A stretch of DNA of 34,295 nt from positions 1 to 34,295 of the forward strand of contig PWJQ01000059.1 in the NCBI GenBank assembly GCA_003560875.1, in the 5' to 3' direction. This stretch comes from Methanomassiliicoccaceae archaeon (lineage in GTDB: Archaea; Thermoplasmatota; Thermoplasmata; Methanomassiliicoccales; Methanomethylophilaceae). The translations under genes were made by a program, and so were the position numbers. Each line of letters starts with the position of its first letter. The first letter of the stretch is position 1. Below, piece by piece: positions 1 through 34,295 of the stretch. Below the pieces are notes generated by a model, which made no database searches, was not told where the DNA came from, and worked only from the letters and a program-made list of their open reading frames with translations.

Positions 1-119
1 ATCTGCGGTTGTGAACCGTGGACCGGCGAAGCATCACCAGGGTCGCTCGTTGTACCGCAGGAGCTGCAAAACCTCTCGTCATTCACCAATTCCTTACCGC
101 AATTTCTACAGAACGTCAT
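1..119 (-). CDS. Zinc-ribbon protein, N-terminal fragment (runs off the left edge)
   Basis: Reading leftward from an ATG at 119-117 gives 39 codons starting MTFCRNCGKELVNDERFCSS and continuing with CGTTSDPGD. This is the N-terminal double CxxC zinc-ribbon common in archaeal membrane or regulatory proteins (Cys4, Cys7, Cys18, Cys21). The rest of the protein lies outside the window, so its function cannot be told; such ribbons usually precede a low-complexity linker and another domain. The minus strand just upstream of the ATG has a GAGG-like ribosome site and an AT-rich stretch at about 165-178 that could be its TATA box. It is transcribed divergently from the ubiquitin-like operon. Confidence 0.75.
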   Translation of the reverse strand, partial: MTFCRNCGKELVNDERFCSSCGTTSDPGDASPVHGSQPQ

Positions 120-394
120 ATATCTAACCGCCTCGTTCCATCATAATCCGATTATCTATTACAAAAATATGATTATAATTGAAGAATGAAAACGACGATG
201 TACTATATCAATCCCGTTCGGACTTCCTGGCCGACTCTGGAGAGCGTGCATTTGTTCTGAAACACCATCCATACGCCTCTTCCTTCGGATTTCGAGAGTG
301 TTGCTTCTCGACTACGCTCTTCCCGTGCTAACGGCAACGATGACCGCCCTCCGAATGGGGCTGCGGACGTCATCGCGCTCATTCGCTCCATCGT

Positions 395-409
395 CGTAAC
401 GTTGTTACG
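395..409. repeat. Perfect 15-base inverted repeat, possible regulator site
   Basis: CGTAAC, a three-base centre GTT, and GTTACG form a perfect 6-bp inverted repeat. It lies about 57 bases upstream of the putative TATA box of the ubiquitin-like operon, where an archaeal activator could bind. The role is inference only. Confidence 0.3.
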
Positions 410-465
410 AACCCTGATGATCGGGTAGAGTATGTCTGATAGAGGTCATGTAGTCTGCAGGCCGG

Positions 466-474
466 TTATAATAT
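466..474 (+). promoter_or_regulatory. TATA box of the ubiquitin-like operon
   Basis: TTATAATAT at 466-474 lies about 31-35 bases before the GTG/ATG pair at 502/505. That spacing predicts a start site close to 497-500 and an essentially leaderless transcript. It agrees with the lack of any GGTG-type ribosome site in the AT-rich bases before the E1-like gene. Confidence 0.55.
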
Positions 475-504
475 GAAATAGAATAAAAACAATAATCAAC
501 CGTG

Positions 505-1272
505 ATGGGACAGTCTGGTGAAGCGGACAGGTGGGACCGCTCGAGGCGGGTGGGATGGCTGGATGTCGATTCGGTCCTGAGATCCCACTGTCTGGTAGTC
601 GGCGCCGGTGCACTGGGCAACGAGACGGTGAAGAACCTCGTCCTGTCCGGAGTGGGGAAGGTGACGCTGGTGGACATGGACCATGTGGAGCTCAGCAACC
701 TCAACCGTTGTTTGTTCTTCAGTGACGTTGATGCTTCAGGCAGGGTCGCCAAGGCCGGAGTGGTCGCCCAGGGAGCCATGCGCCTGTCCCCGCATTGTGA
801 GATTCTGCCACTGGTATCGAGGATCGAGGATACGGACCTCGAGTGGGGAATGTTCGATGTGGTCTTCGGCTGTCTAGACAACATCAAGGCCCGCCTTCAT
901 CTGAATTCCTACAGCCGACACCACGGCATCCCCTATGTGGACGCCGGAACGGACGGCTCCCGGGGCAAGCTTCAAGTGGTACTCAGGGAGGGTCCCTGCC
1001 TACAATGCTCGATGAACCGTAGCCACTACCAGGTACTGGAAAGGAGGTTCAGTTGCACCGGGGAGGACTTCTCCTATTACGAACCGCCCATGGCTGCCGA
1101 GGTCACCACCACCGCCACCATGGCGGCCATGCAGGTGAAGGAGGGTTTGAAGATCATCAGCAACAAAGAGGACGGATGCATCCGGGATGTGATGTTCTAC
1201 GACGCCCTGAGGAATGAGACCTTGGTTTTGGAATTGGAGATCGACGAGGATTGTCCCAATCACGGGATGTAG
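505..1272 (+). CDS. E1-like ubiquitin-activating enzyme (ThiF/MoeB/UBA fold)
   Basis: Predicted to adenylate the C-terminal Gly of the adjacent ubiquitin-like protein with ATP and then carry it as a thioester. The 255-residue protein is one Rossmann adenylation domain. It has the nucleotide loop G33-A-G35-A-L-G38, an acidic residue at D57 ending the second strand, the ATP-site motif S64NLNR68, and GCLDN with the Mg-binding D125. A zinc pair C165-x-x-C168 is matched late by C250-x-x-H253. C184 in FSCTG sits where UBA-type E1s keep the catalytic cysteine. There is no second catalytic half-domain and no C-terminal ubiquitin-fold domain, so E2 recruitment must differ from eukaryotic E1. GTG at 502 directly precedes the ATG at 505 and is an equal start candidate. 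MoeB/ThiF alone would be the alternative call, but the linked Ubl, E2 and JAMM genes argue for E1 function. Confidence 0.9.
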   Translation: MGQSGEADRWDRSRRVGWLDVDSVLRSHCLVVGAGALGNETVKNLVLSGVGKVTLVDMDHVELSNLNRCLFFSDVDASGRVAKAGVVAQGAMRLSPHCEILPLVSRIEDTDLEWGMFDVVFGCLDNIKARLHLNSYSRHHGIPYVDAGTDGSRGKLQVVLREGPCLQCSMNRSHYQVLERRFSCTGEDFSYYEPPMAAEVTTTATMAAMQVKEGLKIISNKEDGCIRDVMFYDALRNETLVLELEIDEDCPNHGM

Positions 1273-1331
1273 TTTTCATGTAGCGACCACGTTAAATGCT
1301 TGTAGTATGGATTTGAGGACGGTGATAGGTT

Positions 1332-1571
1332 TTGACCATCGAAGTGACCATAAGGAATGCCGAGAACGGCTCCAATCTCAACATGGAGCTGGAGCCGCAC
1401 ACCACGATCGAGGATATAATAGAAGGAGCCGCCGAGTTCTGGAACAAGGAAGCGGGGGCCTATGTCCTGCGCCGGGGCAAGAAACTGCTCAAGGGCCAGT
1501 CTACCGTGATGGATGCCGGGTTGAAGAACGAGGATGTCCTCGAGCTCATCCCTGACCCTGAGGGTGGTTGA
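1332..1571 (+). CDS. Ubiquitin-like protein with exposed C-terminal Gly-Gly
   Basis: A 79-residue beta-grasp protein and the predicted conjugated modifier. It opens with a strand (MTIEVTIRN), a second strand (LNMELEPHTTIED), the central helix (about 25-39), the YVLRRGKKLL strand, and a last strand VLELIPDPEGG. The chain ends exactly at Gly78-Gly79, so no proteolytic maturation is needed. Lysines are K39, K50, K51, K54 and K65; K50 aligns with ubiquitin K48, and K65 falls within a residue of K63. The start is TTG at 1332, chosen because GGTGAT at 1321-1326, a perfect match to the 16S tail, lies five bases upstream. A gap of 59 bases separates it from the E1 gene; TTAAATGC in that gap might be a weak internal promoter. 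SAMP or Urm1/MoaD-type sulfur carriers are alternatives, but the neighbouring E2 supports conjugation. Confidence 0.88.
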   Translation: MTIEVTIRNAENGSNLNMELEPHTTIEDIIEGAAEFWNKEAGAYVLRRGKKLLKGQSTVMDAGLKNEDVLELIPDPEGG

Positions 1572-2089
1572 GGTTGCCTCTGCCCCCGGATATATTGGCG
1601 ACCCGCCTCCACAACGAGCTTGAGGCCTGCTCACGTTATCTGGGGGCCGTCCTCACGCCGGATGGCCCTTTGAACGAACTGCCGGTCTCGGTGGATGTGA
1701 AGATGAACAATGTCGTCGGACCCTCCATCCTGGGCGGTAGGGTGGTGAAGAGACGGAACCACCGGTTCTCGATGGTCATTGACCGCGAGTATCCTTTCGA
1801 GAAACCGAGGGTGCGATGGCGCACACCGGTGTTCCATCCCAACATCATGATGCCTGAGGACGGCGGCTTCGTCTGCATAAAGCAATTGGACGGTTGGACT
1901 TTCAACTCCACGTTGCTATCGTTCATAAAATCAATGGAATCGCTGCTGACCAACCCCAACCCCTCCAATCCCTTCGGGACGGACAGCTGCACCGCTGCGG
2001 CGGAGTACTTCAATTGCAACCGTATCGACCATGGACCTACCATCGTGAGGTCTAGACCGAGGATAGTGGAGAGATGCCAGCAAAGATAA
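1568..2089 (+). CDS. E2-like ubiquitin-conjugating enzyme (UBC fold)
   Basis: Predicted to accept the Ubl from the E1 as a thioester and pass it to a lysine. The 173-residue protein shows the UBC core in order: N-terminal helix (about 7-24), beta strands with the YPFEKPRVRW segment (75-84), the H90-P91-N92 motif that stabilises the oxyanion, and active-site C103 in GFVCIKQLDGW. The LL..PNPSNP turn (126-135) marks the crossover helix, and a helix around 138-148 follows. A basic tail of about 20 residues ends the chain. The TTG at 1568 overlaps the Ubl stop (TTGA), which implies translational coupling; a TTG at 1574 with GAGGGTGG in front is an alternative. The 16-base overlap with the JAMM gene confirms the operon. 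HPN, Cys and downstream Trp together make a paralogue without activity unlikely. Confidence 0.9.
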   Translation: MRLPLPPDILATRLHNELEACSRYLGAVLTPDGPLNELPVSVDVKMNNVVGPSILGGRVVKRRNHRFSMVIDREYPFEKPRVRWRTPVFHPNIMMPEDGGFVCIKQLDGWTFNSTLLSFIKSMESLLTNPNPSNPFGTDSCTAAAEYFNCNRIDHGPTIVRSRPRIVERCQQR

Positions 2090-2673
2090 CGTCCTGGAAT
2101 GAATCCCGTCCGCGGGAGAGTCCTCCGCCTACAGACGACAGGGTGTCCAACCACCGGTGGTTCAGCGAAAGGATGAACGCCCTTTACCACGAGAACCGCG
2201 ACTTCCTTCCTTTGTACGTGCAGCGTATCGCCGAGGAGAAGATGCGCAACCATGCCTTGGCAGGGATGAGACGCTCGCACGAGGTGATGGGGCTGATGAT
2301 GGGAGGACGTTTCGAATGGCAGGGCAGGGAGTATGCCATAACCCGTGACGTCGTCACCACGGAACTGGAGGCCAGCGAGTACCATGTCCGTTTCGACCAT
2401 GATTCCCTCGAGGGCCTGTTCGATTCACTGGATGATCTGGACTTCGAGTATTCCATCGTGGGATGGTACCATTCCCATCCTGGCATCGGCTGTTTCATGT
2501 CCGACACCGACATAAGCACTCAGGAGGGGGCTTTCAACATGCCCCACCACAGTGCGTTGGTCCTCGACCCGGTGCAGCGGGAGATGGAGGCTTACTGCCT
2601 CAAGGACGGCAGGGTGGAGGTCAGGCCGATGGGCATATACTGGGACCTGCACCAGGACCCGTACCGCGGTTAG
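2074..2673 (+). CDS. JAMM/MPN+ metalloprotease, Rpn11-like deubiquitinase
   Basis: Predicted zinc isopeptidase that removes the Ubl from targets. In 199 residues it has the complete JAMM signature: E70 in EVMGLMMGG, then H133-S-H135 followed by seven residues, S143 and D146 (HSHPGIGCFMSDTD). The WYHSHPG form is that of Rpn11 and AMSH rather than of bacterial RadC. The first 30 residues are Pro-rich and probably disordered. Since the linked Ubl already ends in Gly-Gly, deconjugation is more likely than precursor trimming. The ATG at 2074 lies inside the end of the E2 gene. The TAG stop overlaps by four bases the stop of the convergent gene. A role as a nucleotide-clearing JAB is unlikely given the context. 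Confidence 0.92.
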   Translation: MPAKITSWNESRPRESPPPTDDRVSNHRWFSERMNALYHENRDFLPLYVQRIAEEKMRNHALAGMRRSHEVMGLMMGGRFEWQGREYAITRDVVTTELEASEYHVRFDHDSLEGLFDSLDDLDFEYSIVGWYHSHPGIGCFMSDTDISTQEGAFNMPHHSALVLDPVQREMEAYCLKDGRVEVRPMGIYWDLHQDPYRG

Positions 2674-3209
2674 ACCCAGATGGCATGACGGTGACGCATG
2701 TCGTTCTCGTCCTGATCCAGGATCTTCATCAGCAGCGGTATCAGGCTGTCGAAGAATATGACCGCCGCATTCTCGAAGAGGGTTCCCAAAGGAGCGTTCT
2801 CCTTCTTGTCGCCGTTGCATACCTGAGGGATGCATATCACCAGATTGGATGCGTGCGCCAGTTTGCTGCTTGGTTCCGAGGTGACGCCTATGACGTTGGA
2901 CCCCAAACGACGGGATATGTTGGCGGTCTGCACCACAGACATGGTCTCACCGGTGTTCGATAATATGATCGTCAGGTCTCCCACGCCGACTATGGGAGTG
3001 GTCATGTCCCCGACGAAATGGACATCCAATCCCAGTTGCACCAGACGGACGGCGAAGAACTTGCCGGCCAGGCCGGAGCGGCCCGCGCCGTATATGAAGA
3101 CCTTCCGCGCTGAAGACAAGGCGTCGATGGTCTGGTCGATCACATCGTCGGGTATCTCCTCGAGGGATTTACCTATCTCCTCCAGGATGTAGGAGTTCGC
3201 CTTCCTCAT
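2670..3209 (-). CDS. hxlB: 6-phospho-3-hexuloisomerase (SIS domain)
   Basis: A single SIS (sugar isomerase) domain of 179 residues. The KVFIYGAGRSG sugar-phosphate loop lies at about 36-46, ILSNTGET (about 83-90) is the second phosphate-binding segment, and an FFDSLIPLLM helix comes near the C terminus, as in archaeal PHI. It interconverts fructose-6-phosphate and 3-hexulose-6-phosphate, which in archaea lacking the oxidative pentose pathway supplies ribulose-5-phosphate together with 3-hexulose-6-phosphate synthase. That partner is not in the window. The ATG overlaps the upstream endonuclease IV-like gene by four bases (ATGA), so the two are co-translated. Another SIS isomerase is possible, but length and termini fit PHI well. 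Confidence 0.85.
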   Translation of the reverse strand: MRKANSYILEEIGKSLEEIPDDVIDQTIDALSSARKVFIYGAGRSGLAGKFFAVRLVQLGLDVHFVGDMTTPIVGVGDLTIILSNTGETMSVVQTANISRRLGSNVIGVTSEPSSKLAHASNLVICIPQVCNGDKKENAPLGTLFENAAVIFFDSLIPLLMKILDQDENDMRHRHAIWV

Positions 3210-4276
3210 TCGCCTTCCTCGTCCTCATACTCGTCATCGACCTTCTCCTCGATGGCCTTGCCCTTCTTACGGAGGGCTTTGGCCACACGCTTGGTGAGTA
3301 CACGCTCGTGTATCACCTTCATGTACATGGCGTCGTGCTCGAGGAGCGGTGTGCTCGATATGATCGTTATCTCTGGCCTCTTCTCCACCAATGCCTCGGC
3401 CAAGGGTTCGAACCTGAGGTCGCCCTTCTTGATGGGTGTCAGGCGCTTCTCGTTGTAATTCTCATGCTCCACGCCGGCGAAGTGGGCATGGAACCTTCCA
3501 CCAACGTACTCGTGGACCTTGTCGAGGAGTTCGGAGAAGTCAGCGGCCTCCATCAACGTACCGCCCTCACGAGCGTGGTGATGGGGGAAATTTATGACCG
3601 GAACGACGTTGTCAACCTCGTCGCATATCTCCAGTATCTCATCGAGGTTTCCGAAAACCTCCTGCCTACCAGATATCTCCAGTCCCAGCCGGGGGGTGAT
3701 TTTGTTGTCATCCCACCAGGCCATGATGTCGTTCAGGGACTCGACGATGAGGTCGGAGGTCTCTTTCTTACCGCGTCCGTTGTAGAGGCCCATGTGGGTC
3801 ACAACGATATCCCCTTGAAGGGCATGGGTCATGAATGCCGACCAACGGATCGAGTCCATGCATTTGGCGGATAGTTCGTTACGGGCGGCAAGGTCCATGT
3901 AGTAGGGGGTATGCATGGAGAGCGATACGTCGAGCTTCCGTGCCAGCGCACCGATGTTCAGTAGGTCCTTGTAGCTGTTGGTGACGCCGGACCCCATACA
4001 TACCAATATGTCGTCCTCTTCGACCAGCATTGACGGGTCGCTGACCGGCATGTCATCATCACCATCGCCCTTGATCATCTCAACCACCAGACCTCCTTCG
4101 AGCTCCGCCAGGGAGAGACCTATCTCCTCCTCCTCCGGATATCTGTCGAGGGTGTTTGTCCTCACCATCTGGACCTCAAGAGCGCTGAGTCCGAGATTGT
4201 GGACGTCCTCGATACCATCCTTTAACGTGCGACCTTTACAAGAAAGTGGAATACCAGCTGGACCAAACCTAATCAT
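3206..4276 (-). CDS. Endonuclease IV-like TIM-barrel protein (AP endonuclease family 2)
   Basis: A 356-residue TIM barrel related to endonuclease IV/xylose isomerase. Barrel strands carry metal-ligand-like motifs in order: LSMHTPYYMDLA (about 118-129), VVTHMGLYNGRG (about 157-168), LGLEISGR (glutamate ligand), INFPHHHAREGG, and FHAHFAG. These match the His/Glu/Asp zinc sites of Nfo. Two parts are unlike bacterial Nfo: an acidic insertion after the first barrel unit (about 48-85) and a Lys/Glu-rich tail ending DDEYEDEEGE. Predicted function is cleavage at abasic sites in DNA repair, though some archaeal members may be sugar isomerases. GGGTGA lies six bases before the ATG. It heads a two-gene unit with hxlB. 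Confidence 0.82.
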   Translation of the reverse strand: MIRFGPAGIPLSCKGRTLKDGIEDVHNLGLSALEVQMVRTNTLDRYPEEEEIGLSLAELEGGLVVEMIKGDGDDDMPVSDPSMLVEEDDILVCMGSGVTNSYKDLLNIGALARKLDVSLSMHTPYYMDLAARNELSAKCMDSIRWSAFMTHALQGDIVVTHMGLYNGRGKKETSDLIVESLNDIMAWWDDNKITPRLGLEISGRQEVFGNLDEILEICDEVDNVVPVINFPHHHAREGGTLMEAADFSELLDKVHEYVGGRFHAHFAGVEHENYNEKRLTPIKKGDLRFEPLAEALVEKRPEITIISSTPLLEHDAMYMKVIHERVLTKRVAKALRKKGKAIEEKVDDEYEDEEGE

Positions 4277-4312
4277 CTATTCACCCGAAGAGCTTTTGGG
4301 TTATCAATCTAT

Positions 4313-4321
4313 CATATATAC
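4313..4321 (-). promoter_or_regulatory. Likely TATA box for the nfo-like/hxlB unit
   Basis: On the minus strand the bases read GTATATATG across 4321-4313, about 40 bases before the ATG at 4276. This gives a leader of about 10-15 bases that includes the GGGTGA ribosome site. Confidence 0.45.
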
Positions 4322-4440
4322 CTGTATCTGATTTGCGCAGATAATGCGGTGTTCCGATGAAGGAACAGGTTATTTAATAAACCAATGTCACTTGTTTCGT
4401 TGCAAAACGATGTTTTTCCATCTTGTAGATGTTGGAAAGA

Positions 4441-4449
4441 TTTATAAAC
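4441..4449 (+). promoter_or_regulatory. TATA box of the ribosomal protein operon
   Basis: TTTATAAAC at 4441-4449 is a textbook archaeal TATA box. The predicted start is near 4470, with a leader of about 25 bases to the L18e ATG at 4495. This rules out the longer reading frame that begins at 4429, which lies upstream of the TATA box. Confidence 0.6.
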
Positions 4450-4494
4450 AACATTCTTATTGGTGCGTTACCCAATGTCGGGAGAGTCAGTAAA

Positions 4495-4857
4495 ATGAAG
4501 AGGAACTTCAAAACGGATCCGAACCTGGTTGCCCTCATATTCGACCTGAAGGCGACCAACAGAGAGAACGGAGCCGCTATCTGGCGAGACATTGCTAAGA
4601 GGCTGGAGAAACCCAAGCGGAATTGGGCGGAAATCAACCTTAGCAATCTCGAGCGGAACACCAAGGACGGAGAGACCATATTGGTCCCCGGAAAGGTGCT
4701 GGCGGCCGGTTCCATAGACAAGCAATTGACTGTAGCGGCTTACAGCTTCTCCGAGAAGGCCTTGGCCGAAATCGAGGGCGCTGGTGGCAAGGGAATGACC
4801 ATAAGGGAGCTCATGGAAGAGAACCCCAAGGGCTCTAACGTAAGGATAATGGGGTGA
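4495..4857 (+). CDS. rpl18e: Large ribosomal subunit protein L18e (eL18)
   Basis: The 120-residue protein begins MKRNFKTDPN and carries the family landmarks WRDIAKRLEKP, ILVPGKVLAAG (about 64-74) and KQLTVAAYSFSEKA. Length matches archaeal L18e. The frame stays open upstream to 4429, but that part lies on the promoter, so the ATG at 4495 is preferred. It heads the archaeal L18e–L13–S9–RpoN order and is followed after six bases by L13. Confidence 0.95.
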   Translation: MKRNFKTDPNLVALIFDLKATNRENGAAIWRDIAKRLEKPKRNWAEINLSNLERNTKDGETILVPGKVLAAGSIDKQLTVAAYSFSEKALAEIEGAGGKGMTIRELMEENPKGSNVRIMG

Positions 4858-4863
4858 TTTCTG

Positions 4864-5283
4864 ATGGTTACTATAATCGATGGAAGGGATCACATCCTTG
4901 GCAGGCTCTCCACCGTGGTCGCCAAAAAGATACTGGAAGGTGAGGATGTGGTAATCCTTAACGCCCGTGACGTGCTCGTCACCGGGGATAAGTACCGCAC
5001 CTTCGCTGATTACAAGCAGATTGATGATCTCGGCAAGATACGCAAGGGTCCGTACAACCCCCGTCGCGCCGACCTTATAATGAAGAGGACCGTGCGCGGG
5101 ATGATACCGTTCAAACAGCCCAAGGGCAGGGATGCCTACCGTAGATTGAAGGTCTACGTGGGAGTGCCCAAGGAGATGGAGGGTATCAAGCCTGAGCGCA
5201 TCGAGAAAGCGATGATACTGAACACTTCGAGGTACACGACCCTTGGAGAGGTCGCCAAGTTCCTGGGATCTAACGTGAGGTGA
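4864..5283 (+). CDS. rpl13: Large ribosomal subunit protein L13 (uL13)
   Basis: 139 residues with the L13 landmarks: the HILGRLSTVVAKKILEGE start (about 10-27), KGPYNPRRADLIMKRTVRGM (about 61-80), RRLKVYVGVP, and a C-terminal TLGEVAKFLG. The ribosome site GGGGTGAT at 4850-4857, which includes the L18e stop, lies six bases before the ATG. It is an assembly protein of the large subunit. Confidence 0.95.
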   Translation: MVTIIDGRDHILGRLSTVVAKKILEGEDVVILNARDVLVTGDKYRTFADYKQIDDLGKIRKGPYNPRRADLIMKRTVRGMIPFKQPKGRDAYRRLKVYVGVPKEMEGIKPERIEKAMILNTSRYTTLGEVAKFLGSNVR

Positions 5284-5288
5284 AGGAA

Positions 5289-5690
5289 ATGGCAGATATG
5301 GTCAACACAAGCGGTAAGAGGAAGACGGCGATCGCCAGGGCCGTGGTCAAGAATGGCCAGGGCAAGATCACCGTCAACAAGATCCCCCTCAACATATACA
5401 GCCCGGAACTGGCGAAGCTCAAGATAGCCGAGCCTTTGAACATAGCCCCCGTGCAGGCGGGACAGATCGATGTCTCCGTCAACGTTAAAGGCGGCGGGGT
5501 GATGGGTCAGGCCGAAGCCGCCCGCACCGCGATAGCCCGTGGCATGGTGGAGTTCTTCAAGGACGACGAACTCGAGGGAGTCTTCAGGCAGTACGACAGA
5601 TCGTTGCTCATCAACGACAGCCGTCGCAAGTTGCCGAAGAAGCCCCTGGGCCGTGGTGCTAGGAAGAAGAGGCAGAAGTCCTACAGGTGA
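5289..5690 (+). CDS. rps9: Small ribosomal subunit protein S9 (uS9)
   Basis: 133 residues with TSGKRKTAIARAVVKNGQGK near the start, VKGGGVMGQAEAARTAIARG in the middle and the basic tail ending in KSYR that reaches the decoding-site P-tRNA. GTG at 5280 is in frame, but GAGGTGA at 5277-5283 places initiation at the ATG at 5289. The gene follows L13 with a five-base gap. Confidence 0.95.
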   Translation: MADMVNTSGKRKTAIARAVVKNGQGKITVNKIPLNIYSPELAKLKIAEPLNIAPVQAGQIDVSVNVKGGGVMGQAEAARTAIARGMVEFFKDDELEGVFRQYDRSLLINDSRRKLPKKPLGRGARKKRQKSYR

Positions 5691-5696
5691 ACGAGC

Positions 5697-5888
5697 ATGA
5701 TAATACCAGTGAGATGTTTCACTTGCGGCAAGGTGATAGGCAGCGCCTATCCGGTCTTCATGAACCGTGTCAGGATGGGCGAGGACCCCCAGAAGGTCCT
5801 CGACGACCTGGGACTGGAACGATACTGCTGCCGCAGGATGATCGTCTCCCATGCCGACCTGATGGACGAGGTCATGCCTCTGGGTTAA
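5697..5888 (+). CDS. rpoN: DNA-directed RNA polymerase subunit N (Rpb10 homologue)
   Basis: 63 residues starting [16 protein letters not shown], with the zinc ligands C7-x-x-C10 and the C44-C45 pair in ERYCCRRM. Length and sequence are those of archaeal RpoN, an assembly subunit of the polymerase (not the bacterial sigma-54 of the same symbol). It sits six bases after S9, the usual archaeal order. Confidence 0.96.
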
Positions 5889-5905
5889 AAACCCCTTACA
5901 CAACT

Positions 5906-5981
5906 GGGACCGTGGGGTAGCTTGGTATCCTTCTGCCTTGGGGTGGCAGTAACTCCAGTTCAAATCTGGGCGGTCCCACCA
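5906..5981 (+). tRNA. tRNA-Pro, anticodon GGG
   Basis: The cloverleaf folds fully. The acceptor GGGACCG (5906-5912) pairs with CGGTCCC (5971-5977), followed by A and an encoded CCA (5979-5981). The D arm GGGGTAGCTTGGTATCC is the form typical of archaeal tRNA-Pro. The anticodon stem is CTGCC/GGCAG around the loop TTGGGGT, giving anticodon GGG. The T arm is TCCAG-TTCAAAT-CTGGG. No intron is present. It lies 17 bases after rpoN and may be read through from the ribosomal operon. Confidence 0.96.
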
Positions 5982-5984
5982 AAT

Positions 5985-5998
5985 CCCCTTATTTTTAA
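5985..5998 (+). terminator. T-rich probable terminator after tRNA-Pro
   Basis: CCCCTTATTTTTAA follows the tRNA directly. Oligo-T runs are the usual archaeal termination signal. No hairpin is needed or seen. Confidence 0.4.
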
Positions 5999-6057
5999 TT
6001 CCATTATAACGGCGTGAATTGGAAAAGGATTATCTCTGATAGCTCCTTTCCCGTCTT

Positions 6058-6702
6058 ATGCCCTTACGCAGCGTGATCTGCGTCAACGAGTAAATCTGCA
6101 CCGGTTGCGCCCGTTGCGCCATGAGTTGTCATGGTGGCGCCATCGAAGTGGACGACGGCAAGGCTCGACTGGTGGACGGTCAGCTCTGTGACGGCCTCGG
6201 AGACTGTCTCGAAGAGTGTCCCAACGGGGCACTGTACCTGGACTTCCGCGATGTTGCGGAGTACGACGAGACGGAGGTCCGCAGGAAGATCGCCAGTAAG
6301 GTTAAGGACTGCATCACGGTCCAAGGGCAGAACGGCGGACCGGTACGCATGCCCCGTGAGGGTGCATTGAACTGGCCCCTCAAATTGGAATTGGCGGGGG
6401 ATTGTCTCCGCCTCCCGGGCATGATGGAGTTGGTGGTCGCCGGGGACTGTGCCGGCTACCTCTGCGCCGATGCCAAGGACTCGGTGAGCGACAAGGCCCT
6501 GCTGCTCTGCTGTCCCAAGCTGGAGGACCGTGACTCCATGGTCTCGGCCCTGGAATGCGTACTGCGCAACAACGACGTCCGCAAGGTCACCATCCTCAGG
6601 GTCGACATACCCTGCTGCTCCCGCCTCAGGGGCATCGTCAAAGCGGCAATGCGCTGCTGCGGCAAGGACCTCCCCCTCGAGTGCCGTAACGTCGTGGTCT
6701 GA
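6058..6702 (+). pseudogene. 4Fe-4S ferredoxin-domain protein interrupted by an in-frame TAA
   Basis: The reading frame from ATG 6058 gives MPLRSVICVNE, then TAA at 6091-6093, then ICTGCARCAMSCHGG and an uninterrupted frame to 6702. The stop splits an otherwise classic ferredoxin domain. The first cluster motif CTGCARCAMSC (CxxCxxCxxxC) lies just after it, and a second motif runs through CDGLGDCLEECP. The only ATG after the stop (6121) lies inside the first motif and loses three of its four cysteines. GGATTATC at about 6028-6035 would place the transcript start near 6058, supporting the upstream start. The downstream 190 codons stay well formed, with a Cys-rich C-terminal part (LLCCPKL, PCCSRL, RCCGK). 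A one-base change from AAA would explain it, so this is a very recent nonsense mutation, a sequencing error, or readthrough. Its function would be electron transfer. Confidence 0.7.
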
Positions 6703-7122
6703 TCAGAAGGGCTTCCTTTGGTCCGACCAGGAGTTGAATATCGGCTGGAACAACTTACCGGAGGAGAATCCCTCCGTTTTATCACGGCCTATGAGCTCCG
6801 GTTCCGTCTCCGCGGTTATGACGAGTTTGCAACGCTGCGGATTGTCTTTGAAGGACACCAAGGGATAATCGGTCAGTGACCGGACGTCCTTCACGACGCC
6901 GATGTAATCCTGGATCTTCTCATCCGGAGTCTCGGTGGGTAACTGGAATATGAATGCGTGCACGTCGAGCTCGGTGTTGTAGTAATAATTGAATTCGGAT
7001 GATTCGAACAGTTCGTCGAGCTCGGTGCGCATGGGGCCGTCGCCGGCCAGTTCGGACATCCTCGCCTTCCAGTCATCTCCCAGTTTGACAATGGAAGTGT
7101 CTTTGCCCAATACCTGAAACAT
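6703..7122 (-). CDS. Uncharacterised 139-residue protein
   Basis: I do not recognise this protein. It is acidic and soluble, with no membrane segment, signal peptide or cysteine cluster (one Cys only, in NPQRCKLVI). It starts MFQVLGKDTS and contains a central NYYYNTELDVHAFIFQLPTE strand-rich stretch and a later KLVITAETEPELIG strand. Mixed alpha/beta character is likely. The stop abuts that of the convergent iron-sulfur gene without a spare base. Codon use and GC content match its neighbours, so it looks like a real native gene. Confidence 0.6.
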   Translation of the reverse strand: MFQVLGKDTSIVKLGDDWKARMSELAGDGPMRTELDELFESSEFNYYYNTELDVHAFIFQLPTETPDEKIQDYIGVVKDVRSLTDYPLVSFKDNPQRCKLVITAETEPELIGRDKTEGFSSGKLFQPIFNSWSDQRKPF

Positions 7123-7196
7123 AGCCGTTAATCATCTTCAGAATAATAAAGGTGATTACCCAAGAACTTTTTATCGGACGGTCGGATAACCACCTT

Positions 7197-7397
7197 ATGG
7201 CCCTAAGGTTGCCCCCCCACTCCCATTGCCGCATCTGCGAGGAGATCACCGCTGAGGATGAGGATTTCTGCAGTGAGGAATGCGAAAGGGAACAGAAGGC
7301 TAAGGATTACTCACAGAGACAGAGGGGCATCACTTCATTCGTGGTGATCATTTTCGTGATGCTGGGGGTTTTCGCCCTCAGTTACATCATCGGATAG
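7197..7397 (+). CDS. Small zinc-ribbon membrane protein (DUF2116-like)
   Basis: A 66-residue protein with an N-terminal treble-clef-like zinc site HCRICEE...DFCSEECE (Cys11, Cys14, Cys25, Cys29) and a single C-terminal transmembrane helix (about 46-64, FVVIIFVMLGVFALSYIIG). This layout fits the DUF2116 family common in euryarchaea, whose function is unknown. The frame is open from a GTG at 7152, but TTTTTATC at 7168-7175 looks like a TATA box and would start the message near the ATG at 7197, so a leaderless start is chosen. The 3' end overlaps the convergent folP by 11 bases. Confidence 0.75.
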   Translation: MALRLPPHSHCRICEEITAEDEDFCSEECEREQKAKDYSQRQRGITSFVVIIFVMLGVFALSYIIG

Positions 7398-8430
7398 GTC
7401 TGAGGGCGGCGGCCACCCTGATGGCCTTGGACGTCTCGCTCACATCATGGGCGCGGATTATGTCCGCACCGTTGGCCGTGGCGACGCTGGCGGCGGCCAG
7501 ACTCCCCTCCAGGCGCTCGTGGGGCTCGGAGGCCATCAACCTGCCGATGAAGCTCTTGCGGGACGCTCCCACCAGTATGGGCGACCCCAGGGCGCGCATC
7601 TCCCCCAACCTACGGATTATGTCCAGGTTGTGCTGGGCGCTCTTACCGAAACCTATGCCGGGATCGATTATCACCTGCCCCGCCTTACCGCCCATATCCA
7701 TGAAGGCCTCCTTCTGATAATGCAGATAGCGCATCACCTCATGCACCACATCATCGTAGCGGAGGTCCTCCTGCATCCCCTGCGGGGTGCCACGCATATG
7801 CATGATGACCGTGGCCACACCGGTGCTGGCGACCAATCCCATCATCCCCTCCTCCCTCAGGCCCGAGACGTCGTTGATCATCAACGCCCCTTTGTCTATG
7901 GCCTTCTCCGCCACCATCGGCTTCCGCGTGTCGACTGAGATCGGGACGTCAGTGGAGGCCGCCAAGGCCTCTATGACCGGTAATATCCTCGCCATCTCCG
8001 TACGGCCGTCGACGTATACCGAACAGGGGCGGGTCGACTCGCCGCCGACATCGATGATGTCCGCGCCCTGCTCCACCATCTCCAAACCACGGTCTATGGC
8101 GTTCCGATGGCTGAGATAGGATCCTCCGTCGGAGAAGGAGTCGGGTGTGACGTTCAATACCCCCATGAGGCGTGGTCGGGAGTAATCGAGGCTCAGCCCC
8201 GTGGAGACGGTGGCCGCGGTATCGGAAGATAATGCTTCCAGGGCATCCGCCAAGGCCTGTTGTAGAGCGGTGTTGCGCAAGGCCCCCATACCGTACTCGT
8301 TAAGTTCGATGCGGAATGCGCCGCCCTCCTGCTGGAACCCCATGGCCCGCAGATGGTCCACCATACTGTCGTCCTCGACCAGGGCATAGTTCCCCTGAGG
8401 AGTGGCAAAAGGTCGCACGAATGGCCTCAT
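7387..8430 (-). CDS. folP: Dihydropteroate synthase with N-terminal extension
   Basis: Condenses p-aminobenzoate with a pterin pyrophosphate in pterin/folate synthesis. The TIM-barrel core (about 88-347) carries all signature loops: MGVLNVTPDSFSDGG (89-103), IDVGGESTRP, ISVDTRKP, the DPGIGFGKS loop with its barrel-end Lys-Ser, VGASRKSFIG, and RAHDV at the end. The first 85 residues have no counterpart in bacterial FolP and show a short alpha/beta pattern. Archaea often keep FolP-like proteins with unclear substrates, so tetrahydromethanopterin-related or folate-like products are both possible. The start overlaps the upstream Fe-S gene by four bases (ATGA), making it the third gene of the larA-led operon. 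Confidence 0.9.
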   Translation of the reverse strand: MRPFVRPFATPQGNYALVEDDSMVDHLRAMGFQQEGGAFRIELNEYGMGALRNTALQQALADALEALSSDTAATVSTGLSLDYSRPRLMGVLNVTPDSFSDGGSYLSHRNAIDRGLEMVEQGADIIDVGGESTRPCSVYVDGRTEMARILPVIEALAASTDVPISVDTRKPMVAEKAIDKGALMINDVSGLREEGMMGLVASTGVATVIMHMRGTPQGMQEDLRYDDVVHEVMRYLHYQKEAFMDMGGKAGQVIIDPGIGFGKSAQHNLDIIRRLGEMRALGSPILVGASRKSFIGRLMASEPHERLEGSLAAASVATANGADIIRAHDVSETSKAIRVAAALRPIR

Positions 8431-9515
8431 AGCAGTCTGTCCACCAACTCGGTGAGGTCCATTATGGACGTCCCGACATCATGTGCTGACTTGAGATTCG
8501 TCACGCAGAACGGGCAGGATGTGACCAACAGGTCGGCATCGACCTCCTCCATCCGGGCGGAGGCCATGTTCTTGGCCACATCGGGGAAGGCGGACCTCAC
8601 CCCTCCCCCGCCGCCGCAGCAACGTGATTGCTCACGATTGTTCGCCATCTCCACCAGAGTGGCGCCGGGTATCTTCATGATGACCTGCCGCGGTGCATCG
8701 TAAACCCCGGCATGCCGCCCCAGGTGACAGGGGTCGTGATATGTGATCCGTTTCTCGCAACTCCTCAGAGGAAGGTCCTTCTCAGCCAGCCACTCGGACA
8801 CGTGGAGGACCCGGAACGGCACATCCACATGCCGGGGATACTCCTCCTTGAACATCCGGTAGCATCCGGCACAGGAAAGTATCAGGGTCTCAACGCCCAA
8901 GGAGCTTATGTGTTCGACGTTGCGGGCCATCATGGGGATTAGTTCATCGTCCGAGCATCCGATGCGGCCCATCACACTGCCGCAGCACCTCTCGTCCAGA
9001 ACGGTGAAGTCCTCCTCCAGTTTCCCTAGTATCGATAGTGTGGCCTGCGATATGGATTTGCTGCGATAGGTTGCGGTGCAACCGGCGAAATAGGCTAATG
9101 GGGCTTTCCTCGGCTCGGAACCCAGGGTATCCGGCACCGACACTTTCTCCCCGTAGGGATTGCCGTCCGACCTCACCCGGTCCACGACCTCGGCGTGCTT
9201 GGCTAGCATCCTGCCGCTGGCGACGATGTCCCTCCTGGCATCCTCGACTATCTTCACCACATCCACCTTGGATGGGCAGCGGCGGTAGCAGTCCATGCAG
9301 GTGGTGCAGGTGTATATGCTGTCTATCAGGTCCTCATCGGGCTCCAGGTCCCCCTGCACCAGACCGTATGACAATATTACACGCCCCCGGGCGGCGCTGG
9401 TGTCCCAACCCGCCTCCTTGTAGGAGGGGCACACGCTCTTGCAGAACCCGCACATGGTGCAGGTGAGCATCGCCTGCTCCATACTCTTCAGGCGTTCAGC
9501 ATTGAAATCCTTCAT
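8427..9515 (-). CDS. Fe-S oxidoreductase, GlcF/HdrD-like (two 4Fe-4S plus CCG domains)
   Basis: A 362-residue iron-sulfur protein. Two ferredoxin clusters come first: C19-x-x-C22-x-x-C25-x-x-x-C29 and C70-x-x-C73-x-x-C76-x-x-x-C80. Two cysteine-rich CCG domains follow, with CCGSVMGRIG and CAGC in the first, and DPCHLGRH, CCGGGGG and SCPFC in the second. This is the arrangement of glycolate oxidase GlcF, anaerobic glycerol-3-phosphate dehydrogenase GlpC and heterodisulfide reductase HdrD. The ATG at 9515 is taken because it overlaps the LarA stop by four bases and begins the conserved part; an in-frame start at 9689 would add 58 Gly/Arg-rich residues from inside larA. No flavin dehydrogenase partner is adjacent. 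Confidence 0.88.
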   Translation of the reverse strand: MKDFNAERLKSMEQAMLTCTMCGFCKSVCPSYKEAGWDTSAARGRVILSYGLVQGDLEPDEDLIDSIYTCTTCMDCYRRCPSKVDVVKIVEDARRDIVASGRMLAKHAEVVDRVRSDGNPYGEKVSVPDTLGSEPRKAPLAYFAGCTATYRSKSISQATLSILGKLEEDFTVLDERCCGSVMGRIGCSDDELIPMMARNVEHISSLGVETLILSCAGCYRMFKEEYPRHVDVPFRVLHVSEWLAEKDLPLRSCEKRITYHDPCHLGRHAGVYDAPRQVIMKIPGATLVEMANNREQSRCCGGGGGVRSAFPDVAKNMASARMEEVDADLLVTSCPFCVTNLKSAHDVGTSIMDLTELVDRLL

Positions 9516-10759
9516 CGATCCACCACCTTGGGTACGGTCATGCTGCCGTCGGTAAGCACCAGCACCTTTGCCCCGGGACGGTCCCTGAGGGCTTCCTTGA
9601 GTGCTTCGTCCACAGTCTGGAAGGGCACCATGTGCGCCTTTCTGATCGTCTCCGGATCGAGGTCCGTCACGGCATATATTCTCGCCCATGACGCTATCTC
9701 GGCCATCTTAGCGGCCTTGTGGTAGCCGAGGCGGTACTCGCCCTCGAGGCTCTCCAGCACAGACCGCGGATCGTTGGAACATGAGAGTTGGTTCAGGAAT
9801 GTGGCGTGTCCGACGCCCTCGCGGCATTTGGACACCATGATCAGAGTCCCGCCATCCTTGAGGGCCCATTTGCCGTTGTCAAGGGCCTTCTGCGACTGAT
9901 ACAGGTCCACATCCATGGGATAGGGTGCCACGCTGATCACGATGTCCGCCTTCTCCGGTATCCCCACGGAGAAGACCTCATCGGCCCAGACGACCGCCTG
10001 CCCGAAGGCCTTGTGCAGGTCCCCAGCGGCCACCCGGTATATGCGGTGTTCACGGTCGAGCACCGCCTGCACGGAGAATATCCTCTTCCCCTCGACAGCC
10101 TTGAGGGCGTCCATCATGTCCTCATGTACCGGGTTCCCGTCCAAGACCAGGGCCTGAGCGGCACTGTCCATGGCCAGACGGTGGTTGGCCTCTATCGTGC
10201 CGAAGGATGCGACACCGGGTAAAAATGATTTCCTGCCCCCGGTGTAACCGGCGAAATAGTGAGGCTCCACACTGGTGATTATCACCAGACGGTCGGCGTC
10301 CACGGCGATGCGGTTTATCTCCATCGGAGTGCCGTTCTTGGAGCGGCCCAGATCGACCATTTCATCGGCCAGGGAGTCATGGGAGTGTATACGGTCCCTG
10401 ATCTCATCGAGGATGTCGCCGAACATGAACCGGTACTCCTCCTCCGTGGGTGAGCGATGGGTACCAGTGGCGATGAGGAACCTCGAACGGGAAAGGTCGC
10501 ATTTTTGTGACAAGACCCTCAGGACGGCAGCGGTAGGGGTCGGGCGTGTCCCGTCGTTGACGATGAACACCACCTCCTCCCCTCCGGCCAGGAACTCCTC
10601 TATGCCCTCGATCCCCAGCGGTTCGTTCAATGCCCTCTCGATCTCCTCCCGGGCGTCACCGACGTTCACCTTGTTGGGCCCTATCACCCCGATGAGTTCG
10701 CCGTCACCCACCTCGGTCTGTTGGGTGGCGTCCCTGCCGTATCTGATCTCCAGTTTCAT
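9512..10759 (-). CDS. Lactate racemase-like protein (LarA family)
   Basis: The 415-residue protein has the LarA core: NDGTRPTPT (68-76), ATGTHR (97-102), HSHDSL, and SVEPHYFAGYTGGRKSFLPG. H167 and K177 have the 10-residue spacing of His174 and Lys184 in Lactobacillus LarA; the lysine anchors the nickel-pincer (NPN) cofactor. It probably racemises or epimerises a 2-hydroxyacid. The cofactor genes larB, larC and larE are not in the window. It is first in an operon with the Fe-S oxidoreductase and folP, joined by four-base overlaps. The Fe-S partner suggests 2-hydroxyacid oxidation, but the substrate cannot be read from sequence. Confidence 0.88.
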   Translation of the reverse strand: MKLEIRYGRDATQQTEVGDGELIGVIGPNKVNVGDAREEIERALNEPLGIEGIEEFLAGGEEVVFIVNDGTRPTPTAAVLRVLSQKCDLSRSRFLIATGTHRSPTEEEYRFMFGDILDEIRDRIHSHDSLADEMVDLGRSKNGTPMEINRIAVDADRLVIITSVEPHYFAGYTGGRKSFLPGVASFGTIEANHRLAMDSAAQALVLDGNPVHEDMMDALKAVEGKRIFSVQAVLDREHRIYRVAAGDLHKAFGQAVVWADEVFSVGIPEKADIVISVAPYPMDVDLYQSQKALDNGKWALKDGGTLIMVSKCREGVGHATFLNQLSCSNDPRSVLESLEGEYRLGYHKAAKMAEIASWARIYAVTDLDPETIRKAHMVPFQTVDEALKEALRDRPGAKVLVLTDGSMTVPKVVDR

Positions 10760-10787
10760 CTGTGGCTCTTAGAGAATATTCGGATGT

Positions 10788-10800
10788 TCTTAATGTTTTA
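10788..10800 (-). promoter_or_regulatory. Possible TATA box of the larA operon
   Basis: On the minus strand TAAAACATTAAG lies about 30-40 bases before the larA ATG at 10759, giving a leader of about ten bases. Confidence 0.35.
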
Positions 10801-10859
10801 GCAACAACCCATCGAGAGGGGAGAAAAGGCTTATCAGCCCGGAGCCCGCTAGACCGGAC

Positions 10860-11816
10860 ATGGTCAGGTTGGACTATCTGGGGGAGAGGGAGCTGATATC
10901 ACGTGTTCTGAGCACCCTCCGCCCCGCCCCGGGCATAGGCCCCGGTGACGATGCCGCCGCCATCGACCTCGGAGATAGATGGTTGGTGGTCAGTTCGGAC
11001 ATCGTCAGTTTCCGCAGCCACAGACCGGAGTCCACCCCCTGGGAGAGGGTGGGATGGATGGCCGCGGCCGTCAATTTCAGTGACATCGCCGCCATGGGGG
11101 CGGAGCCAGTCGGTTTCATCGCCTCCTTCGCCCTCCCGCCCGACATGGACGAGAGCGAACTCCTTGCCATCAGCTCCGGCATCGACCAGTGCGCCGAGTT
11201 CTGCGAGACCCACGTGCTGGGCGGAGACACGAAACAAGGCGAGGGGCTGGTCTGCGGCACCGCCCTGGGAATCGTCTCCAAGGGTGAGATACTCACCCGC
11301 TCCGGAGCCAAGGCCGGCGACCTGGTGGCAGTGACCGGTCCGCTCGGAGGCGCTGCTGCGGGATGGTATGCCCTCCAAGAGGGCATGGACTACCCGGAGG
11401 CAGTGGACTGCCTTACATTGCCGGTACCGAAAGTGAGACAGGGCAGGGCCCTGGCCGCGACCGGTACCGTGAACTCCTGTATGGACATCTCCGACGGGCT
11501 GTCCACCACGGTGCACGAGATATGCCGCCGTTCAGGCGTGGGCATGGAGATCGTCTGGGAGGCTTTGCCGGTCTGGGAGGGGGCGCCGTTGGTCTCCGAG
11601 ACCACGGGAGCATCGCTCGAGGACATGGTTCTTCACTACGGGGGGGAGTATGAGTTACTCTTCACCTTCCCCATGCGCATGCTGGAGACCCTCAAGGAGA
11701 TGGATATGCAGTTCAGCGTCATCGGCAGGGTCGTCCCCGGGGATGATGTCCTCCTCGTCAAAGAGGCGGAGATCCAGAGGATCGATGACCGAGGGTACGA
11801 GCACTTCCGTCCTTGA
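10860..11816 (+). CDS. thiL: Thiamine-monophosphate kinase (AIR synthase-like fold)
   Basis: Phosphorylates thiamine monophosphate to the cofactor thiamine diphosphate. The 318-residue sequence has the N-terminal GIGPGDDAA Mg-ATP motif (about 25-33), SSDIVSFRSH, the helix VNFSDIAAMGAEPVGF, GGDTKQGEGL with its acidic metal ligand, VTGPLGGAAAG, and MDISDGLSTTVHEICR near 205-220, all in the order of ThiL. The closest alternatives (SelD, PurM, HypE) lack this combination. ATG is at 10860; GGCTTATCAG about 25 bases upstream may be its promoter. The product would feed TPP to enzymes such as the acetolactate synthase at 31499. Confidence 0.88.
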   Translation: MVRLDYLGERELISRVLSTLRPAPGIGPGDDAAAIDLGDRWLVVSSDIVSFRSHRPESTPWERVGWMAAAVNFSDIAAMGAEPVGFIASFALPPDMDESELLAISSGIDQCAEFCETHVLGGDTKQGEGLVCGTALGIVSKGEILTRSGAKAGDLVAVTGPLGGAAAGWYALQEGMDYPEAVDCLTLPVPKVRQGRALAATGTVNSCMDISDGLSTTVHEICRRSGVGMEIVWEALPVWEGAPLVSETTGASLEDMVLHYGGEYELLFTFPMRMLETLKEMDMQFSVIGRVVPGDDVLLVKEAEIQRIDDRGYEHFRP

Positions 11817-11895
11817 ATGATAGGCAGGTCGTCGGTCCGTCAGCGAATCATTATCTATCCCTCCGACCCCTAATATCAGTGAGGAGGAAGGAAAG

Positions 11896-13134
11896 GTGGA
11901 CAGGGATGATTATTGCGGCATGGCGGAGACCCTTCTCCTGACCTTATGCGACAGCATCGGTGCCAGACCGGTCGGCAGCAGGGAGAACCGCGAGGCCACC
12001 GAGCTGTTCTCCGCATGGATGGAGGAGTGCGGTTTCAAGGTCGCCCATCAGGTGTTCGATTGCTTCGACTGGAAAGACCACGGCACCGTGCTGGAGGCGG
12101 GAGGGGAGGTTTTCGAGGTCTTCACCGGGCCCTGGTCCGCGGAGGTCGATTTCCAGGGCGGATTGGTGCTTGCGTCCACACGGAAGGATCTCGAAGGCAT
12201 CGACGCCCGTGATGCCGTCCTTCTGATACGCGGTGAGTTGGCGGCCGAGTCGCTGGTCCCCAAGAACTTCCCCTTCTACAATCCCGAGGATCAACGCAAA
12301 ACCGTGTCCCTGCTCGAGGGTAGCGGCGCGTCCGCGATATTGGCGGCCACGGGATGCAAGATGGAGATCAACGGCGCCTGTCCCTTCCCGGTCATCGAGG
12401 ACGGTGATTTCCGCTTACCGAACGCCTATATGACCGAGTCGGAAGGCCAAAGGCTGGTGGAGATGTACGACGGCGGGCAGCTGTCCCTGCGCATCAGCTC
12501 CTCGAGCAGCCCCAGCCGCGCCTGCAACGTCGTCGGACGCAAAGGCGGCCCGGGACACAGGGTACTGCTGATCGCCCACATCGACAGCCGTTCCGAGGGT
12601 TCGGGGGCCATAGACAACGCCGCTGGCATAGTGGCATTGATGCTGGTGGCGGAGATGCTGCAGGATTCCGATATGGGGCCGGCCGTTGAGATGGTGGCGG
12701 TGAACGGTGAGGACCACTACGCCAATCCCGGAGAGGTCGTCCTGCTGCGGGAGAACGCCGGTCTCCTCGGGGATATCGTACTCGGGATCAACATCGACGG
12801 TGCCGGTTACCGTCATGGCGACACCGCGTTCTCACTCTACGGAGTGGACGAGACGCATACCGCCATCGTCAAGGATTCGATGTCCGCGTACGGGATCATC
12901 GAAGGGGATCAATGGCGGCAGGGAGACCATAGCCTTCTGGTACAGAACGGGGTGCCGGCGTTGGCCATAACGTCGGCGGAACTCGTTGAGATCATGTCCA
13001 TAGCCCATAGTCCCGACGATGTCAGTGATGTCGTCGACCCCTGCCGGCTGGTGGACGTGGCACATGCGGTGGTCTCCTTGATAGGGAGGCTGTCGGGCGC
13101 AGGACAAGCTATTAATCCAAGCTCGTCAGATTGA
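11896..13134 (+). CDS. M28-family zinc peptidase
   Basis: A 412-residue metallopeptidase of the aminopeptidase Y/M28 type. The co-catalytic zinc ligands appear in order: AHIDSRSEGSGAIDNAAG (first His and the bridging Asp, about 229-246), NGEDHYANPGE (catalytic and ligand Glu/Asp), NIDGAGY, QGDHS, and a late AHSPDD His. A PA-like insert spans about 75-190. No signal peptide is seen, so it is probably cytosolic. The GTG at 11896 follows GAGGAGGAAGG. AmrS starts 13 bases after its stop, so the two are probably co-transcribed. Substrate unknown. Confidence 0.85.
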   Translation: MDRDDYCGMAETLLLTLCDSIGARPVGSRENREATELFSAWMEECGFKVAHQVFDCFDWKDHGTVLEAGGEVFEVFTGPWSAEVDFQGGLVLASTRKDLEGIDARDAVLLIRGELAAESLVPKNFPFYNPEDQRKTVSLLEGSGASAILAATGCKMEINGACPFPVIEDGDFRLPNAYMTESEGQRLVEMYDGGQLSLRISSSSSPSRACNVVGRKGGPGHRVLLIAHIDSRSEGSGAIDNAAGIVALMLVAEMLQDSDMGPAVEMVAVNGEDHYANPGEVVLLRENAGLLGDIVLGINIDGAGYRHGDTAFSLYGVDETHTAIVKDSMSAYGIIEGDQWRQGDHSLLVQNGVPALAITSAELVEIMSIAHSPDDVSDVVDPCRLVDVAHAVVSLIGRLSGAGQAINPSSSD

Positions 13135-13147
13135 AAAGTGTGGGAAA

Positions 13148-14158
13148 ATGTCCGACGAGATAGTAAAGGAGGCCCGTCACTACCGTAGCGTGGACGGACG
13201 CCACATATGCGGCCTATGCCCCCACGGATGCCGCATCGCCCCCGGTTCGCGGGGCATATGCGGTACCCGGTTGGGAGAGGGGAGGAAGCTGTTGGCCGAC
13301 AACTACGCCAAGGTCGCCGCCATGAACATAGACCCCATGGAGAAGAAGCCCCTCTACCATTTCCATCCCGGCGAACTGGTGCTGTCGGTGGGCGGATACG
13401 GATGCAACATGTCCTGCCTCCATTGCCAGAATCACGGCCTGTCCACGGTCAAGGACGGTGGCGACCACCATAGGACGGTGAGACCCCAGGAGTTGGTGGG
13501 ACTCTGCCGTACCGAGGGCGTCCGCAACCTGGCATTCACCTACAACGAACCGAGCATATGGCATGAGTACATGATGGACGTCCACGAGTTGGCCGAGGGC
13601 CTGGACCTCATCTACGTGAGCAACGGTTACATCTCGCCTGAGCCCCGCGAAGAGGTCCTGGAACGCGTAGCGGCCATGAACATCGACGTCAAGGGTTTCA
13701 GCGAGGAGTTCTACCGTGGAATCACCAAATCACACCTCGCTCCGGTCCTGGAGACTGCCGAGGCCTGTCTGGCGGCGGGGGTGCATCTGGAGATCACCTA
13801 CCTCCTCATACCGGGCCTCAATGATGACGAGGTACAGCTACGGGGCTTCTGTGAATGGGTCGCGGACATGCTAGATGTCAAAGTACCGGTGCATTTCTCC
13901 GCCTACCACCGCGACCATCTACTACGCCAGGTCCGTGACACCAGTGCCGCGGACCTACTGAGGGCGAGATCGATGGCTGCGGATGCCGGCCTGATTTACA
14001 CCTACCTCGGCAATCTCCCCGTGAAGGAGGGTCGGGACACCCTGTGCCCCCACTGCGGTGCCGCGGTGGTGGTGAGGAGTGGTTACAAGACAGAGGTCAG
14101 AGGATTGGACGCCGGCAACTGTGCGAGCTGCGGCGAAGGTGTGAACATGAGGGTCTGA
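13148..14158 (+). CDS. amrS: AmmeMemoRadiSam system radical SAM enzyme
   Basis: A 336-residue radical SAM protein of the PflA-like AmrS family. The cluster motif is C86-N-M-S-C90-L-H-C93 (GYGCNMSCLHCQNHG). Before it lies a conserved Cys-rich region CGLCPHGCRI (21-30) with RGICGTR. After the barrel (NEPSIWHEYMMD, VSNGYISPEP, NIDVKGF, LIPGLNDD) comes a C-terminal zinc ribbon CPHC...CASC (about 297-328). AmrS normally works with AMMECR1 and Memo proteins; neither is in the window. The reaction is poorly known. It ends one base before the endonuclease III-like gene. Confidence 0.88.
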   Translation: MSDEIVKEARHYRSVDGRHICGLCPHGCRIAPGSRGICGTRLGEGRKLLADNYAKVAAMNIDPMEKKPLYHFHPGELVLSVGGYGCNMSCLHCQNHGLSTVKDGGDHHRTVRPQELVGLCRTEGVRNLAFTYNEPSIWHEYMMDVHELAEGLDLIYVSNGYISPEPREEVLERVAAMNIDVKGFSEEFYRGITKSHLAPVLETAEACLAAGVHLEITYLLIPGLNDDEVQLRGFCEWVADMLDVKVPVHFSAYHRDHLLRQVRDTSAADLLRARSMAADAGLIYTYLGNLPVKEGRDTLCPHCGAAVVVRSGYKTEVRGLDAGNCASCGEGVNMRV

Positions 14159-14159
14159 T

Positions 14160-14798
14160 TTGAGCATCAGGGACATCCACAGGCTGTTGGCTGAGAATTA
14201 TGATGTTTACGGCTGGTGGCCCTACGCCGATGCCTGGGACGTCATGGTGGGAGCCATACTCACTCAGCAGACGTCATGGTCGAACGTGGTCAGGGTGATG
14301 GACGATATGCGACGCTGTGGGCTCGGATCCATCGAACAAGTGGCGGAGGCCGACCCTCAGGACCTCAGGGACGTGGTCAGGCCTTGCGGGTTCTTCCGTC
14401 AGAAGGCGGAGAGGTTGCGATCGCTCGCTATCCATTTCATCGAATGCTACGACGGTGACCCCATGCAGCTCCTCGGAAGGGACGATGCACGCCGACTGCT
14501 CTTGCGACGTCAAGGCATCGGACCGGAGACCGCGGACTCGATACTGCTTTTCGCCGCCGGACGTCCGTACTTCGTCGCCGCCGCCTACTGCGGGAGGGTC
14601 TTGGTGCGCACCGGTGTGCTTGAGGACACGGACTATCATGTCGTCCAAGAGGAGGTGCACGGAACGCTAGGGCGGGACCCCGAGGTCCTGGCGGAATTCT
14701 ACGCACTACTGGTGGAGCATGCCAAACGCCATTGCCGCTCCCGTCCTCTCTGCGGAGGATGTCCTCTGGAAGCCGGATGTCGATTCACAACAGGATGA
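14160..14798 (+). CDS. Endonuclease III-like HhH-GPD protein, catalytic Asp missing
   Basis: A 212-residue base-excision-repair family protein. It has the ILTQQTSWSNV helix start (33-43), the helix-hairpin-helix QGIGPETADSILLFA (118-132) and a C-terminal Fe-S cluster motif HCRSRPLCGGCPLEAGC (C-x5-C-x2-C-x5-C). In relatives the segment after the hairpin reads FVVDAYTRR with the essential Asp. Here it is F138-V-A-A141-A-Y-C-G-R, so the Asp is Ala. The lysine of bifunctional enzymes is also absent (E123), which is usual for archaeal members with GIGPETADS. The protein may bind damaged DNA without cutting glycosyl bonds. TTG or neighbouring codons at 14160 give the start; the gene is coupled to amrS. 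Confidence 0.82.
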   Translation: MSIRDIHRLLAENYDVYGWWPYADAWDVMVGAILTQQTSWSNVVRVMDDMRRCGLGSIEQVAEADPQDLRDVVRPCGFFRQKAERLRSLAIHFIECYDGDPMQLLGRDDARRLLLRRQGIGPETADSILLFAAGRPYFVAAAYCGRVLVRTGVLEDTDYHVVQEEVHGTLGRDPEVLAEFYALLVEHAKRHCRSRPLCGGCPLEAGCRFTTG

Positions 14799-15645
14799 AC
14801 AGTGGGTTGCCTAGTACGATGAGTATCAGTAACGCCGCGGTCATCGGTATGAGCAATGGTATCTTCGGTGTGACCCAAACCATCTCCGCCCCCGCTTGGC
14901 GGAGGGCCTCGAAGCCCTCCCCCTGGGGCGACGACCTTATCTCCACGCCACCGTCCTCCCTGACCCTCTCCATCGGCCAGTAGTGGCCCTTCTCAGCATT
15001 GTCCATCGGGATCCTCGTGCCGAGCAGGGACTGCGGGAAGCGTATGTCGCCACGGACTATGTTCCGGACCAGGAAATAGGGCAGGATGGCGATGGAGAGG
15101 ACCGAGGCCAGGAACAGCACCATCAACGGGAATGGCAACAGGAGTTGCGCCAACTCGACGGGGAGGCCGAGCAGGGGTAGGGCCCATAATCCCGGGTAGA
15201 GGGGGAACAACAAGGCCAACGCGATAAGGCATTTGGCATCCGCCCCTCCCTTTATGATATCGAACATGTACAAGAGCACGAATATCCAATAAAGGATGAA
15301 TGGACTCAGGAGCTCGTACCTCATCCCGTCCAGGCCTATGACCCCGATCGCCGCCCCCAGGAGTATGAGGGCGAAGGCATAGGGTGACATCGTCAGCGCC
15401 CTGCCCATCCCATCGTTGTCCCAGAATATGTCCAGGAACAGGACCGCGGTGGCGATTATTATGAGATAGTACTCCCAGCGCAGACCCTCCATGGCAACGT
15501 GCAGGGCCATGAAGGCCAACCCCGTCAAGCCCATCACCGCCCAGTGGATGTCATCGGCCATACGCTCCCGCCAATCCTGACGGCTGGCTATGAGCATGAC
15601 CGTGATCGCCAACAGAACCTTGACAAGGTCCACACATTCCTGCAT
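14785..15645 (-). CDS. A24-family prepilin/preflagellin peptidase
   Basis: A polytopic membrane protein of about 286 residues, with six to seven hydrophobic segments. Both catalytic aspartates of type IV prepilin peptidases are present: the first in ASRQDWRERMADDIHW just after the first helix, the second in GGADAKCLIALALLFP (GxxD-K form). A hydrophilic section near the end (RVREDGGVEIRSS) and a last helix resemble the archaeal C-terminal PepC-II extension. It would trim class III signal peptides of archaellins or pilins in the membrane. The ATG at 15645 (MQECVDLV) is preferred; an earlier in-frame ATG at 15717 falls on the promoter. No pilin or archaellin gene is in the window. The 3' end overlaps the convergent endonuclease III-like gene by 14 bases. 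Confidence 0.8.
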   Translation of the reverse strand: MQECVDLVKVLLAITVMLIASRQDWRERMADDIHWAVMGLTGLAFMALHVAMEGLRWEYYLIIIATAVLFLDIFWDNDGMGRALTMSPYAFALILLGAAIGVIGLDGMRYELLSPFILYWIFVLLYMFDIIKGGADAKCLIALALLFPLYPGLWALPLLGLPVELAQLLLPFPLMVLFLASVLSIAILPYFLVRNIVRGDIRFPQSLLGTRIPMDNAEKGHYWPMERVREDGGVEIRSSPQGEGFEALRQAGAEMVWVTPKIPLLIPMTAALLILIVLGNPLFILL

Positions 15646-15690
15646 GCTGTGGTATAATGTGAGGTCGATATTAACAATATCGCCAACGCT

Positions 15691-15700
15691 TAATTTATTA
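15691..15700. promoter_or_regulatory. Shared AT-rich promoter core between divergent A24 peptidase and MscS genes
   Basis: TAATTTATTA at 15691-15700 reads as a TATA box on both strands. For the plus gene it sits about 30 bases before the ATG at 15726, predicting a leaderless MscS message. For the minus gene it predicts a start near 15670 and a leader of about 25 bases. Confidence 0.45.
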
Positions 15701-15725
15701 CAATGGAACGCCTTCACTTATTCTG

Positions 15726-17270
15726 ATGAGGAGAACAGCCGTCGCCATCGTCTTACTTCTGTTGTTCGTATCGGTGATATCCGTTCCCTTCGCTGGCGAC
15801 GCGTCCTTGATCGAGAAGGATACCAGTTCCATGGACCAGACGGTGGTCGGCGGTAACTCCGCCACCTACACCTGGTTCGTATACAACAAATACAACGAAT
15901 CGGTGTTCATCTCTGCCTCGGTTGTTTTCGACGATCCCTCCAATTCAGTGGAGGACTACACCTTGATGATCACCGCCCACCCAAACCCACCGGACTCCAG
16001 TGTGGTGTTGGATTCGAACAAAAGCGCCACCATTGAGCTGGTGGTGAACATCAAACATATGGCCTCCAAGTCCACGGTGGGCATAGACCTCCGATTGCAG
16101 ACCGATGTCGGCGTGGATAATCAGAACGAGACTGATAGTGAGCTAGTAGCGAAGTTGAATGTGACTCCGGTCTATCATCTTTCGGACAATTACAACAGCA
16201 TCATGGGCGTATATCCTAACATCCTCCCCGAGCCCGCAGACGGCCCGCTGGGTGCCTTCCTGGTCTCGATGGCCATCTGGATCCTGACCGCCATAGCCTT
16301 CATGTGGGTCATCATGCCTTGGATCACCCGATCCATCATCAAACACAAACGCGCCTTCTGCCCACAGATCAAGAACCTGCTGAACAAACCATTCTTCTAT
16401 CTGGTGGTGAGCTACGGTTTCTTCAGCAGCGTGTTCATACTCGGCCCTGACTACCAGGCCGCCGTTTACATCGACTCTTTGAGCAGGATAATCTACATAT
16501 CCTTGTTCACATGGATAATATGGGAACTCTACAAGCTCCTGGTGCATCGGTTGATGTGGAGATTCAAGGACGACCAGGGGTTGATCGACGAATCACTGGT
16601 GCCGCTGTTCATATGGCTGGGGAAGATCGTCCTCGGCGTCTCCTACTTCGGAGCCATCCTCGATGTGTTCGGTTTCGATCTGATGGTGTTCCTGGCCGGT
16701 GCGGGCATAATCGGCATAGCTTTGGCGATAGGGGCGCAGGACACGATGTCCAACTTCTTCGCCGGGTTCTTCCTGCTACTGGAGAGGCCTTTCAAAGTCG
16801 GTGACCTCATAATGATGGACGACGGTGTGATCTGCGAGGTCACTCGTGTGGGCTTGCGCAGCACCACCCTCTACAACACCTGGAGCCCGCAATACTTCAT
16901 CATGCCCAACCGCCACATAGCCGACAGCAAGATCACCAACGTCCTCCGGCCCGACCCCAAGTATTGGGTGAAGATCGATGTCGGAGTGGCCTACGGTTCC
17001 GATGTCGGACTGGTCAAGAAGATACTGATGGATGTGGTCATGACCCATCCAGAGACGATGAAGGACGAGGACCACCTACCCTGGTCACGGTTCATGGCCT
17101 TCGGGGACTCCTCACTGGATTTCCGTGTCACCGCCTGGGTTGAAGATTTCAACATAAACTACCGTGTGGCCTCGGAACTGAGGGAGGCCATTGACAAGGA
17201 GTTCCGCAAGCATGGTATCCAGATACCTTTCCCGCAACGGGACCTATGGTTCCGGAACAGCCCCAGCTGA
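15726..17270 (+). CDS. MscS-family mechanosensitive channel with extracytoplasmic domain
   Basis: A 514-residue membrane channel. Residues 1-24 are a signal peptide or first helix. Residues 25-170 form an all-beta extracytoplasmic domain with several N-x-S/T sites, resembling a CARDB/Ig-like fold. Helices follow near 176-200, 223-240, 248-273 and 292-315. The pore helix with the Gly/Ala pattern is LAGAGIIGIALAIGAQD (323-339), followed by FAGFFLLLERPFKVGD and the MscS beta domain with YFIMPNRHIADSKITN. A C-terminal alpha/beta domain ends at 514. It probably releases osmolytes on hypo-osmotic shock. The outer domain is not part of the E. coli MscS. Confidence 0.88.
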   Translation: MRRTAVAIVLLLLFVSVISVPFAGDASLIEKDTSSMDQTVVGGNSATYTWFVYNKYNESVFISASVVFDDPSNSVEDYTLMITAHPNPPDSSVVLDSNKSATIELVVNIKHMASKSTVGIDLRLQTDVGVDNQNETDSELVAKLNVTPVYHLSDNYNSIMGVYPNILPEPADGPLGAFLVSMAIWILTAIAFMWVIMPWITRSIIKHKRAFCPQIKNLLNKPFFYLVVSYGFFSSVFILGPDYQAAVYIDSLSRIIYISLFTWIIWELYKLLVHRLMWRFKDDQGLIDESLVPLFIWLGKIVLGVSYFGAILDVFGFDLMVFLAGAGIIGIALAIGAQDTMSNFFAGFFLLLERPFKVGDLIMMDDGVICEVTRVGLRSTTLYNTWSPQYFIMPNRHIADSKITNVLRPDPKYWVKIDVGVAYGSDVGLVKKILMDVVMTHPETMKDEDHLPWSRFMAFGDSSLDFRVTAWVEDFNINYRVASELREAIDKEFRKHGIQIPFPQRDLWFRNSPS

Positions 17271-18168
17271 TCCGCCCCCGGACATCAGGTCCCTGCTCTG
17301 GGACATGCTTAGGCAGATACCGCGGGGCAGTGTCACCACCTACGGCGCCCTGGCTGAATCCCTTGGCGACCGTGCGGCGGCCAGAGCGGTCGGTTCCCTG
17401 TTGTCTGAGAACCCTACGCCGCCCGACCCTCCCTGCCACCGCGTGGTCTACGCCGACGGCAGGACGGGATGGTACAAGGGCAAGGGCAAAGGCGCGGAGG
17501 AGAAGATATCATTGCTCCGGGACGAGGGCGTGGACGTCATAGATGGCCGTGTCGATCTGAAGGATCACATCTTCAGGGACTTCGACACCGTTCCCGTTCT
17601 ACAGAGCTTGATGGCGGAACAGGTCACATTGTCCGAAAATATCGTTTACGACGGCGGACCTCTGCCGGACACCCTCTCTGCGATCGATGTCTCGTACCGA
17701 GGGGACACGGCTTACGCTGCGCGCGTGGACTTCTCTTTTCAGGACGGCTCCGAACTCGGACAGGGGCGCGCCAGGACGACGGTGGCGTTCCCATACATCC
17801 CCGGTTACCTCTCCTTCCGTGAGGCTGAGGCCATGGAGCCCCTGCTCGTGGATGACGGCCGTCTCCATGTGATAGACGGCAACGGCATCCTCCATCCCCG
17901 CGGGGCGGGGATCGCCTGCCATCTCGGCCGCGGGGGGCATCGGACGATGGGTGCCGCCAAATCCCTTCTGACCGGCGAGTTGTCCGGATCTTCCATAATC
18001 CTCGACGGTGAGGAGAGGGGCAGGAAGGTGGGCAAGTACTTCGTCTCCGTAGGAAACCTTGTCGACCTTTCCCAGGCGGAGGAGGCCCTCTCGCGGATGC
18101 TGGAAATGGGGGTCGATCCCTGTCGTCGGGCCCACTCCGAGGCCACCCGCTTCAAGAAGAGCGTTTGA
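17212..18168 (+). CDS. Fusion of O6-alkylguanine-DNA alkyltransferase and endonuclease V
   Basis: A two-domain DNA repair protein of about 318 residues. Residues 24-110 are the alkyltransferase C-terminal domain, with RQIPRGSVTTYGALA and the acceptor Cys75 in PPCHRVVYADG; it lacks the usual N-terminal alkyltransferase lobe. Residues about 120-318 are endonuclease V, with metal ligands D159 (IDVSY), E204 (SFREAEAM) and D222 (IDGNGILHPRGAGIACHLG), then GAAKSLLTG. The alkyltransferase would repair O6-alkylguanine; the nuclease cleaves near deoxyinosine. The same fusion was described in Ferroplasma acidarmanus. The ATG at 17212 lies inside the 3' end of the MscS gene, a 59-base overlap in another frame; TTG 17191 is an alternative. 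AAGGAG lies 11 bases before the ATG. Confidence 0.88.
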   Translation: MVSRYLSRNGTYGSGTAPADPPPDIRSLLWDMLRQIPRGSVTTYGALAESLGDRAAARAVGSLLSENPTPPDPPCHRVVYADGRTGWYKGKGKGAEEKISLLRDEGVDVIDGRVDLKDHIFRDFDTVPVLQSLMAEQVTLSENIVYDGGPLPDTLSAIDVSYRGDTAYAARVDFSFQDGSELGQGRARTTVAFPYIPGYLSFREAEAMEPLLVDDGRLHVIDGNGILHPRGAGIACHLGRGGHRTMGAAKSLLTGELSGSSIILDGEERGRKVGKYFVSVGNLVDLSQAEEALSRMLEMGVDPCRRAHSEATRFKKSV

Positions 18169-20581
18169 TCCCGGGAACGTAACGTTTGAGGAGGAGGGCG
18201 TTGCCGACCACCGACACGTTGCTCAATGCCATGGCAGCGGCGGCGGCCATAGGAGGCAACAGTATTCCCGTCGAAGGGTACAGTATCCCCGCTGCCAAGG
18301 GGATGCAGGTCACGTTGTACACGAATGCGAAGAAGAGGTTCTGATGTATCTTCGTCAATGTGCGGCGGGACATCTGCATGGCGGCGGCGACATCCCGGAC
18401 GTCATCGCGTATCAGCACTATGTCCGCAGTCTCGATGGCCACATCCGTGCCGCTCCCCATGGCTATGCCCACATCGGCCATCACCAGGGCGGGGGCGTCG
18501 TTTATCCCGTCCCCGACCATGGCCACCACGCCTTCCGCCGCCAGACCCTTGACGGCGTCGGCCTTGTCGCCGGGCAGCACCTCCGCCAGCACGCGGGTGA
18601 TACCCAGCTCCGCAGCTATGGCCTCGGCGGCCTCGCGGCGGTCGCCGGTGATCATGACGGCCTCCACGCCCATCCTCCTCAATTCGTTCAATGCCTCCAC
18701 CGCACCATCCTTGATGGGGTCTGCCACGGCTATGATCCCCAGTACGGAGTCGTCATCCGCCAGCGCTATAGGCGTACGTCCTGAGGAGGCCAGTCTCCTC
18801 ATGTCTACCGAAGCCCTGTCAGCACCTGGTATCCCCTCCATCATCCGCATCGAACCGAGTGCATAGTTTCTTCCTTTCAGTGTGAAGTTCAGTCCTTTGC
18901 CGGGATCGGCAAGGAAGGATTCTGGTTGGGAGGGTTCCGTTCCGAACTCCTCCTGGTGACGTTGCAGTACAGCGGTGGCTATAGGGTGCTCCGACCTGCT
19001 CTCACCCGCGGCGGCGATGGAGAGGACGTCAGCGTCCCCATAGGTGATGATGTCCGTCACCACGGGCCTGCCGCTGGTTAGCGTGCCGGTCTTATCGAAG
19101 GCGATTATGTCCACCTTGCCCGCCCTCTCCAGCGAACTTCCGTTCCTGATGAGTATACCATACTCCGCCCCCTTGCCGGTGCCCACCATTATCGCCGTGG
19201 GCGTGGCCAGGCCCAGTGCGCAAGGGCAGGATATGACCAGGACGGTGATGAACACCGTCAGGGCCAGAGGGAACCTCCCCATGTCCGAACCGTAGGCATC
19301 GAAACCGACGAGGTACCAGAATGCGAACGATGTGAGGGCCAACACGATGACGATGGGGACGAAGTACGCGGACACGGTATCGGCTATCCTCTGGATGGGA
19401 GCCTTCGAGGACTGGGCGTCCTCCACCATTCTCACTATCTGGGACAGGACCGTATCCTTACCCAGACGTGTCACTGTCATGTTGACGGTGCCGTTCTGAT
19501 TGATGGTGCCGCCGATCATCTCGTCACCAGCCGACTTCGGGACGGGGATGCTCTCCCCGGTGACCATCGACTCATCGACCGAGGATGAACCTTCGGCCAC
19601 CTTACCGTCCGCCGGCACCTGTCCGCCGGGGCGGACGAGGACCAGGTCACCCACCTCGAGCTCATCCACGGAGACAAGGGACTCCTTCCCATCCCTGAGG
19701 ACCGTCGCCGTCCGCGGCTGCAGGTCCATCAACCTCCTCAATGCTTCAGAGGTACCATGCCGTGCGAACATCTCCAGGTACTTGCCCACCAGGATCAGCA
19801 GGATTATCATCGCCGAGGATTCGAAGTACACGTGGGAATGCACGAATAAACCGGGCAGGAAAGTGACGGCGGTGCTGTAAGCGTAGGCAGCTGTCGTTCC
19901 CATAGCGATCAGGGTGTCCATGTTCGCCCTGCGGGCGCGGATTGCGGCCAGGGTGCCGGAGTAGAACTGTCTGCCGCAGTACAATTGGACCGGCGTGGTG
20001 AGTATGAAAAGCAGAAGGTTCTGCATCCACGTCTCAAGGCCCAGGGTCACGGAGGTCATACCGAACAGCATGCTGAGTATGAACACCGGTATCCCCAGGG
20101 CGGCGGCGATGAGGATCAGTCTCTTCTGACCCTCCATCTCCTTGGCGTGAACATCCTCCATCTCAGCCGATGCGACCTTGAAGCCCGCCTTCTCGACCAT
20201 GCTGACTATGCGTCCTTCGTCCAGCAGACCCTCGTCATACTCCACCGTCAGGTTGGATGTCGCCAGGTTGGCGGTGGCCGACCTTACCCCCTCCCGGGCC
20301 AAGAGGCTCTTCTCCAGACCGTTGACGCAGGCGGCGCACTCCATGCCCTCCACGGTGAACCGCAGTTTCGTCCATGCGGGCTGGAAGCCCAGGTCCTTTA
20401 TGATCGATTCCATGGACTCCAGGTCCACCGCATCAGGGTCGAATCTCACCGTGACGGTGTCGTTACCGAGGTTGACCGACGCATCCTCCACCCCCTCGGT
20501 TCCACCGAGGGCCTCCTCCACAGCATTCGAACAGACGACGCATTTCATGCCGCCGACCGGGATCCTCACCGTTCTTATCAT
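18152..20581 (-). CDS. copA: Copper-transporting P1B-type ATPase (CopA-like)
   Basis: An 809-residue ion pump that exports Cu(I). Two N-terminal heavy-metal domains carry GMKCVVC (C14, C17) and GMECAAC. Eight membrane helices follow, with ISCPCALGLATPTA in helix 6, the phosphorylation site DKTGTLT, the SEHP motif, TGES, GDGINDAP and the YN pair in helix 7. Helix 8 reads MALSNVSVV, where copper ATPases usually have MxxSS; the second Ser is Asn here. The ATG at 20581 is chosen: the minus-strand TATA (20629-20621) predicts a start near 20599 and GAGGTGGT directly precedes this ATG. The ATG at 20620 would lie within the promoter. The gene overlaps the convergent Ogt–EndoV gene by 17 bases. No CopZ or CsoR is linked. 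Confidence 0.93.
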   Translation of the reverse strand: MIRTVRIPVGGMKCVVCSNAVEEALGGTEGVEDASVNLGNDTVTVRFDPDAVDLESMESIIKDLGFQPAWTKLRFTVEGMECAACVNGLEKSLLAREGVRSATANLATSNLTVEYDEGLLDEGRIVSMVEKAGFKVASAEMEDVHAKEMEGQKRLILIAAALGIPVFILSMLFGMTSVTLGLETWMQNLLLFILTTPVQLYCGRQFYSGTLAAIRARRANMDTLIAMGTTAAYAYSTAVTFLPGLFVHSHVYFESSAMIILLILVGKYLEMFARHGTSEALRRLMDLQPRTATVLRDGKESLVSVDELEVGDLVLVRPGGQVPADGKVAEGSSSVDESMVTGESIPVPKSAGDEMIGGTINQNGTVNMTVTRLGKDTVLSQIVRMVEDAQSSKAPIQRIADTVSAYFVPIVIVLALTSFAFWYLVGFDAYGSDMGRFPLALTVFITVLVISCPCALGLATPTAIMVGTGKGAEYGILIRNGSSLERAGKVDIIAFDKTGTLTSGRPVVTDIITYGDADVLSIAAAGESRSEHPIATAVLQRHQEEFGTEPSQPESFLADPGKGLNFTLKGRNYALGSMRMMEGIPGADRASVDMRRLASSGRTPIALADDDSVLGIIAVADPIKDGAVEALNELRRMGVEAVMITGDRREAAEAIAAELGITRVLAEVLPGDKADAVKGLAAEGVVAMVGDGINDAPALVMADVGIAMGSGTDVAIETADIVLIRDDVRDVAAAMQMSRRTLTKIHQNLFFAFVYNVTCIPLAAGILYPSTGILLPPMAAAAAMALSNVSVVGNALLLKRYVPGIKRSS

Positions 20582-20620
20582 ACCACCTCTACCGTATACC
20601 TTGAATCTACGAAGGGACAT

Positions 20621-20629
20621 TATAATATA
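20621..20629 (-). promoter_or_regulatory. TATA box of copA
   Basis: On the minus strand TATATTATA lies at 20629-20621, about 40-48 bases before the ATG at 20581. The short leader it predicts contains the GAGGTGGT ribosome site. Confidence 0.5.
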
Positions 20630-20721
20630 CTACGGTATGATGACTTTGCTCAAGGGCTTCCCTGGACTTTTACGATAATATTCTTGCTGATTTCGTTGCA
20701 AATGTTTATGAAATGGGCAAT

Positions 20722-20731
20722 TATTATATAC
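20722..20731 (+). promoter_or_regulatory. TATA box of the lrp–lysine operon
   Basis: TATTATATAC in the AT-rich stretch at 20720-20731 predicts a start near 20752. The leader of about 44 bases carries GGTGTGAT (20780-20787), nine bases before the ATG at 20796. Confidence 0.55.
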
Positions 20732-20738
20732 ACTTCTA

Positions 20739-20751
20739 CTGTTCTCAACAG
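20739..20751. promoter_or_regulatory. Palindromic candidate operator at the start site of the lrp–lysine operon
   Basis: CTGTT-CTC-AACAG is a perfect 5-bp inverted repeat between the TATA box and the predicted transcript start. A dimeric regulator bound here would block the polymerase. The downstream Lrp/AsnC protein is the obvious candidate, which would make it autoregulated; this is inference. Confidence 0.4.
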
Positions 20752-20795
20752 AAATAATACGAAATCTGACAGTATAGAGGGTGTGATTTCTAGTG

Positions 20796-21215
20796 ATGGA
20801 CCATTTGGATGCCAAGATGATTGAGATCTTGAAAAAGGACTCTAGAAGGCCTTTCGTAGAGATAGCCCAGATACTGAAGGTTTCAGAGGGCACTGTGCGC
20901 AGCCGTGTCCGCAAGATGGTCGATGATGGCGTGATAAAGGGTTTCACGATTAAGACCAGCAGCAAGAACGTCAAGGCCATCCTCGAGGTGCGCATCGATG
21001 TCAACACCGATTGCGACAGGATTGCCGAGGACCTTGCCAACTACGAGGGCGTCACCGAGGTCTTCGAGGTCACTGGCGACCAGGACATAGTAGCAATCCT
21101 GGATGTCGAGTCGTCACCGCAACTCAATGAGATAATCGAGAAGGTTAGACATTATGACAGCGTGCTGAGCACACGCACCAAACTGATACTGAAGGAACAT
21201 TTTGGAGATGAATGA
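20796..21215 (+). CDS. Lrp/AsnC-family transcriptional regulator of the lysine operon
   Basis: A 139-residue regulator. The N-terminal winged helix-turn-helix (about 1-50: DAKMIEILKKDSRRPFVEIA, then VSEGTVRSRVRKMVDDGVI) is typical of Lrp/AsnC. The C-terminal RAM ligand domain (about 62-135) contains VTEVFEVTGDQDIVAILDV. Its gene leads the dap/lys operon and ends just before dapA, so control by lysine or diaminopimelate is likely, as for archaeal LysM. GTG at 20793 precedes the ATG at 20796 and could also serve. Confidence 0.9.
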   Translation: MDHLDAKMIEILKKDSRRPFVEIAQILKVSEGTVRSRVRKMVDDGVIKGFTIKTSSKNVKAILEVRIDVNTDCDRIAEDLANYEGVTEVFEVTGDQDIVAILDVESSPQLNEIIEKVRHYDSVLSTRTKLILKEHFGDE

Positions 21216-21216
21216 G

Positions 21217-22089
21217 ATGTTCAAGGGAACCGCGACAGCATTGATAACCCCCTTCCGCAAGGACGGGAAGATAGATGAGCAGGGCCTCAGGGACCTCGTG
21301 GACTTCCAGGAGTCCATGGGCATAGATGCCATTGTGCCATGCGGATCGACAGGAGAATCGGCGACCCTGGACCATGCAGAGCATGTTAGGGCCATAGAGG
21401 TCGTCATAGACCAGGCCAAGAAGGCCAAGATAATCGCCGGAGCAGGGAGCAACTCCACCCATGAGGCCGTAGACCTCAGCGTCAAGGCCGCTGACATGGG
21501 CGCGGACTACATACTCTCCATATCCCCCTATTACAACAAGCCCTCGCAAGAAGGCATATACCAGCATTTCAAGCAGGTTACCGATGCCTGCGACCTTCCT
21601 ATCATCGTGTACAACGTGCCGGGGAGGACGGGTAGCAACATGGAGGCTCAGACGACACTGAGACTCGCGGAACTGCCAGGCATCGGCGGCATCAAGGAGG
21701 CCAGCGGGGATATGTCACAAGTCATGAGGATCATGGCCGATAGACCGAAGGACTTCGCTATGATATCGGGCGACGACGCCCTCACATTCCCTTTGATGGC
21801 ATTGGGCGGTGAGGGAGTGATATCCGTGACCTCCAACTGCGCACCGAAGCAGATGATGGAGATGGTCAACAGCGCCCTGTCGGGAGACTTCGTCAAGGCC
21901 AGGGAGATACACTTCAAGATGATGCCCCTGTTCAACGCTCTGTTCCTGGAACCCAATCCCATACCGATCAAGGCCGCCATGGACATAATGGGCAAGCCGT
22001 CCGGTGAGCTCCGCATGCCCTTGATGGACATGACCGCGGGCAACCGCAAGCTGCTTGAGGACACCATGAAGCAGCTCGGCATAATCTGA
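21217..22089 (+). CDS. dapA: 4-hydroxy-tetrahydrodipicolinate synthase
   Basis: Condenses pyruvate with aspartate semialdehyde. The 290-residue TIM barrel has GSTGE (T45), the catalytic Tyr132 in VYNVPGRTGSN with Arg137, and the Schiff-base Lys160 in GGIKEASGD. The ATG at 21217 lies five bases after GGAGATGA (21204-21211). Earlier in-frame starts (TTG 21202, ATG 21208) fall inside the end of the regulator gene, so the genes are coupled. Confidence 0.94.
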   Translation: MFKGTATALITPFRKDGKIDEQGLRDLVDFQESMGIDAIVPCGSTGESATLDHAEHVRAIEVVIDQAKKAKIIAGAGSNSTHEAVDLSVKAADMGADYILSISPYYNKPSQEGIYQHFKQVTDACDLPIIVYNVPGRTGSNMEAQTTLRLAELPGIGGIKEASGDMSQVMRIMADRPKDFAMISGDDALTFPLMALGGEGVISVTSNCAPKQMMEMVNSALSGDFVKAREIHFKMMPLFNALFLEPNPIPIKAAMDIMGKPSGELRMPLMDMTAGNRKLLEDTMKQLGII

Positions 22090-22099
22090 GTGTGATCCA

Positions 22100-22879
22100 A
22101 TGACCAGAGTGGTGGTTGGAGGGGCCACCGGGAAGCTGGGACGGCTGGTGTGTGAGCAGGTGCTCGCAGACCCCGATCTGGAGCTTTCCGGCGCCATGGT
22201 CTCGTCATCCGGCGGGAACGCGGGCAAGGAACTGTATCCGGGCGTGGTAGCTTTCACCCCCGAAGAGCTGGAGGAGCGTCTTGCAGACGCTGATGTGTAT
22301 GTCGACCTCACATCCCCCACGGCGGCCGCTGAGAACGTTCTGCGGGTGCCTGCCACCGGGACGGCGATGGTCATAGGCACCACTGCCATACCGGAGGATG
22401 TCCTGCGACGTCTGGGAGAGGAATGTGCCGCCCACGGCACATCGGCGCTCCTGTCGGCGAACTTCGCATTGGGCGTCAATGTATTCTGGAAGGCCTGTGA
22501 GAGTCTGGCAGCGGCACTGCCCGATTATGACTTCGAGATAATCGAGATGCATCACAATCAGAAGAAGGACGCCCCCTCGGGGACTGCGGTGAAGGCCATC
22601 GAGGCCGTGGAGAGGGCCACGGGACTGAGCGACCTCAAGCACGGACGCGAAGGCGTCAGCGGCGCCCGCGGGAAGGAGATCGGCGTACACGCCATCAGGG
22701 CCGGCGACATCGTCGGGGAGCATACATTGATAATCGCAGGGAACATGGAACGTTTGGAGATAACCCACCGTGCCATCTCCCGCGAGGCGTTCGCACGCGG
22801 CTGTCTGGCATCCATCAAGTGGATGGTAGGGCGCAAGGAAGGCCGCCTACACGAGATGAGTGAGGTTCTGGGCATATGA
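22100..22879 (+). CDS. dapB: 4-hydroxy-tetrahydrodipicolinate reductase
   Basis: The 259-residue NAD(P)H reductase has the VVVGGATGKLGRLV nucleotide loop (4-17), TSANF-like LLSANFALGVN, and the substrate motif EMHHNQKKDAPSGTA (about 148-162) with the catalytic His and Lys. The N-terminal glycine loop is slightly different from the usual GxxGRMG. It begins 10 bases after dapA and overlaps lysC by four bases. Confidence 0.94.
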   Translation: MTRVVVGGATGKLGRLVCEQVLADPDLELSGAMVSSSGGNAGKELYPGVVAFTPEELEERLADADVYVDLTSPTAAAENVLRVPATGTAMVIGTTAIPEDVLRRLGEECAAHGTSALLSANFALGVNVFWKACESLAAALPDYDFEIIEMHHNQKKDAPSGTAVKAIEAVERATGLSDLKHGREGVSGARGKEIGVHAIRAGDIVGEHTLIIAGNMERLEITHRAISREAFARGCLASIKWMVGRKEGRLHEMSEVLGI

Positions 22880-24228
22880 TAACAGTCAAGAAGTTCGGAG
22901 GCACAAGCGTCGGCTCAGCCGAGGCTTTCCGCCGCTCGGCGGACATAATCCGTTCCGGCGAGGGTAACACTGTGGTGGTCGTCTCGGCCATGTCGGGGGT
23001 CACCAACTATCTTATCAGCTTCCTTGAGAGCGGCGAGAGCAGTGCCGCCGAGGTGATAGACACGATGAGGGTCAAACACAAGGAGGCCGCCGAGGAGGTC
23101 ATGTCCCCGGGCCTGCTCAAAGAGTACCTCGAGGTCCTGGACCTCAGGCTGTTGAGTCTGAAGGAATTGCTTGAGGACCCCGACGTGCGTAAAGACCCCT
23201 ATTTCAACGACAACATATCATCACAGGGCGAGAGGCTATCCGCCGTGACCATGGCGTTCGTGCTACGGGAGGCGGGTTTGGACTCCGTGCCCCTGTGCTC
23301 CGAAGAGGCCGGCATCCATGCCGTGGGTTGCCCCGGGGCGGGATTCGCCGACCTGGACCTCACCAGTCGTGACCTGTCGTACACCTTGAGACCTTTGCTT
23401 GATAACGGCAAGGTCCCAGTGATAACCGGTTTCTACGGACGTAACGGTGAGGGCAAGCCGATGACCTTCGGACGCGGAGGTTCCGACTATTCGGCCGCGG
23501 TTATAGCCCACGCCATCGACGCCGACTTCCTGGAGATCTGGACGGACGTGGACGGTTTCATGACCGCCGACCCCCGTATCGTGGACAACGCCAAGACCAT
23601 CGAGGAGATGAACTTCAGCGAGGCCGCGGAGTTGGCCTATTTCGGTGCCAAGGTGCTACACCCCCGGACGATCGAACCGGCGAGGAGGAAGCACATACCG
23701 GTCAGGGTGAAGAACTCCTTCAACCCTCAGGGGAAGGGTACTATCATACACCACCTTCGCGCCCCCCAGGATGAATTGTTGCGCAGTGTGGCCCTGAAGA
23801 CCGACCTTTCCATAATCACCGTCAATTCATCGGAGATCGCCTACCGCCCCAAGATGGTGGGGCGCATCATAGACCGCATAGGCGACGCCAATGTCATCGT
23901 CTATGCGATATCCACATCACTGTCGACCGTGGCCTTCCTGATACACAACAACGATGTGAAGGAGGTTCTGCGCAACCTCAACACTTTGGAGGGTGACGAC
24001 ATCGAGAGGATAGATGTCAAGAGCAACATGTGCCTGATCTGTGCGGTCGGGGACAACCTACTAGACCGCTGCGGCGCGTCGGCGGAGATATTCGGCAAGG
24101 TACGTGAGGCCAATGCCAATGTCGAGCTCATATCGGAGGGGGCGTCCACGGTCTCACTGAACTTCGTGGTTTCGATGGACAAGGCGACCCCGGTCGTCAG
24201 GGCCTTACATGAAGGTTTCATAGGGTGA
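22876..24228 (+). CDS. lysC: Aspartate kinase with C-terminal ACT domains
   Basis: The 450-residue enzyme phosphorylates aspartate, the first step to lysine, threonine and methionine. The kinase starts with VKKFGGTSVG (3-12) and holds FYGRNGEGKPMTFGRGGSDYSA and the WTDVDGFMTADPR loop. Two ACT domains (about 300-450) form the allosteric part, with LSIITVNSSEI and a late NVELISEGASTVSLNFVV. Lysine or threonine feedback is likely. The ATG overlaps the dapB stop (ATGA). Confidence 0.95.
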   Translation: MITVKKFGGTSVGSAEAFRRSADIIRSGEGNTVVVVSAMSGVTNYLISFLESGESSAAEVIDTMRVKHKEAAEEVMSPGLLKEYLEVLDLRLLSLKELLEDPDVRKDPYFNDNISSQGERLSAVTMAFVLREAGLDSVPLCSEEAGIHAVGCPGAGFADLDLTSRDLSYTLRPLLDNGKVPVITGFYGRNGEGKPMTFGRGGSDYSAAVIAHAIDADFLEIWTDVDGFMTADPRIVDNAKTIEEMNFSEAAELAYFGAKVLHPRTIEPARRKHIPVRVKNSFNPQGKGTIIHHLRAPQDELLRSVALKTDLSIITVNSSEIAYRPKMVGRIIDRIGDANVIVYAISTSLSTVAFLIHNNDVKEVLRNLNTLEGDDIERIDVKSNMCLICAVGDNLLDRCGASAEIFGKVREANANVELISEGASTVSLNFVVSMDKATPVVRALHEGFIG

Positions 24229-24233
24229 ACAAA

Positions 24234-25490
24234 ATGAGAGATTTCAATTACGAGGACGGGCAGATGATCATCGGCGGGATGACCGCCAGCGAGATAGCGG
24301 ACAAGTTCGGTACCCCTGTTTACGTCACTGACGAGCAGGCCCTGCGCGAGAATTTCCGACGTATCCATCAGGCGTTCAACCGCCATATGGAGACCCGTAT
24401 ACACTACGCCTGCAAGGCGAACAGCAACATGGCGATACTGAAGATCCTGGAACAGGAGGGCGCCTGCATAGACGCCGTATCCTTGGGCGAGGTTCTCACC
24501 TGTCTCAAGGTGGGCTATTCGCCGGACCGCATCCTCTACACCGGAGTCAACGTCAGCAACGAGGAGTTCGAAGGACTGGTGGACGCCAAGGTACCGATAA
24601 ACATCGACTCCTTCTCCGGTCTCAGACGTCTGGCGGCCATCTCCACTGACGTACCGATATCGTTCCGTGTCACCCCGGGCGTGGGATCCGGACATCACCA
24701 GAAGGTTATCACGGGAGCGAAGGGCTCCAAGTTCGGCATACCCATCGAGGAGATCGTGGATGCGTTCCGTGAGGCGGTCGACCTCGGTTTCAAGCCGAGG
24801 GGACTTCACGCACACATCGGATCGGGAGGTCAGTCGGTGGAGCCGTTCACGGACCTCGTCGGCATACTCCTCGGAGTGGTCGATGAGCTCAAGGAAAAAC
24901 TCGACCTGGATCTTGAATTCCTGGACATGGGCGGCGGTATCGGCGTACCCTACCGTCCTAACGAAGCGGTGATGGACGTCGACGAGTTGGCGGCCGACCT
25001 CACCGAGATGATAATGGAGGAGAGCGGCATCAAGACCCTGGCGGTGGAGCCGGGTCGCTATGTGGTGTGTGACACCACCGTGCTCCTGACCCGTTGCGTG
25101 GACATCAAGAGGACGGAGGAGAAGAACTTCATCGGCGTCGATGCCGGCTTCAACACCCTCCTGCGCCCATCGTTCTACGACTCCTACCATCACGTGGCCA
25201 TCGCCAACAAGTTCAACAAGGCCTGCGAGTCGCGCTTCGATGTGGTCGGCCCCATCTGTGAATCGGGCGACTATCTTGCCCGCGACCGTGTCCTCCCCGA
25301 ACCGGAGGAGGGGGACCTCGTCGCCGTCTATGACACCGGAGCCTATGGTTTCGTCATGAGCAGTCAATACAACAGCCGTCCCCGCTGCCGTGAGGTGCTG
25401 GTGAACGACGGTGAGGCCGACCTTATACGTGAGGCCGAGGACCTAGAGGACATCTGGCGCCATCAGGTAATGCCCCCGAGGATGATGTGA
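24234..25490 (+). CDS. lysA: Diaminopimelate decarboxylase
   Basis: The final enzyme, converting meso-diaminopimelate to lysine. The 418-residue alanine racemase-type barrel has PLP Lys61 in HYACKAN, HIGSGGQS, the GGGIGVPY phosphate loop, EPGRY, and the interface cysteine in GPICESGDYLA. AGGGTGA (24222-24228) lies five bases before the ATG at 24234; the GTG at 24225 is less likely. Confidence 0.95.
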   Translation: MRDFNYEDGQMIIGGMTASEIADKFGTPVYVTDEQALRENFRRIHQAFNRHMETRIHYACKANSNMAILKILEQEGACIDAVSLGEVLTCLKVGYSPDRILYTGVNVSNEEFEGLVDAKVPINIDSFSGLRRLAAISTDVPISFRVTPGVGSGHHQKVITGAKGSKFGIPIEEIVDAFREAVDLGFKPRGLHAHIGSGGQSVEPFTDLVGILLGVVDELKEKLDLDLEFLDMGGGIGVPYRPNEAVMDVDELAADLTEMIMEESGIKTLAVEPGRYVVCDTTVLLTRCVDIKRTEEKNFIGVDAGFNTLLRPSFYDSYHHVAIANKFNKACESRFDVVGPICESGDYLARDRVLPEPEEGDLVAVYDTGAYGFVMSSQYNSRPRCREVLVNDGEADLIREAEDLEDIWRHQVMPPRMM

Positions 25491-26323
25491 TGAGGTTCTG
25501 GAAGTACCAAGGGATCGGCAACGACTTCATCGTGGTCGAGGACCGCGACGACTCGATGACCAAGGACCCGGACTTCGTGCGGCTGGCCTGCGATCGTTCC
25601 TTCGGGATCGGTGCCGACGGTATACTGTACATATCGGATTCGCCCCGTGCCGACGCCCGTATGAGGGTGCTCAACGCCGACGGTAGCGAGGCCGAGATGT
25701 GCGGTAACGGCATCCGCTGCGTGGCCAAGCACCTCTATGATAGTGGATGGGTCCCTAAGGAGAGCATGAGCGTAGACACCTTGGCAGGCGTCTTGGTGAT
25801 CGGCGTCAGTGTCGTGGACGGAAAGGCGGAGATGCTGGACGTCAACATGGGGGCGCCGATACTGGATGGCAGGAAGGTACCGGTCGACCACGACGGCGAG
25901 TTCGTCAACGGTTTGATCGAAGTAAACGGCCGGGAGATCGTCGCCACCGCCGTGTCCATGGGTAACCCCCATCTGGTCACTTTTGAAGAATTCAGCGACG
26001 AGGAGATGGAGGAACTTGGGCCCGAATTGGAGTCCCATCCCTTCTACCCCCGTCGCACCAACGTCGAGTTCGTGACCGTCAAGGACGGCGGACTGGATGT
26101 CAAGGTTTACGAACGCGGTGCCGCATGGACTTTGGCCTGCGGCACGGGAGCGTGCGCCGCCACAGTGGCGGCGGCGTTGAACGGAACGGTCCCCTACGAC
26201 AGGCCCATCAAGGTGAGCCTGCCCGGAGGGGACTTGGAGATTACAGTGGCCGCCGACCTGGGACACGTGATGATGTCCGGGCCGGCGAGACTGGTATTCA
26301 CAGGAGAATATCTGGAGGAATGA
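25490..26323 (+). CDS. dapF: Diaminopimelate epimerase
   Basis: Interconverts LL- and meso-diaminopimelate without a cofactor. The two catalytic cysteines are C71 in EMCGNGIRC and C217 in ACGTGACA; the 277-residue length is standard. KYQGIGNDF marks the N terminus. The ATG at 25490 overlaps the lysA stop by one base (TGATG). Confidence 0.95.
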   Translation: MRFWKYQGIGNDFIVVEDRDDSMTKDPDFVRLACDRSFGIGADGILYISDSPRADARMRVLNADGSEAEMCGNGIRCVAKHLYDSGWVPKESMSVDTLAGVLVIGVSVVDGKAEMLDVNMGAPILDGRKVPVDHDGEFVNGLIEVNGREIVATAVSMGNPHLVTFEEFSDEEMEELGPELESHPFYPRRTNVEFVTVKDGGLDVKVYERGAAWTLACGTGACAATVAAALNGTVPYDRPIKVSLPGGDLEITVAADLGHVMMSGPARLVFTGEYLEE

Positions 26324-26327
26324 AAAT

Positions 26328-27476
26328 ATGGAAATCGTTTTCGCAGACAGACTACAGAAGCTACCGCCCTACCTCTTCGCTAAGTTAGAGGAACTGACCG
26401 CCAATAAACGCGCGGAGGGCGTGGATATAATCGACTTCGGCATCGGGGATCCGGACCTTCCGACCCCCCGGACCATAATCGAATCGATGCAGGAGGCAGC
26501 GGTCCATCAGGAGAACCACACCTACTCGTCGAGTGCCGGAGAGGGATACATGAGGGAGGCGGTCGCCGACTTCTACAAGAAAAGGTTCGGTGTCGATGTC
26601 GACCCCGCCAAGGAGGTCTGTGTCACCATCGGATCGAAGGAGGCCATAGCCAACATATGCAAGGCCTTCGTCAACCCCGGTGAGAAGGTGATATCACCCG
26701 ACCCCGCCTACCCAGTGTACGCCAACGGTGCTGCGCTCCTTTCCGATGCCGTACCGGTGAATGTGCCGCTACGGGCCGATGAGGGTTTCCTGCTCAACGT
26801 CGACAGGTGCCCCACGGACGCCAAGATGCTGTACGCCAACTACCCCAACAACCCCACCGGTGCCACCTGTGACGTAAGTTACATCAAGGGCCTGATGGAG
26901 TGGTGCAAGGACAACGACACCATCTTCTGCTACGACAACGCCTACTCGGAGATGTGCTTCGACGACTACATGGCGCCATCGGCGCTGGAGGCCGGTAGGG
27001 ACGTCATCGAGTTCGGTTCGCTGTCCAAGACATTCAACATGACCGGTTACCGCGTCGGATACGCGGTGGGCGACGAGCGTCTCATCGCCGGGCTCAAGAA
27101 GGTCAAGTCGCAGATCGACTCCGGTGCGCCCAAGTTCATACAGAAGGCCGCCACCCATGCCCTGGAACTGTATGACGGCCGCCGTCTGCCCCAGGTTCTG
27201 AAGGACAACAACGCCGTGTACGGCGAGAGGCGCAAGGTCATGGTAGAAGGCCTCCGCGACCTGGGCTTCGACGTGCCCATGCCCAAGGCCACCTTCTACG
27301 TGTGGTTCGACTGCGGCATGGACTCCATGAAGTTCACCGAGAAGATGCTGCAGCACGGCATCGTCGTCACCCCCGGCGTGGGATTCGGCGAGGCCGGGGA
27401 AGGTTTCGTGCGCATAGCCCTCACCCGTTCCAAGGAAAGGATCGAGGAGGCCCTGGAGCGCATGAGGACCGGCTGA
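26328..27476 (+). CDS. dapL: LL-diaminopimelate aminotransferase
   Basis: Converts tetrahydrodipicolinate directly to LL-diaminopimelate with glutamate as amino donor, so dapD/C/E are not needed. The fold-type I aminotransferase (382 residues) has YPNNPTG (172-178), the YDNAYSE aspartate, PLP Lys234 in SLSKTFNMTGYRVG, and a final FVRIALT Arg. Its place in the operon beside dapA, dapB and dapF makes this assignment far better than a generic AspC. It follows dapF after four bases and closes the operon. Confidence 0.9.
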   Translation: MEIVFADRLQKLPPYLFAKLEELTANKRAEGVDIIDFGIGDPDLPTPRTIIESMQEAAVHQENHTYSSSAGEGYMREAVADFYKKRFGVDVDPAKEVCVTIGSKEAIANICKAFVNPGEKVISPDPAYPVYANGAALLSDAVPVNVPLRADEGFLLNVDRCPTDAKMLYANYPNNPTGATCDVSYIKGLMEWCKDNDTIFCYDNAYSEMCFDDYMAPSALEAGRDVIEFGSLSKTFNMTGYRVGYAVGDERLIAGLKKVKSQIDSGAPKFIQKAATHALELYDGRRLPQVLKDNNAVYGERRKVMVEGLRDLGFDVPMPKATFYVWFDCGMDSMKFTEKMLQHGIVVTPGVGFGEAGEGFVRIALTRSKERIEEALERMRTG

Positions 27477-27500
27477 TACCGGGAAAAAACCACTTTCTTA

Positions 27501-28727
27501 TCATTTCTTATCGCGCTGGTAGGCGTGCTTGAGCGCCTCCACCACCGGCAACGGTTTTCCCAGCAGGAAGGTCTCCAAGGCACCGCCGGCGGTGCTGACG
27601 TAGGAGAAACGGTCGCTGAGGTCGAAACCGTCGGCCGCACCCACGGTGTGACCGCCGCCGACCACCGACCGTCCGCCGCCCTCGATCATGGCCAACATAA
27701 GTCCGCGGGTGCCTGACTCGAAGCCTTCCTTCTCATACCACCCGGCGGGTCCGGACATGAACGATGTGCCGGCACCGTGGATCACACGCGCATATTTCTC
27801 CACCGAGCGGGAGCCTATGTCTATCACCGGCTGCTCACAGGGAAGGTCACCAACCGCCAGTTCTCTGCGTCCGCCGTCATCGACGGCGACGTCCACCGGG
27901 AGAATGATCCGCGGCCCGTGGTCGCGCATGGCCTGCCGGGCGGCCTCAAGATTCTCGGAGGTCAGCTCCTCGGACAATATCTCCTCGCTCTCATCACCGA
28001 GGTGGACGCCGCGGGCCTTGAGGAAGGCGTTTCCAGCCAATCCGGTCAGCAGCACGGTGTCGGCCTTGCCACGGCGCAGAACGTTGTCCACCATCTTTAT
28101 GGCGTCACCGAACTTCGCACCGCCGATGATGAACACCGAGGGTCTTTTCGGTTCGTCGAACAGTCCCTTCAAAGTGAAGAGCTCCTTGGCCATCAGGCGG
28201 CCCGCCGCCGAGGGGAGGACGCCCTGGAAACCGACCAGTGAGCATTGTGAACGGTGGGCGGCGCCGAAGGCGTCGCAGACGAAGTAATCCGCCATGGGAG
28301 CCAACGTCTTGACGAGCACGGACTCGGCGTGCTCCTCCATCGGCCTCTTCTCGGTCTCGCAGTCAAGGTTGCGCACATTGTCCAGCATCAGGACGCCCCC
28401 GGGCTGCAAACCGGAGATGGCCGCCAAGGCCTTTTCGCCGATCACATCGTCCACGAAGGCCACCTCACGACCTATGTGGCGTGACAGGCGCTTGGCATGC
28501 TGGTCGAGGGGTATGAAATCCCACTTCCCCCGACGGCTCTGATGGGCGAGGATCACAAGCTTGCACCGACGGGATATCAACTCGCTGACGGTCTGCGATA
28601 TCCGCCTTATGCGCGCATCGTTGACTATGTGCAGCGTCTCACGGTCGAGGGGACAGTTGATGTCCACCCGGAGCAGAACGGTACGGTCCTGGAAGTCGAA
28701 ATCGTCCAGAGTGTTGATCTCCTTCAT
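27501..28727 (-). CDS. pgk: Phosphoglycerate kinase
   Basis: The 408-residue two-lobe kinase exchanges phosphate between 1,3-bisphosphoglycerate and ADP. It has LLRVDINCPLD at the N-terminal basic patch, LAHQSRRGK, the VCDAFGAAHR loop, IIGGAKFGDAIKMVD, the nucleotide site GPAGWYE and the late GGGHTVGAA. Arg and His substrate ligands are present. The convergent dapL gene ends 24 bases away. AT-rich TGTATTTTAG at about 28770-28780 may be its promoter. Confidence 0.94.
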   Translation of the reverse strand: MKEINTLDDFDFQDRTVLLRVDINCPLDRETLHIVNDARIRRISQTVSELISRRCKLVILAHQSRRGKWDFIPLDQHAKRLSRHIGREVAFVDDVIGEKALAAISGLQPGGVLMLDNVRNLDCETEKRPMEEHAESVLVKTLAPMADYFVCDAFGAAHRSQCSLVGFQGVLPSAAGRLMAKELFTLKGLFDEPKRPSVFIIGGAKFGDAIKMVDNVLRRGKADTVLLTGLAGNAFLKARGVHLGDESEEILSEELTSENLEAARQAMRDHGPRIILPVDVAVDDGGRRELAVGDLPCEQPVIDIGSRSVEKYARVIHGAGTSFMSGPAGWYEKEGFESGTRGLMLAMIEGGGRSVVGGGHTVGAADGFDLSDRFSYVSTAGGALETFLLGKPLPVVEALKHAYQRDKK

Positions 28728-28822
28728 ACGGGAATCTCCATCGGTGAGGATGTGAGGTGATGACCATTAACTAAAATACACTTTTGCCTGAAGGACGGTA
28801 AGGGGGTTTGGTTGAAGGGGTT

Positions 28823-29224
28823 TCAGGCCTTCTTGGCCACTTCGCACTCGTCGCAGTGGACGAGACCATCGTGGATGCAGGCGTCTTCGAGGATCTTGCA
28901 AAGATAATTCCATTCGGTCTCTTCCTCATCGTAGACGGGGTTGATGTGTGGGAAGCTGTAGGCCCCGTGCCATTTGACGCCACTGTCGGTGGTGATCATG
29001 TGCCTCATACAGGACGTGGGGTCCGCGTCAGGGTCCTTGGGCGGCGACTCGTTGTCCACCAGACCCGTCTCCAGCATCCACATCTTGGTGTCAACCGCCA
29101 ACTGGTAGTCTCCCTTGAAGACCTTCTCATCCAGTTCGTCGTAGGATATGGGCGTCCCCTTTTTCTTAAGGTAATCCAATGTCTCGTAGGCGTACTTCTT
29201 GACGGCTTCCATTTCGCTTATCAT
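28823..29224 (-). CDS. Uncharacterised 133-residue protein with C-terminal CxxC
   Basis: I do not recognise it. The N-terminal part (about 5-50) has a helical pattern with a short turn, YDELDEKVFKGDYQLAVDT, that could be a winged-helix. A middle segment holds SCMRHM, and the C terminus has YLCKILEDACIHDGLVHCDECEVA, giving three to four clustered cysteines that may bind metal. No membrane segment. GGAGG lies nine bases before the ATG at 29224. It sits between pgk and gap, in the same direction, with about 95-120 base gaps, so it may be separately transcribed. Confidence 0.6.
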   Translation of the reverse strand: MISEMEAVKKYAYETLDYLKKKGTPISYDELDEKVFKGDYQLAVDTKMWMLETGLVDNESPPKDPDADPTSCMRHMITTDSGVKWHGAYSFPHINPVYDEEETEWNYLCKILEDACIHDGLVHCDECEVAKKA

Positions 29225-29344
29225 ATATTGTTGCCTCCATGCGGCCTATGCCGCCATGGGAAAACATTCGTTTTAACGATATTTAATGGAAATGATGTAA
29301 CCGATGGGGAGAGAAAGGAGTAATGGCCTTTTAAGGCCGGTTTC

Positions 29345-30358
29345 TCAGCGCGGTATGCCCATGGCGGCATTGGTCTTGGCCACGGACTTTGGGCCTTCGC
29401 GTTCGACCTTGCACATGGAACGTATGCAATCCACTATCTCAGGGACGACATCGCTCTCCTGATGCACCGCCTGGTAGAAGAACAGCTTCTTGCCGACGGT
29501 CTTAACGCCGTCAGCCCACAGAGCAATCTCGAAGAGATCGCTGCGGGAGCGACCGAGGTCGCGGGCCATCTCCATCACTTGGGCGGTGGACTTGATGCCC
29601 TCTCCGCCCTTCACGAACTTTATGCGCGGGGCCTTTGACCACACCTCGAGGATGTCCTCGGTGCTGACCTCCTCCTTGAGGTCCACGGTGTTGGCGTGCA
29701 GGTGCATCAGGGTAGTGGGCACCTTCACCGCCATGGTCTGTATCTTCAACCAAGGCATGACGCTCTGCACATCGGGGCCGTGATGGGTGGGCAGCTTCAG
29801 TGAGGGCTCGATGGCGTTTATGGGGCCGTTCTTGCTGTCCCCGGGGTCGGCGCCGCGACGGATCAGGACGGAGAACGCCTCCTCGATGCCGAAAGCCTTG
29901 TCCAAGGGCGCCAGGGTGCGCAACAGGCCAGTGGTGTTGCATGAGACCACACGGGAGAACTGGGCACCCCATGACTCATCGTAGTTGGCGGTGGAGTTGA
30001 ACGATATGCCTGCCACGCCGTGGCCCTCCCCTCCCTGGAATATGGCCTTGACGCCCGCCTTCTCATACAGGGGGCGGTACTTCTCGCCCACACCTCCGGG
30101 GGTGCAGTCGACGATTATGTCCGCCTCCGAGAACATCTCCTCTATGCTCCCGGACACATCCATGCCGGCATCCTTGAAGGATGCCATACGGTCCTGGTCC
30201 GTGAAAAGACGGTAACCGTTCTGCAGTGCCAGGCCAGCCTCGTATGTGGGCCTGGTCTTGGTGACGCCGATTATCTCCATGTCATCCTGGGCGCTGATGG
30301 CGGATGCTGCCCTCTTGCCTATGGTTCCGTATCCGTTGATGCCTACCTTCACGGTCAT
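29345..30358 (-). CDS. gap: Glyceraldehyde-3-phosphate dehydrogenase, archaeal type II
   Basis: The 337-residue tetramer-forming enzyme has the VGINGYGTIGKR cofactor loop (5-16), DCTPGGVG, and the catalytic C140 in VSCNTTGLLRTLAPL. The His of the pair is in PTHHGPDV. This is the archaeal form, not the bacterial GapA. With pgk nearby it runs the reversible lower glycolytic/gluconeogenic steps. Confidence 0.95.
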   Translation of the reverse strand: MTVKVGINGYGTIGKRAASAISAQDDMEIIGVTKTRPTYEAGLALQNGYRLFTDQDRMASFKDAGMDVSGSIEEMFSEADIIVDCTPGGVGEKYRPLYEKAGVKAIFQGGEGHGVAGISFNSTANYDESWGAQFSRVVSCNTTGLLRTLAPLDKAFGIEEAFSVLIRRGADPGDSKNGPINAIEPSLKLPTHHGPDVQSVMPWLKIQTMAVKVPTTLMHLHANTVDLKEEVSTEDILEVWSKAPRIKFVKGGEGIKSTAQVMEMARDLGRSRSDLFEIALWADGVKTVGKKLFFYQAVHQESDVVPEIVDCIRSMCKVEREGPKSVAKTNAAMGIPR

Positions 30359-30417
30359 TGAACGTTCCTCCGCGCTTGAACTGCCACTGTATCCCTGTCG
30401 GATTGAAAAAAGGTTCC

Positions 30418-31407
30418 CTATAGGTCCCGGTGGCGGGAATGTAGCTGCACCGCCCTCTGCACGTACCCTGCCGCCTGCGGATTCTCGTCGCTCTCCTCAG
30501 CGTACTCCGCCACCGACTTGGTGCCCTTGGCATGGGCGATTATACCGTGCACCACCTCAGCGGTGGCGCGCAGATGGTAGCCCCCCTCGAGTATGAACGC
30601 GACACGCCCCTGAGGGGCCATCTCAATGAGCTTCTTGCACATGTCCAGGTACATGTCGGTGTTGACGTTGAGAGTCGAGTAACGGTCGGCGTAATGGGCG
30701 TCTATCCCCAAGGAGACCAATAGCAGCTCGGGACGGTACTGTCTCACCACCGGCTCTATGATCCTGTCCATCGCCTCCTTGAAAGAGGGGTTGCCGGCGC
30801 CGTGTGGCAGGGGTATGTTTATGTTGTACCCTTCGCCAGGACCCTCGCCGATGTCCTCGAGCATCCCCGTGCCAGGGAATATGTTCTCCTCATGCAGGGA
30901 GATGTACAGGATGTCGTCCCGTCGGTAGAATATGTCCTGCGTGCCGTTGCCATGATGAGCATCGATGTCCACGATGGCCGTCCTCACACCGGCGGACTCC
31001 GCCGCCAGGGCGATGTTGTTGAAGTAACAGAATCCACAGGAGTAGTCAGGACCGGCGTGGTGTCCCGGAGGTCTGGTTAGGGCGATGCTGACCTCGCCTT
31101 TCAGTGCATGACGTACGGCCTCCAAGGCCATACCCGCCGACAGACAGGCAAGTTCAAAGGTCTCCTCATGGAGCATCGTGTCGGCGTCCAGAGGGATGCC
31201 TTTGCCGCCCTTGACCTTGTCTATCATCACCTGACTGTGCACGCACAGCAGCTGAGCCTCCGTGACCGGTACGGCAGTGATGTGGTGATCGAGGATGCCC
31301 TCTCTCTCCAGCATCCTCCTCAACGACTTCAGGCGCATGGGGGATTCGGGGTGACCCTCCCAATGGGCGTGGGCTACGAGAGCCTCATTGAAAACTACGA
31401 CTACCAT
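30418..31407 (-). CDS. Histone deacetylase-family (acetoin-utilisation-like) deacetylase
   Basis: The 329-residue zinc hydrolase of the HDAC superfamily has the charge-relay His pair H116-H117 in RPPGHHAGP and the metal ligands D149 and H151 in VDIDAHHGNGT, with a further ligand Asp in GIDAHYAD and a C-terminal LEGGYHL loop. In archaea these enzymes probably remove acetyl groups from protein lysines or polyamines; the substrate is not visible. The ATG at 31407 lies close to a predicted start from the AT-rich region at 31436-31444. Confidence 0.88.
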   Translation of the reverse strand: MVVVVFNEALVAHAHWEGHPESPMRLKSLRRMLEREGILDHHITAVPVTEAQLLCVHSQVMIDKVKGGKGIPLDADTMLHEETFELACLSAGMALEAVRHALKGEVSIALTRPPGHHAGPDYSCGFCYFNNIALAAESAGVRTAIVDIDAHHGNGTQDIFYRRDDILYISLHEENIFPGTGMLEDIGEGPGEGYNINIPLPHGAGNPSFKEAMDRIIEPVVRQYRPELLLVSLGIDAHYADRYSTLNVNTDMYLDMCKKLIEMAPQGRVAFILEGGYHLRATAEVVHGIIAHAKGTKSVAEYAEESDENPQAAGYVQRAVQLHSRHRDL

Positions 31408-31435
31408 GTCCGACCTCTGAATCTAGGCATAAACG

Positions 31436-31444
31436 TTTATTAAT
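31436..31444. promoter_or_regulatory. AT-rich promoter core between the divergent deacetylase and ilvB genes
   Basis: TTTATTAAT at 31436-31444 fits a TATA box in both directions. It predicts a near-leaderless deacetylase message and an ilvB leader of about 30 bases. Confidence 0.45.
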
Positions 31445-31498
31445 ATTAGCCTATTTTGGACAGCTATCACGGTAGGTTGCCGTGAGGATGGTTGGATC

Positions 31499-33163
31499 AT
31501 GAAGGGATCGAGGGCGCTGCTGAAGCTTCTGGAGGACAGGGGGGTCGACACCATGTTCGGCTACCCTGGAGGAAGCGTGATACCCATATTCGACGAGTTA
31601 TTGGACTCCTCTATAAGGGACATCCTCGTCAGACACGAACAATGTGCCGCCCATATGGCGGACGGGTACGCCCGTGCCCTGGGTAAGCCCGGCGTATGCC
31701 TGGCGACCTCAGGTCCCGGCGCCACCAACCTGGTAACCGGTGTGGCGACCGCTTATGCGGACTCCTCGCCCATGATCGTGCTGACCGGCCAGGTGATGAG
31801 CGGCGCTCTGGGGATGGGTGCGTTCCAGGAGGTCGACTGTTTCAGCCTCATGATGCCCATCACCAAGCACAACTACCGTCTCTTGGACATAGAGCATCTG
31901 CCGGAGGCGGTGTCCAGCGGATGGCAGTTATGCCAGACCGGGAGACCGGGGCCGGTGCACATCGACCTGCCCTTGGACACCATAAACTCCGAGATGGACG
32001 AGGCGCTCCTGAAATCCGACTTCCCCGTCGTCACGGTGCAGGAGGACCTGCGCCAGGTGCCCTTGGCCGTGGACCTTATAATGAAAGCGGAGAGGCCGCT
32101 CATACTGGCCGGAGGGGGCGTCATAGGCTCCAACTCGGCACCTGAGCTCGTCACTCTGGCGGAGACCGTTTGGGCTCCGGTGGTCACCTCGCTCATGGGT
32201 ATCGGTTCGATACCGGACGAACACCCGCTGGCATTGGGTTGCCCCGGTATGCACGGACGCACCAGTGCCCTCAAGGCCCTGAAGGAGACGGACCTCCTTA
32301 TCGCCGTGGGCAGTCGTTTCAGCGACCGTACCTTCAGCAAGCACACCGAGATACAGCCCGGTGCGAAGGTCGTGCACATCGACGTGGACCCGGTGGAGCT
32401 CGGCAAACACTCCCAGACCGCGGCCTCGATCCGTTCCGACGTCAAGGTGGGCCTGCGCGCCATCCTGCAGCACATCCGCCTGCAGAAGCATGACCAGTGG
32501 GCGCAGAAGGTCGCATCCATCAAGGCACAGTGCTGCTGCGATAGGGACATCGACCAGATCCCCATCGTCCCTCAGAAGGTGATGCACGAGATCAACAAAC
32601 TGATGGACGACAAACTGATAATCACCACCGAGGTCGGTCAGAACCAGATGTGGGCCTCCCATCATCTCAAGATACAAAGGCCTCGGCAATTCATATCATC
32701 AGGCGGCTTTGGGACAATGGGATTCGGCTTCCCTGCCGCCATCGGCGCCAAGGCCGCCAAGCCCGACCACAAGGTCATGGACGTCGCTGGGGACGGTAGC
32801 CTGCTCATGGTCATCCAGGAGCTGGCCACCGCTGTGGCCGAGGACCTGCCAGTGACCGTCTGCCTACTGAACAACGGTTGGCTGGGAATGGTGAAGCAGT
32901 GGCAGAAACTGTTCTGGAACGAGCGTTACTCCGGCACACAACTGTACCGTTGCATGCCGGACTTCGTCGCCTTGGCCAAGTCGTTCGGTGCTGACGGCGT
33001 GCACGTCGACCGTCCTTCGGAGGTCGCCGAGGCACTGCAGATGGGGCTGGACTCCGATGTGCCGTTCATCGTGGACATCAAGGTGGACCCCGAGGAGGAC
33101 ATACTCCCCATGCTGCCCCCCAACCCGGCCATACCGCCGATCATGGGGCGCTGCCGTTTCTAG
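31499..33163 (+). CDS. ilvB: Acetolactate synthase, catalytic subunit
   Basis: Condenses two pyruvates, or pyruvate and 2-oxobutyrate, with TPP and FAD. The 554-residue protein has the cofactor-activating Glu47 in VRHEQCAAHMADGYAR, SGPGATN, VLTGQV, the central FAD/structural domain (about 190-340) and the C-terminal TPP motif GDGSLLM...NNGWLGMVKQ. Length and order are those of AHAS large subunits. No regulatory ilvN follows; ilvC is next, after an 80-base gap. Confidence 0.94.
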   Translation: MKGSRALLKLLEDRGVDTMFGYPGGSVIPIFDELLDSSIRDILVRHEQCAAHMADGYARALGKPGVCLATSGPGATNLVTGVATAYADSSPMIVLTGQVMSGALGMGAFQEVDCFSLMMPITKHNYRLLDIEHLPEAVSSGWQLCQTGRPGPVHIDLPLDTINSEMDEALLKSDFPVVTVQEDLRQVPLAVDLIMKAERPLILAGGGVIGSNSAPELVTLAETVWAPVVTSLMGIGSIPDEHPLALGCPGMHGRTSALKALKETDLLIAVGSRFSDRTFSKHTEIQPGAKVVHIDVDPVELGKHSQTAASIRSDVKVGLRAILQHIRLQKHDQWAQKVASIKAQCCCDRDIDQIPIVPQKVMHEINKLMDDKLIITTEVGQNQMWASHHLKIQRPRQFISSGGFGTMGFGFPAAIGAKAAKPDHKVMDVAGDGSLLMVIQELATAVAEDLPVTVCLLNNGWLGMVKQWQKLFWNERYSGTQLYRCMPDFVALAKSFGADGVHVDRPSEVAEALQMGLDSDVPFIVDIKVDPEEDILPMLPPNPAIPPIMGRCRF

Positions 33164-33178
33164 CGGCACAACCTTTTT
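33152..33178 (+). terminator. Hairpin plus T-run after ilvB
   Basis: TGCCG (33152-33156) and CGGCA (33164-33168) form a 5-bp stem around a loop containing the ilvB stop, followed by TTTTT at 33174-33178. This looks like an intrinsic terminator; in archaea the T-run alone might suffice. Confidence 0.45.
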
Positions 33179-33180
33179 CC

Positions 33181-33189
33181 CATATACTT
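33181..33189 (+). promoter_or_regulatory. Candidate TATA box for ilvC
   Basis: CATATACTT at 33181-33189, just after the putative terminator, predicts a start near 33212 and a leader of about 30 bases. ilvC could thus be transcribed apart from ilvB. Confidence 0.4.
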
Positions 33190-33243
33190 ACATGGAGTTC
33201 GGAACAGAATCCAACCAATCATAGAACATCACAGGTGAAGCAA

Positions 33244-34233
33244 ATGGTCAAGATCTATCATGATTCAGACGTCGACCTCGGCGTCCTAGACGGCAAGAAG
33301 ATAGCGGTCATCGGTTACGGTGCCCAGGGAAGGGCGCAGGCCCTCTGCCTGCACGATTCAGGATTGGACATAGTGATCGGCGTCCGCAAGGACGGACCCT
33401 CCTGGAATAAGGCCCAGGAGGACGGCCTGGTCGTCGCCGAGATACCGGAGGCGGTCAAAGGCGCCGATGTGGTCATGGTCCTCACCCCTGACGAGGTGCA
33501 GCCCGACCTCTACGTGGAGCAGATAGCCCCCAACATGAAGAAGGGCGCCGCTCTGGAGTTCGCCCACGGCTTCTCCATCGTCTACGACCTCATCAAACCC
33601 CCCGCGGACATCGACGTCATAATGATGGCCCCCAAGTCGCCTGGCGACATGGAGAGGGTGGCATACCTGGAGGGCTTCGGCGTCCCGGCGCTCATAGCCG
33701 TGCACCAGGATGCGACCGGTAACGCCCGCAGCCTCGCCTTGGCCCTTGCCAAGGGGATAGGCTCCACCCGTGCCGGTGTGTTCGAGACCACTTTCGAGTT
33801 CGAGTGTAAGAGCGACCTCTTCGGTGAGCAGGCCGTCCTCTGTGGCGGCGTCACCGCGCTGATAAAAGCGGGTTTCGATACCCTCCGCGAGGGTGGCTAC
33901 CCGGCGGAGATCGCCTACTTCGAGGTCCTGCATGAGCTCAAACTGATCGTCGACCTGATCCAGGACGGCGGGCTGATGAGGATGTGGCAGGTCGTTTCCA
34001 ACACCGCCGAGTTCGGCGGGCTCACGCAGAGGGACAAGGTCATCACCGAAGAGTCCAAGAAGGGCATGAAGGAGATCCTGGAGAACATCGAGTCCGGCAA
34101 GTTCAAGGACGATTGGCGGACCGAGTGGCGCAACGGTCTCAAGAACCTCAAGGCCATGGAATTGGCCGAGGGGGACGAGGAGATCGAGAAGGTGGGCGAG
34201 GAAATACGCGCCCTCTTCGAAAGGAAGAGCTGA
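33244..34233 (+). CDS. ilvC: Ketol-acid reductoisomerase
   Basis: Rearranges and reduces acetolactate in valine/isoleucine synthesis. The 329-residue class I enzyme has the cofactor loop VIGYGAQGRAQA (about 21-32), APKSPG in place of the common APKGPG, and the knotted helical domain with ETTFEFECKSDLFGEQAVLCGG, where D and E bind Mg. AGGTGA at 33233-33238 lies five bases before the ATG at 33244; the GTG at 33235 is part of that site. Confidence 0.95.
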   Translation: MVKIYHDSDVDLGVLDGKKIAVIGYGAQGRAQALCLHDSGLDIVIGVRKDGPSWNKAQEDGLVVAEIPEAVKGADVVMVLTPDEVQPDLYVEQIAPNMKKGAALEFAHGFSIVYDLIKPPADIDVIMMAPKSPGDMERVAYLEGFGVPALIAVHQDATGNARSLALALAKGIGSTRAGVFETTFEFECKSDLFGEQAVLCGGVTALIKAGFDTLREGGYPAEIAYFEVLHELKLIVDLIQDGGLMRMWQVVSNTAEFGGLTQRDKVITEESKKGMKEILENIESGKFKDDWRTEWRNGLKNLKAMELAEGDEEIEKVGEEIRALFERKS

Positions 34234-34236
34234 TCC

Positions 34237-34295
34237 ATGAGCAGGGTCGAGGTCCGCACCCGCAGCGGCGTTTACCTGGCGGAGCTGGATGACAG
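34237..34295 (+). CDS. Start of a gene cut by the right edge
   Basis: An ATG three bases after the ilvC stop opens a frame of 19 codons reading MSRVEVRTRSGVYLAELDD. It shows two amphipathic beta strands and nothing more. The close spacing suggests co-transcription with ilvC. A cyclophilin-like or other small beta-rich protein is possible, but I cannot identify it. Confidence 0.4.
   Translation, partial: MSRVEVRTRSGVYLAELDD

Follow-up and report, generated by a model that had tools for sequence, protein, structure and literature searches.

A ubiquitin-like E1-Ubl-E2-JAMM operon in Thermoplasmata and its candidate RING-like membrane partner

Introduction

Does a compact archaeal operon encoding an E1, a ubiquitin-like protein (Ubl), an E2 and a JAMM peptidase specify a protein-tagging pathway, and does it belong to the genome in which it was found? 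Caldiarchaeum and Asgard archaea, mostly uncultured, have been the main subjects of research on ubiquitination in archaea; PMC5654768, PMC6043591 and PMC4327156 report on their systems. Two reports bear on the present locus. The main text of Fort et al. 2015 (PMC4453063) names a PSMD14/Rpn11 relative in Methanomassiliicoccus luminyensis. That of Fuchs et al. 2018 (PMC6043591) presents a JAMM-3 group, closer to Rpn11 than JAMM-1 and JAMM-2, with E3-less operons that contain Ub, E1 and E2. Neither main text reports the operon from Thermoplasmatota, says how it is distributed or decays, or proposes an E3. Among the open-access papers searched, none was found to give an account of a Thermoplasmatota operon, of a RING-like partner or of a decay series. 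Judging from these main texts, the JAMM proteins of the operons studied here probably belong to the same group as JAMM-3 and the M. luminyensis protein, and 'Cluster III' of PMC5654768 may include some of the operons. The parts list is already known, with the Rpn11-like protein reported in 2015 and the Ub/E1/E2/JAMM operons in 2018. To our knowledge, the E2-linked RING-like membrane protein and the natural knock-out series described below are new.

Results

Organization of the operon

The window, that is, the whole stretch of 34,295 nucleotides analysed here, is the entire contig 12 of a 1.05 Mb genome, 81% complete, from a relative of methanogens that live in guts and sediments. The operon is located near the left end of this contig. 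As the original prediction stated, it consists of four genes in one direction, on the forward strand, in the order E1 (505-1272), Ubl (1332-1571), E2 (1574-2089) and JAMM (2074-2673). The last three genes had also been described as overlapping. This holds for E2 and JAMM, which share positions 2074-2089. The Ubl/E2 overlap disappears once the E2 start is moved from 1568 to the TTG codon at 1574, which is preferred from comparison with relatives. E1 and Ubl are separated by 59 bases. Pfam searches, as originally proposed, matched E1 to ThiF (7.9e-46), E2 to UQ_con (1.9e-13) and JAMM to JAB (3.5e-13), each above the curated cut-off. Alignments of 19-23 diverse relatives per protein showed that all the catalytic signatures named beforehand, namely the E1 cysteine, the Gly-Gly end of Ubl, the HPN motif and cysteine of E2 and the JAMM motif, are present and invariant in the families. 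Chance occurrence of these motifs is ruled out by the family matches, by their conservation and by the same gene order in dozens of genomes.

The E1-like activating enzyme has 255 residues, with one ThiF domain spanning residues 20-251. Its nucleotide-binding loop GAGALGNE (601-624) is nearly invariant in the family alignment. Residues D59, R68, K83, D125, a CxxC...CxxH set and Cys184 (1054-1056) are invariant. Cys184, the candidate thioester cysteine, is found in a (F/Y/H)(S/T)C loop that follows a CxxC. This cysteine is present in 125/125 strong operon E1 frames, 124 of which were counted by pattern and one with the variant context FNC. The E1 profile matches MoeB, ThiF and UBA5 over almost its full length. 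The best E-values were obtained with UBA1 and UBA3, for matches confined to residues 9-173. The NCBIfam equivalog cut-off for UbaA was missed (78.9 vs 450 bits) and those for MoeB and ThiF were also missed by far. Near-complete relatives encode other E1-type proteins beside the operon E1, which therefore looks dedicated. A Pfam domain search found neither a separate catalytic-cysteine domain nor a C-terminal UFD in the 255-residue protein. Canonical E1s recruit E2 through these two domains, and their absence counts against a reading of the operon as a pathway.

The modifier is a 79-residue protein (1332-1571, forward strand) that starts with TTG and ends with PDPEGG, without a tail. The terminal Gly-Gly (1563-1568) is invariant in two family alignments, the family-wide ending being PDP(E/Q)GG. 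Taken alone, Ubl remained below the Pfam cut-offs (Rad60-SLD 1.1e-3, ubiquitin 8e-3), and its assignment comes from the family profile and the predicted fold. Comparison of a profile of 23 relatives with the PDB ranked ubiquitin chains first. The AlphaFold model shows a confident beta-grasp (mean pLDDT 94.2), and search for similar structures with Foldseek retrieved SUMO1, Hub1, Caldiarchaeum ubiquitin and ubiquitin. The last Lys/Arg of Ubl is located 14 residues upstream of the C-terminus (NEDVLELIPDPEGG); for this reason trypsin would leave no GG remnant on a target. Trypsin is therefore unsuitable for the GG-remnant proteomics initially suggested as a readout of conjugation, whereas Glu-C would leave GG.

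The E2 conjugating enzyme has 171 residues (1574-2089, forward strand) and matches UBE2E1 in a phmmer search (2.6e-11). Its HPN motif (1835-1843) is invariant, as is the catalytic Cys101 (1874-1876), which aligns with the active-site cysteine of UBE2E1. HPN and cysteine were found in 154/154 E2 frames, and the tryptophan that follows the cysteine is likewise invariant in the alignment. The E2 fold was also modelled with AlphaFold (pLDDT 86), with a disordered tail from about residue 153. Foldseek matched the model to E2s with a probability of 1.00 and moderate TM-scores of about 0.6. Loop 7 reads W-T-F-N instead of the canonical W-S-P-A, which likewise counts against the pathway reading.

The last gene encodes a 199-residue, Rpn11-like JAMM metallopeptidase (2074-2673, forward strand). 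phmmer matched it to yeast RPN11 (3.3e-13) and to C. subterraneum Rpn11 (2.9e-12). Its metal-site motif, HSHPGIGCFMSDTD (2470-2511), is intact in 139/139 strong JAMM matches, and the alignment shows E70, H133-S-H135, S143 and D146 to be invariant. The protein misses the NCBIfam equivalog cut-off for desampylase (37.3 vs 130 bits).

Genomic setting and distribution

The operon does not come from a contaminating genome, and it is not rare. Beside it on contig 12 are genes for archaeal L18e, L13, S9 and RpoN. SIS and TIM-barrel genes adjoin the operon here and in more than 50 other loci, and the TIM-barrel neighbour is kept in 101/102 Methanomethylophilaceae genomes. These archaeal flanking genes, the neighbours shared with relatives and the presence of E2 in 6/6 genomes of the source genus exclude the contaminating genome that had been envisaged.

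Such an operon had been called unexpected in Thermoplasmatota. It is not. With one genome per species, mostly MAGs of which many are incomplete and some less than 70% complete, E2 (UQ_con) was found in 56/102 Methanomethylophilaceae genomes (13/14 genera), in 98/300 genomes sampled from the class (38/90 genera) and in 83/390 genomes sampled from the phylum (52/155 genera). Each of the 80 named loci that a scan of GTDB genomes gave belongs to Methanomassiliicoccales, to other Thermoplasmata or to a MAG labelled Euryarchaeota or archaeon. Ubl, E2 and JAMM are contiguous in most of them and E1 is usually immediately upstream; in a few, E1 is one gene or more distant, or outside the view. The order E1-Ubl-E2-JAMM is conserved across the class.

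A RING-like membrane protein as candidate E3

The operon was first described as complete. It carries no E3 gene, and no RING was found in the operon or its 8-kb flanks across the 80 loci. A search with zf-RING_2 revealed, in most near-complete relatives, one RING-like protein each, of about 170-290 residues. In the source genome, it is encoded on contig 41 at about 471-1166. The domain follows the pattern CxxC-x(10-12)-CxC-x4-HxxC-x6-CPYC, of which the CxxC-CxC-HxxC-CPYC residues are invariant, and is accompanied by zinc ribbons. CxIC and CPYC, which characterise RINGs that bind E2, are retained in the domain, and its zf-RING_2 scores are mostly below the Pfam cut-off. An N-terminal hydrophobic helix is present in 43/48 of these proteins. 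The gene is usually distant from the operon (1.57 Mb vs 0.19 Mb in G014). This unlinked membrane protein is the best candidate for an E3.

Its presence was scored in the 102 family genomes with a profile of the RING-like domain. Both E2 and RING were found in 52 genomes, neither in 44, E2 only in 4 and RING only in 2 (Fisher 1.1e-21). The four genomes with E2 and no detected RING are two of genus g7 and, in addition, G089 and G095. Three of the six discordant genomes are less than 75% complete. An rpoB tree that covered 70 of the family genomes gave 8 independent pairs, in which E2 and RING changed in the same direction in 5.6 pairs on average and in opposite directions in 0 (sign test, median p 0.031); this value, like the Fisher value, compares these two traits alone. 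In reduced genomes, gene losses may be associated without direct interaction. Elsewhere in the order, a RING match was obtained in 18/18 sampled E2-positive genomes.

Outside the order, E2-positive families encode soluble proteins of 320-360 residues in which a similar domain is followed by zinc ribbons (L197, L198, L204). A class-wide RING profile was dropped as a presence test. It also matches proteins of about 1500 residues with a similar C-terminal domain in E2-less genomes, and the co-occurrence claim is therefore confined to the order.

Natural knock-outs among relatives

Two kinds of natural knock-outs were observed. In the E2-positive genus g7 and in G044, the JAMM gene is in place but the HxH...SxxD site and the glutamate are gone; in g7, the gene was missed at the strict profile cut-off, though present. 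The E1 and E2 cysteines of these genomes are intact wherever readable. Their Ubl ends exactly at GG in the 7/7 readable genomes, whereas a tail of one to ten residues follows GG in 27/40 family genomes with an intact JAMM (p = 0.0012, kinship ignored). This fits a role of JAMM in trimming the Ubl tail. In Caldiarchaeum, CsRpn11 trims the tail of CsUb (PMC5654768, PMC6043591). In the source window and its genus, Ubl has no tail despite an intact JAMM, so that deconjugation is the more likely role of JAMM there.

The second kind was found in seven genomes that lack E2, read at the same locus (L315-L321). The SIS and TIM-barrel flanks are retained in 7/7 and E2 is gone. The leftover E1, Ubl and JAMM frames stay open, and their catalytic features are lost wherever seen. 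The cysteine motif is missing from the E1 frames of G011, G017, G019 and G021, and the metal-site motif from the JAMM frames of these four genomes and of G012. Ubl has lost GG in G019 (IPDPMSEESIW), G050 (IPDIGEITT) and G053 (IPDPEAYFTEMSL). Separate ThiF-family proteins persist in the E2-less genomes.

E2, the RING protein, the E1 cysteine and the Gly-Gly end are therefore lost jointly among close relatives. Such joint loss suggests that they are constrained together, as a conjugation pathway predicts. The graded losses amount to in silico genetics, in which JAMM catalysis can go first if Ubl is encoded in its mature form.

Discussion

Proposed pathway and alternatives

The family matches, the invariant residues, the predicted folds, the conserved gene order and the co-loss support the original reading of the operon as a conjugation system. 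We propose, with moderate confidence and with catalysis deduced from sequence, that it directs reversible ubiquitin-like tagging. E1 would adenylate the Gly-Gly end of Ubl, then hold Ubl as a thioester on Cys184 and hand it to Cys101 of E2. From there, Ubl would be transferred to amines of target proteins, probably lysines, with the single-pass RING-like membrane protein encoded elsewhere as the likely E3. As this likely E3 is a membrane protein, some targets are probably located at the membrane. JAMM would cut off the extra residues that follow GG in many relatives and would probably remove the tag as well. PAN is encoded in the same genome, which makes a proteasomal fate of tagged proteins possible.

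The role of the RING-like protein is the part most open to another interpretation. In the same conjugation pathway, E2 could transfer Ubl unaided by this candidate E3, and the RING-like zinc protein could serve another pathway that happened to disappear from the same host-adapted lineages. The usual distance of its gene from the operon, its sub-threshold RING scores and the occurrence of the same type of domain at the end of the 1500-residue proteins, also in E2-less Thermoplasmata, speak in that direction. Within the family, however, the co-occurrence with E2 spans at least several independent losses and never the opposite, and the match in every sampled E2-positive genome elsewhere in the order also argues against it. 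We regard such an unrelated RING-like protein as unlikely.

Two further interpretations were considered. E1 resembles MoeB and ThiF over almost its entire length, and its cysteine loop is the one that bears the persulfide-forming cysteine of ThiF. Accordingly, E1 could make a Ubl thiocarboxylate for thiolation of tRNA or of a cofactor, as in sulfur-carrier or SAMP-like systems, with E2 as an accessory. This is very improbable, given that the HPN motif and the cysteine of E2 are kept in all 154 frames and that GG and the E1 cysteine vanish together with E2, which an E2-independent sulfur carrier would not predict. The missed equivalog cut-offs and the separate ThiF-family proteins kept by E2-less genomes also count against it. 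Bacterial operons with E1, E2, Ubl and JAB function in defence, and the ThiF domain is recognised by the E1-E2 models of PADLOC (6e-13), so that a Bil- or CBASS-type anti-phage module had to be considered. But PADLOC does not match E2, its JAB match reaches only 0.005, and the operon occupies one conserved site by housekeeping genes across genera, at variance with the variable islands of such modules. Its conserved neighbours include no effector or nucleotidyltransferase. An anti-phage function is extremely unlikely, and reversible tagging is the reading that we retain.

Comparison with known systems

The system of Caldiarchaeum subterraneum (E1, E2, RING E3, Ub and Rpn11) shares with the present one the operon logic, a UBC-fold E2 with HPN and cysteine, an Rpn11-like JAMM and a GG-ended Ubl with a short tail in many members. 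The Ubl model superimposes on CsUb with a TM-score of 0.88, at 22% identity. In contrast to Caldiarchaeum, the operon has no RING gene, its JAMM gene is co-directional with and overlaps that of E2, and the Ubl of the window requires no trimming. Compared with the Caldiarchaeum/Asgard type, E1 is a single-domain protein of 255 residues without a separate cysteine domain or UFD.

A single-domain E1, a GG-ending Ubl and a JAMM are also found in the SAMP/UbaA system of haloarchaea, which has no E2, whereas E2 is present here; the UbaA and desampylase cut-offs also set the two apart. The compact E1 with a cysteine within the adenylation domain recalls the UFM1 system (UBA5, UFC1), and the E1 profile matches UBA5 over residues 7-256. 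However, E2 is of the UQ_con type and not UFC1, and the peptidase is a JAMM and not UfSP. Bacterial Bil/Bub and CBASS E1-E2 operons likewise group Ubl, E1, E2 and JAB. The present operon differs from them by an E2 that PADLOC does not recognise, an HPN-type site, a stable chromosomal place and the absence of a defence context.

It is possible, if somewhat doubtful, that the Ubl system inherited by Thermoplasmatota is separate from that of Asgard archaea and Caldiarchaeum and combines a one-domain E1 with a RING-like E3 anchored in the membrane. Under this reading, several lineages would have converted it into non-catalytic E1, Ubl and JAMM proteins whose genes are kept intact, perhaps as a structural complex. 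E2-based tagging with a MoeB-sized E1 bears on the order in which the parts of the ubiquitin system evolved. The pathway is widespread in Thermoplasmatota, also in orders to which cultured species such as M. luminyensis belong, making in vivo conjugation testable in a non-Asgard archaeon. The proteome of M. luminyensis, the organism named in PMC4453063, has been sampled in PMC7613761.

Related cassettes in Thermoplasmata

Family f20, which belongs to the same class as the window's family, has a second cassette, located at L146:1863-7990 in genome G115 and at L147:4972-10387 in genome G125. It is more eukaryote-like than the main operon and is composed of a small Ubl-like ORF, a ThiF protein of 414-440 aa, an E2 (UQ_con, 3e-24) and a JAMM protein of 340-401 aa. 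In G125, it adjoins the gene of a 694-aa protein that carries both a RING-like and an RWD-like domain. The same genome has a further cluster (L148:2519-8528) joining a 229-aa Ubl-E2 fusion (ubiquitin and UQ_con domains), a 322-aa ThiF protein extended at its N-terminus and a JAMM protein, the last of which carries Ig-like domains.

Gene linkage and remnant genes

One to several genes separate E1 from Ubl-E2-JAMM at six loci of other genomes (L087, L088-L090, L093 and L094). In three genomes of genus g11 (G086, G087 and G088), the E2 gene and that of the RING-like protein, the candidate E3, lie on the same contig, about 9 kb apart, a distance much shorter than in other genera. Many Thermoplasmata also encode proteins, about 1500 aa long, whose C-terminal domain resembles the RING-like one (KCAHCQGRVKSGFEIVTCRCGSSLHLTCAKRTGQCPVC), for instance at L200 and L202 (G126 and G155). 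Such long proteins occur in E2-less genomes too.

In Methanomethylophilaceae lacking E2, open frames for relatives of E1, Ubl and JAMM, which may serve a function or be in decay, are retained at the same genomic place (L315-L321). These frames have lost all the catalytic residues.
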